From positions 62,001 to 126,000 of the forward strand of contig JAUHWL010000003.1 in the NCBI GenBank assembly GCA_030424545.1: a stretch of 64,000 nt of DNA, written 5' to 3'. Positions 1 through 64,000 of the stretch are shown piece after piece. This stretch comes from Bacteroidia bacterium. Lineage in GTDB: Bacteria; Bacteroidota; Bacteroidia; Flavobacteriales; Schleiferiaceae. The notes below the pieces were generated by a model. That model was not told where the DNA came from. It did not search any database and saw only the letters and a program-made list of their open reading frames with translations. Each line of letters opens with the position of its first letter. Within the stretch, counting starts at the first letter, position 1. The translations under genes and the position numbers were made by a program.

Positions 1-226
1 GGAATCTTCTATGGTTGCAAAAGGCAAAAGCTCTGTGCACACAGCTATGGCCAGAACAGTAGGGTTGCCGGTAGCTATAACCGCAAAATTGATTTTAACA
101 GGAAAAATTGTGACCCCCGGAGTACACAGGCCTATAACCAAAGAAATATATCTACCGGTGTTAAAAGAGCTAGAGGAGCATGGAATTGTATTTACTGAAA
201 AAGAGATTCCCTATTTGGGATATTGA
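1..226 (+). CDS. Saccharopine dehydrogenase, C-terminal fragment
   Basis: This reading frame enters from the left edge (first full codon at base 2) and ends with TGA at 224-226, so only the last 74 residues are seen. The visible part carries the run MARTVGLPVAITAKLILTGK, followed by a GVHRP element and a segment ending VLKELEEHGI. I recognise this as the C-terminal lobe of the saccharopine dehydrogenase / saccharopine reductase family (NADP-dependent, lysine metabolism). The ATG at base 11 is internal. The enzyme's N-terminal Rossmann domain and its exact direction in lysine synthesis or breakdown cannot be judged from here. No terminator hairpin is obvious after it. Confidence 0.75.
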   Translation, partial: ESSMVAKGKSSVHTAMARTVGLPVAITAKLILTGKIVTPGVHRPITKEIYLPVLKELEEHGIVFTEKEIPYLGY

Positions 227-355
227 TTTTCTATTCAAAAAAACGCAATACATATCCGTATAAATTAAAGGAACGTGTTACCAAAACTTTAATATTTAGC
301 ACACATTATTAATTATCTATAATTAATGCTATTTTTCTGCCTACAAATTGGGTAT

Positions 356-853
356 ATGAAAACACTTTTTTTGGTAAGACATGCAAAATCTTCTTGGGAA
401 TATGATGGTGTTCATGATTATGACAGGCCGTTAAAAGGAAGTGGTATTAGAGATGCACATATTGTTTCTCAATATTTAGCAAATCGCGTAGATTCTCCTC
501 AAAAATTAATTAGCAGTGCGGCTACCAGAGCTTTGCATACCGCTATGATTTTTGCTAGAAATTTAAACTACCCTTTCTCTAAAATAGAAATTCATGAGGA
601 GCTCTATTTATGTAGTCATAAAGAGATGTTGAGTTTTGTAAAAACATTAGATGATAGTGTTGATTCTGCCATGGTATTTTGCCATAACCCAACCATCACC
701 AATTTTGTAAATAAGTGCATAGATCAAAGTATAGATAACGTGCCAACAACCGGAGTGGCAAGTTTTAATTTTGATATATCTTCTTGGAAAGACGCCACAT
801 TTAATGCGCGTTTAGCTTTATTTGAGTATCCTAAAAAGCACAAAAAAGAATAG
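356..853 (+). CDS. SixA-like histidine phosphatase
   Basis: This is a 165-residue cytosolic protein of the histidine phosphatase (phosphoglycerate-mutase-like) superfamily. The catalytic RHA motif sits at the start (LFLVRHAKSSW, Arg8-His9), where the His would be the phospho-acceptor. The second conserved His lies in FCHNPTITNF. Length and the RHAKSSW signature point to the SixA branch, which removes phosphate from phosphohistidine; its substrate here is unknown. I chose the ATG at 356 because the family starts directly with MKTLFLVRHAK; an in-frame ATG at 326 would add ten unconvincing residues. It lies 12 bases upstream of ppk1, so it probably belongs to the same polyphosphate transcript. 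Confidence 0.8.
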   Translation: MKTLFLVRHAKSSWEYDGVHDYDRPLKGSGIRDAHIVSQYLANRVDSPQKLISSAATRALHTAMIFARNLNYPFSKIEIHEELYLCSHKEMLSFVKTLDDSVDSAMVFCHNPTITNFVNKCIDQSIDNVPTTGVASFNFDISSWKDATFNARLALFEYPKKHKKE

Positions 854-865
854 TAGTAGAACTTT

Positions 866-2938
866 ATGAGTCTTAAAAAAAAATACATCAACCGCGATAA
901 AAGCTGGTTGCAATTTAATGCACGCGTTTTGCAAGAAGCGGCAGATAAAAAAACACCGTTAATAGAGCGGATGCGTTTTTTAGGTATTCACAGTAATAAC
1001 TTAGATGAGTTTTTTAGGGTGCGCTACGCCAGTATAAGGCGCATGAGCGGTTTAAAAGGCAAAAAAATAATGCATGAGTTGGGTGGTTATACGGCCAATG
1101 AGTTATTGCCAGAATTAACCGATTTGGTAATAGACCAGCAAAAAAGATCTCAAGAAATTTACGACAGTTTAATTGAAGAGTTGCGTGAAAATGAGATTTT
1201 TATGATTGACGAAAAGAGCTTGACTGCAAGCCAGCAAGACTTTGTACGAAAATATTATGTAGAAAAAATTAGCCCATCTGTTTTTAATTTAATTCTTAGT
1301 CCAGAAAGGGCTTTTCCAGAACTTAAAGATAAAAGCATTTACCTAGCCATAAAGCTAGAAAACAAGAAAGAGCTTGAAAACCCAGTCTATTCGCTCATAG
1401 AAGTGCCCAGCGAATTAAACGGTCGTTTTGTGATTTTGCCCAAATATGGCAAGCATTACATCATGTATTTAGACGATTTAATTCGATTTAATTTAAATTA
1501 TGTTTTCTTCATTTTTAAGTTTGATCAAATAAGCGCTCATACCATAAAAATTACGCGAGATGCCGAAATGAATATTGACGATGACTTGAGTAAAAGTTTT
1601 TTAGAAAAAATACAGAAAGGAATAAAAGATAGAAAGCAGGCCGACCCCGTTCGTTTTATTTATGATAGAAATATTGATGAGGATGTTTTTGATAAAATAA
1701 AAAAAGGCATGGGCCTAACTCAATATGATAGTTTAATTGCTGGTGGAAAATATCACAACAAAAAAGATTTGATGAAATTTCCCAATGTGGGAGGGCCAGA
1801 GCTTGAATTTGGAAGCCATGAACCAGTAGCTCATCCAGATTTAGACATGGATCACAGCATCTTAAGTGTGCTTGATAAAAAAGACGTGCTTCTTTTTTTG
1901 CCGTACCACTCGTTTTCATTCATCATCCGTTTTATTCGCGAAGCCGCAATAGACCCCAAGGTAGTAAGCATAAACATATCATTGTACAGACTTGCAACCG
2001 AGTCTAGAATTATAAGTGCATTAATTAACGCGGCTAAAAACGGTAAAACAGTTACGGTAGTTGTAGAGCTACAAGCACGGTTTGATGAAGAAAATAACAT
2101 TAAATGGACCAACCGCTTGCGGGCAGAAGGTGTTAAGGTTATTCATGGCGTAGCGGGCTTAAAAGTACACAGCAAGATTTGTTGGGTAAGAAAGGTAGAC
2201 CAAGGCAAGAATAAAGATTATGCAATAGTTGGTACTGGAAATTTTCATGAAGGAACCGCAAAATTTTATACCGATTACCACCTTTTAACAGCCGATAAAC
2301 GGATAACAAAAGAAGTACGTAAAGTTTTTGATTTTTTTAAATCAAATTACAAGGTGTATAAATACCAACATCTAATTGTTTCTCCGCATTATACACGTGG
2401 TGGCTTGGTAAGGTTAATCAATAACGAAATAGAAAACGCAAAAAAAGGGCTGCCATCAGGTATGATTTTAAAAATGAATAGCCTTAGCGATTTAGATTTA
2501 ATAGATAAACTGTACGAGGCAAGCAGCTGTGGCGTAAAAATAAAATTAATTGTACGAGGCATTTGTTCATTAATTCCGCAATTGCCCGGTATAAGTGAAA
2601 ATATAGAAGCAATAAGTATAGTAGATAAATATTTAGAACACAGCCGTGTATTTGTTTTTACAAATGGTGGAGAGCCAAAATATTACCTTTCTAGTGCCGA
2701 TTGGATGAGGAGAAACGTAGATTACAGGGTAGAGGTGTCTGTACCTATTTATAGCAAGAGTATTCAAAACCAGCTTAAAGATCATTTAAATATTATCTGG
2801 AGTGATAATGTGAAAAGCAGATTGCATAATCAAGAGCAAAACAACGCATATCGAAAAATATCGGGTACACTTGTCCGATCTCAAGAAGAAATGTTTAATT
2901 ATGTGCTCAAATCATCAAAGAAAAACCAACTAGTTTGA
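866..2938 (+). CDS. ppk1: Polyphosphate kinase 1
   Basis: A 690-residue protein matching the normal length of Ppk1, which reversibly polymerises the gamma phosphate of ATP into inorganic polyphosphate. The N-terminal helical domain is recognisable (INRDKSWLQFNARVLQEA and HSNNLDEFFRVR). The catalytic phospholipase-D-like core carries GLKVHSK with His435, the equivalent of the autophosphorylated histidine, then TGNFHEGTAKFYTDYHLLTA. It sits between a SixA-like phosphatase and ppx. Its TGA stop overlaps the TTG start of ppx in the tetramer TTGA, so translation of the kinase and the exopolyphosphatase is probably coupled. Confidence 0.95.
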   Translation: MSLKKKYINRDKSWLQFNARVLQEAADKKTPLIERMRFLGIHSNNLDEFFRVRYASIRRMSGLKGKKIMHELGGYTANELLPELTDLVIDQQKRSQEIYDSLIEELRENEIFMIDEKSLTASQQDFVRKYYVEKISPSVFNLILSPERAFPELKDKSIYLAIKLENKKELENPVYSLIEVPSELNGRFVILPKYGKHYIMYLDDLIRFNLNYVFFIFKFDQISAHTIKITRDAEMNIDDDLSKSFLEKIQKGIKDRKQADPVRFIYDRNIDEDVFDKIKKGMGLTQYDSLIAGGKYHNKKDLMKFPNVGGPELEFGSHEPVAHPDLDMDHSILSVLDKKDVLLFLPYHSFSFIIRFIREAAIDPKVVSINISLYRLATESRIISALINAAKNGKTVTVVVELQARFDEENNIKWTNRLRAEGVKVIHGVAGLKVHSKICWVRKVDQGKNKDYAIVGTGNFHEGTAKFYTDYHLLTADKRITKEVRKVFDFFKSNYKVYKYQHLIVSPHYTRGGLVRLINNEIENAKKGLPSGMILKMNSLSDLDLIDKLYEASSCGVKIKLIVRGICSLIPQLPGISENIEAISIVDKYLEHSRVFVFTNGGEPKYYLSSADWMRRNVDYRVEVSVPIYSKSIQNQLKDHLNIIWSDNVKSRLHNQEQNNAYRKISGTLVRSQEEMFNYVLKSSKKNQLV

Positions 2939-3843
2939 ATTACGTAAAACTTGCCGCTATAGACATTGGCTCAAACTCTATTCGTTTATTGATAATGAAT
3001 ATTATCCCTACCGATACTTATACCTATTACAGAAAAGTAAGCATGACGCGCTTGCCCGTGCGTTTAGGTGCTGATGTTTTTACCACAGGTAAAATATCTG
3101 ATGCCAACGCCCAACGATTGGTTGATGCCATGCGTGCTTATAGTTATGTAATGAAGGTAAACGGAATTCAAGGGTTTAGAGCCTGTGCAACATCTGCCAT
3201 GCGCGAAGCAAAAAATGGAGCTAAACTTGTAAAGAAAATAGCCAAAGCCACAGGAATAAATATTGAAATAATAAGCGGAGAAGAAGAAGCACGATTGATT
3301 TTTGCCTCTAAAATGTTTGATGTAATTAATCCAACAGAAAAAAACTTTGTTTACATAGATGTTGGTGGTGGAAGCACAGAACTAACCATTTGGGAAAACG
3401 GAGAAATAGTGAATTCTAAAAGCTTTAAAGTGGGTACGGTACGTTTGTTAAATAACCTAGTAAACCCAGACGATTGGAGCGAAATGGAAAGTTGGGTTAA
3501 ATTATCTACGGCTCATATTACTGACCTTGCCATGATTGGTTCTGGGGGAAACATTAACAAAACCCATAAAATGTCTGGTAAAAAAATGGGAGAACCGCTA
3601 TCAATAAAATATTTAAGCACGCAGCTCAAAAAAATAAGCAAGCTTACGCCAGACCAGCGCGTAACGGAATTAGGGTTAAATTTTGACAGAGCAGATGTTA
3701 TTGTACATGCACTAACTATTTATACATCTGTATCTAAATGGGTTGGGGCGCAAAAAATATATGTGCCAAAAATTGGTGTTAGCGATGGCATTGTGCGCGA
3801 TTTGTATCATCGAGATTTTAAATCTCAATATGAACATGAATAG
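2935..3843 (+). CDS. ppx: Exopolyphosphatase, Ppx/GppA family (short form)
   Basis: A 302-residue member of the Ppx/GppA family, an actin-fold phosphatase that degrades polyphosphate or pppGpp. The phosphate-1 motif is AAIDIGSNSIRLLI near the N-terminus; the second glycine-rich ATPase-type motif is IDVGGGSTEL; the catalytic Glu is probably in the SGEEEARLIF segment. It lacks the C-terminal HD-like domain of the long E. coli enzymes, as is usual for about 300-residue versions. The start is TTG at 2935, inside the ppk1 stop region (TTGA); no better in-frame start precedes the conserved motif. Genomic pairing with ppk1 supports polyphosphate as substrate. A bidirectional terminator follows. Confidence 0.9.
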   Translation: MNYVKLAAIDIGSNSIRLLIMNIIPTDTYTYYRKVSMTRLPVRLGADVFTTGKISDANAQRLVDAMRAYSYVMKVNGIQGFRACATSAMREAKNGAKLVKKIAKATGINIEIISGEEEARLIFASKMFDVINPTEKNFVYIDVGGGSTELTIWENGEIVNSKSFKVGTVRLLNNLVNPDDWSEMESWVKLSTAHITDLAMIGSGGNINKTHKMSGKKMGEPLSIKYLSTQLKKISKLTPDQRVTELGLNFDRADVIVHALTIYTSVSKWVGAQKIYVPKIGVSDGIVRDLYHRDFKSQYEHE

Positions 3844-3845
3844 CA

Positions 3846-3888
3846 TAAAAAAAACCGCCTAAAAAGAACTTTTTAAGCGGTCGATTTT
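3846..3888. terminator. Bidirectional terminator between ppx and mscL
   Basis: The arms ACCGCCTAAAAAG (3854-3866) and CTTTTTAAGCGGT (3869-3881) pair with a single C-A mismatch. The left side is a run of eight A (3846-3853), giving a U-tract for mscL transcripts from the minus strand. The right side is weakly T-rich for ppx. The hairpin lies exactly between two convergent genes. Confidence 0.75.
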
Positions 3889-3902
3889 AAAAGGTGTAAA
3901 AC

Positions 3903-4313
3903 TTATTTTTTCAATAAATCTCTAATTTCTCCAAGTAAAACTTCCTCTTTGCTTGGAGCTGGAGGGGCTGCAGGAGCCGCTTCCTCTTTCTTTTTAAACT
4001 TATTGTAAGACTTAATCATAACAAACATAACAAGGCCTACAATAATTAAATTCATAATTGTATCAATCCAAGCGCCATAAAGAATAGCGTTTTCTGGGGT
4101 TGTAACAGTTCCAGATGCATCAATTACGGCTTCGGAAAGTATGTATTTTTGATCTGCAAAACTTGCTCCCCCGGTAAACACACCAACTATAGGCATTACG
4201 ATATTACTCACAAACCCTTTAACAACAGCGCCAATAGCACCGGCCATAATTACGGCAACTGCAAACTCTATCACATTGCCACCTGTAATAAACTCTTTAA
4301 ATTCTTTTAACAT
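3903..4313 (-). CDS. mscL: Large-conductance mechanosensitive channel MscL
   Basis: A 136-residue inner-membrane protein that opens under membrane tension to release solutes on osmotic downshock. It begins with the family hallmark LKEFKEFITGGNVIEFAVAV, followed by AGAIGAVVKGFVSNIVMP: the short N-terminal amphipathic helix and the pore-lining TM1. TM2 is the hydrophobic stretch IDTIMNLIIVGLVMFVMI, followed by a Lys-rich segment and a helical tail (EEVLLGEIRDLLKK). Length and order match the family. It is a single gene, convergent with ppx, with a shared terminator at its 3' end. The upstream region to 4398 is divergent from the next gene. Confidence 0.95.
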   Translation of the reverse strand: MLKEFKEFITGGNVIEFAVAVIMAGAIGAVVKGFVSNIVMPIVGVFTGGASFADQKYILSEAVIDASGTVTTPENAILYGAWIDTIMNLIIVGLVMFVMIKSYNKFKKKEEAAPAAPPAPSKEEVLLGEIRDLLKK

Positions 4314-4398
4314 AATCTTGGTTTTTGTTTAAAATTAGTTCTGCAAAATATAATTTTTGATTGAGAGAATATAACTACGCAAATGGTACAATGAGAAT

Positions 4399-4809
4399 AT
4401 GCATTTTTTAATTGCAGAGCTTACATTTGCATCCCTTTTAAATAGTATGGCTTTAAAAATCACTCTCTTATTTCTTTTTATTCTGTCAATTGCCTCATTG
4501 TTGGTATTGTATGCTTTTAAAATGGCTATACATTTTAAATTTTTACGCCTAAAAGACAGAAAAAAAGTTGGAGCAACATCTGATTTTTTTTACCGTGCTT
4601 TTAATGACAAAAAGGATGCAGAAAGATGGAAAAAGGCTTGGATGATATTTCCGTTAATGTTTGCTGTAGTTTTAGAAGAAGAAAGAACGGAGTTAAACGG
4701 CCTTTTAAAGGAAATAAAAAAAATAAACTTTGCCATTTATAGCGTATTAATAGTTGCAATGTTGGTAACGGTATATGCAGCAAAGGCTTTTCCAGAAGGA
4801 ATTTTTTAG
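4399..4809 (+). CDS. Conserved membrane protein of unknown function
   Basis: I do not recognise this 136-residue protein. It has a hydrophobic segment at about residues 17-43 (ITLLFLFILSIASLLVLY), a basic middle part (FLRLKDRKKVG), a short hydrophobic patch around PLMFAVVLEEE, and a second transmembrane helix at about 112-130 (FAIYSVLIVAMLVTVYAA). A downstream start at 4447 (MALKITLLF) would remove 16 residues ahead of the first helix and is equally plausible. The stop TAG shares its last base with the GTG start of cca, so the two genes are translationally linked. That suggests co-expression rather than a role in tRNA processing. Confidence 0.6.
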   Translation: MHFLIAELTFASLLNSMALKITLLFLFILSIASLLVLYAFKMAIHFKFLRLKDRKKVGATSDFFYRAFNDKKDAERWKKAWMIFPLMFAVVLEEERTELNGLLKEIKKINFAIYSVLIVAMLVTVYAAKAFPEGIF

Positions 4810-6260
4810 TGATTGTTCTCCCAGAAAATACTCAACAATATGTTAATGCAACCGTATTTAAAGAAGTTGCAAAAGCTGCTAAGCAATTAAACCTGCCTGT
4901 TTATGTTGTAGGCGGTTATGTACGCGATTGTTTGTTAAATAGAGGCGCACCAAAAGATTTAGACTTTGTTACGGTGGGCGATGGAATTGCGTTAGCTAAA
5001 AAGATTTCAGAAAATCAAAAGCAAAAACCAAAAGTTGCTGTATTTAAAAATTACGGAACTGCGCAATTAAAACATTTTGGATTTGACTTAGAGTTTGTAG
5101 GTGCACGCAAAGAGTCTTATCAACATAACTCTAGGAACCCCCAGGTAGAAAATGGTAGCTTAGAAGACGATCAAAAAAGAAGAGATTTTACCATCAATGC
5201 CATGGCTATCTCGTTAAACGATAACGATTTTGGTCAACTTTTAGATCCCTTTAACGGGATTAAAGATTTGCAAAATAAAGTTATAAGAACACCGCAAGAC
5301 CCGCATGTTACTTTTAGCGATGACCCGTTGCGGATGATGCGGGCTATTCGATTTGCATCTCAACTTGAATTTAAAATTAATGAAGATGCACTTCAAGCCA
5401 TTTATGAGAATAGAAAACGGATAAATATTATCAGCAAAGAAAGAATAGCAGATGAATTAAATAAAATTCTTCTGTCTAAGAAACCAAGTATTGGTTTTGC
5501 TTTGCTCTTTAAAACAGAGCTTTTGCATGAGTTTTTTCCAGAATTGGTTGCGTTGCAGGGGGTAGATGAAGTTGATGGGCAAGTTCATAAAGACAATTTT
5601 TATCACACGTTAAAAGTTGTAGATAACATTAGCGAAAACACACAGAATTTATGGCTTAGATGGGCAGCCTTGCTACATGATATTGGAAAGCCTAAAACAA
5701 AAAAATTAATAGAGCCAATTGGATGGACCTTTAGAGGACACGAGTTTGTAGGAGCTAAGATGGTACCAAAAATTTTCAAAAACTTAAAACTACCTCTTAA
5801 CGAAAAAATGAAATATGTTCAAAAAATAGTACGTCTTAGCTCTAGACCGACAGCCTTGGTAGAAGATCTTGTTACAGATAGCGCAATAAGACGACTTCTT
5901 TTTGAAGCCGGTGAAGATGTAGATGATTTAATGTTTTTATGTGAAGCTGACATCACCACAAAAAATGCGAAAAGAAAAAATATATACTTAAAAAACTTTA
6001 AAGAAGTACGTAAAAAACTTCAGGAGGTAGAAGAAAAAGACAAGCTAAGAAACTGGCAGCCACCAATTAGCGGTGAATTAATTATGAAGACTTTTGACAT
6101 TTTACCAGGTAAAGAAGTTGGATTAATAAAATTAGCTATAAGAGAGGGGATCTTAGAAGGAAAAATTGCAAATGATTATGATGCGGCTTATAATTTCATG
6201 TTGCTGAAAGGCAGTGAGTTAGGTTTGGTTCAAGGAGGTGAAAAGAAGGACATTAAATAA
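4809..6260 (+). CDS. cca: CCA tRNA nucleotidyltransferase with HD domain
   Basis: A 483-residue class II nucleotidyltransferase. The signature GGYVRD is at residues 35-40 and the metal-binding DLD at 50-52; RRDFTINAMAISL and RMMRAIRFASQLEF follow, as in CCA-adding enzymes and bacterial poly(A) polymerases. A C-terminal HD domain is present (LLHDIGKPKTK, His290-Asp291), as in the Bacteroidota CCA enzymes that add or repair the 3' CCA of tRNA. From sequence alone, CCA addition cannot be fully separated from poly(A) polymerase, but a single HD-containing copy favours cca. It starts with GTG at 4809, overlapping the preceding stop by one base, and is followed by a clear terminator. Confidence 0.88.
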   Translation: MIVLPENTQQYVNATVFKEVAKAAKQLNLPVYVVGGYVRDCLLNRGAPKDLDFVTVGDGIALAKKISENQKQKPKVAVFKNYGTAQLKHFGFDLEFVGARKESYQHNSRNPQVENGSLEDDQKRRDFTINAMAISLNDNDFGQLLDPFNGIKDLQNKVIRTPQDPHVTFSDDPLRMMRAIRFASQLEFKINEDALQAIYENRKRINIISKERIADELNKILLSKKPSIGFALLFKTELLHEFFPELVALQGVDEVDGQVHKDNFYHTLKVVDNISENTQNLWLRWAALLHDIGKPKTKKLIEPIGWTFRGHEFVGAKMVPKIFKNLKLPLNEKMKYVQKIVRLSSRPTALVEDLVTDSAIRRLLFEAGEDVDDLMFLCEADITTKNAKRKNIYLKNFKEVRKKLQEVEEKDKLRNWQPPISGELIMKTFDILPGKEVGLIKLAIREGILEGKIANDYDAAYNFMLLKGSELGLVQGGEKKDIK

Positions 6261-6432
6261 TTGTCTATTTTTTCCATTAAAAATTAGTAAAATGTTTTTG
6301 TAATTTAAAATATGGCTATATATTAGCACCATATTTAGAAGGAATTGAAACAATAGTTCCACGCTAAATACTAAATATTAGTAACAGCTACTATGTAAAT
6401 AGTAGGTTTTCATAGGTTGATTGGTTAGGTTG

Positions 6433-6464
6433 CGCCTCGAGTTTTCTCGGGGCGTTATCTTTTT
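6433..6464 (+). terminator. Terminator downstream of cca
   Basis: The arms CGCCTCGAG (6433-6441) and CTCGGGGCG (6446-6454) pair with one G-T wobble around a TTTT loop. They are followed by TTATCTTTTT, a typical U-tract. It sits about 170 bases after the cca stop and overlaps the tail of the convergent small gene. Confidence 0.75.
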
Positions 6465-6759
6465 AGATTAAAATGTCAACTATTCTATGTACAGGCACCT
6501 GGATGTTGTTTTTTAAATAAACATAATCCTTATTCTGAGCCCAAATCGTTGTTTTAACATTCTTTAATCCTTCAGAATCATTAAAAAGTATATTTACTTT
6601 TTTCTGTTCTAAATTTCCCAAATAAGTTGCCTTGTGAATTTTTAATGCTAATGATTTTTTGCTTTTGTCGCAAACATGCACACTTTCAACAGGAAATTTA
6701 AGCTTTGATATGGCCTCGCGCACTACGCGCGCACTTCTGGCTAAAAGTTTGTTTTTCAT
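6463..6759 (-). CDS. Small conserved-looking protein, unknown function
   Basis: A 98-residue protein without signal peptide or membrane segment. The N-terminal third is basic and helical (MKNKLLARSARVVREAISKL); the rest alternates like a small beta barrel, with TTIWAQNKDYVYLKNN and a C-terminal VPVHRIVDILI. I have an impression of similar stand-alone Bacteroidota proteins ending in a P-x-HRI element, but cannot name a family. It is monocistronic, convergent with cca, and its last codons overlap the U-tract of the cca terminator. The coding frame looks real from its length and amino-acid composition. Confidence 0.5.
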   Translation of the reverse strand: MKNKLLARSARVVREAISKLKFPVESVHVCDKSKKSLALKIHKATYLGNLEQKKVNILFNDSEGLKNVKTTIWAQNKDYVYLKNNIQVPVHRIVDILI

Positions 6760-6931
6760 TAGTCTAAGTTTATTTTGTTAAAAATAATCTTAGGTTTATT
6801 GGTTTGTGAACCAACCAATATACAAAATAATTTTTGGTTGATGATGGCTATTTGAGTGATTTTTGTCATCAATAATTGGTGCTCGATTATTTCAATTCAA
6901 GTAGTATCTTGGTCGCTTAATCATAGATTAC

Positions 6932-7744
6932 ATGAGCAAATCAGCTTTAAAGAAAAAAATACATTTAATAATTTTTGGCACAGATACTCCAGCAGGTAAA
7001 GCTTTTGATGTTGCTCTTTTGGTGGCCATTCTAGTAAGTGTTTTAGTAGTTATACTAGAAAGTGTTAAGTCGATAAACGCAAAATATGAATTTCAATTTG
7101 ATGTTATAGAATGGGTATTTACAGTCTTTTTTACCATTGAATATGTATTGCGTATTTATGTAACCAAAAAGCCGATTAAATATATTTTTAGCTTTTATGG
7201 CATCATTGATTTTTTATCAATAATTCCTACCTATTTAAGTTTTTTTATTGGTGGAGCAGAGTCTCTACTCGTGATAAGGTCTTTGCGTTTGCTACGTGTT
7301 TTTAGAGTTCTAAAATTAACGAGATACCTTGGCGAATCGATGCATTTAGCATCTGCAATCCGCGCTTCTAGAAGAAAAATACTGGTTTTTATTTTTGCTG
7401 TTTTAGCAACAACAGTTGTTTTAGGCACAGCAATGTATATGATAGAAGGTGGGAAAAATGGTTTCGATTCCATTCCGCATAGTATTTATTGGGCCATTGT
7501 AACGCTAACAACTGTAGGTTATGGAGATATTTCTCCGCATACTGTAGGAGGTATGTTTCTCGCATCTTTAATTATGATTCTGGGCTACGGTATCATTGCA
7601 GTACCAACGGGAATAGTAACTTCAGAATTAACGAAAACTAACCAGCAAATCTCTAACATAAAGTGCCATACTTGTGGTTTAGTTGGCCATCACGCTAAAG
7701 CTGAATATTGTTATGAGTGTGGAGAAAAACTAATCAGGCATTAA
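6932..7744 (+). CDS. Voltage-gated K+ channel with C-terminal zinc ribbon
   Basis: A 270-residue six-helix ion channel of the inner membrane. S1-S3 occupy roughly residues 20-105. S4 is an arginine ladder (RSLRLLRVFRVLKLTRYL, about 116-133). The pore loop has the potassium selectivity filter TVGYGD at 194-199, then S6. After S6 comes a compact tail with Cys245, Cys248, Cys260 and Cys263 (CHTC...CYEC) in the spacing of a zinc ribbon; this is uncommon in such channels and could be a redox or zinc sensor. Its stop TAA shares a base with the ATG of miaA. A second channel without the ribbon is at 34042-34776. Confidence 0.9.
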   Translation: MSKSALKKKIHLIIFGTDTPAGKAFDVALLVAILVSVLVVILESVKSINAKYEFQFDVIEWVFTVFFTIEYVLRIYVTKKPIKYIFSFYGIIDFLSIIPTYLSFFIGGAESLLVIRSLRLLRVFRVLKLTRYLGESMHLASAIRASRRKILVFIFAVLATTVVLGTAMYMIEGGKNGFDSIPHSIYWAIVTLTTVGYGDISPHTVGGMFLASLIMILGYGIIAVPTGIVTSELTKTNQQISNIKCHTCGLVGHHAKAEYCYECGEKLIRH

Positions 7745-8652
7745 TGAACAAGCCGTTATTGATTGCCGTTCAAGGTCCTACTGCTAGCGGAAAAACCAAA
7801 GTATCTCTTCAATTGGCTGAATGGTTGAATACTGAAGTTGTTTCGTGCGACTCACGCCAATTTTATAAAGAATTAAAAATTGGTGCTGCACCGCCTACGG
7901 CTGAGGAATTGGCGGGTGCAAAACATCATTTTATTCAGCATTTAAGTGTAGAAAAAGGCTACAATGCAGGCGATTTTGAAAAAGATGCATTGGCTGTTTT
8001 AGACGATATTTTTATAAATAATAAAATGGCAATTTTAGTAGGCGGCAGTGGTTTGTACGCCAATGCCGTTTTGTTTGGAATGGATGATTTTCCCACGGTA
8101 AATCCGGAAATCAGACAAAAATTGAACGATGATTTTGCGCAACACGGCTTGTCTTTTTTACAAAATCAGCTCAACGAAAAAGACCCTGTTTATTTTGAAG
8201 AAGTTGATCGTGAAAATCCGGTGCGATTAATTCGCGCGCTGGAAGTCATCGCCCAAACGGGGCAACCGTTTTCGGCACAACGCAAAAAGAAAAAGGCAGA
8301 CAGGCCGTTTAAAATGCTCAACTTTGTGATGGATTGGCCGCGCGAAGAGTTGTACAAACGCATTAATTTGCGCGTAGATGTAATGATGGAAAACGGACTT
8401 TTGGCAGAAGCAAAATCGTTGCTGCCCTTCCGAAATTTACAGCCGTTAAACACGGTGGGTTACAAAGAATTGTTCGATTATTTTGACGGAAAAACAGACC
8501 TTGAAACGGCTGTTAGCCTGATTAAGCAAAATACCCGCAGGTTTGCAAAACGCCAATTAACATGGTTGCGCAGAGACGAAAATGCCATTTGGGTGCATCC
8601 CACCGAAATTGAAAAAATGAAAGAAATTATAGCAAATAAAATGGAGCAGTAA
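7744..8652 (+). CDS. miaA: tRNA dimethylallyltransferase MiaA
   Basis: A 302-residue enzyme that transfers a dimethylallyl group to N6 of A37 in tRNAs reading UNN codons. The P-loop GPTASGKT is at residues 11-18, followed by VSCDSRQFYKEL, the GGSGLYANAVLFG motif and the C-terminal RRFAKRQLTWLRR. The ATG at 7744 overlaps the stop of the channel gene (TAATG); an in-frame ATG at 7717 lies inside that gene and adds nothing conserved. One base separates it from lpxK, so channel, miaA and lpxK form a tight operon. Confidence 0.95.
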   Translation: MNKPLLIAVQGPTASGKTKVSLQLAEWLNTEVVSCDSRQFYKELKIGAAPPTAEELAGAKHHFIQHLSVEKGYNAGDFEKDALAVLDDIFINNKMAILVGGSGLYANAVLFGMDDFPTVNPEIRQKLNDDFAQHGLSFLQNQLNEKDPVYFEEVDRENPVRLIRALEVIAQTGQPFSAQRKKKKADRPFKMLNFVMDWPREELYKRINLRVDVMMENGLLAEAKSLLPFRNLQPLNTVGYKELFDYFDGKTDLETAVSLIKQNTRRFAKRQLTWLRRDENAIWVHPTEIEKMKEIIANKMEQ

Positions 8653-8653
8653 A

Positions 8654-9682
8654 ATGAAACTAACGCGACCATTTCTCATATTTTTAAATCCCATTTACTG
8701 GGTATTAACGTATGTGCGCAATTTGTTTTTCGATTTAGGATTATTCAAATCAACGTTATTTCATGTGCCGGTAATTGCTGTGGGCAACTTGAGCACGGGC
8801 GGCACAGGCAAAACGCCACACACCGAATATTTAATCAGGTTGCTAAAAAACGAAAATAATGTGGCCGTTTTAAGCCGCGGCTACAGACGTAAATCGGTTG
8901 GATTTCAGTTGGCCGAAAATCCACCAAGCGCAACAATTTTAGGCGATGAACCCACACAAATTAAAAACAAGTTTCCAGAAATTACTGTGGCCGTTGATGC
9001 CAATCGCGTAAATGGCGTGCAAACGCTGTTGGCGTTGCCCAATCCGCCTCAAGTTATTTTGTTGGATGATGCCTATCAACACCGAAAAATACAGGCCGGA
9101 TTTTATGTTTTGCTTACGCCTTTCCACCATTTGTATGCCGATGATTTGGTGTTGCCAGCCGGAAATTTGCGCGAGCCAAAAGCTGGAGTACATCGGGCCA
9201 ATTGCATTGTTGTTACCAAATGTCCGGTAGATTTATCGGCAGAAAAACAAAGAGAAATTACGGCCAAATTAAAACCAACGGCTTCGCAAAATGTATTTTT
9301 TAGCGCCATTAATTATGGCGAAATTGAAGATGAAAGTCGGCAGTTTAAAACTGAAAAGCCATGTGTGCTTTTAACAGGCATTGCAGATGCAGCGCCACTT
9401 GTAAAATATGTAGAAAATAAGAAGCTAGAATTCACACATCTCGATTTCCCCGATCATCATCATTTCACAGATGCACAATTAAACGCGATTATTGAGACGG
9501 CCAAACAAAAGGGCGCCAATCAAATTTTAACCACCGAGAAAGACTTTCAACGTTTAGACAAAAGCAATTTTGAAAGCCAAAATATCACGTTGGCGTATTT
9601 GCCCATTCGTGTAGAATTTTTGCAAAATGGAAATGAATTTGACCAACAAATTTTAGATTTTGTTGGGGCGTATGCCGATTGA
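8654..9682 (+). CDS. lpxK: Tetraacyldisaccharide 4'-kinase LpxK
   Basis: A 342-residue kinase that phosphorylates the 4' position of the lipid A precursor, working at the inner face of the inner membrane. An N-terminal hydrophobic helix (FLIFLNPIYWVLTYVRNLFF) is followed by the P-loop GNLSTGGTGKTP at 44-55, then VAVLSRGYRRKS, DDAYQHR and LREP, all family hallmarks. Its presence confirms an outer membrane with lipid A. It follows miaA by one base and ends at a long hairpin that may terminate the operon. Confidence 0.95.
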   Translation: MKLTRPFLIFLNPIYWVLTYVRNLFFDLGLFKSTLFHVPVIAVGNLSTGGTGKTPHTEYLIRLLKNENNVAVLSRGYRRKSVGFQLAENPPSATILGDEPTQIKNKFPEITVAVDANRVNGVQTLLALPNPPQVILLDDAYQHRKIQAGFYVLLTPFHHLYADDLVLPAGNLREPKAGVHRANCIVVTKCPVDLSAEKQREITAKLKPTASQNVFFSAINYGEIEDESRQFKTEKPCVLLTGIADAAPLVKYVENKKLEFTHLDFPDHHHFTDAQLNAIIETAKQKGANQILTTEKDFQRLDKSNFESQNITLAYLPIRVEFLQNGNEFDQQILDFVGAYAD

Positions 9683-9690
9683 AATAATAA

Positions 9691-9728
9691 CTGATAGGTT
9701 TATTTCTAGAAGAAAATAGACTTATCAG
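9691..9728 (+). terminator. Hairpin after lpxK, probable terminator
   Basis: The arms CTGATAGGTTTATTT (9691-9705) and AAATAGACTTATCAG (9714-9728) pair over all 15 positions, with two G-T wobbles, around an 8-base loop. The following bases are only moderately T-rich (GGTTTATATT), so termination strength is uncertain. Confidence 0.5.
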
Positions 9729-9810
9729 GTTTATATTAATAGTAAGTTATTCTAATTCCCATCCCATTTCCCCACAAAAAACTCACAATTTCTACTTCTT
9801 TTTCTGCGAC

Positions 9811-9818
9811 TAAATTTG
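9811..9818 (+). promoter_or_regulatory. -7 box of a candidate gatB promoter
   Basis: TAAATTTG matches the Bacteroidota -7 consensus TAnnTTTG and lies 28 bases before the gatB ATG. The -33 element is weak (TTTC at 9789-9792, spacing 18). Confidence 0.4.
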
Positions 9819-9846
9819 CGTTCTTTGCAGGGCAAAATTTCAAAGC

Positions 9847-11301
9847 ATGTCTGCAACAAAGGTTAAATTCAGCCCGGTAATTGGGTTAGAAATTCACATA
9901 CAATTAAATACAAAATCTAAAGCGTATTCTACCGATGCCACCACTTATGGCGCGGCACCCAATACGCAGGTTAGTCCGGTAAGTTTGGGCCACCCGGGCA
10001 CCTTGCCAATGTTTAACGAAATGGCCGTGAAAAGTGCCGTAAAGTTAGGCGTGGCGTGTCATTCTAACATTCGCGAGCGCAACGAATTTGCCCGTAAAAA
10101 TTATTTTTATGCCGATATGCCCAAGGGCTATCAAATCACGCAACATCATACACCCATTTGTTATGGCGGATTTATTGCCATAAAAGATGCTGATGGAAAC
10201 GAAAAGAAAATCGGAATTACACGCATACACATGGAGGAAGATTCGGGGAAAAGTATCCACGACATCGATCCATTTCACACGCTTATCGATTTAAACCGTG
10301 CCGGTGTGCCGTTGCTCGAAATGGTTTCTGAACCCGATTTTAGAAATGGCGTAGAAGCGTATAATTACCTTTCTGAAGTAAGAAAACTGGTTCGTTACCT
10401 AGATATTTCTGACGGAAATATGGAGGAAGGGAGCATGCGTTGCGATGTAAACGTTTCGGTACGACCAGAAGGCCGCGAGAAATTCGGAACGAAAGTGGAG
10501 GTGAAAAACATGAACTCGTTTAGAAACGTGCAACGCGCCATCGATTTTGAAATTAAACGCCAAGTTGCGTTGATAGAAAGTGGGGGCGAAGTGCAACAAG
10601 AAACCATGAATTTTGATGCCGCCAAAGGTGAAACGGTTTTAATGCGTAGCAAAGAAGATGCACACGATTACCGCTACTTTAATGAGCCTGATTTGCAGCC
10701 TGTAATTGTTACAGAAGATTACGTAGAAAACGTAAAAAACAACATGCCACCTTTGCCAAGCGCTTTGGTTGAAAAATACGTAAATGAGCTAAAATTAAGC
10801 GAATACGATGCCGCTGTTCTTACAGAAAACAAGCAAATGGCCTGGTATTTTGAAGAATTAATTAGCCACACAAAAAATTATAAGTCTGCCGCCAACTGGA
10901 TGATGGGTGCCATAAAAAGCTACCTAAACGAGCGTGCCGTTGACATTGAAAATTTCACTGTAAAACCAGCAAAAATTGCCGCTTGTATACAATTGGTAGA
11001 CGATGGTAAAATTAGCAACACCATTGCTGCGCAAAATGTGTTTCCGAAATTGGTAGAATACCCAGATACCGAACCGTTGCAAATTGCCCAAGAAAACAAC
11101 TGGATTCAAGAGAGCAATCAAGATGCATTGTTAGAAATTGTGCAACAAGCGTTGGCAAAATATCCAGCAAAAGTAGAAGAGTATAAAGCCGGTAAAAAAG
11201 GTCTTTTGGGTTTGTTTATGGGCGAAGTAATGAAACTTTCACGCGGCAAAGCCGATCCTAAAGTTGCAACACAACTGCTAACTGAAGAATTATCTAAATA
11301 A
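9847..11301 (+). CDS. gatB: Asp/Glu-tRNA(Asn/Gln) amidotransferase subunit B
   Basis: A 484-residue GatB, the subunit that binds misacylated Glu-tRNA(Gln) or Asp-tRNA(Asn) and activates the carboxylate for amidation together with GatA and GatC. Visible signatures are VIGLEIHIQL at the start, NRAGVPLLEMVSEPD, CDVNVSVRP, and EVKNMNSFRNVQRAI; the C-terminal YqeY-like helical domain ends in LFMGEVMKLSRGKADP. Length is normal. GatA and GatC are not in the window. Its TAA overlaps the ATG of the next gene by one base. Confidence 0.96.
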   Translation: MSATKVKFSPVIGLEIHIQLNTKSKAYSTDATTYGAAPNTQVSPVSLGHPGTLPMFNEMAVKSAVKLGVACHSNIRERNEFARKNYFYADMPKGYQITQHHTPICYGGFIAIKDADGNEKKIGITRIHMEEDSGKSIHDIDPFHTLIDLNRAGVPLLEMVSEPDFRNGVEAYNYLSEVRKLVRYLDISDGNMEEGSMRCDVNVSVRPEGREKFGTKVEVKNMNSFRNVQRAIDFEIKRQVALIESGGEVQQETMNFDAAKGETVLMRSKEDAHDYRYFNEPDLQPVIVTEDYVENVKNNMPPLPSALVEKYVNELKLSEYDAAVLTENKQMAWYFEELISHTKNYKSAANWMMGAIKSYLNERAVDIENFTVKPAKIAACIQLVDDGKISNTIAAQNVFPKLVEYPDTEPLQIAQENNWIQESNQDALLEIVQQALAKYPAKVEEYKAGKKGLLGLFMGEVMKLSRGKADPKVATQLLTEELSK

Positions 11302-12497
11302 TGAAGTATCCCATTTCAAGTTTACCCTTATTTATTGTTTTAATATCAACTGCAACATTCTTACATTCTTGTCAGAAAAGCGCAAATTATCAGCTTTCTG
11401 GTACGGCAATCGCAAGCGAAGATGTAATCATTTCCGAAATCCTCCCGCAAGAATTAAAGGCATTAGATACCATTGCTATTGTAAATGGCGAGTTTAAATA
11501 TGATAGAATGTTTAGCTCACCCACGTTTTTATTGCTTGAATTTAGCACGGGAATTAGGCTGCCCATTTTTATAGAAAAAGATGTTGAGGTAGTGATGAAT
11601 GTGATTGATACGAGTGAATATGGAACGTTTGTAGCAATGGGCTCTGTAAGTGCAGAAAAAATGGCCAAGCAACGAGATTTGTTTGTTGGCTCGTTAACGT
11701 TTAGAGATTCGCTAGAAGATTTAAACTACTATTATCAAGGAGATGATAGTTTGGCAATTCTTCGTCCACAATGGAATGAAAGCTTCTTGGAGCGCATAAC
11801 ATTTCATAAAAATGAAATTAAAAAAATCATTAATCAAGACACTACAGATCTATCTAACATCATGGCGTTTTACCAAAGTTTAGGTCAGTTAGAGTTGTTT
11901 AGTTTCGAAGAAGACGAAGCTTATTTTCAAAAAGTAGATAATGGTTTGCAGGCCCGATATTCTGAAAACGAACATGCCAAGTATTTTCATAATCAGTTAG
12001 AAAAGTATAAAACAGCGCTGTTAAAAAGAGCCCAGATAAAAGAGGCGGCACAAAACATTGCGGTGGGAAAAATGGCTCCTGAAATTGTTTTAAACGGCCC
12101 CGATGGCCAAGAAAGAAAGCTTAGCGATTTACGAGGAAAAGTAGTGTTGATTGATTTTTGGGCTTCGTGGTGCGGACCATGTAGAAGAGCTAATCCAGAA
12201 TTGGTTGCGCTTTACAATGTGTATAATCAACGTGGTTTTACAATATTCTCGGTTTCGTTGGATGGTTTAGATCAGCAAAATAATGCCAAAAACGATTGGC
12301 TAAATGCCATAGAAAAAGATGGCCTAATTTGGGAGAATCATGTTAGTGATTTGCAAGGATATTCCAGCGAAGTAATTACCAAATACGGGTTTGAAGGCAT
12401 TCCGTTTACCGTTTTGATAGATAAAGAAGGAAAAATTCTAGGTACAAACCTACGAGGTAAAGAGCTGGAAATAGCCTTAAACAAAGCCCTAAAATAG
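11301..12497 (+). CDS. TlpA-like thiol-disulfide oxidoreductase lipoprotein
   Basis: A 398-residue envelope protein. A lipoprotein signal ends at a lipobox before Cys24 (FLHSC). Residues about 30-130 look like the DUF4369 beta domain common in Bacteroidota; a helical linker follows. The C-terminal 130 residues form an AhpC/TSA-thioredoxin fold with WCGPC at 290-294 and a cis-Pro segment (GIPFTVLIDKEG). It probably reduces or resolves disulfides of exported proteins, possibly in cytochrome maturation. It overlaps gatB by one base and is directly followed, without a gap, by the NUDIX gene. Confidence 0.88.
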   Translation: MKYPISSLPLFIVLISTATFLHSCQKSANYQLSGTAIASEDVIISEILPQELKALDTIAIVNGEFKYDRMFSSPTFLLLEFSTGIRLPIFIEKDVEVVMNVIDTSEYGTFVAMGSVSAEKMAKQRDLFVGSLTFRDSLEDLNYYYQGDDSLAILRPQWNESFLERITFHKNEIKKIINQDTTDLSNIMAFYQSLGQLELFSFEEDEAYFQKVDNGLQARYSENEHAKYFHNQLEKYKTALLKRAQIKEAAQNIAVGKMAPEIVLNGPDGQERKLSDLRGKVVLIDFWASWCGPCRRANPELVALYNVYNQRGFTIFSVSLDGLDQQNNAKNDWLNAIEKDGLIWENHVSDLQGYSSEVITKYGFEGIPFTVLIDKEGKILGTNLRGKELEIALNKALK

Positions 12498-12920
12498 ATG
12501 AAACCTACTGCGCATTTAGTGGCTACAGACATTGTGTTGTTCTCTAAATTAAATAACCAAAATGTTGTTTTATTAATCATGCGCAAAAACCCTCCGTTTA
12601 AAAATGCGTGGGCCTTGCCAGGTGGATTTTTGGATGTAGATGAAGATTTAGAAAACTGCGCGTTAAGAGAGCTTGAAGAAGAAACCAGCGTAAAATTATC
12701 TCAGCTAAATTTTGTGGGCGTTTACGGAAATCCAAATCGCGACCCGAGGGGGCGTGTAATTTCTGTTGCATATGCGGCACTGGTAAACATCAATCAGCAT
12801 GAGCCAAAAGCTGCCGATGATGCAAAAAATGTGGGGTGGAAAAACCTAGAAGACCTACCCACGTTGGCATTCGATCATCAACAAATTATTGCCGATGCAG
12901 CCCGCATTGTAGAATTTTAA
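12498..12920 (+). CDS. NUDIX hydrolase
   Basis: A 140-residue protein with a NUDIX box beginning GGFLDVDEDLENCALRELEE: the G-x5-E-x7-RE-x2-EE core is complete, but the late Gly of the consensus is replaced by Ser (EETSV). The family cleaves nucleoside diphosphates linked to another group. Sequence style (LPGGFLDVDE, VYGNPNRDPRGRVISVAY) resembles ADP-ribose or NAD-related NUDIX proteins, but the substrate cannot be fixed. It begins immediately after the stop of the TlpA-like gene and precedes an ABC ATPase by 9 bases. Confidence 0.88.
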   Translation: MKPTAHLVATDIVLFSKLNNQNVVLLIMRKNPPFKNAWALPGGFLDVDEDLENCALRELEEETSVKLSQLNFVGVYGNPNRDPRGRVISVAYAALVNINQHEPKAADDAKNVGWKNLEDLPTLAFDHQQIIADAARIVEF

Positions 12921-12929
12921 CGGTAGCAA

Positions 12930-13850
12930 ATGAGTTTGCATATAGAACATCTCTCATTTTCATATCAAGAAAATAAAATTCTTGTTGATGTTGATTTACA
13001 ATTAAACAAAGGAGAAATAGGCGTAATTATTGGCAGAAGCGGAGAAGGGAAATCAACCTTGTTAAAACTTATTGCTGGATTGTTATCGCCCAAAACGGGC
13101 AAAATACTTTGGCAGTACAACCAAATTGAGCGTCCAGAAACCAAGCTTATTCCTGGCGATGAAAGAGTGCGCTACGTTGCTCAAGATTTTGATTTAATGC
13201 CTTTTATAAGTGCCGCAGAAAATATTCACCAAGGGGCAATGCACTTGCTTGATGAAGAAAAAATAGCCTTTGCTGCTGAATTACTTCAGGTTTTTATGAT
13301 TAGCGATTTGGCCAATCAAAAAGCAAGAACACTAAGCGGTGGAGAACAGCAACGTATTGCGTTGGCCAAGGCGCTTGCCAGCCATGCAGAATTGTTTTTG
13401 TTTGATGAGGTTTTTTCTCAACTAGATTTAGCTACCAAGCAAGAAGTTTTGTGGCGACTAAAAAAGCACATCAAAAAGCACAACAAAACAGCTGTTTTTG
13501 TATTGCATGAGCCGCTAGATGCTTTTTTTCTGGCAGACAAAGTCTTTGTTTTAGAAGACCATCATCTTATACAACAAGGTGAGATAAAAGAGGTTTTTCA
13601 CAACCCGGTAAACAGCAAAGTAGCACAGCTTTTTGGCCACGTAAACAAATTGCCTTTGGCCAAATTCAGCAAGATTTTTAGCGATACAAAACCTATTAAT
13701 CTAGAAGGTAATTTTGTTTGGTTTACCCCGAAAGATGTTTCATTGAATGACGTAAACACCCAATATAAAATTGTGGATGAAATATTTCTGGGTTCAGAAA
13801 CCGTTTTAATTATTGAGGTTTTGGGTGAAGTAATTTGGATTTCGCACTAA
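12930..13850 (+). CDS. ABC transporter ATP-binding protein, orphan
   Basis: A 306-residue ABC ATPase. The Walker A motif is GRSGEGKST (35-43), the signature LSGGEQQR begins at 135, Walker B is LFLFDEV, and the switch His is in FVLHEP. About 90 residues after the nucleotide-binding domain resemble a TOBE-like regulatory tail, as in importers of the FbpC/PotA type. No permease or substrate-binding gene is adjacent, so the substrate is unknown. Its stop overlaps the stop of the convergent ung gene by four bases, leaving no room for a terminator. Confidence 0.85.
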   Translation: MSLHIEHLSFSYQENKILVDVDLQLNKGEIGVIIGRSGEGKSTLLKLIAGLLSPKTGKILWQYNQIERPETKLIPGDERVRYVAQDFDLMPFISAAENIHQGAMHLLDEEKIAFAAELLQVFMISDLANQKARTLSGGEQQRIALAKALASHAELFLFDEVFSQLDLATKQEVLWRLKKHIKKHNKTAVFVLHEPLDAFFLADKVFVLEDHHLIQQGEIKEVFHNPVNSKVAQLFGHVNKLPLAKFSKIFSDTKPINLEGNFVWFTPKDVSLNDVNTQYKIVDEIFLGSETVLIIEVLGEVIWISH

Positions 13851-14503
13851 GGTAGCTCCCAATTGATAGGCTCTATATTATGCTTTTTCAAGTATTTATT
13901 TGTTGTAGAAAAAGGCTTGCTGCCAAAAAAACCTCTGTGTGCCGAAAACGGAGAAGGATGCGCTGATTTTAGAATTAAATTATTACCCGCGTTTATTTGT
14001 GCTGATTTTTGCTGGGCGAACTGGCCCCATAATATGTAAACAATGTTCTCTTTTGATTGCAAAGCGTTTATTGCCGCTGAGGTAAATTGTTCCCACCCTT
14101 TGTTTTGATGAGAGCCAGGAGTAGCTTTTCTTACGGTAAGTGTAGCGTTTAATAAAAGTACACCTTGCATAGCCCAGGGTGTTAAATCGCCCCATAAAGG
14201 TGGGGCTATATCTAAATCGGTTTTAAGTTCTTTAAATATATTACGCAATGAAGGGGGGAATTTAATTCCTGGATTTACACTAAAGCTTAAACCATTTGCT
14301 TGACCTAAGCCATGATATGGGTCTTGACCAAGAATAACCACCTTTACTTCATCAAAGGGCGTACTATTAAACGCATTAAAAACTTGATTTTCCGGAGGAA
14401 ATACGTGGTGTTCTTTTTTTTCTTTTGTTAAAAAGTTTTGCAGATTTTTAAAGTATTCTTCAGAAAACTCATTTTTTAGAGTTTCACGCCAAGTTCTTTC
14501 CAT
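13847..14503 (-). CDS. ung: Uracil-DNA glycosylase, family 1
   Basis: A 218-residue DNA repair enzyme that excises uracil from DNA. The catalytic water-activating motif is GQDPYHG (Asp61), preceded by VFNAF. The DNA-minor-groove loop is HPSPFSAHRGFFG, with the essential His. I prefer the start at 14503 (MERTWRETLKNEF), which aligns with the family's usual N-terminus; an ATG at 14530 would add nine residues. It overlaps the 3' end of the convergent ABC gene by four bases, and is divergent from the small lipoprotein gene at 14622. Confidence 0.94.
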   Translation of the reverse strand: MERTWRETLKNEFSEEYFKNLQNFLTKEKKEHHVFPPENQVFNAFNSTPFDEVKVVILGQDPYHGLGQANGLSFSVNPGIKFPPSLRNIFKELKTDLDIAPPLWGDLTPWAMQGVLLLNATLTVRKATPGSHQNKGWEQFTSAAINALQSKENIVYILWGQFAQQKSAQINAGNNLILKSAHPSPFSAHRGFFGSKPFSTTNKYLKKHNIEPINWELP

Positions 14504-14621
14504 TTTGAAAAAATATATTTCATTAGACATACATAAAAAGTGGTTAATATCGTTTACTTATTAGCTTAGGTAACAAAACATTATTTTTGTTGCTTTGGAG
14601 CACAATACAAAAGTAATAACA

Positions 14622-14747
14622 ATGAAGAAGGCACTTTTTACAATTTTTATGTTGGCAATTATCGCTATCGGTTTAACATCATGCAGTTCTGGTGAAAAAT
14701 GTCCTGCTTATTCACAAGTAGAACAAACTGCTGAAGTACCAGCATGA
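14622..14747 (+). CDS. 41-residue lipoprotein upstream of ytxJ
   Basis: This short gene begins MKKALFTIFMLAIIAIGLTS and continues with a lipobox Cys21 (LTSC), then a mature part of only 21 residues: CSSGEKCPAYSQ followed by VEQTAEVPA. The mature peptide holds a second cysteine (Cys27). Its last codons overlap the ATG of ytxJ in the tetramer ATGA, so it is translated as the first member of the ytxJ operon. The lipoprotein signal, frame position and overlap make it a convincing gene despite its size. I recall comparable tiny Cys-Pro-Ala-Tyr lipoproteins in Bacteroidota but know no function. Confidence 0.75.
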   Translation: MKKALFTIFMLAIIAIGLTSCSSGEKCPAYSQVEQTAEVPA

Positions 14748-15094
14748 TAAACTTTATACCGTTAACTCATTTAGATTTGTTAACGGAACATTTAAGATTT
14801 CAAGACAAACCCCTTTCGAATGGGGTTTTCGTATTTAAGCACAGTACTAGATGTTTTATTAGTAAAATGGTAAAGCAAAATTTAGAAGTAGAGTGGGATT
14901 CAGAAAAAATAACTGAACCAGTTTTTCTTTTAAACGTTATAGAGAATAGGAATCTATCAAATCAAATTGCAGAAATGTTTCAGGTAGATCATGAATCTCC
15001 ACAATTATTATATTTAAAAAATGGTAAATGTGTAGGCAACGCTTCACATCAAAATGTGTCAATACAAACAGTAGATGGCTGGTTAAATGGCTAA
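14744..15094 (+). CDS. ytxJ: YtxJ-type monothiol bacilliredoxin
   Basis: A 116-residue thioredoxin-fold protein. The diagnostic segment is FKHSTRCFIS with a single active-site Cys37 preceded by a His-Ser-Thr-Arg element; the family end is LLYLKNGKCVGNASHQNVS. YtxJ proteins are predicted bacilliredoxins that remove bacillithiol from protein cysteines, so the gene implies bacillithiol use in this organism. It is cytosolic, with no signal peptide. Its ATG overlaps the tiny lipoprotein gene (ATGA) and its end overlaps the next gene by eight bases, so the four genes to lipA form one transcript. Confidence 0.85.
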   Translation: MINFIPLTHLDLLTEHLRFQDKPLSNGVFVFKHSTRCFISKMVKQNLEVEWDSEKITEPVFLLNVIENRNLSNQIAEMFQVDHESPQLLYLKNGKCVGNASHQNVSIQTVDGWLNG

Positions 15095-15854
15095 ACTAAA
15101 GTTCATATACATACTTCTATTTGCCCCATTGGCAACATTGGCGCAGTTAGAAACAGCCGCAGATTGGAAGCGGCAGGTATATGACAATGAGTTTACAGCT
15201 GGAATCATGTTTCATACCAGAGGGTTTGGGGCTAATGTTCGTTATTTGAAATATAAGGATGGGTTTAAAAAAAGAGGTTTTGATTTTGATATGGTGAATA
15301 TCCGTCACCCAAAGGAAATAAAAATCGAACAATCAAACTCCAATTCTTCTCGAGGCTATGTATATGGTAAATTAAATGGATTATTTGCCATTAGAGCAGG
15401 GTATGGACGCGAGCGAATATTAGTAGACAAAACAGATCAAGGCTCTATTTCTATTAGTTGGATGAATTTTTTTGGACCTAGTATTGGGATATTAAAACCA
15501 ATTTATTTACAAGTTCAAAAAGAGGCAACCACAGGAGCTATGGTAATTACTACAGAAAGATATGACCCTGAGGTACATGATTATCAACAAATTTATGGTC
15601 AAGCACCCTTTTTTACAGGAATTAGTAAAAGTAAAATTAGACTAGGATTATATGCCAAAACGGGGTTTGCATTTGATTATAACTGGAAAGACGAAAAAAT
15701 TACAACGTTAGAGTTAGGAGCCGTTGTGGATTATTACCCTTCTTGGTTTGGAGCTTATAAAGATGAAAAAGTGCCAATAATGTATCAAGCAGAAAACTAT
15801 AACATTTGGTTACAGTTTTACGTAACGGTGAATTTTGGTCAAAAATGGAATTAA
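15087..15854 (+). CDS. Predicted outer-membrane or exported protein, unknown
   Basis: A 255-residue protein with a cleavable signal peptide (KFIYILLFAPLATLAQ). The mature part has alternating aromatic and polar residues with several Tyr/Gly strands (GLFAIRAGYGRER, IRLGLYAKTGFAFDYNW) and ends in a beta strand (LQFYVTVNFGQKWN), as in small outer-membrane barrels. I do not recognise a named family. It starts inside ytxJ (8-base overlap) and lies 5 bases before lipA. The pairing with redox and lipoylation genes may be conserved but says little about function. Confidence 0.65.
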   Translation: MAKLKFIYILLFAPLATLAQLETAADWKRQVYDNEFTAGIMFHTRGFGANVRYLKYKDGFKKRGFDFDMVNIRHPKEIKIEQSNSNSSRGYVYGKLNGLFAIRAGYGRERILVDKTDQGSISISWMNFFGPSIGILKPIYLQVQKEATTGAMVITTERYDPEVHDYQQIYGQAPFFTGISKSKIRLGLYAKTGFAFDYNWKDEKITTLELGAVVDYYPSWFGAYKDEKVPIMYQAENYNIWLQFYVTVNFGQKWN

Positions 15855-15859
15855 ATTAA

Positions 15860-16738
15860 ATGACTGAAACAGTTAATTTAGAACGAGGCAATACACAAAT
15901 AAAAAAGCCAAAGTGGCTTAGAGTAAAATTGCCTACAGGAGATAATTATAGAAGTGTTAGAAAACTTGTAGATAATTATAAACTGCATACCATTTGCGAA
16001 AGCGGCAATTGCCCAAATATGGGCGAATGTTGGGGCGAAGGAACAGCTACATTTATGATTTTAGGAAACATTTGTACAAGATCTTGCGGGTTTTGTAATG
16101 TAGCTACCGGAAGACCGGAGTCTGTAGATTGGGAAGAACCAGACAGAGTTGCACGGAGTGTAAAACTGATGAAAGTTAAACACGCTGTACTTACTTCGGT
16201 AGACAGAGATGATTTGGCGGACGGAGGCTCAATTATTTGGCAAGAAACGGTGAATGCAGTAAGAAGATTAAGCCCAGCTACTACAATGGAGACTTTAATT
16301 CCCGACTTTAAAGGAGAGTTAAAAAATGTAGATAGAATAGTACAGGTACACCCAGATGTAGTAAGCCATAATATTGAAACAGTAAAACGGTTAACCAGAA
16401 AGGTGCGAATTCAAGCCCAGTATGATCGGAGTATGATGGTGTTAAAACACTTAAAAGATCAAGGCATGAAACGCACAAAAAGTGGAATAATGTTAGGTTT
16501 GGGAGAAAAAGATAATGAAGTTATTGAAGCAATGGAAGACTTGAGAAAATCAAGAGTTGATATTCTAACCATTGGACAATATTTGCAACCAACAAAACGG
16601 CATTTGCCTGTTGCTGAGTTTGTTGAACCAGAACGATTTGATAAATATAAAACGTTAGGTTTGGACATGGGCTTTCGATTTGTGGAAAGTGGACCCTTAG
16701 TTAGGTCATCTTATCATGCAGAAAGGCATTTATTTTAA
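15860..16738 (+). CDS. lipA: Lipoyl synthase
   Basis: A 292-residue radical-SAM enzyme that inserts two sulfurs into protein-bound octanoyl groups to make lipoyl cofactors. Both iron-sulfur motifs are visible: the auxiliary cluster [12 protein letters not shown] (Cys46, 51, 57) and the SAM cluster CTRSCGFC (Cys72, 76, 79). The C-terminal RSSYHAE provides the conserved Arg-Ser-Ser. Length is normal. It is the last gene of the operon beginning at 14622; no LipB is nearby. No terminator hairpin is evident before the next gene. Confidence 0.97.
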
Positions 16739-16824
16739 TTAATACGAGCGTATAAAAAAGTGAAAGCTATGTGTTTTTTGTTATTTTTAGGCGCTTTTTA
16801 GAGTTTAGATATTTAAAAAAGAAT

Positions 16825-19800
16825 ATGAAGAAAAAGTTACTTTTTAGTTCAGCAGTTGGAATGTCGATTTTAGCTTTAGGTTATTTGGCATTAACAACAA
16901 CCCCGGAAAAACAGTATCAACCAAGAGAAACTTCTAAGGTAGAAGCGGAAGGTGCCATTAAGTATTTGCACATGATGCGTGCAAATCAATTAACGGGAGA
17001 GATAAGTGAAGCAGATGTTATTGCTGCAAGACAGCAGCTTAATAAAATGACCCAGTCTCAAGCGGATGCATTAAGTTTAAATTGGGATGCAAAAGGTCCT
17101 GATAACCAAGGTGGCAGAACGCGGGCGTTTATTATAGACAGAAATAATAACAACATATTGTATGCTGCCGGAGTTGCCGGAGGTATTTATAAATCTTCAA
17201 ATGCAGGTCTTTCTTGGATCTCAATATCTGATGATTTAGACAATATGGCCGTTGTAACATTAACTCAAGCTGCTAACGGAGACCTTTATGCGGGTACAGG
17301 AGAAAACATGTATGCCTATACTCCAGGTATAGGATCAGCTACTTCGCCAGGAATGACTGGAGGAGGAATCTATAAATCTACAGATGCAGGAACAACATGG
17401 ACATCTTTAAGTGCTACAGTACCACCTGCCAATAATAATGGTTCAGCTTGGTCTGCAGTTGGTTCTATGGGTGCAGATCCTACAAATGCATCTCGTATTT
17501 ATGCGGGTACTTCAGGAGGTTTGAGAAGAAGCGATGATGGAGGAGCTACTTGGTCTAACCCAATTGGTCAAGGAGGATTGGCTACTGATTTAGCTGTTGC
17601 CACAGATGGTTCTATTTGGGTTAACGTGGGAGGCAGAACTTTTTATTCGTCAAATGGAGATGATAATAATTGGACTGAAATATCTAAAAATGTAGCAGGA
17701 GCAACTGACTTGCCACGTTCTAATGGTCGTCAGAAATATGCGATTTCACCTCAAGATCCTAATGTAATTTACTGCGTTCAAACGGCAGGAAGTGCTTTAA
17801 CAGCATTGTATAGAACAGGAGATAGAGGAGCAACTTGGGAAGTAATTCAGGAAAAAACAGCATTGTTTGATCCACTTTGTAGAACAGGTGCAAGTCCGGG
17901 TTGTCAAGGGACATGGGATTTACTTTTAGGTGTTTCTTCCACAGATAAAAACCATGTTTTCTTAGGAGGAATTACAGTTTGGGAATGGAAAAGACAAACA
18001 GGTTGGAGAAAAGTGGACGGTTTTGGCCCATTCTATATCCACTCTGATAAGCATGCCATTGCTTTTGATCCTGTAAATCCGAATATTATTTACATGACTA
18101 CAGATGGTGGAATTCATAAATCATCTGATGGAGGATATACATGGCAAGACATGAATAAAAATTACATCACCACACAATTTTACGGCATAGGCATTGGTCA
18201 CGATAGAAAAATTGTTGGAGGTACTCAAGATAATGGTTCATGGTTACTTGATGGAACAGGTAATACGGACAAACAAGGAAAGGTTTTAGGGCCAGTAGAC
18301 AATTTTTCTGGAGACGGTGGCCACTCATTAATTTCTTGGTTGTCATCTGAACAATACTTTACAGAGTATCAATCAGGTAGAATGGGTAGAAGTGAAAATG
18401 CTGGAGAATCATTCACATCTTTTTGGGATAATAGAATGGTTGCAAATGGCGGGCCTGGTTCAAACGGTTTCTCTGGTTGGATGTTACCTTACTATTTAGA
18501 TGAAAAAACCAATGATCCTTTAAGTGAAGATTCAGTTTACTTTTTTGCAAATCCATCTATAAGAAGCGAAGGTTTTGGAAATATAGATACGCTAATTGGC
18601 ACATTGGTGAAACAACAACCAGCTGGAGAATTTGATGCAGCAAGCTTTACCGCTGTTTCTGGTGGTAAGTTAATTACAAGTGATGCTCAAGGAAATTTAT
18701 CTGGAGACGGTTACGGAAAATTTGATAAAAACACAGGAGAGTATCAAGTAAGTTTTACAGGTACAACCGTAGCGGAAAGAATAATGTCTTGTGATGTTAA
18801 CTACGCAAGCGGTTCTACTTTAAGCATGGAGTCTAATATAAATGGGTTGCCATTTAAATATACCCTTTCACAAGGCCTAAATGCTGGAGATTCAATAAAA
18901 GTTCAAGACCCAGTTCAAGGTGTTTTGGTTGCTGGTTTAACAGGAGGTGTTTGGATGACTCGTATGGCCTTTAATTGGGATGACCCTACAAAATGGTGGA
19001 AAATTGCAAACGTGAGCGGAACACCACAATGTGTTACCATGAGTTCTGATGGAGATTACGCTTGGGTAGGAACAGAATCAGGTAGAGTTTATCGCATTGC
19101 CAATATTAATAAAGGAAGATCTTTAAACACTGCAGACGTTGCGCAAGGAGATACAGCCACAGTGCAAGTTACTTACAAGCAAGTTGCTAGTTACGGAGGT
19201 CGTGCGGTTACTGATATTGCTGTTGACCCGAACAATAACGATAGAGTTGCAATTACTGTAGGTAATTATGGTAATTCAACATACGTTTATTACTCTGATG
19301 ATGCTACTGCTGAAACTCCAACGTTTATGTCTAGACAAGGTAACCTACCTGAATTCCCTGTATATGCGGTTACTTTTGATAAAGCCAATAGTTCTAACCT
19401 AATCATAGGTACAGAATATGGAGTGTTTAGCACAGAAAACATTACATCTTCTAGCCCAACATGGACGGAAGAGAATAATGGAATGCCAAGAATTCCGGTA
19501 TTTACTTTAATTCAATACAGAACAAATGATAACTCTTCAGACCCTTCTAACCCAATAATGGAAGGTGATATTTTTGCAGGAACTCATGGTAGAGGAATTT
19601 ATTGGTCAAATACGCTTCAAACTTCTAGACCTATAGGGGTTGAAGAAAAAGATCCTATTGTTTTTGAAGAAAACAATGCTCAAATAAATGTATTCCCAAA
19701 TCCGGCTAGAGATTTTACAAATGTTGAATTAGCGTTAAGAAAAAATAGTGATGTAACTATTATGGTAAGAGACATTACTGGGAAGTTAATCAAGCAAATT

Positions 19801-19932
19801 AAGCTAAGTAAAGTTACACCTGGTAATAAAGAAATTAGAATTAATACTGCTGATTATGCATCTGGAAGTTACATTATTACAGTGCAATTTGGAGAAACAG
19901 TTAAATCAGGAAAGCTTGTTGTTTCTAAATAA
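16825..19932 (+). CDS. Large T9SS-secreted BNR / sortilin-like protein
   Basis: A 1035-residue secreted protein. An N-terminal hydrophobic segment (LLFSSAVGMSILALGYLAL) is followed by many BNR-type Asp-box and YVTN-like repeats (GIYKSSNAGLSW, GIYKSTDAGTTW, GIHKSSDGGYTWQ), as in beta-propellers of the VPS10/sortilin superfamily. The last 75 residues are a T9SS type A sorting domain (VFPNPARDFTNVEL ... GKLVVSK), so it is exported across the outer membrane and probably attached or released. I chose the ATG at 16825; an upstream ATG at 16771 would add an unlikely 18-residue extension before the signal. Codon use favours AGA and GGA more than the miaA-gatB region. It ends at a strong terminator. 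Confidence 0.88.
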   Translation: MKKKLLFSSAVGMSILALGYLALTTTPEKQYQPRETSKVEAEGAIKYLHMMRANQLTGEISEADVIAARQQLNKMTQSQADALSLNWDAKGPDNQGGRTRAFIIDRNNNNILYAAGVAGGIYKSSNAGLSWISISDDLDNMAVVTLTQAANGDLYAGTGENMYAYTPGIGSATSPGMTGGGIYKSTDAGTTWTSLSATVPPANNNGSAWSAVGSMGADPTNASRIYAGTSGGLRRSDDGGATWSNPIGQGGLATDLAVATDGSIWVNVGGRTFYSSNGDDNNWTEISKNVAGATDLPRSNGRQKYAISPQDPNVIYCVQTAGSALTALYRTGDRGATWEVIQEKTALFDPLCRTGASPGCQGTWDLLLGVSSTDKNHVFLGGITVWEWKRQTGWRKVDGFGPFYIHSDKHAIAFDPVNPNIIYMTTDGGIHKSSDGGYTWQDMNKNYITTQFYGIGIGHDRKIVGGTQDNGSWLLDGTGNTDKQGKVLGPVDNFSGDGGHSLISWLSSEQYFTEYQSGRMGRSENAGESFTSFWDNRMVANGGPGSNGFSGWMLPYYLDEKTNDPLSEDSVYFFANPSIRSEGFGNIDTLIGTLVKQQPAGEFDAASFTAVSGGKLITSDAQGNLSGDGYGKFDKNTGEYQVSFTGTTVAERIMSCDVNYASGSTLSMESNINGLPFKYTLSQGLNAGDSIKVQDPVQGVLVAGLTGGVWMTRMAFNWDDPTKWWKIANVSGTPQCVTMSSDGDYAWVGTESGRVYRIANINKGRSLNTADVAQGDTATVQVTYKQVASYGGRAVTDIAVDPNNNDRVAITVGNYGNSTYVYYSDDATAETPTFMSRQGNLPEFPVYAVTFDKANSSNLIIGTEYGVFSTENITSSSPTWTEENNGMPRIPVFTLIQYRTNDNSSDPSNPIMEGDIFAGTHGRGIYWSNTLQTSRPIGVEEKDPIVFEENNAQINVFPNPARDFTNVELALRKNSDVTIMVRDITGKLIKQIKLSKVTPGNKEIRINTADYASGSYIITVQFGETVKSGKLVVSK

Positions 19933-19951
19933 ATATCAATAATTAATTAAT

Positions 19952-19986
19952 AACCCAGACGAACATTTTCGTCTGGGTTTTTTTTT
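19952..19986 (+). terminator. Strong terminator directly before gap
   Basis: The arms AACCCAGACGA (19952-19962) and TCGTCTGGGTT (19969-19979) are a perfect 11-bp stem with a 6-base loop, followed by an unbroken T run to 19986. Only three bases separate the T run from the gap start codon. Confidence 0.85.
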
Positions 19987-19989
19987 GCT

Positions 19990-20991
19990 ATGGAAAATAA
20001 AATTAGAGTTGGAATAAATGGTTTTGGTAGAATAGGTAGATGTGTTGCTAGGTTAATTGCAAATCACCCTAAATTAGAGCTTGTTGCCATTAATGATTTA
20101 GCAGATGCCCCAACATTGGTTCATTTGTTTAAGTATGACTCTGTGCATGGTCACTTTAAAGGAACCATTTCTATTGAAGATGATGTGGTGTTGTTGAATG
20201 GAAATAAAGTATATTTTTCTCAACATAAAAATCCAGATAATATTCTTTGGAACGACCATAAGGTAGATGTTGTATTAGAGTCTACTGGTTTATTTAAAAC
20301 GCAAGAATTGTGTAAGGCTCATTTAAAGCCTGGAGTAAAAAAAGTGATTATAAGTGCGCCCTCATCTGATACCGAAACCAATAATATTGTGATTGGTGTA
20401 AATCATGAACTACTTAATCCAGAGGATAAAATTATTTCTAATGCCAGTTGTACAACAAACTGTGCCGCACCAATGGTTAAAATTATTGATGAAAATCTAG
20501 GTGTTGAGTCAGCTTATATTACAACGATTCATAGCTATACGTCAGATCAGCGTTTGCATGATGCTCCACATAAAGATTTAAGACGTGCACGTGCAGCCGC
20601 CTTGTCTATGGTTCCTACAACTACCGGTGCAGCAAAAGCATTGTCTCGTGTCTTTCCTCACTTAAAAGGTCATCTAGGAGGATGTGGCATTCGTGTACCT
20701 GTTCCAAATGGTTCGTTAACAGATATTACATTCTTAGTTAAAAAAGAATCTTCGGTAGAAGAAATCAATAATTTATTCAAAAAAGCTTCTAATGATTCTT
20801 TAAAAGGAATTCTAGGTTATACAGAAGAGCCTTTAGTAAGTATTGATATTGTTGGAAGTTCTTACTCGTGCCTTATTGATTCTCAATTAACCAGTGTGCT
20901 TGGTAAAATGGTGAAAATTGTAGGGTGGTATGACAATGAAATGGGGTATAGCTGTAGATTGGTAGACTTGATTTTAAAAGTAAGTGAATAG
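19990..20991 (+). CDS. gap: Glyceraldehyde-3-phosphate dehydrogenase, type I
   Basis: A 333-residue glycolytic enzyme that oxidises glyceraldehyde 3-phosphate with NAD(P)+ and phosphate. The N-terminus is the Rossmann nucleotide motif VGINGFGRIGR; the catalytic Cys154 is in NASCTTNCAAP; the C-terminal hallmark is WYDNEMGYSCR. The start is fixed by the conserved N-terminus. The gene is remarkable for its leader: a perfect terminator hairpin and T run end three bases before the ATG. It converges with the glycosyltransferase gene at 21005 with a 13-base gap. Confidence 0.96.
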   Translation: MENKIRVGINGFGRIGRCVARLIANHPKLELVAINDLADAPTLVHLFKYDSVHGHFKGTISIEDDVVLLNGNKVYFSQHKNPDNILWNDHKVDVVLESTGLFKTQELCKAHLKPGVKKVIISAPSSDTETNNIVIGVNHELLNPEDKIISNASCTTNCAAPMVKIIDENLGVESAYITTIHSYTSDQRLHDAPHKDLRRARAAALSMVPTTTGAAKALSRVFPHLKGHLGGCGIRVPVPNGSLTDITFLVKKESSVEEINNLFKKASNDSLKGILGYTEEPLVSIDIVGSSYSCLIDSQLTSVLGKMVKIVGWYDNEMGYSCRLVDLILKVSE

Positions 20992-21004
20992 CTAAAATTT
21001 GCTT

Positions 21005-21940
21005 TTAAATTTTTCTTTTTGGTGGTGTTCTGTGTTGTAAAGGCAAAGAGCACAAGTAGCTTAATTTATAAAAATCATACAGTTTTAATGAAGGATTTAA
21101 TGCGGTGAGCTTTACTTCCCATTTTTTATGGTAATTGATGAATAGCTTACCCAGAAGTGTGTGAACATGCATTTTACGCATTTTTACATACCACGCATAC
21201 AATTTCACATCTTCATCAACCAAACCTAAATCTATTAATTCTTTTAGGTTTTCTACAGCCTGTCTCGTTTTGGCCAAAAAGTCTTTGGTGGTATCTAGGC
21301 CTAAATGAAGCGCAGCATTGTTAATGTGTTTTACAGGAATGCATCTATATTTTAATTCATTGCCAAAAAGCGTGTCTTCGTGACCGTATTTAGAAAAGCG
21401 TTCGTTAAATTTTAAATTAAAAAAAACAGTTTTGGGTATTAAAAAATTAAATGCCGAAAAACCCGTCCATTGTTCCTTTTGGCGGATATCCGCAGGTTTT
21501 TCCTCTCTTTCTTTTCCATAAATATAACGCAAATGCAAAGCGGCATTTTCTGGTGGCGTTGCCTTATAAGAAGTTCCTCCGCAAACCACAGTATTTTCTT
21601 GGGCTGCTTTGATGTAATTCGCTATAAAATCAGGGTTTTGGCTTAAATCAGCATCACTATCTAAAAACAGTAAAAAGTTAAATTGCGCGGCCTGTGCCAA
21701 AGTATTGCGGTTTTCGGCACGACCTAAGTTGCGATTGTTTATTTTAAAAGTAACGTGGCTTAGGCTATTTAATGCCATGTTTTCTATTTTCAACCCTGTA
21801 TCTGGGCAATCGTCAAAACACAAAATTTCAAACGTTATTTTGCTTTTAAGAAGTTGTTGATGCAACTGATTTACCAACCTTACTACAGGATAATTATAGC
21901 TAGCAAGTAAAACAGAAATGGAAATTGAATTTGAGGGCAT
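21005..21940 (-). CDS. Family 2 glycosyltransferase
   Basis: A 311-residue GT-A fold enzyme. The N-terminus is ISVLLASYN, followed by the nucleotide-binding region, NLGRAENRN, and the metal-binding DxD in FLLFLDSDADLS. The acceptor domain has a KYGHEDTLFG element typical of GT2 enzymes. It has no signal peptide or clear membrane helix, so it acts on the cytosolic side, probably adding a sugar to a polysaccharide or lipid precursor; the sugar cannot be predicted. It follows ftsE by 6 bases in the same minus-strand operon. Confidence 0.85.
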   Translation of the reverse strand: MPSNSISISVLLASYNYPVVRLVNQLHQQLLKSKITFEILCFDDCPDTGLKIENMALNSLSHVTFKINNRNLGRAENRNTLAQAAQFNFLLFLDSDADLSQNPDFIANYIKAAQENTVVCGGTSYKATPPENAALHLRYIYGKEREEKPADIRQKEQWTGFSAFNFLIPKTVFFNLKFNERFSKYGHEDTLFGNELKYRCIPVKHINNAALHLGLDTTKDFLAKTRQAVENLKELIDLGLVDEDVKLYAWYVKMRKMHVHTLLGKLFINYHKKWEVKLTALNPSLKLYDFYKLSYLCSLPLQHRTPPKRKI

Positions 21941-21946
21941 TAAAGT

Positions 21947-22621
21947 TTAAAGATGAGTTTGAACCGTTTCGTGAACTCTGCCATTTTCTATTTTTAACGT
22001 GTTTTTAGGAAATTTTAAAATGAGTGCATAATCATGCGTAGCCATTAAAATAGCTTTGCCGTTTTTGCAAATTTCTGTAAGTAAAATCATGATTTCTTCA
22101 CTCGTAGCAGGGTCTAAGTTTCCGGTGGGTTCATCGGCTAATATTAAATCAGGGTCGTTTAGCAAAGCACGGGCTATAGCAACGCGCTGTTGCTCGCCAC
22201 CAGAAATCTGAAAAGGCATTTTATGTCCTTTTGTACCCATGCCTACTTTTTTAAGAACTTCATTTATTTTGTTGTCCATTTTTGTTTTGTCCTTCCATCC
22301 GGTTGCTTTTAAAACAAAAAGAAGATTGTCGTAAATATTCCGATCTGTAAGCAACTGAAAATCTTGAAAAACAATGCCCAACTTTCTTCTTAGATGCGGT
22401 ATATCATTGTCTTTTAAGTTCTTTAAATCATAGCCAGAAACGGTGCCCTCACCTTTGGTTAGCGGTAAATCTCCGTACATGGTTTTTAAAAGGCTAGATT
22501 TTCCAGAGCCGGTTTCGCCTATTAAGTAAATAAATTCGCCAAGTTTTAATTCTAAATTAACATCAGAGAGAATTAAATTATCTCGTTGTAGAATAGAAGC
22601 GTTTTTTAGGGCAAGTACCAT
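21947..22621 (-). CDS. ftsE: Cell-division ABC ATPase FtsE
   Basis: A 224-residue ABC ATPase close to the FtsE/LolD size class. Walker A is [12 protein letters not shown], the signature [15 protein letters not shown], Walker [14 protein letters not shown], and the switch His is in MATHDY. FtsE works with FtsX to transmit ATP hydrolysis to periplasmic hydrolases at the division site; the FtsX partner is not adjacent, as is common in Bacteroidota. The choice of FtsE over LolD rests on overall impression ([32 protein letters not shown]), so the symbol is fairly but not fully secure. Confidence 0.82.
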
Positions 22622-22802
22622 AGAGAAAACATTTTTACAAAGAAAACAAATAGAGCAAGCTAATTACATAGTATGGCACTATTCAATAAACTTTTACGTT
22701 GATATTTCAATAAATCTATCAACAGCCATTTATTAAAAACTGCTAGATAAATATATAAACACGGCTACTCTTACAATTACATTTACTACTTATTTATAAA
22801 TA

Positions 22803-25800
22803 ATGAAAAGATTCTTTTTATCTCTTTTGGTGGGCTTAATTGGTTTTACGGTTCAAGCACAACAAACCCAATGGGAAAACTCTGTACAACAATCGTTTGA
22901 TGAGGCAGTAGAATTGTATAATAAAAGACTGTATAATTCTGCCAAAACAAAGTTTGAGTATGTATTGACTTTTGATATTTCTAAACATACGCGCTGGGCA
23001 GAAGAAAGCAATTATTACCGTGCCATGTGTGCGCTTTATTTGCTTAATGAAGACGCAGAGGTATTGTTAGAAGAATTCTCTTTACAATATCCCGCCAGCC
23101 CTTTAGAACATAAAGCTTCTTTTGCTGCGGCCGATTATTTTTTTAATAAACGCAATTATAGAAAAGCAATAATTTGGTACGCAAACCTAGACCAAGATGA
23201 TTTAAATGCCGAAGAAAAATCTGAATACGCATTTAAAATGGGGTATTCTCAATTAATGACCAATGACAGGGACAATGCAAGACTAAATTTTAAACGAGCA
23301 AAAGAAGGCAAAGAGAAATACAGCAACTCGGCAAAGTATTATTATGCCCATATGGCATATGAAGATAGCAACTATGTAACGGCACTAGAAAACTTTAAAG
23401 AGTTGCAAAACGATGATGCTTTTGGCCCTATTGTACCTTACTATTTAGCCCAAATTTATTATCAAAACGGAGATTTAGATAAGCTAATAGAGTATGGCCA
23501 GCCGCTTTTAGAGCGTGCTACAGAAAAACGTAAACCAGAAATCGCAAAACTTTTGGGCGAGGCCTATTTGGCGAAGGAAGATTACAGAAAAGCAACAGAG
23601 TATCTAGAAATTTATAAACAAAACGGAGGAAAAATGAAAGCCGAAGACCATTACAGTATGGGCTTTGCCTTTTACAAAACCAACAGATATGCAGATGCCA
23701 TTCAAAGCTTTAATAAAATAACGGGGCAAAAAAATAATTTAGGCCAGAATGCATATTACCACCTGGGAGATTGTTATTTAAAAACCGATAAAAAACAAGA
23801 GGCCTTGGGCGCGTTTAAAGCAGCCTACGAAATTGGAGATAATGAGGTAATAAAAGAAGATGCACTTTTTAATTATGCCAAATTAAATTATGAATTGGCA
23901 AGCCCATACGGTAGTGCTATAGATGCATTTAAAAAGTTTATAGATACATATCCTAATGCCGTAAAAAGAAAAGAGGCCAATAAATACTTGGCCAATTTGT
24001 ATTTAACCACAAAAGATTATGAAAATGCGCTGGTAGCCATTAGCAATACCGGATTAGATAGCCAAGAAATGAAAGAAGCATTTCAAAAGGTTTCTTATTT
24101 CAGAGGTGTACAATTGTACAATGCAGTAAAATTAGAAGAGGCTAGAAGGTTTTTTACACAATCTTTAAAATATCCATCTAACCCAACCTACAGCGCACTT
24201 GCACATTTCTGGATGGCAGAGTCTTTTTACAAACAACAAAATTACAATGAGGCGCTTAAGCAAATAGAGCTGTTTGAAGCAACTACAGGATCCTACAACC
24301 TAAGTGAATTTTCTAATGCTAGATACAACAAGGGCTATTGCTATTTTATGAAAGAGAATTATACAAGCGCAACAACGGCCTTCAGATTATTTATAGATAA
24401 CAAACAAGCCGAAAAGCAAAAAGTAAAAGATGCCGAGTTAAGATTGGGCGATGCTTATTTTATGCAAAGAAAGTACGGAACAGCCGTAACATATTATTCT
24501 AAGTATTTAGCCTACAACCCTGCTGATGCGGATTATGCCATGTTTCAAAAGGCGCTTTGCCAAGGGTTAAATGGCGATAAAGCCAATAAACTGGCTACGT
24601 TAGATAAGTTGGTGTCTACCTATCCAACAAGCAAATTTGCTGTAGATGGTTTGTATGAGCAAGGCGAAACATACTTAACCATGGATAAAAACAGCCAAGC
24701 TCTATCCATCTTTAAAACCTTTATCAAAGATTATCCGCAAAGCCGGCATACAAGAAGGGTATGGCTTAATATCGGTATCATTTACCGCAATATGGACCAA
24801 ACAGAAAAAGCCTTAGAAACATTTAAAAAAGTTGTTGCAGATTATCCAGCTACGCCAGAAGCCAATGAAGCCATAGCTTTTAGCAGATTAGTTTATGCAG
24901 ATTTAAACAGGTTAGAAGAATATGTAAACTGGGTAGAAACAATAGATTTTGCAGACATAAAAAGAAGCTCATTAGACTCTACTATGTTTAATGCGGGCTT
25001 TGATTTTTACACCAATAATGATTGCGAAAGCGCTATGAAGTCGTTTGACAGTTATTTAAGAAAATTCCCTGATGGTTATTTCTCTATACAGGCCAATTTC
25101 TTTTTAGGCGAATGCGCATACAAAGCCAAAAATGATGTGGTTGCAGAAGAAGCGTTAACAAGGGTTGTAAATCAAACCAGAAGTGAATACACAGAAAGAT
25201 CTATTTCTATGTTGGCCTCTATTAACTATACCGCGCAAGATTACGCCAAAGCATTATTCTATTATGAGCAGTTGCTAAGCTTTTCGGAAGAAATTGTACA
25301 ACTAAGAAAAGCTAGAATTGGTGCCATGAGGTGTGCTGTAAAATTAAACCTGCCAGAAAAAGTACAGCAGTTTGCCGAGGTAATTATAAATGATGAGCGC
25401 ATAGAGCCCGAAGTAAAAAGTGAAGCTTTAGTAGCTCGTGCGCGCAGCTATTGGGCGCTAGAAGATTTGCCCAATGCATATAGCAGTTACCAAGAGGTAA
25501 AAACAAAAACCAAAGGCGAATCTCAAGCTGAGGCTTCTTACTTTATCGCTAAAATTCAAAATATTAATGCCGAATATGAAGCCAGCAACACCACTATTTT
25601 TTGGATGATAGACAATTTACCGTCTTACCAAAAATGGCGCTTTATGTCGTTGTTAATTCTTGCCGATAATTACTATAAAACAGAAGATAGTTTCCAGGCC
25701 AATTACACATTAGATTTTATTATAGAAGAAAACTATAGTCCAGAAATTGTTGCCGAGGCAAAGGCGAAAAAAGAGGAAATTAGAAGAGCCAAAGAGCAAC

Positions 25801-25919
25801 AAGAATTAGAACAAAAGCAACGAGAAGAAGAGCTTAACAACGAGTTAATAGAATTAGAAGAATTACCTGAAGAAGGTGGAGAAGATGAAAAGTTAAACCA
25901 AAAAAACAATAATAATTAA
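22803..25919 (+). CDS. Giant exported tetratricopeptide-repeat protein
   Basis: A 1038-residue protein with a signal peptide (FFLSLLVGLIGFTVQAQ) and then TPR-like helical pairs through almost the whole length (for example AIIWYANLDQDDLNAEEKSE, YAMFQKALCQGLNGDKANKL). The last 50 residues are a charged, Glu-rich coiled coil (EEIRRAKEQQELEQKQ) ending in an Asn run. Such proteins act as protein-binding scaffolds in the periplasm or at the outer membrane. The next gene, an outer-membrane barrel, begins three bases after the stop, suggesting that the pair forms a complex. No binding target can be named. Confidence 0.85.
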   Translation: MKRFFLSLLVGLIGFTVQAQQTQWENSVQQSFDEAVELYNKRLYNSAKTKFEYVLTFDISKHTRWAEESNYYRAMCALYLLNEDAEVLLEEFSLQYPASPLEHKASFAAADYFFNKRNYRKAIIWYANLDQDDLNAEEKSEYAFKMGYSQLMTNDRDNARLNFKRAKEGKEKYSNSAKYYYAHMAYEDSNYVTALENFKELQNDDAFGPIVPYYLAQIYYQNGDLDKLIEYGQPLLERATEKRKPEIAKLLGEAYLAKEDYRKATEYLEIYKQNGGKMKAEDHYSMGFAFYKTNRYADAIQSFNKITGQKNNLGQNAYYHLGDCYLKTDKKQEALGAFKAAYEIGDNEVIKEDALFNYAKLNYELASPYGSAIDAFKKFIDTYPNAVKRKEANKYLANLYLTTKDYENALVAISNTGLDSQEMKEAFQKVSYFRGVQLYNAVKLEEARRFFTQSLKYPSNPTYSALAHFWMAESFYKQQNYNEALKQIELFEATTGSYNLSEFSNARYNKGYCYFMKENYTSATTAFRLFIDNKQAEKQKVKDAELRLGDAYFMQRKYGTAVTYYSKYLAYNPADADYAMFQKALCQGLNGDKANKLATLDKLVSTYPTSKFAVDGLYEQGETYLTMDKNSQALSIFKTFIKDYPQSRHTRRVWLNIGIIYRNMDQTEKALETFKKVVADYPATPEANEAIAFSRLVYADLNRLEEYVNWVETIDFADIKRSSLDSTMFNAGFDFYTNNDCESAMKSFDSYLRKFPDGYFSIQANFFLGECAYKAKNDVVAEEALTRVVNQTRSEYTERSISMLASINYTAQDYAKALFYYEQLLSFSEEIVQLRKARIGAMRCAVKLNLPEKVQQFAEVIINDERIEPEVKSEALVARARSYWALEDLPNAYSSYQEVKTKTKGESQAEASYFIAKIQNINAEYEASNTTIFWMIDNLPSYQKWRFMSLLILADNYYKTEDSFQANYTLDFIIEENYSPEIVAEAKAKKEEIRRAKEQQELEQKQREEELNNELIELEELPEEGGEDEKLNQKNNNN

Positions 25920-25922
25920 GTC

Positions 25923-27647
25923 ATGATGAAAAAAGTTGGTTTAATATTCGCCCTTATTTGTACTGGTTTTTCTTTTGTAAATGCGCAAAACGAAGAGGTA
26001 GGCAATGTAGAAGTAAACGTTGTAGATCAATACAAAGCCAATATAAAAGAAGCTGTAAAAATTTCTAATCAGCCAGGATTTGTAGATACAACAACCATTA
26101 AATTACCCGTACAATATGGTATAAAGCCTCAAATGTTAAGCTTTAAATATCACCCAGAAGTTTTACAACCCATGCGTGTTGGGCGTATAAGGCTAGGTAA
26201 GTTACCGCAAAACATGGTGCGCTTAGGCGCTAGAAACTACGGTACCGCTTTGGCCGAAATTGTTTTAAGCAACTCACGTTCTAAAACGTTTAATTGGGAT
26301 TTAGATATCCGCCATTTTTCGTCTCAAAAAGGAGTAAAGGATGTAGCTTATGATAAAACACCGTACATGATAAATGAAGTAAAGTTAGGTGGAAGATGGA
26401 TTTTAAAGAACTACAGATTAGATGCCAAAGCAGGTTTAGATTGGAATAGCCATAGCTATTATGGTATTCCCAATACAGCCGAAGATGTTGGGGTTGTTAT
26501 ACCTGATATTCAGAAAAATGCTTTTCAGCGGTATTTTGGAGCGGTAAACGTAGATCGTGTATTTAAAGGCAAAAAGGCCATCTTTCAGAAGGCCGGTATC
26601 AATTACCATTACTTTACCAATAATTGGGAAACCAATGAGCAGCTTATTTCAGGGACTTCGTATTGGCGTTTACCACAAGAAGTGAAAAGCCATTTGCTTG
26701 GTGCAGAACTAAATGTAGATTGGCAATCAACCCAAATGGGGGTTAACAATTTCGATAGAAATCAGCTGAATGTTAAATTTTTCCCCAAAGCAATGGGTAG
26801 ATACATGGGTGTAAACTACACTTTGGGTTTAAACTTAAATTTTTATAACTCATCAGAATCATTAGCAGGTACTGAAGAGAGTGGTTTTATTACCTACTTA
26901 TTTCCAGAAATTGCGTTAGAAGCTGAATTGGTAAAAAATGTGCTTTTTGCATTTGGTGGATGGACCGGAGATGTAACAGTAAACGGCATTTATAACCTTA
27001 CCAAAACAAACCCATTTTTGCTGCCAGAAACCGGCATTACGCCTACTGCTTTAAACAAAGTTTATGGTGGGTTAGAAGGTGCAATAGCAAAAAACATTTC
27101 ATACAAGTTAGAAGGAGGAGTAAATTTTGTGAGAAGCTTGCCTTTGTTCTTTCGCAGTGGTGATAGCTTAACGGTACCTTATAACGGAGAAAATTTACCC
27201 GCTTTTGAAACTGTATTTGTGCGTGGCAATTTTGTTTATGCCCGCGGAGAAATTACCTACAACAGAAAAAACACCAGTATAAACGGTTATGGAGAATATT
27301 TTGAATACAACTTGTATAAAAATAATTCGGGCGATTTGGAAAATGCCTACCATTTGCCAACCCTTAAAATTGGGGTAGATGCCATGCAAAAGCTAAAAGA
27401 AAAGTTTGAGGTAAGAGCCGGTGTGGCATTTGTTGGTGGTAGAAAAGCTTTAGATGCAGACGGCCAATTTTACAAAGCCAAAATGAAAAATATTGTAGAT
27501 GTAAACTTGGGCATAGGGTACAATGTAAACAATAACTTTTCAGCCCGATTAGACTTTGCCAATTTGCTTTCGCAGGAGTATGAAATTTGGTTGGGCTACC
27601 CATCACAGCGTTTTCGCGTTATGTTGTCGCTCATGTATGTTTTCTAA
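25923..27647 (+). CDS. Outer-membrane beta-barrel protein (TonB-receptor-like)
   Basis: A 574-residue protein with a signal peptide (LIFALICTGFSFVNAQ) and a long series of amphipathic strands with many Tyr, Asn and Gly (INYHYFTNNW, GVNYTLGLNLNFYNS), ending in RFRVMLSLMYVF. A terminal aromatic residue is the usual barrel-assembly signal of outer-membrane proteins. A TonB box or plug domain is not evident, so it is better called a barrel than a full receptor. It is translated directly after the giant TPR protein. An 11-bp inverted repeat lies just downstream. Confidence 0.75.
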   Translation: MMKKVGLIFALICTGFSFVNAQNEEVGNVEVNVVDQYKANIKEAVKISNQPGFVDTTTIKLPVQYGIKPQMLSFKYHPEVLQPMRVGRIRLGKLPQNMVRLGARNYGTALAEIVLSNSRSKTFNWDLDIRHFSSQKGVKDVAYDKTPYMINEVKLGGRWILKNYRLDAKAGLDWNSHSYYGIPNTAEDVGVVIPDIQKNAFQRYFGAVNVDRVFKGKKAIFQKAGINYHYFTNNWETNEQLISGTSYWRLPQEVKSHLLGAELNVDWQSTQMGVNNFDRNQLNVKFFPKAMGRYMGVNYTLGLNLNFYNSSESLAGTEESGFITYLFPEIALEAELVKNVLFAFGGWTGDVTVNGIYNLTKTNPFLLPETGITPTALNKVYGGLEGAIAKNISYKLEGGVNFVRSLPLFFRSGDSLTVPYNGENLPAFETVFVRGNFVYARGEITYNRKNTSINGYGEYFEYNLYKNNSGDLENAYHLPTLKIGVDAMQKLKEKFEVRAGVAFVGGRKALDADGQFYKAKMKNIVDVNLGIGYNVNNNFSARLDFANLLSQEYEIWLGYPSQRFRVMLSLMYVF

Positions 27648-27666
27648 TAAAAATACCTTCCAATAG

Positions 27667-27701
27667 TTTCTTAACATTTAAACGGATTAGATGTTAAGAA
27701 A
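27667..27701. repeat. Perfect 11-bp inverted repeat upstream of gyrB
   Basis: TTTCTTAACAT (27667-27677) and ATGTTAAGAAA (27691-27701) are exact reverse complements separated by 13 bases. No T run follows on the plus strand, so it is not a normal terminator for the barrel gene. It lies 59 bases before the gyrB -7 box. Confidence 0.6.
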
Positions 27702-27760
27702 ATGTGGAAAAACAGGGTAATTTCATACTAGGGTGTACCCCATTCCCCAAGTGTTAAGAC

Positions 27761-27768
27761 TATATTTG
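27761..27768 (+). promoter_or_regulatory. -7 box of a candidate gyrB promoter
   Basis: TATATTTG fits TAnnTTTG and lies 29 bases before the gyrB ATG. I see no good -33 TTTG at the expected distance, so the promoter may depend on an activator or be weak. Confidence 0.45.
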
Positions 27769-27788
27769 TGATTATCCGCAAAAATTAA

Positions 27789-29738
<1,950 letters not shown>

Positions 29739-29793
29739 CCATTTTAATTACGATTAAAAACGCGATACGCATTTTTATGTGGTAAAGCATAAA

Positions 29794-29827
29794 AAAACCT
29801 CAGCAAGAACATTCTTACTGAGGTTTT
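29794..29827. terminator. Bidirectional terminator after gyrB
   Basis: AAACCTCAGCAAGAA and TTCTTACTGAGGTTT pair with one mismatch around a short loop, with A-rich left and T-rich right flanks. It separates gyrB from the convergent repeat protein. Confidence 0.8.
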
Positions 29828-29924
29828 TCGTTTTTAAAAAGGCTACTTTTTTAGTGACCAATTTGTTCGTTTAAGAAGCATTTTATTCAATAGGTATTTA
29901 GTGTTGGTAAAACGTTAAGCTGTT

Positions 29925-31598
29925 TTATTTCTTATTCTCAATCAGCTCTTTTAAAGCCACCATTGCATTGCTGGCTGTTTCTACATCGTTAAAATAAAAT
30001 TGCAGAGAGTTTACATAGTTGCCAACCTCTCCGTTTTTATAGTTCTTTATAATTTTAGATTTAAAATTGGCATTTACATAAACGGATAGTGATTTCCCAG
30101 ATATTTTGTAGGAAATAGAATTGGGGTCTAAATCAGCTAAATTAAACTCGTACAACATTTCTGTAGATGAAGATTTAGAAAACGTGGTGATCTTGTATTC
30201 TAATTTGTTCGGGTCGGTTGCAGAAACACCAAAGGCTTGTTGTTGTGTTTTGCCATCTATTGTCTGGTCAACAATATTGTTTTTAAGCCACGCAATTTTC
30301 TCTTCATCACTACCCGTTGGTACTAATCTAATTGCGTTTTCACGGCAATGGGCAATTAAATTTTTTATTGTATAAAGGGCAATTCGTGCTTCTTCGTTGC
30401 TGGTAAAAACAAGAGTGAAATCGTTTTTGTAAGATGACAATTCACCATCTTTAATGTGTTTAATCAATTTTTCTTTTTGGTTGGTTGTTACTTCTAGGCC
30501 CAATTTTTTTCCAGAAATTTTATAATCTAAAATATGCTCATTTAACGAAGAAAAATTAAACTCATATACATTTTCAGTGCTGGATTTTTCGTTTTTTTCT
30601 ATAATTTTTAACTGGCTAAAACAGTTTAGGGTAAACGTTTGCTGGTAGTTATCTGCACCTATGGTTACTTGCGCTGCACTTTGGTTTAAAAGGCTAACCA
30701 TCTCATCTCTTGTTTTAGGGGTTGGAAGATTGTTAAAAACCTTTTGTTTGGCAATGGGCACGGCCATTTTTAATACGGCACTTAAATCTCTTGCCTCATT
30801 TACATTATTGGTAACAATAGTAAGATCATCTACAAAATTGCTTTGTTCTTGGTTTTTATAGGCCATGATTAGTTTTTTCTTGCCTACAGTTTCAAGATTT
30901 AAGCTTACCGTTTTGCTTTTTACAGATATAAAAATGGCATTTTCATTGAGGTCTGCAAGGTTTAATATGTACTGTTTTGTTTCAGGTGCTTTGCCAGAAG
31001 ATTCAATCACGTCAATTACCACCAAACCTAATTTGTTTTCGTCTGGTCTAAACGATTGCTTAAAATTGGTTTTTTCCAAATTCACTTCGGTTACATGTTC
31101 AATTAAAAACTGAAGTTGCGCTTCGTAGGTTGGTGTGTTAATTCTCTTGGTTTGTATGTCTGCTGCTAACGGAATCATGTCTTTTATGATTTGACTTACA
31201 GCGCGCGCATTGTCTATATCTGTGGCATTTATTTTTACCACATTGGTGTAAGGTTCTAGCTCTCCGTTCTCTAATGTTTTTATAAACTTTTGGTTGTCTT
31301 TAATTTTTACTTGTACGTAAATAATGTCTTTTGATGTAAATTCATTTACCAAATGGACATCCACATCGGCCATGTTTATGATGTATTCGGTGGTTTCACT
31401 TTCGCCTTTGCTGTTTACAAAAACGCTTGTAAATAGGAGTATGCCTGGCTCATTTTCTTTTACAGATTGATTATTGGAGCCTTTTTCTGTGGAAACAGTG
31501 TTTAAAGTTTCGTTTAATTTTTGGGTTAGTTCAGTAAAGCTGGCATGGGCAAATGTGCTCAGAGCTAGCAATAGGGTAATGCAAATGTTTACTTTCAT
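29925..31598 (-). CDS. Secreted protein with four tandem ~136-residue repeats
   Basis: A 557-residue protein with a signal peptide (NICITLLLALSTFAHA). The mature part is built of four related units at about residues 20-146, 154-284, 294-418 and 430-553. The same core recurs at 71-80 (EYIINMADVD), 209-218 (QYILNLADLN), 344-353 (VYEFNFSSLN) and 482-491 (LYEFNLADLD), a period of 135-138 residues. Each core is followed by a K-rich strand, usually a GEL- or GEV-type turn, and an EAR-type helix ending near a conserved Ile/Leu. I recognise no named domain. There is no lipobox and no T9SS tail, so it is probably periplasmic. Confidence 0.75.
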   Translation of the reverse strand: MKVNICITLLLALSTFAHASFTELTQKLNETLNTVSTEKGSNNQSVKENEPGILLFTSVFVNSKGESETTEYIINMADVDVHLVNEFTSKDIIYVQVKIKDNQKFIKTLENGELEPYTNVVKINATDIDNARAVSQIIKDMIPLAADIQTKRINTPTYEAQLQFLIEHVTEVNLEKTNFKQSFRPDENKLGLVVIDVIESSGKAPETKQYILNLADLNENAIFISVKSKTVSLNLETVGKKKLIMAYKNQEQSNFVDDLTIVTNNVNEARDLSAVLKMAVPIAKQKVFNNLPTPKTRDEMVSLLNQSAAQVTIGADNYQQTFTLNCFSQLKIIEKNEKSSTENVYEFNFSSLNEHILDYKISGKKLGLEVTTNQKEKLIKHIKDGELSSYKNDFTLVFTSNEEARIALYTIKNLIAHCRENAIRLVPTGSDEEKIAWLKNNIVDQTIDGKTQQQAFGVSATDPNKLEYKITTFSKSSSTEMLYEFNLADLDPNSISYKISGKSLSVYVNANFKSKIIKNYKNGEVGNYVNSLQFYFNDVETASNAMVALKELIENKK

Positions 31599-31667
31599 GG
31601 TAAATGTTATTTTAAAATGTTGCTCCGCTAGTTGTTTTCATCATGAGGAATTAGGATGTTGTTTATA

Positions 31668-31689
31668 CTAGGCCAATAAAGTGGCCTAG
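31668..31689. repeat. Perfect hairpin CTAGGCCA / TGGCCTAG
   Basis: CTAGGCCA (31668-31675) and TGGCCTAG (31682-31689) are exact reverse complements with a 6-base loop. The element lies 70 bases upstream of the repeat-protein start on the minus strand, and a further TAGGCCAA half-site occurs near 31762. No T run is attached. Confidence 0.5.
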
Positions 31690-31873
31690 GGTAAGATGTT
31701 ATGTTGGTTGATGCCTAGCAGTTTGTGGATTGTTTTTGATAAATGATAACAAATCTATAAAGTAGGCCAATTGAGTGTGTATTGCATTTTTCATATGTAC
31801 TTGTTCTAAACTCACATGATACGTATAAGAATAAAAGTACAATATTACTACAATGCCATATAGGGTCGTGAAA

Positions 31874-32335
31874 TTATTTAGATGGTTTTAGATGGCGCTC
31901 ATAAGTGTCTATCCATTCTTGGCAGCTTATTTTTTGCACCAATTGCCCTAACAACTCAAAGGGTATGTGCTCTGGTTTTTTAAAGCGGATGCAGCTTTTG
32001 CCCATGTCTAATTTTGTTTTAACATGTTTAGGATATTCAGCAACGAACCAGTTTAAAACATCTGGGTCTGCATAAATGCCCATGTGGTAAAATGCGATGA
32101 AATTTTTTTGAGAAGCAATGCTTAAAAAGGGAAGGGGCAACTTTGTATCGCAGTGATAACCTGCCGGATAAATGCTGTGGGGTACAACATATCCAATCAT
32201 GCCATAGCTTATGGTTTCTTCAAAACCAGCAGGTAAATGATCTAAGATAGTTTGGCGTAATTGGCGCAAAGGCTCCTGGCGTTCTTGGGGTATTTGCGCT
32301 ATGTAATCTTCTGGTGTTGTGGCTTTGTACTGCAT
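31874..32335 (-). CDS. DUF1801-family protein
   Basis: A 153-residue cytosolic protein of the DUF1801 / YdhG-like family. Recognisable parts are the N-terminal EDYIAQIPQERQEPLRQLRQ, the EETISYGMIGY core, and the C-terminal KTKLDMGKSCIRFKKPEHIP. Members have a small alpha-beta fold of unknown activity; some are related to FrnE or iron-chaperone-like proteins, which does not fix a role here. It lies 18 bases downstream of the DUF192 gene and is probably the last gene of the lgt operon. Confidence 0.85.
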   Translation of the reverse strand: MQYKATTPEDYIAQIPQERQEPLRQLRQTILDHLPAGFEETISYGMIGYVVPHSIYPAGYHCDTKLPLPFLSIASQKNFIAFYHMGIYADPDVLNWFVAEYPKHVKTKLDMGKSCIRFKKPEHIPFELLGQLVQKISCQEWIDTYERHLKPSK

Positions 32336-32353
32336 GCGAATGTTGTTTAAAAC

Positions 32354-32881
32354 CTAAATGTCGGCAAAATAAATTTTGTCACCTTTTTCAAATCCTATTT
32401 TATCGCAAAGTCCGCCTTTCACTTCTAAAACGTATAGGGCGGGGCCAGTGCTCGGTAGGCTTTTTGTGTTTAAAGGCTCGGCATTTTTCTGTATGCTCAC
32501 AACTTGTAGTTCATCATCTATGTAAATAATATCAAGGCTAACGTATGTGTTTTGCATCCAAAAACTTTGTCTTTCTAGCCGATCTCTAAAGAATAGCATG
32601 CTCATGTTTTCGTCCATGCTTTTGCGGTACATCATGCCATAATTTTGGTCAACAGCTGATTTTGCATATTCTGCATCTAAGCGTAAAAGGGTATCGCCAG
32701 ATTCTTTTTTTACAAGCCAAACGTTTCCGTCTTTTCTAAATTTAGGCTCATATACGCCTTTTTTTGTAGGAACAGTTTTTTTGTTTTCGTTGCTATTACA
32801 ACTTGTTATAGCGGTCATTATCAACACCAAGGCAACAATAGGTATTGCAGCAGTGTAGCTTCTATTTAGTTTCAACTTCAT
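32354..32881 (-). CDS. DUF192 lipoprotein
   Basis: A 175-residue lipoprotein. The signal ends at Cys28 (MTAITSC). The mature C-terminal part is a DUF192 domain: NYGMMYRKSMDENMSMLFF, FWMQNTYVSLDIIYID and the glycine turn VLEVKGGLCDKIGFEKGD. DUF192 proteins are small exported beta proteins of unknown biochemical activity. I chose the start at 32881, which overlaps the 3' end of lgt by 20 bases; an in-frame ATG at 32920 lies deeper inside lgt and would precede the signal with 13 unlikely residues. Being in the lgt operon fits, because Lgt acylates its own lipobox. Confidence 0.85.
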   Translation of the reverse strand: MKLKLNRSYTAAIPIVALVLIMTAITSCNSNENKKTVPTKKGVYEPKFRKDGNVWLVKKESGDTLLRLDAEYAKSAVDQNYGMMYRKSMDENMSMLFFRDRLERQSFWMQNTYVSLDIIYIDDELQVVSIQKNAEPLNTKSLPSTGPALYVLEVKGGLCDKIGFEKGDKIYFADI

Positions 32882-33950
32882 TTTGTTTTTTGTGGGCAGT
32901 AAACATAAAATACAGTCCAACCAATACCAATGGGATGCTTAGCATCTGCCCCATATTTAAGTCCATATTTTGCTCAAATGCCACTTGATTAGCTTTTAAA
33001 TATTCTACAAAAAAACGGAACCCGAAGAGGGTGACTAAAAATGTGCCGAACAAGAAGCCTCGTTGATGGGCCTTGTTCGTTTTCCAATACAAGAAGAATA
33101 GCAGCAAAAAAATAATGAAATAGGCTGAAGCTTCTATCCATTGGGTAGGGTAGCGGGGTACGCCAAGAACATCTATTTTAATTTTCAGGTCGTTGTTTGC
33201 ATCTATTATTTCTGCTGTGGTTCCTTCGGCAATAAACACGTTTTGTTCATCCATGGCTAAATTATTTAACCTGGAGGCTACATAGCGTTCTACAAACGAT
33301 TTTGCAATAAGCGGTTCATGCTCGTTTATAAAATCTAACGTCATGGTATATTGTGGATAGTCAAGAGAATCTGTTATTAATTTATCCGATTTTTGGTTGA
33401 AATCAACCGCTAAAATTCTGTCGCCATAAGCGTTTATTATCGATTGGCGAACGGGATTTAGGAATACCGTTTCTATACTTGAGTTTGCTGCGCGGCCATA
33501 AATTTCGCTATTCATAAAATTACCTACGCGTATAAACACCGCAGCTAGTGCAACAACAATTACAATACGGTCTAAAATCCACAACGGACTTTTTTTGGTA
33601 ACTTTTTTAGAAAACAGAACAAGTGCTACAATGATGGCAACAGCAGCGCCATGGCTGGCTAAACCACCTTCCCAAACAGCCAATATTTTTCCCGGATGGT
33701 CTTTGTAATAATCCCATTCATAAAAAAACACATGGCCCAATCTTGCACCTAAAACGGTACCAAGTACCATGTATGTAACCAAAGAATCTAACCACTTATC
33801 TGGAATGTTTTCAGCTGTAAAAATCCTTTTTATAATAAAATATCCCGCAAAAAAGCCACCTGCAAAAAGTAGACTATAATAGCGCAATGTAAAACTACCG
33901 AGTTCCAAGCCATAAGGCATGTCCCATGTAATGGTTAAAAGTGAATTCAT
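32862..33950 (-). CDS. lgt: Prolipoprotein diacylglyceryl transferase with long insertion
   Basis: A 362-residue integral membrane enzyme that transfers diacylglycerol from phosphatidylglycerol to lipobox cysteines. Family signatures are LRYYSLLFAGGFFAGYFI, WEGGLASHG (His100) and the Lgt signature RVGNFMNSEIYGR (Arg141, Asn144). The normal family then has a short periplasmic loop before the RHPTQLYE-like segment, here RYPTQWIEASAYF at 266-278. In this protein the loop is about 110 residues (about 155-263), with no membrane helix, so the enzyme is some 80 residues longer than usual. DUF192 and DUF1801 genes follow downstream. Many lipoproteins in the window are its likely substrates. Confidence 0.94.
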   Translation of the reverse strand: MNSLLTITWDMPYGLELGSFTLRYYSLLFAGGFFAGYFIIKRIFTAENIPDKWLDSLVTYMVLGTVLGARLGHVFFYEWDYYKDHPGKILAVWEGGLASHGAAVAIIVALVLFSKKVTKKSPLWILDRIVIVVALAAVFIRVGNFMNSEIYGRAANSSIETVFLNPVRQSIINAYGDRILAVDFNQKSDKLITDSLDYPQYTMTLDFINEHEPLIAKSFVERYVASRLNNLAMDEQNVFIAEGTTAEIIDANNDLKIKIDVLGVPRYPTQWIEASAYFIIFLLLFFLYWKTNKAHQRGFLFGTFLVTLFGFRFFVEYLKANQVAFEQNMDLNMGQMLSIPLVLVGLYFMFTAHKKQNEVETK

Positions 33951-34041
33951 TTACTTTGGATTAAAAGTGGCCGCAAGATAATTTTTAAAAATAGCGTTGA
34001 TAGGGAAATTCATAAGAAATTGAAGCGTAAAAAAATGTGCA

Positions 34042-34776
34042 TTATTGTTTAGATCTTGCCTTTTTTTCTTCTTCTTGTTCCTTCTCTAATTCTCTTGCTG
34101 TTGTTAAGGCAGATGCCAATAAACCTGTAGGTACTGCAACAATTCCTAAACCAAGAAAAAGCACAAAAATGGTAAATGTTTTTCCCCCTGGGGTAATGGG
34201 ATAAACATCTCCATATCCTACCGTTGTTAATGTTACAACGCTCCACCACATGCTTTCAAAAACACTAGAAAATTTTTCGGGCTGTACCTCGTGCTCAAAG
34301 TAGTATATGCCAATAGACGTTAAATAAATTAACATGATAGCTGCCGAAAAGAAAATGATAATTTCTTCTTTGGCAATTTTAACGGCCAGCCTAAACCTAT
34401 TAAACGCTTTGGTGTACCTCACTAATTTAAATACCCTTAATATGCGTAACATACGCATGGCGCGTAAACTGCGTAAATCTATACCAAAGCTTAAATAAAA
34501 TGGGAGGATAGCAGCTAAATCAACAAGGCCCATAAAACTAAAAATGAACTTTAGTGGTTTTTTAGCGGTAAGGATCCTCAATAAATATTCAATGGTAAAA
34601 ACAATCACAGAGATTAGTTCAATGGTGTTTAACCACGCCCTTCTTCTAGGGTTTAAATCGGGTAATGTTTCTAAACTAAAGCTGATTAAAGAAACAATGA
34701 TTAAAATTTGAATGAGCGTTTCGAATGCCCTGCCAGCAGAATTTTCGCCATTAATAAAAACAGTAAGTTTTTTCAT
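34042..34776 (-). CDS. Voltage-gated K+ channel without zinc ribbon
   Basis: A 244-residue inner-membrane ion channel paralogous to the one at 6932. It has six hydrophobic helices, a short arginine-rich S4 (LRSLRAMRMLRILRVFKLVR), and the potassium filter TVGYGD at 185-190 in the WWSVVTLTTVGYGD loop. The C-terminus is a charged coiled tail (ARELEKEQEEEKKARSKQ) without the four cysteines of its paralog. It follows the beta-propeller lipoprotein on the same strand, but a terminator lies between them, so it is probably expressed separately. Confidence 0.9.
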   Translation of the reverse strand: MKKLTVFINGENSAGRAFETLIQILIIVSLISFSLETLPDLNPRRRAWLNTIELISVIVFTIEYLLRILTAKKPLKFIFSFMGLVDLAAILPFYLSFGIDLRSLRAMRMLRILRVFKLVRYTKAFNRFRLAVKIAKEEIIIFFSAAIMLIYLTSIGIYYFEHEVQPEKFSSVFESMWWSVVTLTTVGYGDVYPITPGGKTFTIFVLFLGLGIVAVPTGLLASALTTARELEKEQEEEKKARSKQ

Positions 34777-34781
34777 GGGTT

Positions 34782-34818
34782 AAAAATAAAAAAGGGGATG
34801 CAAAGTGCATCCCCTTTT
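34782..34818 (-). terminator. Terminator of the beta-propeller lipoprotein gene
   Basis: AAAGGGGATGCA (34791-34802) and TGCATCCCCTTT (34806-34817) form a perfect 12-bp stem with a 3-base loop. On the minus strand the stem is followed by a T-rich tract (complement of 34782-34793). It lies between the propeller gene and the K+ channel. Confidence 0.85.
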
Positions 34819-34835
34819 CAAAGAGTTATAAAAAT

Positions 34836-35945
34836 TTAATCTACCCAATCTGCAATAAACAAGTTGGTTGCTTTTGTGCCACCGTTAATACGGTTGCTGC
34901 TAAAAATAAGTTTTTTACCATCTGGCGAAAACATCGGGAAAGCATCAAACACACCATCTGCTGTAATTTGTTCTAGCCCTGTACCATCTAGGTTAATCAT
35001 ATAAAGATTAAACGGATACCCTTTTTCGCTAGCATGGTTGCTTGAGAAAATAATTTTTTCTCCACTTGGGTGGAAGAATGGTGCCCAGTTGGCCTGACCT
35101 AAATTGGTGATTTTACGCAATTCAGAACCATCTACGTTACAAACGTAAAGCTCCATGTCGGTTGGTTTTACCAGGCCTTGGTTTAGTAAATCTTTGTATT
35201 CTTTTATTTCCTCTTCCGTTTGAGGGCGAGATGAACGGAAGATTAATTTGGTTCCATCTGGTGAGAAGAATGCGCCACCATCATATCCTAAATCAAAGGT
35301 GATCTGTTTTACATCACTACCATCTGTATTCATGGTGTAAAGTTCTAAATCACCACTGCGCAAACTTGTAAATACTATTTTATCTCCGTTTGGCGAAACC
35401 GTTGCTTCTGCATCATAGCCGGGTTCAGAGGTTAATGTGTCTACAATTTCACCTTTTAGATTGGCTACAAAAATGTCAAAGTCCGGATAAATAGGCCAAA
35501 CATAAGCACCATCGGCTCTTTTTTCTGGTTCTGGAGGACATGCCTTGTTACCAAGATGTGTGCTACCATAAACTACAGTAGTGTCTCCAGGCATAAAATA
35601 GCTGCAAGTTGTGCGGCCTAAACCAGTAGAAACTAATGTGGGTTTTGCATTTTGTAAATCATCATTATTCCAATCAAAAACAAAAATCTGGTCACAATTT
35701 AAACCCCAACCTTCATTGTTAGATTGAAATACGAGTTTGCTATTATCAAAAGAAAAATAGGCCTCTGCATTATCACCTCCAAAGGTTAGTTGCTTAATAT
35801 TGGCAAGATGTTTTTCGCTTTTGTAATGCAATTCTGATTTTGTTGTTTCGCCAGAATATGCGTCTGTGTTTTCGGTTTCTTCTTCGCCACCACAAGCCCC
35901 AACAGCCAAGGAAGCTAAAATAATATACAATCCTTTTTTAATCAT
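34836..35945 (-). CDS. TolB-like beta-propeller lipoprotein
   Basis: A 369-residue lipoprotein with lipobox Cys18 (LAVGAC) and an acidic linker. The rest repeats the PD40/TolB pattern of a beta-propeller: VSPNGDKIVFTSLRSGDLEL, FSPDGTKLIFRSSRP, HPSGEKIIFSSNHASE, FSPDGKKLIFSSNR. These blades bind peptides or proteins in TolB, but stand-alone lipoprotein versions in Bacteroidota have no settled role. It is not next to tolA, pal or other Tol genes, so it should not be called TolB. A -7 box candidate lies 25 bases upstream of the start and a terminator follows. Confidence 0.85.
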   Translation of the reverse strand: MIKKGLYIILASLAVGACGGEEETENTDAYSGETTKSELHYKSEKHLANIKQLTFGGDNAEAYFSFDNSKLVFQSNNEGWGLNCDQIFVFDWNNDDLQNAKPTLVSTGLGRTTCSYFMPGDTTVVYGSTHLGNKACPPEPEKRADGAYVWPIYPDFDIFVANLKGEIVDTLTSEPGYDAEATVSPNGDKIVFTSLRSGDLELYTMNTDGSDVKQITFDLGYDGGAFFSPDGTKLIFRSSRPQTEEEIKEYKDLLNQGLVKPTDMELYVCNVDGSELRKITNLGQANWAPFFHPSGEKIIFSSNHASEKGYPFNLYMINLDGTGLEQITADGVFDAFPMFSPDGKKLIFSSNRINGGTKATNLFIADWVD

Positions 35946-35969
35946 GATTTACGTTGTTTTTACGGCCGG

Positions 35970-35977
35970 CAAATATA
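35970..35977 (-). promoter_or_regulatory. -7 box of a candidate promoter for the propeller lipoprotein
   Basis: On the minus strand this is TATATTTG, an exact TAnnTTTG, 25 bases before the start codon. No clear -33 element is seen at the standard distance. Confidence 0.35.
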
Positions 35978-36087
35978 AGATGCCGCAAGTAGAATAAGGT
36001 TATAAATCAATATATAATCAAGCAAATGTGTTCTTTTATTTTATAAAATGGCAAACTCATTATATAATTTCAAAACCAGAAAAATCC

Positions 36088-36120
36088 TTTGTATTATTAA
36101 TCCTCTAAAAGTTACTTTTG
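36088..36120 (+). promoter_or_regulatory. pyrR promoter, -33 TTTG and -7 TACTTTTG
   Basis: TTTG at 36088-36091 and TACTTTTG at 36113-36120 fit the Bacteroidota consensus with 21 bases between. The implied transcription start (about 36125) is only a few bases before the pyrR ATG at 36131. Confidence 0.6.
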
Positions 36121-36130
36121 CAGCGCTACC

Positions 36131-36676
36131 ATGAAAGAAAAACAAATCATCGGTAAAAAAGAACTGGACGTAATCTTAAATAGATTGTGTTGCCAGCTCA
36201 TTGAAAATCATCATGATTTTTCCAATACCGTAATCATTGGCATTCAGCCTAGAGGTATTGCACTTACCAACCGCCTTATTAAATTGCTTAAAGATGTGTA
36301 TCACATTAAAAATGTGCAATTTGGTTATTTAGACATCACTTTTTTTAGAGACGACTTTAGAAGAAGAGATGAGCCTTTATCGGCCAATAAAACACAAATT
36401 AACTTTTTGGTTGAAGAAAAAAATGTTGTGTTTATTGATGATGTTTTATACACCGGCCGCAGTATTAGAGCGGCTTTAGACGCCATACAAAGTTTTGGCC
36501 GCCCAAGTAAAATAGAACTTTTGTGTTTGATAGATCGCAGGTTTAGCCGCGATTTACCCATCCAACCCAATTATACTGGCAAGCGCGTAGATGCCATTGC
36601 CAGCCAAAGAGTAAAAGTGTTTTGGGAAGAAGAAGATAAAAAAGATGCCGTAACTATGTTAAGCTTGGATAAATGA
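36131..36676 (+). CDS. pyrR: PyrR, pyrimidine regulator / uracil phosphoribosyltransferase
   Basis: A 181-residue phosphoribosyltransferase-fold protein. The PRPP-binding motif is VVFIDDVLYTGR at 99-110; GIQPRGIALTNRL and ALDAIQSFGRP are also typical. In Firmicutes PyrR binds pyr mRNA and causes attenuation; in other phyla its activity may be purely enzymatic. The stop overlaps the pyrB start by four bases (ATGA), so both are made from one message. The predicted transcript start leaves almost no leader for a PyrR-binding RNA element. Confidence 0.93.
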   Translation: MKEKQIIGKKELDVILNRLCCQLIENHHDFSNTVIIGIQPRGIALTNRLIKLLKDVYHIKNVQFGYLDITFFRDDFRRRDEPLSANKTQINFLVEEKNVVFIDDVLYTGRSIRAALDAIQSFGRPSKIELLCLIDRRFSRDLPIQPNYTGKRVDAIASQRVKVFWEEEDKKDAVTMLSLDK

Positions 36677-37590
36677 GTGCACTATCTGTAAACCATTTGT
36701 TGGGAATTAAAGAAGTAAGTACAGACGATATTAAACTAATATTGGAAACGGCCAATCAATTTAAAGAGGTGATAAATCGCCCCATTAAAAAGGTACCCAC
36801 ACTTAGAGACATAACAATTGCCAATCTTTTTTTTGAGAATTCTACCCGCACACGTTTGAGTTTTGAACTTGCAGAAAAACGCCTTTCTGCGGATGTGATT
36901 AATTTTTCTGCGTCATCAAGTTCAGTATCAAAAGGTGAAACTCTTGTAGATACGGTAAACAATATTTTAAGCATGAAGGTAGATATGGTGGTTATGCGTC
37001 ATCCTAACCCTGGTGCGGGAGTTTTTCTTTCTAAGCAAATTGATGCAACCATTGTAAATGCAGGAGATGGGGCGCATGAACATCCCACGCAAGCCCTGCT
37101 AGATGCCTATTCTATCAAAGAAAAACTAGGCGATTTACAAGGTGTGCGCGTAGCCATTATTGGCGATGTATTGCACTCTAGAGTAGCCTTATCGAACATA
37201 TTTTGCTTGCAAAAACTAGGTGCCGAGGTAATGGTATGTGGCCCAGCAACGTTATTGCCAAAATATATTTCGTCTTTAGGGGTGCATGTAGAATATAACT
37301 TAGACAAAGCCTTGGCTTGGTGCGATGTGGCAAATATGCTTCGCGTGCAGCACGAAAGACAAGACATAAAATACTTTCCTTCGGTTAGAGAATACACCAT
37401 GCAATATGGCTTAACCATGGACCGATTAAATGCGCTAAACAAAGAAATTGTGGTGATGCACCCTGGACCAATAAACAGAGGGGTAGAAATTACAACCGAG
37501 GTTGCTGATAGCCACCAAAGCATCATTTTGCGCCAAGTAGAAAACGGGGTGGCTGTGAGAATGGCTGTTTTATACCTGCTATCTCAATAA
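36673..37590 (+). CDS. pyrB: Aspartate carbamoyltransferase catalytic subunit
   Basis: A 305-residue enzyme that joins carbamoyl phosphate and aspartate in the first committed step of pyrimidine synthesis. The carbamoyl-phosphate motif STRTR is at 57-61 (FFENSTRTRLSFELA), followed by HPTQALLDAY, and MHPGPINRGVEI for the aspartate side. Length is normal for the catalytic chain; no PyrI regulatory chain is adjacent. It overlaps pyrR by four bases. The following 115 bases to the next gene hold a full promoter for that gene. Confidence 0.96.
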   Translation: MSALSVNHLLGIKEVSTDDIKLILETANQFKEVINRPIKKVPTLRDITIANLFFENSTRTRLSFELAEKRLSADVINFSASSSSVSKGETLVDTVNNILSMKVDMVVMRHPNPGAGVFLSKQIDATIVNAGDGAHEHPTQALLDAYSIKEKLGDLQGVRVAIIGDVLHSRVALSNIFCLQKLGAEVMVCGPATLLPKYISSLGVHVEYNLDKALAWCDVANMLRVQHERQDIKYFPSVREYTMQYGLTMDRLNALNKEIVVMHPGPINRGVEITTEVADSHQSIILRQVENGVAVRMAVLYLLSQ

Positions 37591-37652
37591 GGAATCAGAC
37601 GGATCTGTGGCTTCTTGGGTTAAAAAAGCTGTTTACAACTTTGTACAAATCT

Positions 37653-37683
37653 TTTGTATAGCTAAGTGCAAAAGCTAAATTTG
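37653..37683 (+). promoter_or_regulatory. Consensus promoter of the T9SS protein gene
   Basis: TTTG at 37653-37656 and TAAATTTG at 37676-37683, spaced by 19 bases, match the Bacteroidota consensus fully. The start codon is 22 bases after the -7 box. Confidence 0.65.
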
Positions 37684-37705
37684 TTTAGAACTTAAATTCC
37701 ATAAA

Positions 37706-38473
37706 ATGAAAAAACTATTACTCAGCATCGTTGCTATTTTTATTGGTTTTATTGCCATGTCGCAAACTTGTGTGCCCGATACAAGCTTTAAAACACCGGG
37801 TATTTATCCTATTTCAGGAGGATCTTCTACCGGGTTTTATGTTTACATGCCTGATGCAGAAGTTGGATTGATGTACAATCAAGTTATCCAAATCAAAGCA
37901 CCTTCAGATACCATTGTAGATACAATGGGATTCCAAATACCTGCCACGATTGATACCATTCAGATTATTGGCTTTAGCGGGATGCCCGCAAGTATTAGTT
38001 ACCAATGTGACAATGCCGACTGTATTTGGCTTGGTGGAGACAATGGCTGCGCAACCTTTACAGGCGTGCCAACTCAGGCAGAAGTAGGGCTTCATGTTAT
38101 TGATATTGTTGCTGTAGGTAGCGTAAACGTGGGGATTTTTGGTACCCTTACAGATACCATAAAGTTTAAAATGGAATTAAAAGTTGTACCCAAAACAGGA
38201 ATCAATGAATTTCTATCCTCGGCATCGGTTAAACTATTTCCAAACCCCACATCCAATTTTTCTAAGCTAAGTTTTCAAGCGGTATCGGCAAACCCATACA
38301 ATTTGAGATTAATAGATGTAACCGGAAGAACGGTAAGAACGTATAATGGCCAAACAAAACCTGGTTTTAATGAATTATTGATAGAGAGAAATGGATTGCC
38401 AAACGGTTTATACTTCTATAGTTTAGAAATAGGAGGAGAGGCCGTATCAGGTAGAATGGCGATAACAGATTAA
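37706..38473 (+). CDS. T9SS type A secreted protein, unknown
   Basis: A 255-residue secreted protein with a signal peptide (LLLSIVAIFIGFIAMSQ). Residues about 20-165 look like an extracellular beta domain with repeated Asp-Thr-Ile segments (PSDTIVDTMGFQIP) and several cysteines (CDNADCIWLGGDNGC). The last 80 residues are a T9SS type A sorting domain (LFPNPTSNFSKLSF ... VSGRMAITD). I do not recognise the passenger domain. It is preceded by an unusually perfect promoter and shares one base with the rnz start codon, so an exported protein and a tRNA nuclease are co-transcribed. Confidence 0.82.
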   Translation: MKKLLLSIVAIFIGFIAMSQTCVPDTSFKTPGIYPISGGSSTGFYVYMPDAEVGLMYNQVIQIKAPSDTIVDTMGFQIPATIDTIQIIGFSGMPASISYQCDNADCIWLGGDNGCATFTGVPTQAEVGLHVIDIVAVGSVNVGIFGTLTDTIKFKMELKVVPKTGINEFLSSASVKLFPNPTSNFSKLSFQAVSANPYNLRLIDVTGRTVRTYNGQTKPGFNELLIERNGLPNGLYFYSLEIGGEAVSGRMAITD

Positions 38474-39411
38474 TGTCTTTTGAAGTTACAATATTAGGCT
38501 GTGGATCTGCCACACCAACCTCTACACAACACCCAACCGCTCAGCTTTTACAAATGGCTGAGCGTTTTTTTTTAATAGACTGCGGGGAGGGCACCCAACA
38601 GCAATTACGCAAGTTTAATTTGCGTATGGGCAAAATCAATCACATCTTTATCAGCCACATGCATGGCGATCATTTTTTTGGATTAATAGGTTTGCTCTCT
38701 TCATTCCACTTATTAAACAGAACCAACACGCTGCACATATACGCGCCCCCAGCTTTGCAAGAAGTTATAGAGGTACAACTAAAAGCATCAACAACAACTT
38801 TGATTTATCCGTTGGTTTTTCATGCTACACAAGCCAATGAAAAACGATTGCTTTTTGAAGATAAGCGGGTAGAAGTGTATAGTTTTCCGTTGCGCCATAG
38901 CACAGCTACTACAGGGTTTATTTTTTGCGAAAAGCAAAGAGAAAGGAATATTATTGCCGAAAAAATTACGGAGTTTCTAATCCCCCATTACGAAATAAGG
39001 AAAATTAAAAAAGGAGCAGATTTTATTTTGCCTGACGGAACGGTTGTAAAAAATGAACAGTTAACTCTAGATCCTCCCAATGCTTTGTCTTATGCCTTTT
39101 GTTCTGATACAGTTTTTCGGGAAAAAACGGCAGAATATGTGCAAGGTGTAGATGTGCTTTATCATGAGTCTACATTTTTAGAAGAGCATAAAAAGCGGGC
39201 TAAGCAAACCAAACATAGTACCGCTGCACAAGCAGCAAAAGTGGCTGCGTTGGCAAAGGCCAAATTGTTATTGCTCGGACATTTTAGTGCACGCTACAAA
39301 AACAAAAAACTGTTTGAAGAAGAAGCGTTAGATTTTTTTAAAAATGTAATAGTAACAAAAGAAGGCATGCGTATTATTGCAGCTCCAGATGAAATTATCA
39401 CCGAATTCTAA
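38473..39411 (+). CDS. rnz: Ribonuclease Z
   Basis: A 312-residue metallo-beta-lactamase-fold nuclease that trims the 3' end of precursor tRNAs. The N-terminus VTILGCGSATPT and the zinc motif SHMHGDHFFG (His62, His64, Asp66, His67) are diagnostic, together with the later Asp in FCSDT and LLLGHFSARY. The length is the bacterial short form. Its ATG overlaps the TAA of the T9SS protein gene and its end overlaps the MFS gene by 23 or 35 bases. Confidence 0.94.
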   Translation: MSFEVTILGCGSATPTSTQHPTAQLLQMAERFFLIDCGEGTQQQLRKFNLRMGKINHIFISHMHGDHFFGLIGLLSSFHLLNRTNTLHIYAPPALQEVIEVQLKASTTTLIYPLVFHATQANEKRLLFEDKRVEVYSFPLRHSTATTGFIFCEKQRERNIIAEKITEFLIPHYEIRKIKKGADFILPDGTVVKNEQLTLDPPNALSYAFCSDTVFREKTAEYVQGVDVLYHESTFLEEHKKRAKQTKHSTAAQAAKVAALAKAKLLLLGHFSARYKNKKLFEEEALDFFKNVIVTKEGMRIIAAPDEIITEF

Positions 39412-40588
39412 ATCGCCATTGGCGGTCCTTTTTTTAACTGTATTTCTCGATCTGATGGGATTTGGGTTGATTATCCCCATTCTCCCTACTTATTCTAAAT
39501 CGTTAGGTGCACCTTATTGGGAAATTGGTGCTATTGCCGTAATGTTTCCGCTCATGCAATTCTTGTTCTCTAGCTTTTGGGGCGGATTAAGTGATCGTTA
39601 CGGACGGAGGCCCATCATGCTAACAAGCGTTTTTATTACGGTAATTGCATGGCTATTCTTCTCTCAGGCCGATACTATTTTCTTGCTTTTTGCGGCACGT
39701 GCGTTAAGCGGATTTGGAGCTGCAAACTTATCTGTTGCACAAGCCTACATCAGCGATGTTACTAAACCAGAAAATCGCACAAAAGCCTTTGGGATTATAG
39801 GGGCAGCATTTGGATTGGGGTTTGTTATCGGTCCGTTTATTGGTGGTTTTGTGAAAGAATATTCTCCTTTAGGAATAGAAATGGTTGGCTTTGTTGCAGC
39901 AGGTTTTTCATTAATAAACTTGATAATGACGTTTTTTATGTTGCCAGAATCGCTCAAAGAAAAAACCTATGGGCGTAAACTGTTTCCTAACCCATTTGGC
40001 GATGTAATTGATGGATTAAAACGAGAAATGACCGGAAGTTTACTTCTTATAAACTTTGTTTATATAGGAGCATTTAGCATGATGCAAATAACGGCAGCAT
40101 TGCTCTGGGAAGAACGTTATGGCCTTAGCGAACTCGAGGTGGGCTACATGTTTAGCTACATTGGTGTGCTCGCGGTAATTATTCAAGGAGGATTAATTGG
40201 ATGGATAAATAAACGCTTAGGCGAAAGAAACCTACTGGTTTTTGGAAATATATTGATGTTTGTTGGTTTGCTCATGATGCCTTTTGTCCCCATCCATTTG
40301 TTTATTCCTTTAGAGCTTTTGGCCATGGCCATTATCAGTTTTGGAAATTCGTTTCTTACGCCAACCATTAATACGCTTCTATCTAAAAACTCTTCTGAGG
40401 CTGAGCAGGGCAAAATTTTAGGAACAAATCAAAGTGTAGGTTCACTTGCAAGATTGGTTGGACCTTTACTCGGAAGCTCACTTTATGGCCTAGCCTATTA
40501 TTTGCCTTACGTTGCCGCATCTCTCATTATGTTATTGGTTACTTGGTTAAGTTGGCAGATGATGCAAAAGCATCTAAAAAAAATATAA
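39377..40588 (+). CDS. MFS transporter, TetA/DHA1-like
   Basis: A 403-residue inner-membrane antiporter with twelve hydrophobic helices. The DHA1 signature appears early (VFLDLMGFGLIIPILPTY), the inter-helix loop motif is GGLSDRYGRRPIML, and motif C-like GAAFGLGFVIGPFIGG lies in helix 5. This arrangement resembles the tetracycline-type efflux pumps, but similar genes export many small molecules, so no resistance should be assumed. An alternative ATG at 39389 would shorten the protein by four residues; both overlap the end of rnz. Confidence 0.85.
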   Translation: MQLQMKLSPNSKSPLAVLFLTVFLDLMGFGLIIPILPTYSKSLGAPYWEIGAIAVMFPLMQFLFSSFWGGLSDRYGRRPIMLTSVFITVIAWLFFSQADTIFLLFAARALSGFGAANLSVAQAYISDVTKPENRTKAFGIIGAAFGLGFVIGPFIGGFVKEYSPLGIEMVGFVAAGFSLINLIMTFFMLPESLKEKTYGRKLFPNPFGDVIDGLKREMTGSLLLINFVYIGAFSMMQITAALLWEERYGLSELEVGYMFSYIGVLAVIIQGGLIGWINKRLGERNLLVFGNILMFVGLLMMPFVPIHLFIPLELLAMAIISFGNSFLTPTINTLLSKNSSEAEQGKILGTNQSVGSLARLVGPLLGSSLYGLAYYLPYVAASLIMLLVTWLSWQMMQKHLKKI

Positions 40589-40681
40589 GAAACGGAATTT
40601 GAAAGCAAAGGTGACTTGTTATTTATCATGGTTTTAGGTAGGTTTTTAACACATATTTGCATCACTTTTAAATAATTTGCC

Positions 40682-41992
40682 ATGTACATATTAATGGGCA
40701 TTGTATTTATTTTTGGTTACGGAGCTATTGCATTAGAGCATCCTTTAAAAATAGATAAATCTGCCTCGGCCTTATTTACCGCAGTTGTTGTTTGGGTTTT
40801 GTTTGTTTTGGGTAGAGAAATAATTTTACCTCTTAATGCTGAAGAAAGCATGCATTTTATTGAGTCTGATTTGATGCATCATCTTGGTGAAATAGCCAGT
40901 ATTCTATTCTTTTTGTTGGGTGCCATGACAATTGTAGAGTTGGTTGATGTGCATGGAGGATTCTCCATTATCACAGGTAAAATTAAAACCACTCAGAAGA
41001 GCACTTTGTTAATTTCGCTTGCTGTGGTTTCATTTTTTATGAGCGCAGTGCTAGATAATTTAACCACAAGCATTGTAATGGCTGCTTTGCTTAAAAAGTT
41101 GGTGGGCAATAAAAAAGATCTTTGGCTCTTTGCGGGAATTATTATCATTTCGGCCAACGCTGGCGGTGCATTTAGCCCAATAGGCGATGTTACAACCATC
41201 ATGTTATGGATTGGAGGGCAGGTAACAGCTTTAAACATTATTCTTAAACTTTTAATACCAAGTATAGTTTGTGCCGCGGTTCCTATTGCTATTGCTGCAA
41301 GCAGGTTAAAAGGAGAAGTTCAAATTCCGAAAGACGATAAGCATAAAAAAGATCATATTGAAGTACCTGAAAATGAAAAAAAATTGGTGCTTTATTTGGG
41401 TGTTAGTGCACTTTTATTTGTACCTATATTTAAAACAGTTACGCATTTACCGCCATTTTTAGGGGTGTTGTTTGGATTAAGTGTTCTTTGGGCAATCACA
41501 GAGTTTTTACACCTTAAAAAGTCCAATAATATTCGTAAAGAACTTTCTATTTCAAGAACGTTAGAGCGAATTGATACACCAAGCGTACTTTTTTTCTTAG
41601 GAATTTTATTAGCCGTTGCTGCATTGCAATCTGCGGGTCATCTATCTCAATTGGCCATTTTGTTAGATAAGAGTATTGGCAATATTTGGGTAATTAACTT
41701 ACTTGTTGGTTTCTTGTCTTCTATTGTTGATAATGTGCCTTTAGTTGCGGGAGCAATGGGGATGTATGATTTTAGTCAATATCCTGTAGATCATAATTTT
41801 TGGGAGTTACTAGCCTATTGTGCCGGTACCGGTGGGAGTGTGCTTATTATAGGCTCTGCTGCAGGTGTGGCCATTATGGGGATCTTAAAAATTGACTTTA
41901 TTTGGTATTTAAAAAATATCTCATTGCTTGCCATTGCGGGTTATTTGGCTGGGCTTGGAGCATTTTATTTAATGCAACAGTTTGTTCATTAA
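40682..41992 (+). CDS. nhaD: Na+/H+ antiporter NhaD
   Basis: A 436-residue inner-membrane protein of the NhaD/ArsB ion-transporter superfamily. Conserved blocks are FLLGAMTIVELVDVHGGF, SAVLDNLTTSIVMAALL, SANAGGAFSPIGDVTTIMLW, and near the end SIVDNVPLVAGAMGMY with GGSVLIIGSAAGVAIMG. These match NhaD antiporters that expel Na+ (or Li+) in exchange for protons, common in marine and halotolerant bacteria, so a saline habitat is likely. It is monocistronic, 93 bases after the MFS gene. Confidence 0.93.
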   Translation: MYILMGIVFIFGYGAIALEHPLKIDKSASALFTAVVVWVLFVLGREIILPLNAEESMHFIESDLMHHLGEIASILFFLLGAMTIVELVDVHGGFSIITGKIKTTQKSTLLISLAVVSFFMSAVLDNLTTSIVMAALLKKLVGNKKDLWLFAGIIIISANAGGAFSPIGDVTTIMLWIGGQVTALNIILKLLIPSIVCAAVPIAIAASRLKGEVQIPKDDKHKKDHIEVPENEKKLVLYLGVSALLFVPIFKTVTHLPPFLGVLFGLSVLWAITEFLHLKKSNNIRKELSISRTLERIDTPSVLFFLGILLAVAALQSAGHLSQLAILLDKSIGNIWVINLLVGFLSSIVDNVPLVAGAMGMYDFSQYPVDHNFWELLAYCAGTGGSVLIIGSAAGVAIMGILKIDFIWYLKNISLLAIAGYLAGLGAFYLMQQFVH

Positions 41993-42095
41993 TCACCAGT
42001 TTGGCAAGCCTTTCACCGTATTCTTTTTTTAACATTTCATTATTTAGGCGTAAAAAAAGGCTCTAATATTCGTTAATCGATGTTTTTGCTGTTAA

Positions 42096-42129
42096 TTAAC
42101 AATGCATTTTATTTCGTTAACAATGCATT
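42096..42129 (+). repeat. 13-bp direct repeats spaced two helical turns apart
   Basis: TTAACAATGCATT occurs at 42096-42108 and again at 42117-42129, exactly 21 bases apart, about 80-115 bases upstream of the first secreted paralog. The spacing is that of two helical turns, as expected for a tandem operator. Confidence 0.6.
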
Positions 42130-42208
42130 AACCAAAATCAAAGTAACCATTGTTGAAATTTGAGTGTCTTTATAGATAACACACAAAAACACTTAAAAAC
42201 ACAACATC

Positions 42209-42709
42209 ATGAAAAATTCAGCAATTCTTTTTGGTGGCTTAATTTTATTAGCAGCCACGCAAGTAAAAGCACAAAACACAACATCTCAAGAATTAAATGC
42301 ACAACCTCCAGCCGTTGTGATGGAGTTAACAACTCAAAATTCTTTAACACACCAAATTGGTGAATCTGAAACAAATGGTACTACCAATTCCTATGTAGGA
42401 GAGCAACCACAATCAAAACAGCAAAGGATATATAATTTAACAGATGAGTATCCGCAGTCTGTAGAAATGCAAATTTTACCAGGTTCTGCGCCAAGTGTTT
42501 TTATAGTGAGAGCACCAAACAACGAAAAAATAATTGACGTACAGGTGCTAGATTTTAACGGAACTCCCATTCCTGTACGAATTGGCAATTTGTTGAATAA
42601 ACCCCAAGACAAGGAGTTGGATATGGGCTTTGAAACAGGCGTACCTAGACATATTGTGGTAAAAACAGAACAAGGTATATATACAAAACAGCTTGTGTTA
42701 ACCCGTTAA
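42209..42709 (+). CDS. Secreted protein, first of two tandem paralogs
   Basis: A 166-residue exported protein with a signal peptide (AILFGGLILLAATQVKA) and a Thr/Gln/Asn-rich variable segment. The conserved C-terminal half begins at about residue 84 with VEMQILPGSAPSVFIVRAPN and ends PRHIVVKTEQGIYTKQLVLTR. This part looks like a compact beta domain, perhaps Ig-like. I know no family name. It is closely related to the gene at 43035, sharing even the 5' untranslated sequence AAAAACACAACATCATG and a terminator with GTTGCAAC arms, so the two arose by tandem duplication. Confidence 0.75.
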   Translation: MKNSAILFGGLILLAATQVKAQNTTSQELNAQPPAVVMELTTQNSLTHQIGESETNGTTNSYVGEQPQSKQQRIYNLTDEYPQSVEMQILPGSAPSVFIVRAPNNEKIIDVQVLDFNGTPIPVRIGNLLNKPQDKELDMGFETGVPRHIVVKTEQGIYTKQLVLTR

Positions 42710-42737
42710 AGATGAATAAAAACTAAACACAAGTAGA

Positions 42738-42769
42738 AGGGTTGCAACAAGCGTTGCGGCCCTTTTTTT
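42738..42769 (+). terminator. Terminator after first paralog
   Basis: AGGGTTGCAAC (42738-42748) pairs with GTTGCGGCCCT (42753-42763) with two G-T wobbles, followed by a T run. It is homologous to the terminator after the second paralog. Confidence 0.8.
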
Positions 42770-42783
42770 AATACAACGCAAGA

Positions 42784-42827
42784 GTGATTTATAGATGTTT
42801 TGTTCTGCCAAAACACAGATTAATCAC
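42784..42827. repeat. Long imperfect inverted repeat between the paralogs
   Basis: Arms of 19 bases (42784-42802 and 42809-42827) match at 15 positions, with a perfect inner TGTTTTG/CAAAACA and outer GTGATT/AATCAC. It has no T run. Together with the terminator and promoter elements it accounts for the 325-base gap between the two genes. Confidence 0.5.
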
Positions 42828-42961
42828 ATTGATTTTCGCAAGAATTAGAGGTTTTTATATTGGACCTAAAGTTTTCTTTATTTTTTTTCAATTAAAAAAT
42901 GCGTTTTAAATCAAAATAAGACACATATAGTACTTTGCTTAGCTGCTTACTATCTATAAAT

Positions 42962-42986
42962 TAGTACTATGTTTTGCATAGTACTA
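42962..42986. promoter_or_regulatory. Perfect inverted repeat over the -33 box (operator candidate)
   Basis: TAGTACTATG (42962-42971) and CATAGTACTA (42977-42986) are exact reverse complements separated by TTTTG, whose last four bases TTTG are the -33 element of the second paralog. A further half-site TATAGTACT is at 42926-42934. Confidence 0.6.
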
Positions 42987-43004
42987 TAAAACTATATATC
43001 TTTG
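42973..43004 (+). promoter_or_regulatory. Promoter of second secreted paralog
   Basis: TTTG at 42973-42976 and TATCTTTG at 42997-43004 with 20 bases between fit the Bacteroidota consensus. The ATG follows 30 bases after the -7 box. Confidence 0.65.
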
Positions 43005-43034
43005 ACCCACACAAAAACATAAAAACACAACATC

Positions 43035-43520
43035 ATGAAAAATTTAGCAAGCTTATTTACCGCAGCAGTTTTAGTTTTAGCAACATCTGCAACTGCACAA
43101 AACACAACCGCGCAAAACAGAAATGCGCAACCCCATAACACAATTTCTGCTACAACGGCCACCAACACAATAACACATCAAAACAATGGGGTATCATCTA
43201 CAACCACTACGGGAAACGTTTTAAACAATCAGCAACGTGAGCATGATTTATACACTAACGATGCACAGGAAGTAGACATGCAAATTTTACCAGGGTCTTC
43301 TCCAGGTATTTTTATTGTAAGAGCACCGAACAATGAAACTATTTTATCTGTACAGGTAATAGATTTTAGAGGAACCCCAATGCCTGTAAGAATTGGTAAT
43401 TTTATGAATAAACCACAAGACAAAGAATTGGATATGGGTTTTGAGAATGGTGCTCCTCGCCATGTAATTGTAAAAACTACAGGCGGTATTTATACCAAAC
43501 AAATAGTAATGAAACGCTAA
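43035..43520 (+). CDS. Secreted protein, second of two tandem paralogs
   Basis: A 161-residue exported protein with a signal peptide ending near ATSATAQ, a Thr/Asn-rich segment with runs such as TTATNTITHQNNG, and a conserved C-terminal domain (VDMQILPGSSPGIFIVRAPN ... PRHVIVKTTGGIYTKQIVMKR). It is the clear sister of the gene at 42209, with near-identical domain but a diverged linker and a different promoter region (inverted repeat instead of direct repeats). Function is unknown. The Gln/Asn/Thr-rich N-terminal part suggests an exposed flexible region. It ends at a strong bidirectional terminator. Confidence 0.78.
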   Translation: MKNLASLFTAAVLVLATSATAQNTTAQNRNAQPHNTISATTATNTITHQNNGVSSTTTTGNVLNNQQREHDLYTNDAQEVDMQILPGSSPGIFIVRAPNNETILSVQVIDFRGTPMPVRIGNFMNKPQDKELDMGFENGAPRHVIVKTTGGIYTKQIVMKR

Positions 43521-43544
43521 CAAAGAATAACTAAAACACAAACA

Positions 43545-43580
43545 AAAAGGGCTGCAACATTTGTTGCAGCCCTTTTTTGT
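43545..43580. terminator. Bidirectional terminator after second paralog
   Basis: AAAAAGGGCTGCAAC (43545-43559) and GTTGCAGCCCTTTTT (43564-43578) form a perfect 15-bp stem with a 4-base loop, with T run on one side and A run on the other. It serves both the paralog and the convergent DUF4412 gene. Confidence 0.88.
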
Positions 43581-43592
43581 CGTTAAGAATTT

Positions 43593-44522
43593 TTAATCTT
43601 CTACTGTAGTGTAAGAGGGATAATCACTCATAGACTTTGTTAATGAAATGTCTTTTTCAATCTTCACAACTTCCATAATTACTTTTTCGCCCGATTTTGT
43701 TTCTACACTTTCTACCTCTAAAATAGAACCGTGCGGATAGTTTGACGGTAAGTTTTTTGCCTGTTCTTTATTGATTGAAAACATATTTTCAAGCCCAAAA
43801 ACATCATCTTCGGTTACCCACATTACGGTTTCGGTATCGTCATTAATGGTTTGATAACCCGTGCAGGTATAACCTAAAATAGATTTTGTACCAATATTGG
43901 TAAAGGTTGGTAGAGTGCTATTTTCTGCAACGGGAGCTTGATAATTCGTTGGTTGGGCATTCATGGTTAGCCCGTACGCCATGCGCATCTTTTTTCCATC
44001 ATTGTTCATGAGCATTACCATCGTGTTATTATCAAAATCGTTAATGATAAAAATCTCTTCGTTTTTACTTTTCGGGTCGTTGTCTTTCATCTCTGTGCCC
44101 ACATATTTTTCTGTGCTGTTGGTATGATTTATAAGCTCCATTGTTTCTTTTAGCTTACCATTTTTCTTAAATGTTTTCACCTCAATATGCACTGCATTAT
44201 GAAAGGAATAAGATTCTTTTAACGTAACATTTTCATCTGGTGTAAACGGAAAACTACTTTGTCCAGAAGTAGAGCCCGTATTACTAGTTCCACTTTGTGA
44301 AGGCATTGTGTTGTAGTGCTTACCAATCACTTTATCCCAATAATTATCTACCATGTTCTGCGCAGCCTTGTTCATTTCTTGATCAATTTTGCGTTCTACG
44401 GCATTACCCACAGCATTTTCTGCCGATTTTTTTAATCGATTTAAATACCCTTGGGCAAAACTGTTTGTTGAAAACAAAATAGAGAATAGGAGGAGGACAA
44501 CAAATGAAGTATTGATTTTCAT
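43593..44522 (-). CDS. DUF4412-type exported protein
   Basis: A 309-residue protein with a signal peptide (VVLLLFSILFSTNSFAQ), a charged helical stretch (NRLKKSAENAVGNAVERKID), a Ser/Gly/Thr linker, and a long C-terminal beta domain. The recognisable DUF4412-like elements are NNTMVMLMNNDGKKMRMAYG and SILGYTCTGYQTINDDTETV followed by WVTEDDVFG. Such proteins are found in the Bacteroidota envelope and have no known activity. It has a shared terminator at its end, and the upstream BNR gene is separated by about 100 bases, so it may have its own promoter. Confidence 0.78.
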   Translation of the reverse strand: MKINTSFVVLLLFSILFSTNSFAQGYLNRLKKSAENAVGNAVERKIDQEMNKAAQNMVDNYWDKVIGKHYNTMPSQSGTSNTGSTSGQSSFPFTPDENVTLKESYSFHNAVHIEVKTFKKNGKLKETMELINHTNSTEKYVGTEMKDNDPKSKNEEIFIINDFDNNTMVMLMNNDGKKMRMAYGLTMNAQPTNYQAPVAENSTLPTFTNIGTKSILGYTCTGYQTINDDTETVMWVTEDDVFGLENMFSINKEQAKNLPSNYPHGSILEVESVETKSGEKVIMEVVKIEKDISLTKSMSDYPSYTTVED

Positions 44523-44624
44523 GTTTTTATGGTTTGAATTTTAAAGTCTTAAAATTACACAAAAACATGAAAATCAATAGGTAGAATAAAAAAGATTGCG
44601 CTATTTCTTACAAAGTATAAATAG

Positions 44625-47600
44625 TTACTGTTCAGTAACTTTTAAAAAGGGTACTTCCATTGCATTTAACTTTTTATTCAGGGCTGGTAATTCGTTTTTC
44701 AACAAATTCCATTCTAACAATTCAGCATTAATTTGTTCTTCTAGCTCATTTTTTACGCCATACATCTGCTTGGTTGGGGCGTTAAAACCAATGTTGGCCA
44801 ATGCGCCCAAATGGCCGTATTTATTGTTTAATCGTATTGGGAAGTTAAGCGGATCTTGAGGGCTTCTGTTTTTTGTTTGATATAGCGCTTCTTCAATGCC
44901 GGTCATGGCGGTAACCAAACTATCTATTGAGAGTTGCATGGGTTCATCATCTACGTTAGATTTTACTGTGATTAGCTGATTGCGCACTTGCCTGATTTCT
45001 TTAATGGTTTTGTTCAATTCGTTCATTTTATCACGAATAGAAATAACAAAATCAAACTGTTCTTGCAGTTCTTCTGGCGTTTCTGTTTGTGTGGGATCTT
45101 TTAATACTACCAGCGGAACGCTTGCTGTATCGGCACCTATTTTAATCATCTCAACAGTATAGTTTCCAGGTACAACATACGGGCCATTTGTTAGTGAAAA
45201 CCACAAAATCATTCCTTTTACTTGCTCTACGCCATCAACTCTTAAATCCCAAGAAATGCTATTGGCTCCTTTTTTTGGTGTCCATTTATCGGCTTTGTTG
45301 TCTGCAAACGATGACAGTTGACGAATTACTTTTCCGCTATTGTCCTTAACCTGTAACAAATAGCTTTCGTTGGCTAAATCTACGCTATCTAAATAGTAGT
45401 TAAGAATAGCGCCAGGTAAGTGATTTTCGCCTTTTGTTTTTGATTTTCCGCCATAGCCAGCGCCTAAATTGTAGGTTGGTTTTGGTGTAAACAAATGGAA
45501 TGTTTCTTTAAAATCTTTGTCTATTTCGTACAGTGGACTTAAATCGTCTGCAATCCAAAAACTACGGCCTTGAGTTGCAGCAATCAAATGGCGGTTTTTA
45601 ATAGCCAAATCGGTAATAGGCACAAGCGGTAAATTATTTTGAAACGCTTGCCACTCTTGCCCATTGTTGAAGGAGATGTACAACCCATATTCCGTCCCGG
45701 CAAAAAGCAAACCTTCTTTGTTTGGGTCTGTACGAATTACACGTGTAAAATGTGCGCGGTTTATGCCGTTGTCTATTCTCTTCCACGATTTTCCAAAGTT
45801 TTTGGTGTAGTACAGATAAGGTTCATCATTGCCCCACTTGTAACGCGTTGCGGCTACATACAAACCTCCATCATTAAACGGATCGGCCTCTAGGCTGTTA
45901 ATCATGGTAAATTCGGGCATTTCTTTTGGCGTTACATCTTGCCAATTTTTACCATTGTTTTGAGTAACAAATATTTTTCCATCATCACTACCTGTCCAAA
46001 GAATATCTCCGTTTTTAACACCTTCGGCAGCGGCAAAAATGGTACAGTAATATTCTACCGCGGTATTATCTTTTGTAATTGGGCCGCCACTGGGGCCTTG
46101 TTTGGTGGTGTCGTTTGTTGTTAAATCATCGCTTATGGTTTCCCAAGATTGGCCAAAATCATAACTTACATGTACGTGGTTGCTAAATGCATATAATTTA
46201 TTGTCGTGAAATTTGCTAAAAAACAAAGGGTAATTCCATTGAAACCTGTACTTCATATCTTCCACACCATGACCAAGAGGATTGTTTGGCCATACATTGG
46301 TAGCTTGCACATCATTGTTTTTATGATTAAAGCGCAGCATCAACCCTCCATATTCACCACCTAAAACCATATCGTTATCTATAGGCGAAATCGCGTGATG
46401 CCCAGCCTCGCCACCAGCGGTAGTTTCCCAATTGTCCTCGTCAATAAAATTGCCGTAGCTGCGATAATCTATGCGAATAGAACTGTTGTCTTGTTGCCCA
46501 CCATATATGCGAAATGGAAAATGATTATCTGTAGTTACTCGATAAAATTGTGCGGTAGGCTGGTTGTGATAGGTTGTCCAATTTTCGCCACCGTCAAAAG
46601 TAATTTGGGCGCCTCCATCATCAGCCATAATCATTCTATTGGGGTCTTCTGGGGCAATCCATAAATCATGATGATCTCCGTGCGGGGCATAGTGTTTCTC
46701 AAAAGTTCTGCCTCCATCTTTGCTGGTATGGTAGGCAACATTTAGTACATATACTTTTTCTTCATCTTTTGTATCGGCATAAATGCGGGTGTAATACCAT
46801 GCGCGTTGTCTTAAATCGCGTTGGTCATTTACTTTTTCCCAATGGGCACCGCCATCATCGCTTCTATAAAGGCCGCCATCAGGTTCATTTTCTACCATGG
46901 CCCACACGCGGTTTGGGTTTGCGGGCGAAACAGTTACGCCAATAATGCCCAGCAATCCATTCGGAAACCCTGGGTTGCTCGATATTTCTTTCCACGTTTC
47001 ACCGTTGTCTGTGCTTTTAAAAAGCTTACAACCTTTGCCACCGCTGCTTAAAGAATAAGGCGTTCTGCGCACCGTCCATGTACTGGCATAAAGTATGCGC
47101 GGATTTGTAGGGTCGAATGTTAAATCTACGGCACCACTTCCGGCATCTGAAAAAAGGACTTTCTTCCAGGTTTTTCCACCATCTACCGATTTAAATACAC
47201 CACGTTCTTGCGAGTCTTTGTATAAATCGCCCATAGCGGCAACAAAAACTATATCTGGGTTTTTTGGGTGGATGCGTATGCGCCCGATGTGTTTGCTTTT
47301 TTCCAAACCTACAAATTCCCAGGTACGTCCGGCATCTACGCTTTTCCAAACGCCCATGCCTGCAGATGTGTTTCCTCTAACGGTTTCTTCGCCTTGCCCT
47401 ACGTAGATTACATTTTTATCAGAAGAACTTACGGCTATAGCGCCAATGCTACCACCAAAATAGCCATCCGAAATATTTTCCCATGTATTGCCAGCATCAG
47501 TTGTGCGCCATACTCCACCACCGGTTGCTCCAAAATAAAAGAGGGTAGGGTTACCTGGAACTCCCGCTACGGCACAAGAACGGCCTCCCCGGAATGGGCC

Positions 47601-47729
47601 AATATTGCGCCAAGTTATGCTTGTTATATATTTCTGATCTACGCTTGGAGAAGTTGTTTTCTTTTTTTGTGCTGATAAAGAAAGTGAACTAAAGAGAAGG
47701 AAAATTAAAATGAAACGGTAAATTTTCAT
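44625..47729 (-). CDS. Large exported BNR / sortilin-like protein
   Basis: A 1034-residue exported protein with a signal peptide (FILIFLLFSSLSLSAQ). The first 700 residues carry many Asp-box and BNR repeats (GVWRTTDAGNTWENIS, GVWKSVDAGRTWEFV, GVFKSVDGGKTWKKV, LFKSTDNGETW), as in a VPS10-like double propeller. The C-terminal 300 residues contain a beta domain (GAILNYYLDSV) and a long helical tail. It has no T9SS sorting domain, unlike the protein at 16825. Proteins of this architecture are often annotated as glycosyl hydrolases, but no catalytic residues are recognisable. I chose the ATG at 47729; one at 47804 would add 25 residues before the signal. Confidence 0.85.
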   Translation of the reverse strand: MKIYRFILIFLLFSSLSLSAQKKKTTSPSVDQKYITSITWRNIGPFRGGRSCAVAGVPGNPTLFYFGATGGGVWRTTDAGNTWENISDGYFGGSIGAIAVSSSDKNVIYVGQGEETVRGNTSAGMGVWKSVDAGRTWEFVGLEKSKHIGRIRIHPKNPDIVFVAAMGDLYKDSQERGVFKSVDGGKTWKKVLFSDAGSGAVDLTFDPTNPRILYASTWTVRRTPYSLSSGGKGCKLFKSTDNGETWKEISSNPGFPNGLLGIIGVTVSPANPNRVWAMVENEPDGGLYRSDDGGAHWEKVNDQRDLRQRAWYYTRIYADTKDEEKVYVLNVAYHTSKDGGRTFEKHYAPHGDHHDLWIAPEDPNRMIMADDGGAQITFDGGENWTTYHNQPTAQFYRVTTDNHFPFRIYGGQQDNSSIRIDYRSYGNFIDEDNWETTAGGEAGHHAISPIDNDMVLGGEYGGLMLRFNHKNNDVQATNVWPNNPLGHGVEDMKYRFQWNYPLFFSKFHDNKLYAFSNHVHVSYDFGQSWETISDDLTTNDTTKQGPSGGPITKDNTAVEYYCTIFAAAEGVKNGDILWTGSDDGKIFVTQNNGKNWQDVTPKEMPEFTMINSLEADPFNDGGLYVAATRYKWGNDEPYLYYTKNFGKSWKRIDNGINRAHFTRVIRTDPNKEGLLFAGTEYGLYISFNNGQEWQAFQNNLPLVPITDLAIKNRHLIAATQGRSFWIADDLSPLYEIDKDFKETFHLFTPKPTYNLGAGYGGKSKTKGENHLPGAILNYYLDSVDLANESYLLQVKDNSGKVIRQLSSFADNKADKWTPKKGANSISWDLRVDGVEQVKGMILWFSLTNGPYVVPGNYTVEMIKIGADTASVPLVVLKDPTQTETPEELQEQFDFVISIRDKMNELNKTIKEIRQVRNQLITVKSNVDDEPMQLSIDSLVTAMTGIEEALYQTKNRSPQDPLNFPIRLNNKYGHLGALANIGFNAPTKQMYGVKNELEEQINAELLEWNLLKNELPALNKKLNAMEVPFLKVTEQ

Positions 47730-47816
47730 GTAGGTTTTGTTAAAATGGGTTGCACTAAAATCTCTTCTCGAAAATAATGTAAAATTTAAAAGCCTCTTGA
47801 GCATACGTGCTGTACG

Positions 47817-47854
47817 AAAAAACCTTGCCTAGCTTACGCCAAACAAGGTTTTTT
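47817..47854. terminator. Bidirectional terminator upstream of BNR gene
   Basis: AAAAAACCTTG (47817-47827) and CAAGGTTTTTT (47844-47854) are exact reverse complements around a 16-base loop. On the minus strand it lies just after the SPFH operon and the tiny peptide frame, which it probably terminates. Confidence 0.75.
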
Positions 47855-47879
47855 AATCAACCAGCACTGGGTTTATGCG

Positions 47880-47960
47880 CTACATATGTACGTGTAATGA
47901 TCCGAGCAATATCATTCCAAGAATAATTAACGCACTAAGTAAAATTCTCTTTTTCATCAT
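47880..47960 (-). CDS. Possible 26-residue hydrophobic peptide
   Basis: A short frame MMKKRILLSALIILGMILLG continues with SLHVHM and stops with TAG. It is one short hydrophobic helix with a basic start, like a membrane-anchored micropeptide or an orphan signal sequence. It follows the ribbon-helix-helix gene by 30 bases on the same strand and precedes the shared terminator. Only position and composition support it. Confidence 0.3.
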   Translation of the reverse strand: MMKKRILLSALIILGMILLGSLHVHM

Positions 47961-47990
47961 TGTTAAAATTTAAGGTTAGTACATATTTAG

Positions 47991-48167
47991 TTAGTCGCCT
48001 GCTGGTGGCGTTTTTTTTGATGGCGCTCTTCCACTTTCTCTAAGTGCCTTATTAATAATCCATTCTATTTGCCCATTCGTACTTCTAAATTCATCCGCGG
48101 CCCACTTTTCTATTTGTGCCATTTCAGCTTCGTCTATACGTAGTGCAAATGCTTTTTTTTTAGCCAT
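47991..48167 (-). CDS. 58-residue ribbon-helix-helix (Arc-like) protein
   Basis: A short gene with the reading MAKKKAFALRIDEAEMAQIE, then KWAADEFRSTNGQIEWIINK and a Pro/Lys tail. The strand AFALRID, followed by two helices with a turn at RSTN, is the classic ribbon-helix-helix layout of Arc/MetJ-type DNA-binding dimers, where the strand residues contact the operator. Its ATG overlaps the TAA of the preceding membrane-protein gene by one base. Genes for SPFH proteins with a downstream Arc-like gene occur elsewhere. A perfect palindrome at the start of the operon is its likely target. Confidence 0.8.
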   Translation of the reverse strand: MAKKKAFALRIDEAEMAQIEKWAADEFRSTNGQIEWIINKALRESGRAPSKKTPPAGD

Positions 48168-48649
48168 TACTTTAATAATTCTGCGTGTTTGTGTTTTATT
48201 TCATCACGCATTTGCTGCACTTTTTTTGTGCTTATCGTAAATGATTTAGCATTTTTTCTTGTTATGATTAAGGCTTCTTTGCTCAAAATAATTCCTTTGC
48301 TTCTTTGGCCAAATCTGTAACCCCACCCGCCATAATCAGACAATGGATTTATTTTTTTAATCTCCAACTTTTCAATGTTTTGCCAGGGTATAGTTTTCCA
48401 CTCTCTTATTAATGGCCAGTACCTATAACTTATGCCAACCGTGTCAATTCTAGTTTCGGCTTTAGAGTCAAAAACCAAAAAATAAATGATTACCAGAAAT
48501 ACCACCAAACCTAAAATAAGAAAGAGATCGGTTGTCTTTCCTGATACTATTGAAGTGCCGACAACAACAGAAAGGGTTGCTGCAGTTGAAACTATGTATA
48601 TGAGTTTGAACAACAGTTGATTTATTTTTTGAGTCTCTGTAAACGCCAT
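48167..48649 (-). CDS. Membrane protein with PH-like domain, SPFH partner
   Basis: A 160-residue protein with two transmembrane helices (about 12-35 and 42-61, FLILGLVVFLVIIYFLVF), followed by about 100 cytosolic residues predicted as beta strands with a final helix. This tail contains ISYRYWPLIREWKTIPWQNI and ALIITRKNAKSFTISTKKV, a pattern like bacterial pleckstrin-homology domains. No named family is certain. It starts one base from the end of the SPFH gene and overlaps the ribbon-helix-helix gene, so it is the middle member of a three-gene unit. Confidence 0.65.
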   Translation of the reverse strand: MAFTETQKINQLLFKLIYIVSTAATLSVVVGTSIVSGKTTDLFLILGLVVFLVIIYFLVFDSKAETRIDTVGISYRYWPLIREWKTIPWQNIEKLEIKKINPLSDYGGWGYRFGQRSKGIILSKEALIITRKNAKSFTISTKKVQQMRDEIKHKHAELLK

Positions 48650-48650
48650 T

Positions 48651-49502
48651 TTATTGGTATAAAGTTCCCGTGTTTACTACTGGAGAAGCTGCTTTATCAG
48701 AACACAGTACAACCATCAAATTGCTAATCATAGTTGCTTTTTTGTGGTCGTCTAGTTCTACAACATTTTTTTCAGATAGTTGATCAAGCGCCATTTCTAC
48801 CATACCTACGGCACCTTCAACAATTTTTCTGCGAGCAGCAATAATGGCGGTTGCTTGTTGGCGCTGCAACATTGCCCCTGCAATTTCTTGTGCATAAGCC
48901 AAATGGCTAAGTCTTGCTTCTATCACTTCAATGCCCGCCAGACTTAATCGTTCGGTCATTTCTGTTTCTAATACAGAGTTTACTTCTTCTAAATCAGATC
49001 TCAAACAAATGTCTGCTTCGTTATCATCAAAACTATCATAAGGATATGCTCCGGCCAGTTTACGAATGGCCGCATCGGTCTGTATGTTTACAAAATCCAT
49101 GTAGTTTTCTACATCAAAATAGGCTTTATAGGTGTCTTTTACACGCCAAACGAGCACACCACCAATCATGATTGGATTGCCCAACTTGTCGTTTACCTTA
49201 ATGGGTTTGCTGTCTAAATTATTGGCACGAAGACTAATTTTCTTTTTCGCCATAAACGGATTCATCCAGAAAAAACCATTTTCTTTTATGGTGCCTTTGT
49301 ATGCACCAAAAAGCAAAAGAACTGCGGCTTTGTTGGGTTGAAGTATTAAAAACCCTCCTATATGAAGCAACCAAAGCGGAATAAAGGCCAATGCCCAAAC
49401 TTGTCGGTTAGCAATTAAGCTAATGATTGATGCAAGCATGGCTAGGTTGATTGCTATATGTAAAAAGCCTGAAGTTTTTGAAATTTTATACGTGTTTTCC
49501 AT
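48651..49502 (-). CDS. SPFH (band 7) membrane protein
   Basis: A 283-residue inner-membrane protein with two hydrophobic segments near the N-terminus ([15 protein letters not shown] and [19 protein letters not shown]). The SPFH domain follows: [40 protein letters not shown] and [13 protein letters not shown], then a helical region rich in Ala/Glu/Gln ([20 protein letters not shown]). SPFH proteins such as flotillin and stomatin form large oligomeric membrane cages. It is the first gene of an operon ending in an Arc-like regulator. Its start codon lies three bases from a perfect 19-bp palindrome. Confidence 0.88.
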
Positions 49503-49504
49503 TA

Positions 49505-49523
49505 TGATATTAAATTAATATCA
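49505..49523. promoter_or_regulatory. Perfect 19-bp palindrome, operator candidate
   Basis: TGATATTAAATTAATATCA reads the same on both strands except for its central base (9 + 1 + 9). It fills the space between the -7 box at 49524-49531 and the SPFH start codon, where a bound repressor would block transcription initiation. Confidence 0.7.
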
Positions 49524-49531
49524 CAAATGTA
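49524..49531 (-). promoter_or_regulatory. -7 box of the SPFH operon
   Basis: On the minus strand this reads TACATTTG (TAnnTTTG), 22 bases before the start codon. A canonical -33 element is not seen. Confidence 0.5.
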
Positions 49532-49648
49532 TTAAAATAAAATTAATATGATGTTGATTTGAATTTTAGCCAATTAGAGTTTACTCCATAGCTGTATTGT
49601 ACATGACTATGTAATGCGTAAAAGACAGCTTGAATTTAGAAGGAAAAT

Positions 49649-50554
49649 TTAGGCGTAGAGGTTGGCCAAAGCGCTATTTATATTCGGATATTGAAAAGTA
49701 TATCCTGCTGATATAATTTTTTGTGGTGATGCTTTTACACCAGATGTAGCCACTTCGGCCATTTCACCCAGCGCTATTTTTAATACGGCTTTAGGCACAG
49801 CAGGTAAAAAACTTGGACGATTAAGTTGCTGTGCAAAAGCTGTGGTAAAAGCTCTATTGGTGATGTGTTCTGGCCCAATTGCATTGTAAGCACCCGAAAC
49901 ATTGGTATGGTTTAATCCGAATAAAATGATTTCACATAAATCATCAATGTGTATCCAGCTCATGTTTTGTGCGCCATTGCCAAGTGGAGATAAAAGTCCT
50001 GTTTTTGCCAGAGGTTCTATTTTTTTAAGCATGCCGCCTTTGTTGCTTAAAACCACGCCAATGCGCAATTTAATCACACGCATATTAAGGCTTTGCATTT
50101 TGTCTGCGCTTCTTTCCCAAGCACTACAAACTTGACCAAAGAAATCGGTTGCTGGCTCATCAACTTCGGTAAAAACCCTTTCTTTATTGCTTGGGTAAAA
50201 GTTAATACCACTTGCCGAAATATACACTTCGGGCAAATTCTCTTTTTGTTTCTGTAGGGTTTTAAAAAGCGTATCGCCTGTTTGCGTTCTAGAGTCGTAA
50301 ATGATTTGCTTGTACGCGGGTGTCCAACGTTTATCAATAGTTGCACCCGCAAGATTTACAATAGCATCAACACCATTCAATGCTTCAGATTCCATTTTGT
50401 ATTTCTGCGGATTCCAGGTAAATGTTTGCGTGCCTTTAATGCTTGCCTCTTTTCGGGTAGATAAGATGTTTACGCTAAGGCCTTGCTCAAGCAATTTATT
50501 TACCAAATGTTTGCCAACCAATCCGGTGGCTCCTGCAACCAATACTTTTTTCAT
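49649..50554 (-). CDS. TIGR01777-family NAD-dependent epimerase-like protein
   Basis: A 301-residue Rossmann-fold protein of the extended SDR group. The nucleotide motif is VLVAGATGLVGKHLVNKL; the family-specific blocks are TWNPQKYKMESEALNGVDAI, NLAGATIDKRWTPAYK, ISASGINFYPSN and LRIGVVLSNKGGML; the C-terminal DUF1731-like tail has GMAEVATSGVKASPQK-type residues. TIGR01777 proteins are widespread; their substrate is unknown. It is monocistronic, divergent from the gene at 50638. Confidence 0.9.
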   Translation of the reverse strand: MKKVLVAGATGLVGKHLVNKLLEQGLSVNILSTRKEASIKGTQTFTWNPQKYKMESEALNGVDAIVNLAGATIDKRWTPAYKQIIYDSRTQTGDTLFKTLQKQKENLPEVYISASGINFYPSNKERVFTEVDEPATDFFGQVCSAWERSADKMQSLNMRVIKLRIGVVLSNKGGMLKKIEPLAKTGLLSPLGNGAQNMSWIHIDDLCEIILFGLNHTNVSGAYNAIGPEHITNRAFTTAFAQQLNRPSFLPAVPKAVLKIALGEMAEVATSGVKASPQKIISAGYTFQYPNINSALANLYA

Positions 50555-50637
50555 CCTGCTAAAATCTAGTTTTTTTATGGCTTAAAATATTTTATTCGCC
50601 CAAATAACAATCTTGCTTTTTATTTGTTTTTTTATTT

Positions 50638-51207
50638 ATGCACGAGCTAGAACCATTTTACAATTGGAGACATTTATACATAGCATCAGAAGATGAGCTT
50701 TCTCCGTTTTATGGTTATTTTAATAGCGAGACTTCTTTTACAGACCACATTTATGATCACATCATCCACCCACAATGGGATAATATTGGTAGTGAAACGC
50801 TTTTTATAAAAGTAATTTTTACCGATTATAAGCAAAGTTTTGCCGTTATAGAAATGTTTGGCGAGTGGAATGATGTGCTGCACAATGATGTGATGTTTTT
50901 AAAACGCGATGTGATTGACGCCATGGTAGCAGAGGGCATTACCAAGTTTGTTTTGATTTGCGAAAACGTGTTAAACTTTCATGCAGACGGAACGGATTAC
51001 TACGAAGAATGGATTGATGATTTGGATGATGGGTGGGTAGCTGCCTTAAACGTTAGAGAGCATGTTTTGCAAGAAATGAACACGTACGGTGTAGATCAAT
51101 ATTTTGTGTTGGGCGGCCGATTAGATTATTTGTCGTGGCGCACCCAATCGCCTTTAAAACTGTTGGCACAAGTAGAACAAATTGTTTTAAAACGGCTTGG
51201 CCTATAA
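50638..51207 (+). CDS. Conserved-looking acidic protein, unknown function
   Basis: I do not recognise this 189-residue cytosolic protein. It is acidic and rich in aromatic residues (YNWRHLYIASEDELSPFYGY, WIDDLDDGWVAALNVREHVL), with no signal peptide and no repeats. The well-formed alternation of strands and helices and the absence of rare codons suggest a real gene. It is flanked by two minus-strand genes and is convergent with the NUDIX gene, one base apart. It may be specific to Bacteroidota. Confidence 0.65.
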   Translation: MHELEPFYNWRHLYIASEDELSPFYGYFNSETSFTDHIYDHIIHPQWDNIGSETLFIKVIFTDYKQSFAVIEMFGEWNDVLHNDVMFLKRDVIDAMVAEGITKFVLICENVLNFHADGTDYYEEWIDDLDDGWVAALNVREHVLQEMNTYGVDQYFVLGGRLDYLSWRTQSPLKLLAQVEQIVLKRLGL

Positions 51208-51208
51208 A

Positions 51209-51646
51209 CTACCCATAAGCCGATTTTAAAAGCGCCACAACTTTTTTATCAATGGGAAAAGTAACATCAGATTCTTGTAAGGCATCTATAGGAATCCATT
51301 TTAATCCTCGTAGGTTTTTATCACCAATGGCCAATAAAACATCGCTATCTTTTAAGGGATTCCTGTTTTTGTAATATATACTCAATACTTGTGTGTTGGT
51401 ATCAAAAAAAGATTCTACAAACGTATCTGTAGTGTAGAAGTGAGAAAAGTCTACATTAGAGAGATGTAATTCTTCATGCAACTCTCTTTTAAGCGTATCT
51501 AAAGTACCTTCTCCGTATTCTAACCCTCCTCCCGGAAATTTGCAAAAAAAAACACCTCTATACGTTTCTTTTGTTAAAAGAACTTCGTCTTTCATATTTG
51601 TTAAAACCGCGTAAACGCGTATTGTAAACGGGCAGTTGCTTGGCAT
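51209..51646 (-). CDS. NUDIX hydrolase
   Basis: A 145-residue protein with the NUDIX box GGGLEYGEGTLDTLKRELHE followed by EL: the G-x5-E-x7-RE-x2-EE spacing is intact. Ahead of it is VYAVLTNMKDEVLLTKE, the usual beta sheet. The substrate is undetermined. It differs clearly from the NUDIX protein at 12498. It follows the gene at 51659 by 12 bases on the minus strand, so the two may be co-transcribed. Confidence 0.85.
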   Translation of the reverse strand: MPSNCPFTIRVYAVLTNMKDEVLLTKETYRGVFFCKFPGGGLEYGEGTLDTLKRELHEELHLSNVDFSHFYTTDTFVESFFDTNTQVLSIYYKNRNPLKDSDVLLAIGDKNLRGLKWIPIDALQESDVTFPIDKKVVALLKSAYG

Positions 51647-51658
51647 GTGGGGGCAGAG

Positions 51659-52159
51659 TTACACATTAATCGATTTAAAATATTTGGCAATCCAACTTTT
51701 TGTGGCCGGAATTTCCCAAGATGTTCTAAGCTCGCCAAGGGTTGTAATCGCGTTGTTAAAAACAGGTGTGCTGTTCGGGAAATCATGTTCGGCAATCATT
51801 TCTTTCAGCTCAGCAATCGTACATCCCACAACCATATTGTTATTCTCATCTCTGTATATAACCAACAATCTATTAAAAAAGTCGATGTTCAACTTGCTAC
51901 CAATGGCTTGAATTTTTTTTACGCAAGAATCAATGCTGCACCCAGAAGCGCTTTGATTTTCTTCATCTACAACAACAACGATAAAACGTTTGTAGAGAAT
52001 GGTAAAGTCTGCCTTAAGTTTTGCACCATGAGCCGCCCATTCGTCCATAAAATTTTCTAATTCTGCGGTTATATATTCATGCTCCTCTAACATTAACGGT
52101 TTGGGCGATGCATAAATCCAAATTTTAGAATGGTCGGGAAAGTTTTTAAAAATGCTCAT
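51659..52159 (-). CDS. Bacteroidota protein family often mislabelled ABC ATPase
   Basis: A 166-residue cytosolic protein with no Walker motifs. The recognisable features are WIYASPKPLMLEEHEYITAE near the start, a conserved WAAHGAKLKADF block, the SGCSIDSCVKKI motif with two cysteines, and SWEIPATKSWIAKYF at the end. I recall this family in Flavobacteria and relatives under the name 'ABC transporter ATPase', which the sequence does not support. In those genomes it often lies close to the Fe-S protein genes that here are 6 kb away. Function is unknown. Confidence 0.75.
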   Translation of the reverse strand: MSIFKNFPDHSKIWIYASPKPLMLEEHEYITAELENFMDEWAAHGAKLKADFTILYKRFIVVVVDEENQSASGCSIDSCVKKIQAIGSKLNIDFFNRLLVIYRDENNNMVVGCTIAELKEMIAEHDFPNSTPVFNNAITTLGELRTSWEIPATKSWIAKYFKSINV

Positions 52160-52181
52160 TTTTCTATTTATACGATGTTTT

Positions 52182-52189
52182 CAAATATA
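52182..52189 (-). promoter_or_regulatory. -7 box of a candidate promoter for the 51659 gene
   Basis: TATATTTG on the minus strand, 22 bases before the start codon, fits TAnnTTTG. No -33 element is visible. Confidence 0.35.
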
Positions 52190-52291
52190 GCATTGTTGTT
52201 AGATTAAATCATACTAAAAAATTAATCAATGCCTTATTTACATATTTAGAGTTAAATCATTATGCCTATTTTCGGAACTCATTGATTATAC

Positions 52292-53146
52292 ATGAAATAT
52301 CTCGTTTACATTTTTTTATTTGGTGCTTTAGCATGTACAAAATATGAAGTTAAAGATGCTGGCAACAATCAACCTCCGGTAGATTTTACGGTTACAGAAA
52401 TTGCAAAAGTGAGTTACATAAACAAATTGTTTATTACACTATTAGGAGCAAAACCAACCGAGCAGCAAAGTACTGCGGCAATGGCTCAACTAAATGTAGA
52501 CCCTAAATCGCAATCAGTAAGAGAATCTTTGGTACTCTCAATAATTAATGAAGATGATTATGAATACAAAGTTTGGCAAGATGCCAGAGGAGAAGTTTTA
52601 GATGGAGTTGATACTGCAACTATTAGATTAGAATATAACAGAGCCATATATTTTTACAACAACTCATCTGGAAATACAAAAGATTATTGGCAAGCAGAAA
52701 TAGCCAGATTGGCTTTGATTTTAGACATCCCCAAGGAGTTAAAAGCTAATCTAATTACAATACCAGAAATGCACAGCAGGGCGGTAAACAATGGTATTTA
52801 TGATGATATAAATATGGGCACAGAGAATTTTGTAGTTTCTGTTTTTCAGAATTTCTTTTTCCGTTATCCCACAAATTCAGAATTAAGCGAATGCAAAAAA
52901 ATGGTAGACGGAAAACAAGCCGTACTATTTTTACAAGTAGGTAATTCCAAAACAGATTTTTTAAATGTTGTTTTTACAAGCACCTCTTATTTTGAAGGGC
53001 AAATTGTTAACGCATACCTAAAGTATTTATTTAGAAACCCTACATCTCAGGAATTAAGCATTGAAACAAAAGCCTACCAAACACATAAAAACTATGATCA
53101 ATTACAAATTCAAATATTAGCGTCAGATGAATATTTCTATGATTAA
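52292..53146 (+). CDS. Lipoprotein of DUF1549-like type, gene 1 of envelope operon
   Basis: A 284-residue lipoprotein (lipobox Cys15, LFGALAC). The mature protein is helical and contains several copies of a short motif: LLGAKPTEQQ, NFFFRYPTNSEL and KYLFRNPTSQEL. An R-x-PT-x-x-EL signature after an aromatic strand is reminiscent of the DUF1549/DUF1553 proteins of planctomycetes (RLLGRPPTEEE-like), so I see a distant relation, not an assignment. It is the first gene of a tightly packed five-gene unit; the next gene begins eight bases before its stop. Confidence 0.6.
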   Translation: MKYLVYIFLFGALACTKYEVKDAGNNQPPVDFTVTEIAKVSYINKLFITLLGAKPTEQQSTAAMAQLNVDPKSQSVRESLVLSIINEDDYEYKVWQDARGEVLDGVDTATIRLEYNRAIYFYNNSSGNTKDYWQAEIARLALILDIPKELKANLITIPEMHSRAVNNGIYDDINMGTENFVVSVFQNFFFRYPTNSELSECKKMVDGKQAVLFLQVGNSKTDFLNVVFTSTSYFEGQIVNAYLKYLFRNPTSQELSIETKAYQTHKNYDQLQIQILASDEYFYD

Positions 53147-53621
53147 ATATTTTGCTGCAGCCTTTTTGGTATTTACGCTCATAGCTTGTAAAAAGCAAGT
53201 TGTAACAGATTATCAAATCAAAACTTTACATCTTGATTCAGAATCAGGCAACAAGGTAAATTTAAAGAGCGATTTGCAACTCATAACAATAATGCATGCT
53301 GATGTGTTTGGGACATCCATTTCTAGCGAAAAGCTGAAAAGTCTCAACCAAACCTATGCTTCTTTTGGCGATAAGGATATTGTTATTGAGAAAATAACAC
53401 AGTATTTTTTATCTGATGCTGCAGCGCAAATCCCAACAGATGGATATATGCGTGCCAATTTAGATCAATTTATTCCGGCTACTTATATTAAGTTTTTTGT
53501 TAGAAACCCTACCGAAGCGGAACTATGGTACTTTAAAGAGTTAATTCAAAAAGATGGTACAATAACAGCCAGAGACGTTTATTATGCATTTTTAACCGCA
53601 GAAGAATATAAATACTATTGA
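53139..53621 (+). CDS. Lipoprotein with the same PT-EL motif, gene 2
   Basis: A 160-residue lipoprotein (lipobox Cys17, TLIAC). It carries the motif KFFVRNPTEAELWYFKEL, matching the repeats in the preceding gene, and further upstream a helix block (MHADVFGTSISSEKLKSL). The close motif match suggests that genes 1 and 2 were once one domain or share a fold. I chose the ATG at 53139, overlapping gene 1 by eight bases; an ATG at 53127 would add four residues. The function is unknown. Confidence 0.6.
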   Translation: MIKYFAAAFLVFTLIACKKQVVTDYQIKTLHLDSESGNKVNLKSDLQLITIMHADVFGTSISSEKLKSLNQTYASFGDKDIVIEKITQYFLSDAAAQIPTDGYMRANLDQFIPATYIKFFVRNPTEAELWYFKELIQKDGTITARDVYYAFLTAEEYKYY

Positions 53622-53622
53622 G

Positions 53623-54924
53623 ATGAACAGACGAAGTTTTGTGAAAAAGGTAGGTTTAACTGCGGCAGGCGTTTTAACGCTTCCTTATATTTTACCAACG
53701 GGTAGGTTGTTTGCAGCAACTGGGAGCAGAAAAGCCAATCATGTTGTTTTTTGCCTGTTTGCGGGTGGGGTAAGGAGTATAGAATCTATTTATAAAAATG
53801 ATGGCAACTTAATGCCCAATATGCTCAATGGTACCGAGCCTATAAGTGCAGATATTATTAACTCGATGTCGCCATTGCCATCTAGCCCGCTTATACAGCC
53901 TTTACAAAATAGTGGTACTTTGTTTCGTCAATTTAGATTTGGTTCTGGGCCAACAGGGCATTTTAACGGCCACACAACAGCCATTACTGGGCAACATACT
54001 AACAATACATTAAGCTTAAGAGAGCATCCAAGTTTTCCAACTGTTTTTGAATTGTATAGAAAACATTCAAACCCAATAGGTGCGGCCAAAAACACATGGT
54101 GGGTAAGCAATTCTTCAAATTTGTATCCCATTCTTAATTATAGTCAGTATCCTGGATACGGGCCAGAATTTGGTGCAAATCAAATATCACCTTCTAGCTT
54201 TTTTAGCTCAAGAACCAAAGACGTATTAGATGCCGATTTAAACCTAAATGCGAATGAAAAACTTGCCATTTCTGATATGCGAAATTTTTTAAACTACAAT
54301 TTTGCAGGCGGTTTAGATCAATTGGCAAACGTTAAAAATACCCAAGCAGAAGCAGAGCAAATACAAGCGTGGATTAAAAAAATGATTGGTGAATACAAGG
54401 CTGGTTTGCACAGTAATCCGTGGGGAATTAGCGGTGGTATGAATGGCGATATGCGCAATGTATTTTATGCGGAAGAAATTATTAAAGAATTCACTCCAGA
54501 GTTATTGGTTGTGAACATGACGGACGTTGATGTAGCCCATACCAACTTTTCTGGCTATTGTAATAATTTACGCAAGGCGGATTGGGCGGTTGCACATTTG
54601 TGGAATACCATACAAAATACACCCGGAATGGCCAACGATACTGTCTTAATTGTGGCGCCAGAAATAGGCAGAAACGGTCAAACCAATAGTTTGGTAGATG
54701 CGAATGGCCGATTTGCTTTAGACCATACCAGTAGTGACCCGATAGCAAGAGAAATATTTTGTTTGATTGCAGGTCCACAAGGCGTAGTAGAACAAGGAAA
54801 AGTAATCAACAACATTGAAGGCGAGAGCATAGATATAGTTCCAACTATTGCCGATATTTTAGGTTTTAAGAATGGTGCTTCGGGTATTTTACCTGGAAGT
54901 ACTCTAACAAATGCGTTTATATGA
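53623..54924 (+). CDS. Tat-exported DUF1501-like protein, gene 3
   Basis: A 433-residue protein. The Tat signal is complete: MNRRSFVKKVGLTAAGVLTL, with the twin Arg at 3-4. The fold resembles DUF1501 of the alkaline-phosphatase superfamily: HVVFCLFAGGVRSIES near the start, GHFNGHTTAITGQHT, a likely metal site MTDVDVAHTNFSGY, then VLIVAPEIGRNGQTNS and FALDHTSSDPIAREIF with another His. Tat export fits a protein that is folded with its metal in the cytosol. The substrate, likely a phosphate or sulfate ester if the activity is retained, is unknown. It ends in an ATGA overlap with gene 4. Confidence 0.72.
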   Translation: MNRRSFVKKVGLTAAGVLTLPYILPTGRLFAATGSRKANHVVFCLFAGGVRSIESIYKNDGNLMPNMLNGTEPISADIINSMSPLPSSPLIQPLQNSGTLFRQFRFGSGPTGHFNGHTTAITGQHTNNTLSLREHPSFPTVFELYRKHSNPIGAAKNTWWVSNSSNLYPILNYSQYPGYGPEFGANQISPSSFFSSRTKDVLDADLNLNANEKLAISDMRNFLNYNFAGGLDQLANVKNTQAEAEQIQAWIKKMIGEYKAGLHSNPWGISGGMNGDMRNVFYAEEIIKEFTPELLVVNMTDVDVAHTNFSGYCNNLRKADWAVAHLWNTIQNTPGMANDTVLIVAPEIGRNGQTNSLVDANGRFALDHTSSDPIAREIFCLIAGPQGVVEQGKVINNIEGESIDIVPTIADILGFKNGASGILPGSTLTNAFI

Positions 54925-55814
54925 AACTAAAAGCGCTGGTTGTTTTAGGATTTTTATTTGCGGCTGTTTTTTACAGTTGCGAAAGAAAAGTAGATGATCC
55001 AATTGCAAATCCTTTTGAAGGAAATACAGAGGATACGACATCAAATAATCCATTTGCTGTGAACAGTATTCAAGGATTGCATAAAAATATTTTTGCCGTA
55101 AAATGCGCCAATCCAACCTGCCATGACGGTACTTTTGAACCAGATTTTAGAACGGTTCAAAGCACTTACAATTCACTTGTGTATCAGCCAGTAATAAAAA
55201 ACAATGCGCAAAACAGTTTTAAGTACAGAGTAATTCCCGGTAATATTAAAGACAGTTGGTTGGTAGAGCGACTTATTACTGCCGACCAAAATTTAGGCAA
55301 AATGCCCTTGTATGCACCAGAGTTAACGCAGCAAGAATTATTGTGGGTTTACGGATGGATTACGGATGGTGCTAAAGATTTAAATGGAAATGTTTCTGTT
55401 TTTCCCAATAAACCCCCAACCGTAAATTACTTTGTGGCTTATAATTCAAATAATGATCGGATTGATACCAATCGCCTGTCTGGGTGGTCTTCTCCGTTTT
55501 TTGTTTCTATGCCATCAACTTTTTCAGTTGTAATTTCGGTAGAGGATGATAGCACTGCTGCTCCGAACTTACTAGTAAATGAGTTAAAAGTTTCTTTGAT
55601 ACGAGATGATTTTACAAATGCTCAAACTATTCAAGCCACATATTTAAGTGGAAAATTTTGGGTAGCTAGTTTAAACACGGCAAACTTTCCAAGCAACACA
55701 CAACTGTATTTCAGGTATTTTGTGCAGGATACAGATAGCCCAACGGTATCGGAATTTCCCAGAAACGACTCGCAATATTGGTATAAAGAAAATGCATCGT
55801 TTATTATTCAATAA
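54921..55814 (+). CDS. Cytochrome-like lipoprotein with CX4CH motif, gene 4
   Basis: A 297-residue lipoprotein (lipobox Cys20, VFYSC). Residues 50-150 look like a small cytochrome c domain of the planctomycete type: KCANPTCHDG with Cys62, Cys67 and His68, later VIPGNIKDSWLVERL, a candidate axial Met128 in KMPLY, and YGWITDGAKDLNG. The heme motif would be CX4CH rather than the usual CX2CH. After residue 155 a beta domain follows, with a PPTVNYF segment like an Ig-type module. It may pass electrons to or from the DUF1501-like partner. It overlaps both neighbours. Confidence 0.68.
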   Translation: MKLKALVVLGFLFAAVFYSCERKVDDPIANPFEGNTEDTTSNNPFAVNSIQGLHKNIFAVKCANPTCHDGTFEPDFRTVQSTYNSLVYQPVIKNNAQNSFKYRVIPGNIKDSWLVERLITADQNLGKMPLYAPELTQQELLWVYGWITDGAKDLNGNVSVFPNKPPTVNYFVAYNSNNDRIDTNRLSGWSSPFFVSMPSTFSVVISVEDDSTAAPNLLVNELKVSLIRDDFTNAQTIQATYLSGKFWVASLNTANFPSNTQLYFRYFVQDTDSPTVSEFPRNDSQYWYKENASFIIQ

Positions 55815-56290
55815 TGAAAAGAACACCAAAACATAGTGAGCTAATTAGAAAGATTGCGTTTTCTTTTTTACTCATATTATTAACAGTAGTAAGCATTTCT
55901 TCATGCAAAGAAGATTTTCCAATTAGTGAAGTGCCAGAAATTAGCCTTGTTGCCTTTGGCCCAGATACAGTGGTTCAATTTACAGATTCCATCTTCTTTA
56001 GTCTAAATTATAAAGATGGTAATGGAGATTTAGGAGAGAATGATACCGATGATGACAATTTGATTGTGACAGATACGCGCATTGGTGTGCGTTACACATA
56101 CAGAATTAAACAATTGGTTCCGGGGGGCAGCAAAGTTCCTATAAACGGAAATCTAAATTTTAGTATTTCAAATACATTTATTACAGATTTAAGTTCAGCC
56201 GAAAAACTAAGTTACAGCATCTATGTTGTAGATAGGGCGGGGAATAAAAGCAATGTGATTACAACAAAGTCTATATGGGTGGTTGAGTAG
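55814..56290 (+). CDS. Small lipoprotein with acidic loop, gene 5
   Basis: A 158-residue lipoprotein (lipobox Cys31, SISSC). The mature part is a single beta domain ending YSIYVVDRAGNKSN and a WVVE tail, like an Ig-type or fibronectin-type fold. Near residue 68 it has an acidic loop, DGNGDLGENDTDDDN, resembling a Ca2+-binding loop. It shares one base with the stop of gene 4. It might be a binding or anchoring component of the complex; there is no direct evidence. Confidence 0.62.
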   Translation: MKRTPKHSELIRKIAFSFLLILLTVVSISSCKEDFPISEVPEISLVAFGPDTVVQFTDSIFFSLNYKDGNGDLGENDTDDDNLIVTDTRIGVRYTYRIKQLVPGGSKVPINGNLNFSISNTFITDLSSAEKLSYSIYVVDRAGNKSNVITTKSIWVVE

Positions 56291-56403
56291 AATTTTGGTT
56301 ATCATGGCGGACGATTATTCAAATTCTTTTTTAGTAAAATTACACCCGACTAAAACAAAAAAAATTAAACTGATTTTCTTTTTATATTTTATCTCTTCCC
56401 AAA

Positions 56404-57771
56404 ATGAAAAGTATTTTTTACACGCTATTCCTTGCATTTTTTAGCAGTCTTACCATATCCGCCCAAACAGATTCTACTTTTATTAGAAAAATATATGATG
56501 AGGCATTAAATAATGGAGAGTCCTACGAAAACCTCCGCTATTTGTGCAAAGAAATTGGGAATAGAATTACCGGTTCTGCCGAAGCCGAAATGGCGGTTTA
56601 CTGGGGCAAACAAGTACTTACCAAATACAATTTTGATACGGTTTATCTGCAACCCATAGAGGTGCCCCATTGGGAGCGAGGTACCAAAGAGGCGGCATGG
56701 GTTTTAAATACTTCTGGCGAATATTTTAAGATTAACATTTTGGCGTTAGGTGGATCGGTGGGAACAAATGGAATGATGGATGCCGAATTACTGGTGTTGG
56801 AAACGCTTGATGAATTGAAAAAAATGAGCAGGGCCGAAGTAGAAGGCAAAGTGGTGTATTTGGGCGAGGCGTTTAATGCGGCCAATATTCGCACGTTTGA
56901 TAGCTACAGCCAATGCGGTGCCCAACGCTGGAATGGACCCAAAGAAGCACAAAAACTAGGTGCAGCAGGGCTGGTAATTCGTAGCTTGGCTTCAGAGGTT
57001 GATGATCATCCGCATACTGGTTCTTTTGGGTATGATGATGCCTTTAAGAAAATTCCCGCAGCAGCCATAAGTACGGCAGATTGTAACCAAATAGAAGCCT
57101 GGAGCAAACAGGGGCAACTAAGCATAAAAATGGAAATGGATTGCCGCTGGTATGATAACGATACATCTTACAATGTGATTGGTGAGATGACTGGCAAGAC
57201 AGATAAAATAATAAGTTTTGGTGGCCACTTAGATAGTTGGGATGTTGGAGAAGGCGCCCATGATGATGGCGCAGGCATTGTGCATAGCATTGAGGCACTC
57301 CGCATTTTAAAAGAATTGGGCTACAAGCCAGAGCATACGCTGCGTTGTGTACTTTTTATGAACGAAGAAAACGGCAACTTTGGCGGTAAAACCTATGCGG
57401 CCATGGCCAAGGCCAACAACGAAAATCACGTAGCAGCTTTAGAAAGCGATAGAGGCGGGTTTTTACCCTTGGGCTTTGATGTTCGCGGTACCAAAAAGCA
57501 GGTTGAGTTTGTGCAAAAGATTGCGAAACCCTTGCAAAAAGATTTTCAGTTATATACGTTTAAAGAGGGCTACAGTGGCGTAGATATTGGCCCATTACGA
57601 GATTTTTATCCAGACATGGTGCAATTGGGATTGAGCATTAACTCCCAAGAATATTTTAAATACCACCACACAGCAGCTGATGTTTTTGAAGCTGTAAATC
57701 AGCGCGAATTAGAATTAGGTTGTGCAGCCATGGGCGCGATGATTTATTTGTTGGACCAGCACCTGAAATAA
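56404..57771 (+). CDS. M28-family zinc peptidase, exported
   Basis: A 455-residue exported peptidase (signal YTLFLAFFSSLTISAQ). The catalytic metal site of M28 is visible: GGHLDSWDVGEGAHDDGAG (His and Asp), MNEENGNFGG (the Glu pair) and ESDRGGFLPLGF; YHHTAADVFEAV gives the last His. Residues about 115-230 form the inserted PA domain. The overall shape resembles glutamate carboxypeptidases of the PGCP type, which cleave dipeptides or short peptides in the periplasm. It ends two bases from the convergent DHFR-like gene. Confidence 0.9.
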   Translation: MKSIFYTLFLAFFSSLTISAQTDSTFIRKIYDEALNNGESYENLRYLCKEIGNRITGSAEAEMAVYWGKQVLTKYNFDTVYLQPIEVPHWERGTKEAAWVLNTSGEYFKINILALGGSVGTNGMMDAELLVLETLDELKKMSRAEVEGKVVYLGEAFNAANIRTFDSYSQCGAQRWNGPKEAQKLGAAGLVIRSLASEVDDHPHTGSFGYDDAFKKIPAAAISTADCNQIEAWSKQGQLSIKMEMDCRWYDNDTSYNVIGEMTGKTDKIISFGGHLDSWDVGEGAHDDGAGIVHSIEALRILKELGYKPEHTLRCVLFMNEENGNFGGKTYAAMAKANNENHVAALESDRGGFLPLGFDVRGTKKQVEFVQKIAKPLQKDFQLYTFKEGYSGVDIGPLRDFYPDMVQLGLSINSQEYFKYHHTAADVFEAVNQRELELGCAAMGAMIYLLDQHLK

Positions 57772-57773
57772 AT

Positions 57774-58304
57774 TTACAAAGCTACTTTCCCAACAAACTG
57801 CGCTACGCCATTTTTATAGCTTTTCCAAGTTTGCTTGTTAAAGGTTAGCGGCTTTTCTAACGCTCCCAAAACAGGAATTCCTTCACCCAAAAATACAGGG
57901 ATTTGTGTGAGGATGATTTCGTCAATCAACCCCGCATTGGCAAGTGTTGTGTTTAGTTTTCCGCCACCAATCAGCCAAATTGCTTTACCCGAAGTTTGTT
58001 TAATGCGTTTTACAAATTCACTTGCATTTTCTTTTACAAAGACTACGGGGTGTTTGCTCTGTTTGTTTTGGCTTGTAAAAATGTAGTTTTTTGTGACTGG
58101 ATAGGGGAAGGGGCCTTTAAATTCTTCAAGAATTTTAAAAGTGCCAGAACCCATTAAGGTCGTGTCTATGCGCTGCATTAACTCTGCGTAACCGTAATCT
58201 TCGCCTTCTATGTGCGGATATTTTTCAAGCCAATCGAGTCCGCCATCTTTCTCAGCAATATAACCATCTAGGCTTGTGGCTATGTAGAGAATAATTTTTC
58301 TCAA
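57774..58304 (-). CDS. Dihydrofolate-reductase-like protein (RibD C-terminal)
   Basis: A 176-residue protein of the RibD C-terminal / DHFR-like family: MRKIILYIATSLDGYIAEKD, DTTLMGSGTFKILEEF, and IWLIGGGKLNTTLANAGLID are the classic blocks, with the GGG nucleotide turn. It is a stand-alone NADPH-dependent reductase fold; the substrate is unknown, and it is not a true folate reductase. It overlaps the CCG protein gene by four bases and is the last gene of the minus-strand operon starting at the amidase. Confidence 0.88.
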   Translation of the reverse strand: MRKIILYIATSLDGYIAEKDGGLDWLEKYPHIEGEDYGYAELMQRIDTTLMGSGTFKILEEFKGPFPYPVTKNYIFTSQNKQSKHPVVFVKENASEFVKRIKQTSGKAIWLIGGGKLNTTLANAGLIDEIILTQIPVFLGEGIPVLGALEKPLTFNKQTWKSYKNGVAQFVGKVAL

Positions 58305-59092
58305 AGTTCCTCTGCGTTCGCTATCAACTCAGCCACATCCAGCACTTGCACATCGCCTTCTCGCTCTTTGTTTTTTACGCCATCGGTCATCATGGTATTG
58401 CAGAAGGGGCAGCCGGTTGCAATAACGTTTGGTTGCGTTTCTAAAGCTTCTTCGGTACGCTCTATGTTGATGTCTTTGTTGCCTTTTTCGGGCTCTTTAA
58501 ACATTTGTGCGCCACCAGCTCCGCAGCATAATCCGCGCGTTTTGCAGCGTTTCATTTCTACCAATTCGGCATCAAGTTTTTCTATTAAGCTTCTTGGCGC
58601 TTCAAAAACATTGTTTGCACGGCCCAAATAGCAAGGATCGTGAAAGGTGATTTTCTTGCCTTTAAAAGAACCTCCAGAAATGCTTAATCGGCCTTCTGCC
58701 AACAAACTATTGATGTATTGTGTATGGTGAACAACTTCGTAATTTCCGCCCAATTCGGGGTATTCGTTTTTAAGTGTGTTAAAGCAGTGCGGACAAGCGG
58801 TAACAATTTTCTTTACTTCATAACCATCCAATACTTGGATGTTCATCATGGCTTGCATTTGGAAGGTAAACTCGTTTCCAGCTCTTTTTGCGGGGTCGCC
58901 CGTGCAACTTTCTTCGGTACCTAAAACGGCAAATTTTACTTGGGCATTGTTTAAAATTCGAACAAAAGCTTTTGTGATTTTTTTAGCTCTATCATCAAAA
59001 CTACCGGCACAACCTACCCAAAATAGTACTTCTGGGATTTCGCCTTTTGCCATCATTTCTGCCATTGTAGGCACTTGAATTTGCTCTGCCAT
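58301..59092 (-). CDS. CCG-domain Fe-S protein (HdrB/GlpC-like)
   Basis: A 263-residue cytosolic protein with two cysteine-rich domains of the heterodisulfide reductase B / GlpC / lactate-utilisation type. The first has GCAGSFDDRAKK and CPHCFNTLKNEY with HDPCYLGRANN; the second has LCCGAGGAQMF and ATGCPFCNTMM. These bind special [4Fe-4S] clusters. Its partner is the membrane Fe-S protein at 60075 in the same operon, together a probable electron-transfer module. Two other genes lie between them in the operon. Confidence 0.88.
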   Translation of the reverse strand: MAEQIQVPTMAEMMAKGEIPEVLFWVGCAGSFDDRAKKITKAFVRILNNAQVKFAVLGTEESCTGDPAKRAGNEFTFQMQAMMNIQVLDGYEVKKIVTACPHCFNTLKNEYPELGGNYEVVHHTQYINSLLAEGRLSISGGSFKGKKITFHDPCYLGRANNVFEAPRSLIEKLDAELVEMKRCKTRGLCCGAGGAQMFKEPEKGNKDINIERTEEALETQPNVIATGCPFCNTMMTDGVKNKEREGDVQVLDVAELIANAEEL

Positions 59093-59094
59093 GT

Positions 59095-59628
59095 TTAATT
59101 TGTTTTAAAGTACCAATTGTTGTTGTTTTTGTAGCCCACTATGCCCTCTGTTTGGGTGAAAAAGAATTGCGAACTATCTGTATAAACATTAAAAATATAG
59201 GTGCTATCTGGTTTTAATAAAGAATCTAAGAAGTACAGATTTCCTGAAATTGCCTTTGTACCAATATTTAGTTGGTAGGTTGATGTTGTACTAGCGAGTA
59301 ACAACACATCTGTTTTTGAAGATTTTCCTACGCTATCAATTTCTGGCTGACCAGCATTGAGCATATAGGATAAATAAAAGGGGCAGCCAAAACAGGTTGC
59401 TCTTTGTTGTATGCGCTCGTATTCTACGTTATCGGAGTTTACTTTGCTTGTTGAGTAAGGGTAGTAAATTAAATAGCTAGAATCTAAATTGCTTGATGTA
59501 AAGAGTACAGAATCTTGGTTAGCGGGAATAAAACTTGCCGCTAAATCGCTAACTGGATAATAGAATTCTGTGCTGTTGGAGCATGCAAGAACGGCCATAA
59601 GAAAAGTTATGTAAAAAAACTTTTTCAC
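59095..59628 (-). CDS. Lipoprotein of unknown function
   Basis: A 177-residue lipoprotein with the signal FFYITFLMAVLAC. The mature part is beta-rich and Ser/Tyr-rich (YPVSDLAASFIPANQDSVLF, DTYQ-like strands) and has a short cysteine pair CFGCPFYL at about residue 76. I do not recognise the family. It begins right at the stop of the HAD gene without any gap, between the HAD and CCG genes of the operon. Confidence 0.6.
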   Translation of the reverse strand: MKKFFYITFLMAVLACSNSTEFYYPVSDLAASFIPANQDSVLFTSSNLDSSYLIYYPYSTSKVNSDNVEYERIQQRATCFGCPFYLSYMLNAGQPEIDSVGKSSKTDVLLLASTTSTYQLNIGTKAISGNLYFLDSLLKPDSTYIFNVYTDSSQFFFTQTEGIVGYKNNNNWYFKTN

Positions 59629-60063
59629 TTAATCTTCTTTAAATACTTGTATGGTTTCTTCTCGTTCTTCCAGATTTGTAAACTTGCCTTTAAACCGGGT
59701 TGCTCTAACTATATGGTTGTCTACCCAATGGTAATTGCCGCCTCTAGGTTTGTTTAACAATAGTCCGTGATATTTAAAACCCGAATCGGTTAACCATTTT
59801 TCTGTTACTTCTCTGTGTTCTTCTAATCGAGAAGAGAAAAAAGTAATGATATGACCTTCATCATACCAGCCATTTAAAATTTTTATTGCATCTGGATATG
59901 GGGCACATGTAGCCATGCGTTCGGGTTCCTCATTGGGGATGTCATCACACACTGTTCCATCAATATCAATTAAAAAGTTTTTGATGTGAGCAGGCAAAAC
60001 GGGACTAATTTTTTGTCCGTTTTCTGTGGCTTCCTTTAGTAAATTATCAGCTTTTTCGGTCAT
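59629..60063 (-). CDS. HAD-superfamily phosphatase-like protein
   Basis: A 144-residue HAD-fold protein. The nucleophile motif is FLIDIDGTVCDD (Asp33, Asp35), followed by a short cap and IITFFSSRLEEHRE, and the last block NYHWVDNHIVRATRF. It is similar to small Bacteroidota HAD proteins sometimes called phosphoheptose isomerase, which the motif does not support. Substrate unknown. It lies 11 bases after the membrane Fe-S protein. Confidence 0.82.
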   Translation of the reverse strand: MTEKADNLLKEATENGQKISPVLPAHIKNFLIDIDGTVCDDIPNEEPERMATCAPYPDAIKILNGWYDEGHIITFFSSRLEEHREVTEKWLTDSGFKYHGLLLNKPRGGNYHWVDNHIVRATRFKGKFTNLEEREETIQVFKED

Positions 60064-60074
60064 GAGGTTAGAAA

Positions 60075-61391
60075 TTATTCGTTAATCCAATTCGCTCTAT
60101 CCATCTGGCCGAATTGCCACGGAGCACCATTGTTTTCAACATTAGTCATCATCATATTAAGTTCTTGCGGTGCTGCACTTTCTTCCATCACTAAATATTG
60201 GCGCATTTGCACAATAATGTTTAGTGGGTCTATATTAACAGGGCAGGCTTGTACGCAGGCGTTACAGCTGGTGCAAGCCCAAAGTTCTTCGCGGGTGATG
60301 TAATCGTCTAAAAGTGCTTTGCCATCATCTTTAAATTCTCCTTTGTTTTTGTCCATATTGGCGCCCACTTCTTCAAGCCTGTGGCGCGTATCCATCATTA
60401 TTTTGCGTGGCGAAAGCTTTTTGCCTGTTATGTTTGCTGGACATTCGCTGGTACAACGTCCGCATTCTGTGCAGCTATAGGCATTCATTAAATTCACCCA
60501 ACTAAGGTCAGTAACATCTTTGGCTCCAAACCTTTGTGGTGCGGCATTGGGGTCGGCTTCAGGCGGAGCAGCATAAGGGTCTGCAGATGGGTCAAGCATC
60601 ATTTTTACTTCGTCTGTTACGCTTTTCATGTTGTCAAAGCGCCCTTTTGCATTTAAATTGCTATACCACGTATTGGGGAAAGCCAAGATGATGTGGAAAT
60701 GTTTGGAGAAGGGTAAATAGTTGAGAAAAGCAAGAATGCCGAGAATATGAATCCACCAGAAAAAGCGCTCTAAAAAGTGCAAAGAGCCTTGGTCTAGCCC
60801 GCTAAACAGTGGGGCAAGCAAGCTGCTTATGACAAATTGTTGAGATTCATGATCTGTAAAATTGGCTTCAACGGCATTCATCATCAACAAAGCCAGCATC
60901 AGCGCGATTTCTATAAAGAGAATGTTGTTTGCATCTTTAAAGGCCCAACCTTTCATTTCGGCACTTTGAAAACGGCCAATTTTTAGCACGTTTCTACGAA
61001 TTAAAAAGATTACGCATGATACCAAAACCAACACAGCCAAAATCTCGAAAAAGTGAATGGCTGCGGTGTAAAGGCCACCTAAGGGTTCGGCAAATATGCG
61101 GTGCGTACCAAAAATGCCATCAATAATAATTTCAGCAACTTCTATGTTAATGAGCAAAAACCCAGCATAAACAATGATGTGCAAAATTCCTGGAATGGGG
61201 CGCACCGTCATTTTACTTTGGCCAAGTGCTACGCGGAACATGGTTTTCCAACGTTCATTTTTTCGGTCTGTTCTATCAATATCCTTTCCTAAAAAAATAT
61301 TGCGCCTAATCTTAGATACATTTTTAAAGAATAGATAAAAGGCGCCTACGAGGACAATCAGAAAAACAATGTTGGGTAGATATGTTAGCAT
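60075..61391 (-). CDS. Membrane-bound 4Fe-4S dicluster protein
   Basis: A 438-residue protein. The first 230 residues have five or six membrane helices resembling the NarI-type cytochrome b subunit, with histidines in helices (LHIIVYAGFLL, AIHFFEILAVL). The C-terminal part has two ferredoxin motifs, CTECGRCTSECP and CTSCNACVQACP. Together this is the membrane and electron-transfer subunit of an HdrDE/GlpC-like system; the CCG protein three genes downstream is the likely partner. The donor and acceptor are not revealed by the sequence. Confidence 0.88.
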   Translation of the reverse strand: MLTYLPNIVFLIVLVGAFYLFFKNVSKIRRNIFLGKDIDRTDRKNERWKTMFRVALGQSKMTVRPIPGILHIIVYAGFLLINIEVAEIIIDGIFGTHRIFAEPLGGLYTAAIHFFEILAVLVLVSCVIFLIRRNVLKIGRFQSAEMKGWAFKDANNILFIEIALMLALLMMNAVEANFTDHESQQFVISSLLAPLFSGLDQGSLHFLERFFWWIHILGILAFLNYLPFSKHFHIILAFPNTWYSNLNAKGRFDNMKSVTDEVKMMLDPSADPYAAPPEADPNAAPQRFGAKDVTDLSWVNLMNAYSCTECGRCTSECPANITGKKLSPRKIMMDTRHRLEEVGANMDKNKGEFKDDGKALLDDYITREELWACTSCNACVQACPVNIDPLNIIVQMRQYLVMEESAAPQELNMMMTNVENNGAPWQFGQMDRANWINE

Positions 61392-61396
61392 TGGCC

Positions 61397-62443
61397 TTAT
61401 TTTTTATCAGAATTATTTTTCAGTTCTTTTTGCCTTTTTAACTCTTCTTCAATTTCGGCAATTTCATCATCAGAATAGGTTTTGTTAGACCCAAAAACGC
61501 TAAACTGTAGATACTTGTTTGGATTGTATTTAATATCTAACAAGAGCCTATTTAAAGAAAAAGTAGCATCTTCTAAATTGTTGTAAAGTGCGGGATCATT
61601 AACCAATTCTCCTAAAGAACCTTCGCCCGAGTTAATTTTAGAAAAAACTTCGTCTAACTGTGCAACCGCATGATTCACTTTTAAGAATGTTTCGGTAATA
61701 TTTGCTTTTTGTATACTATCTGTTATTGACGATAGGTTACCTAAAACTTTGGTAATATTTTCATTGTTGCTTTTTAAGTTGGCACTTATAGAAGAGAGGT
61801 TGGCCATAAAGCTATTGAAATGTTGTTCGTTATTTTGAAGATACGCCTCAACTAGTGTTGAGGATTTCTCCAAATTCATAAAGGTTCTATTCAAGCTCTC
61901 AAAAGATTGTTTAAAATTATCTCTTGTTTCTTCGTTTAAAAAGCCGGTTAATAAAGTAGCGGCTGTATCTAAAGATCCCAATAGTTTTTCTGCTTTGGCT
62001 TTGATGGGGGCTACTTGCGCATTTACAGCGTCTGTTAAAGATTCCTCAGTACCAGACAAAAGTGTATCACCATTCACGGCATAATCGGTAGAAGTACCTA
62101 AGATTAGTTGAATGTTTTTCTCTCCCAGTAACCCGCTAGAGTGGATGAGTGCCTTGGTATTGGTTGGAATGGGATATTCTTCTTGCATTTTTATTTTCAC
62201 AACCAATCGGCCACTTTTATCTGGGTGAAAGTAAATTTTATCAATGAGACCAACTTGGTAGCCATTTATTTGTACGGCTTTAGCAGGAGTTAATCCTTCC
62301 GTATTGTTATAAACAGCATAAAATGAAGTTCCTGATGCAAAAATATCGTTGCCCTTTAAAAAATTAAATCCCCAATAAAGTATGGCGATGGCCAAAACGA
62401 TGAAAAATCCGACTTTAAATTCTTTAGAAATTTGTAATGCCAT
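61397..62443 (-). CDS. MlaD/MCE-family protein
   Basis: A 348-residue inner-membrane-anchored periplasmic protein. One N-terminal helix (VGFFIVLAIAILYWGFNFL) precedes an MCE domain (SFYAVYNNTEGLTPAKAVQI ... GLIDKIYF), and a long helical stalk of about 170 residues follows. MCE proteins form rings or tubes carrying phospholipids between the membranes. The Mla ATPase and permease are not adjacent. It lies five bases from the Fe-S gene and 28 after the amidase gene. Confidence 0.88.
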   Translation of the reverse strand: MALQISKEFKVGFFIVLAIAILYWGFNFLKGNDIFASGTSFYAVYNNTEGLTPAKAVQINGYQVGLIDKIYFHPDKSGRLVVKIKMQEEYPIPTNTKALIHSSGLLGEKNIQLILGTSTDYAVNGDTLLSGTEESLTDAVNAQVAPIKAKAEKLLGSLDTAATLLTGFLNEETRDNFKQSFESLNRTFMNLEKSSTLVEAYLQNNEQHFNSFMANLSSISANLKSNNENITKVLGNLSSITDSIQKANITETFLKVNHAVAQLDEVFSKINSGEGSLGELVNDPALYNNLEDATFSLNRLLLDIKYNPNKYLQFSVFGSNKTYSDDEIAEIEEELKRQKELKNNSDKK

Positions 62444-62471
62444 GTAGTGAGTTTATTTAGCAAAAATAAGG

Positions 62472-63683
62472 CTAAGGTTGGATTTCAATAGCTTTATTAA
62501 TATCAATCCGTTCGCCTTTGTAAAAAGCAACAATAAATGCGTCTTTAAATCCTTTTTCTTTTACCAAAGGCATGGCATTGGTTGCTTCTTTAAAGCTTGT
62601 AAAACGGCCGTAAGTATATTTATAAAGTTTGTAATCTTTATACATTTCTATCTTGTTTAGGCCATTAAAGTTTTGCGGTACCAAAGGCAAATCATTTTGC
62701 GATGTTGCAATTTGTATTTTGTAAACAACCTCGTTCTCCGATTCTTGTATTTCGGCAATCACCTCCGCGGGAGCTTCAATTTCTGCAGGTTTTTTTTCAG
62801 GTGTTTTATTAGGCTCAATTTTATCGGCAATTTCGGTATCTGGTGCAGTTGTATGGGTTACGTTATAAAGCTCATCTCGCTCTAATTTGTAATCTCTAAA
62901 CGCACGGTAAATAGCAGATGCCATCAACTCTTTGCCATTTTTGGTATTTAAAAAGTCTTCTTCTTTTTTGTTGGTTAAAAAACCAAGTTCAATTAAAACA
63001 CTTGGCATTGCCGAAAAATCTAGTACGTATAAAACGCTTTGTTTAACGCCACGGTCGTGCCTATTAACACGCTCTCTAAATTGATCTTGAATATATTTAG
63101 CAAGCAGTGCGCTCTGATCTAAATACGTGTTTGAGGTAAGCGAGGCCATTATGGCGCCTTGCGGATCATTAGGATCATAACCTTCGTAGGTAGTTTCATA
63201 ATCATCTTCTAAAAAGATTACAGAGTTTTCTTTTCTGGCGATGTCTAAATTTGCTTTTTCTCGGGTAAGCCCCATCACAAAAGTTTCTGTACCGTATGCA
63301 TTGCCGCTAGTATGTGCGTTGCAGTGTATAGATAAAAACAGGTCGGCATCAGCTCTGTTAGCCATAGCTGCACGCTCTTTTAATCCAACAAATTCATCAC
63401 TATCTCGGGTATAAATAACTTCTACATCTGGCAAATACTCTTTAATGTAATTGCCCACCATTAGTGCTACTTCTAAGCTAATGTGCTTTTCTTTGTGCTT
63501 ATAGCGCCCCGTGCCTAAATTGCCGGTATCCTTACCGCCATGGCCGGCATCTATAACAATGCGCTTTACTCTTCCTTTTTCTGCACCCTTATTGGATACA
63601 CCTGCTATATTGGGTAATATAAATCCAATTAAGAGCGTTAAAAAGGCTAATCTAAAAATATGTTGATTTACTAAATTCTTCAT
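62472..63683 (-). CDS. N-acetylmuramoyl-L-alanine amidase with SPOR-like domain
   Basis: A 403-residue exported zinc amidase that cleaves the stem peptide from MurNAc and is used in daughter-cell separation. The signal helix is LAFLTLLIGFILPNI. The catalytic domain is amidase 3: VIDAGHGGKDTG (His48), FLSIHCNAHTSG (His and Asn) and SVLIELGFLTN (the Glu). The C-terminus from about 325 (VVYKIQIATSQND ... FKDAFIVAFYKGER) is a SPOR-like septal peptidoglycan-binding domain. It is the first gene of a seven-gene operon and divergent from the gene at 63781. Confidence 0.9.
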   Translation of the reverse strand: MKNLVNQHIFRLAFLTLLIGFILPNIAGVSNKGAEKGRVKRIVIDAGHGGKDTGNLGTGRYKHKEKHISLEVALMVGNYIKEYLPDVEVIYTRDSDEFVGLKERAAMANRADADLFLSIHCNAHTSGNAYGTETFVMGLTREKANLDIARKENSVIFLEDDYETTYEGYDPNDPQGAIMASLTSNTYLDQSALLAKYIQDQFRERVNRHDRGVKQSVLYVLDFSAMPSVLIELGFLTNKKEEDFLNTKNGKELMASAIYRAFRDYKLERDELYNVTHTTAPDTEIADKIEPNKTPEKKPAEIEAPAEVIAEIQESENEVVYKIQIATSQNDLPLVPQNFNGLNKIEMYKDYKLYKYTYGRFTSFKEATNAMPLVKEKGFKDAFIVAFYKGERIDINKAIEIQP

Positions 63684-63740
63684 TCTAAAAATCTAATGAT
63701 GCAATTGGTTTCAAAACGCTTTATCCGCTTGAATTTTGTT

Positions 63741-63748
63741 TAGTTTTG
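63741..63748 (+). promoter_or_regulatory. -7 box of a candidate promoter for the 63781 gene
   Basis: TAGTTTTG fits TAnnTTTG, 32 bases before the probable start codon. It lies only 15 bases from a box for the opposite strand. Confidence 0.35.
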
Positions 63749-63763
63749 GCGCCAAATTCAACA

Positions 63764-63771
63764 CAAAAATA
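63764..63771 (-). promoter_or_regulatory. -7 box of a candidate amidase promoter
   Basis: On the minus strand this reads TATTTTTG (TAnnTTTG), about 80 bases before the amidase start codon. No -33 element is clear. Confidence 0.35.
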
Positions 63772-63780
63772 ATATCAGAC

Positions 63781-64000
63781 TTGGTGCAGCATAACCATTG
63801 GCTATACAAGTTATTAACGCTAGCTTTTGTATTTCCTTTTTTAGCTTTTGCGCAAGAGGGAGGTAAGCAACCTACAAACCCTGCAGATACCAGCGGGAAT
63901 AAGGCTGCCAAAGCTGCTTTTAATATGATGAACTCTGTGATTACGGGCACCCAAGACAAATTGGAAAATGCCATTTCAGATTCAACTAAAACCAAAGATA
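63781..64000 (+). CDS. Exported protein, N-terminal fragment (LptD candidate)
   Basis: An open frame runs off the right edge. Its TTG start gives L/MVQHNHWLYKLLTLAFVFPF, then LAFAQEGGKQPTNPADTSG: a good signal peptide ending at FAQ. A GTG at 63784 is also possible. The following residues (AAFNMMNSVITGTQDKLENA) are not yet diagnostic. In many Bacteroidota the gene divergent from this amidase-MlaD operon is the LPS-assembly outer-membrane protein LptD, so I expect that; only context supports it. An opposite-strand frame at 63711-63995 is rejected. Confidence 0.5.
   Translation, partial: MVQHNHWLYKLLTLAFVFPFLAFAQEGGKQPTNPADTSGNKAAKAAFNMMNSVITGTQDKLENAISDSTKTKD

Follow-up and report, generated by a model that had tools for sequence, protein, structure and literature searches.

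The five-gene cassette described here is a strongly conserved, previously undescribed cell-envelope module and a distant relative of the cytochrome modules of planctomycetes. It lies in a window of 64,000 nucleotides, by which we mean the whole stretch of DNA that was analyzed, and it consists of five abutting ORFs, g1 to g5, which occupy positions 52292-56290 on the plus strand.

Layout and conservation of the cassette

The genes, with the features assigned to their products, are as follows:
g1, 52292..53146, + strand: 284 aa lipoprotein, all-helical, predicted phycobilisome-linker/DUF4214-like fold, weak likeness to DUF1549
g2, 53139..53621, + strand: 160 aa lipoprotein, one DUF4214-like repeat, smaller paralogue of g1 by sequence
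g3, 53623..54924, + strand: 433 aa Tat-exported protein, DUF1501-like, predicted alkaline phosphatase superfamily fold
g4, 54921..55814, + strand: 297 aa lipoprotein, putative PSCyt1-like monoheme cytochrome c domain followed by a C-terminal domain
g5, 55814..56290, + strand: 158 aa lipoprotein, probable Ig-like domain, acidic DGxGDLG motif

The start of g2 at 53139 gives an 8-base overlap with g1 (an alternative upstream ATG at 53127 would give 20 bases instead), and the three remaining junctions are a 1-base gap between g2 and g3, a 4-base ATGA overlap between g3 and g4 and a 1-base TAATG overlap between g4 and g5. Lipoboxes are present in g1 (LACTK), g2 (IACKK), g4 (YSCER) and g5 (SSCKE), each with a cysteine that is invariant in the family alignment, while g3 begins with the twin-arginine signal MNRRSFVKK, whose RR.F/L motif recurs in 75 of 81 g3 sequences. 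The first-pass annotation of this DNA had described five overlapping or nearly touching genes whose products are all exported, four as lipoproteins and one through the Tat pathway; all four junctions are as it gave them, and the lipoboxes and the twin-arginine signal bear out the export of every product. A scan of the locus for promoters and terminators returned fewer promoter-like sites than in shuffled sequences and no convincing terminator. The M28 peptidase gene that follows 113 nt past g5 (56404-57771, + strand) was considered as a further member and rejected, since no recurrent M28 cluster flanks the related loci. Elsewhere in the window, 42209-42709 and 43035-43520 encode tandem exported paralogues of ~160 aa that are very much alike in their C-terminal halves, and 37706-38473 encodes an exported protein with a T9SS-like domain of type A (LFPNPTSN) at its C-terminal end.

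We searched 99 related genomes for g3 and, in the same set, for matches to the g1 and g4 profiles. Full-length g3 was found in 14 of the 99, one of which has two copies. Matches to g1 occur in these 14 genomes and in no others, as do strong matches to the g4 profile, which gave additional weak matches to other small cytochrome-like proteins. All 14 loci besides the window share the order g1-g2-g3-g4, and g5, detected with profiles, is present in all of them. A contig scan of GTDB yielded 247 loci, of which the best 80 were analyzed. Where named, the carriers among these 80 are Bacteroidota throughout and include Schleiferiaceae, Cryomorphaceae, Chitinophagales, Sphingobacteriales, Saprospiraceae and others. 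The earlier annotation had taken gene order in related genomes as a check on its reading, with scattered genes speaking against it, and the outcome was in its favor: among the 72 non-redundant loci with enough flank, which come from the best 80 of 247, 69 have the complete series g1-g2-g3-g4-g5 in this order and on a single strand, and the median intergenic gaps over the conserved loci are -4, 9, 1 and -1 nt from the first junction to the last. Because order and strand are kept in this way with short gaps, the arrangement is not due to chance.

The three exceptions have g3 alone and come from two Cytophagales MAGs (L055 and L057) and one Saprospiraceae MAG (L082). Both Cytophagales genomes keep g3, g4 and an intact g1-g2 pair, each on a contig of its own; in the Saprospiraceae genome a g4-like gene is present on a contig other than that of g3, and the search for g1 gave no match. 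We considered these orphan g3 genes as counter-examples to a unit and set this aside, since two of the three genomes have g1 and g4 at other places. The retention of dispersed genes is stronger evidence of joint function than gene order alone. In both Cytophagales genomes the dispersed g1-g2 pair precedes a gene for an exported protein of >300 aa, of one type in the two (LVPMDDSQKDHLKAYG-like; L233:2960-3871 and L234:2951-3877). Distribution within Bacteroidota is patchy: of 394 Bacteroidota genomes drawn evenly, the window's own and one other were the only two with full-length g3. The cassette is single-copy in most relatives and is found in a cultured species, Phaeocystidibacter luteus.

Two further observations concern individual loci. 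Locus L014 (G083) holds, at 75-4209, a decayed cassette in which g1 has a stop codon at the lipobox, g3 has two stops and the first heme cysteine of g4 is replaced by Arg; with several genes broken at once, the cassette may have been lost as a whole, or the sequence may be poor. In 11 loci, L025, L032, L039, L045, L060 and L061 among them, g1 is preceded by a co-directional M20-type dipeptidase gene, often <130 nt away.

Predicted folds and conserved sites of the products

The search of the window proteins g1-g5 against Pfam and NCBIfam gave no match above cut-off, and the assignments below come from profile-profile comparisons and predicted structures. For g4, hhalign gave 97.5% over 95 columns against the PSCyt1 region of canonical proteins and 96.6% without the signal, compared with 0.3% for the reversed control, in an alignment that covers the PG-S, MP and WI-GA motifs. 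No sequence scored above the gathering threshold of PSCyt1 (PF07635): the best E was 0.046, matches were seen in 4 of 68 members, and the window g4 had none. The cytochrome-like character first proposed for this gene is supported by remote homology as a PSCyt1-like heme domain, with the difference that all 74 complete g4 proteins have the heme motif CX4CH, whereas that of canonical PSCyt1 is CX2CH. In the window protein the motif spans residues 62-68, and Cys62, Cys67, His68, Met128 and Pro129 are invariant over 68 g4 sequences. Cytochrome surveys count CX4CH among heme motifs (PMC10734462, PMC5566968). The window's own genome has a CcsA-type cytochrome c assembly gene, and on the basis of this gene and the heme motif we regard g4 as a putative monoheme c-type cytochrome. 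A proposed likeness between its C-terminal domain and g5 was dropped, only 3.6% remaining after signal removal (hhalign). At L043:7270-7570, in a MAG labelled complete (CP096135.1), there is a frameshift near the g4 start; the heme region there is intact and also has CX4CH.

In the PDB the g4 profile has its best match in FoxE, an iron oxidoreductase (E 3e-4), and this raises the question of a surface module for electron transfer or metal oxidation, comparable to FoxE, in which g4 would be the active protein and g3 its metal-binding partner. We consider this quite improbable, since the match is confined to the MP/WI-GA and PG-S segments of g4, the protein has a single heme motif and the operon has neither a porin nor a multiheme partner.

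The g3 alignment matched that of DUF1501, represented by 26 Bacteroidota proteins, with 98.6%, E 1e-15 and 385 columns; without the Tat signal the values were 94.9% and 336 columns, and the reversed-alignment control gave 0.3% (hhalign). Nothing scored above the gathering threshold of PF07394 in the window g3, in 14 members of the family or in the window's own genome, and a PDB sequence search with g3 gave no significant match. Its AlphaFold model (pLDDT 73, pTM 0.82) superimposes on PafA (5tj3) with a VIA-align Z of 24.4 over 306 residues at 3.7 A, and Foldseek places it (2e-9) among PafA, sulfatases and NPP enzymes; a few family members also match Sulfatase or Phosphodiest in Pfam. Over 71 aligned sequences with 38-63% identity to the window protein, His113, Asp303, His306, Arg350, Asp367 and His368 show no variation and Glu347 hardly any. 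These residues are putative metal ligands by a correspondence drawn from motifs. DUF1501 and g3 have in common a His nine residues ahead of TG, ExGR and DH, and g3 has D..H in place of the D.H of DUF1501. We took the DUF1501 motifs from 30 sequences; several of these fail an exact regex for the His pattern, and most DUF1501 sequences examined have the same His at the same spacing. A His nine residues before TG occupies what we take, by sulfatase spacing, to be the nucleophile position. By this motif spacing, His113 would stand at the nucleophile position of sulfatases and phosphatases, where the Thr, Ser or Cys that is the criterion of the alkaline phosphatase superfamily is absent. Because the usual catalytic residue is missing, g3 may be inactive or may perform other chemistry.

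The fold neighbors of g3 and its few Sulfatase and Phosphodiest matches would also suit a purely hydrolytic complex, in which g3 is a surface-held phosphatase-, sulfatase- or phosphodiesterase-like hydrolase and the cytochrome domain does no more than sense redox state or bind heme structurally. That reading seems to us rather unlikely, given that the nucleophile position holds His in place of a Thr, Ser or Cys and that there is, in g4, an invariant axial Met together with CX4CH, which favors a functional redox heme.

The AF2 model of g1 has a pLDDT of 93. In VIA-align, phycobilisome linkers fill its 37 top rows, from 3ohw at Z 11.3 down to Z 7.5, ahead of an unrelated row at Z 6.3; a Z <13 on a helical protein calls for care. 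Foldseek also ranked linkers first, but with non-significant E-values (0.4 and above), and the profile match to linkers has an E of 1.5e-9 summed over repeats, single PDB segments being weak. Among the 14 members of the g1 alignment, 13 have weak or good DUF4214 matches and 6 have PSD1/DUF1553 matches. Neither g1 nor g2 scored above the DUF4214 (PF13946) gathering threshold, g2 reaching 17.5 bits against 23.2 (E 0.0045) and g1 having no match. Against DUF1549, g1 gave 75% in hhalign, over 55 columns only (reversed control 0.7%, column-shuffled <=0.1%); the window proteins did not match DUF1549/DUF1553 (PF07583/PF07587) and none of the members passed the gathering thresholds of these families, the best E being 0.001 for PSD1 and 0.044 for PSCyt2, PF07583 was not found in the window's own genome, and a DUF1549-type CxxCH occurs in 0 of 75 g1 and 0 of 77 g2 sequences. 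The C-terminal repeat of g1 also aligns with part of DUF1800 (56%, 79 columns; reversed and shuffled controls <=0.2%, hhalign), a family (PF08811) for which the own genome has no match above the gathering score. With 91% between g1 and g2 in hhalign, g2 is, as judged from sequence, a paralogue of g1. These comparisons suggest that DUF1501-type proteins in general may have linker-like partners.

The D-x-x-GDLG motif is invariant in the g5 alignment, and 3 of 13 members match Big_3_2 (Ig-like) weakly, so that an Ig-like domain is probable. Three loci have a second, weaker g5-like gene a few kb past the end of the cassette (L041:8633-9181, L044:12586-13140 and L063:10093-10644). The g3 tree has two deep clades, and two genomes have one cassette of each (L011/L018 and L043/L090). 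In the clade to which the window does not belong, a sixth gene adjoins or lies near g5 in 23 of 24 loci and encodes, where complete, a protein of about 1160-1360 aa. Five such proteins were scanned: each combines CUB with a CHU_C domain for type IX secretion, and PKD is present in all but one, a finding that points to a surface location for the module of that clade. In the window's clade a sixth gene was labelled in 0 of 55 members, some contigs ending too early to tell; the window's own genome has many T9SS CHU_C domains.

A structural or adhesive assembly, in which a catalytically dead g3 fold and its partners form a surface appendage or a gliding-related scaffold, draws on the linker-like g1 and g2, the T9SS CUB/PKD surface protein of one clade and the loss of the standard nucleophile in g3. 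We judge it unlikely: the His/Asp/Arg constellation of g3 is invariant at the level of divergence given above, and an invariant heme site is needless for a structural role.

A possible function of the complex

The functional reading that we put forward, tentatively and at somewhat less than even confidence, is a lipid-anchored complex of a linker-like scaffold, an alkaline phosphatase-fold metalloprotein and a cytochrome that would work on an extracellular polymer by oxidation or hydrolysis, the two kinds of activity that the first-pass annotation had suggested for an enzyme complex on the envelope. Its computed basis is the gene arrangement, its conservation, the co-retention of the genes, the predicted folds of g1 and g3 and the cytochrome signature. 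From this we infer the formation of a complex and its site on the outer membrane: g1-g5 would form a single co-translated operon for a lipid-anchored envelope complex, in which the linker/DUF4214-like helical lipoproteins g1 and g2 would serve as a scaffold that keeps g3, exported folded by the Tat pathway with its presumed metal, beside g4, a monoheme cytochrome c lipoprotein with presumably attached heme, and g5 would be an Ig-like accessory lipoprotein. The target would be an extracellular (poly)saccharide or another ester-bearing polymer, which g3 might bind or cleave at its conserved His/Asp/Glu site, and by a proposed redox coupling g4 would pass electrons to or from g3. In the clade with the sixth gene, the T9SS-secreted CUB/PKD protein probably adds surface binding. 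The link to polysaccharides is suggested by the context of related modules, namely PSCyt genes near sulfatases and DUF1501-DUF1800 pairs beside chitin synthase; the planctomycete modules are themselves of no known function, so this analogy brings no activity to the cassette.

A broader idea, which we hold to be improbable, is that the cassette represents a new class of envelope machine, built from an alkaline phosphatase-fold protein with His for the nucleophile, a CX4CH cytochrome and linker-like lipoproteins, with DUF1549/DUF1553, DUF1800 and g1/g2 as variants within a single linker-like family of partners to DUF1501-type proteins. If true, it would imply a common mechanism for all DUF1501 gene pairs. 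The linker-like fold of g1 offers an initial structural idea on DUF1501 partner proteins. Because the subunits are small and separate, the cassette is mostly single-copy and a cultured carrier exists, deletion, purification and subunit mapping are practical.

Comparison with known systems

No Pfam, NCBIfam or PADLOC family names the proteins of the cassette, and no paper describing it was found within open-access publications; its reading as a defense system was rejected, PADLOC giving a single weak, chance-like match. Among phycobilisome linkers (PF00427) and DUF4214 proteins, the likeness is to the fold and profile of g1, which differs in being a lipoprotein in a non-photosynthetic setting where phycobiliprotein is absent. 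FoxE is a diheme cytochrome; it resembles g4 in the MP/WI-GA and PG-S motif segments, and g4 has one heme motif. The DUF1800-DUF1501 pair shares with the cassette a DUF1501-type Tat protein and an exported helical partner, but is not known to have a cytochrome partner of this sort, and both Pfam families are absent from the window's own genome. This pair is reported to adjoin bacterial chitin synthase genes, its function being left open (PMC5122149).

The closest comparison is with the PSCyt/DUF1501 modules, which were first seen in planctomycetes, where Rhodopirellula baltica has the DUF1549 domain and the DUF1553 domain in 41 copies each (PMC2754498), and which are still termed functionally unknown; in Verrucomicrobia, PSCyt genes lie near sulfatases and occur with carbohydrate-binding modules, again with the function left open (PMC5615132). 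Canonical proteins of this type in Bacteroidota have PSCyt1, DUF1549 and DUF1553 fused; their PSCyt1 part has the motif CX2CH, and another CxxCH follows in DUF1549. The cassette resembles these PSCyt1-DUF1549-DUF1553 proteins and their adjacent DUF1501 gene in its PSCyt1-type cytochrome, its DUF1501-like Tat protein, export, clustering and a short, weakly DUF1549/1553-like motif. It differs in that small, separate lipoproteins take the place of a single fusion protein of >700 aa and one CX4CH heme that of two CX2CH hemes (g1 having no CxxCH), and also in the extra g2 and g5 and the scores below the Pfam cut-offs. The kinship to planctomycete-type modules proposed in the first-pass annotation therefore stands in part: profile-profile comparison with reversed controls supports it for g3 (DUF1501) and g4 (PSCyt1), it is weaker for g1 and it is absent for g5, and the suggested comparison with the Pfam families found remote homology for g3 and g4, with all of g1-g5 below the cut-offs. 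Remote homology of the cassette to the planctomycete-type module is, in our estimate, very likely. Because of the scores below cut-off and the different heme motif, we do not file it under DUF1501, PSCyt1 or DUF1549; it is a distant, compact variant of the PSCyt1-DUF1549-DUF1553/DUF1501 modules, and, as a reduced form of them, it may offer a way to test what the planctomycete cytochrome modules do.
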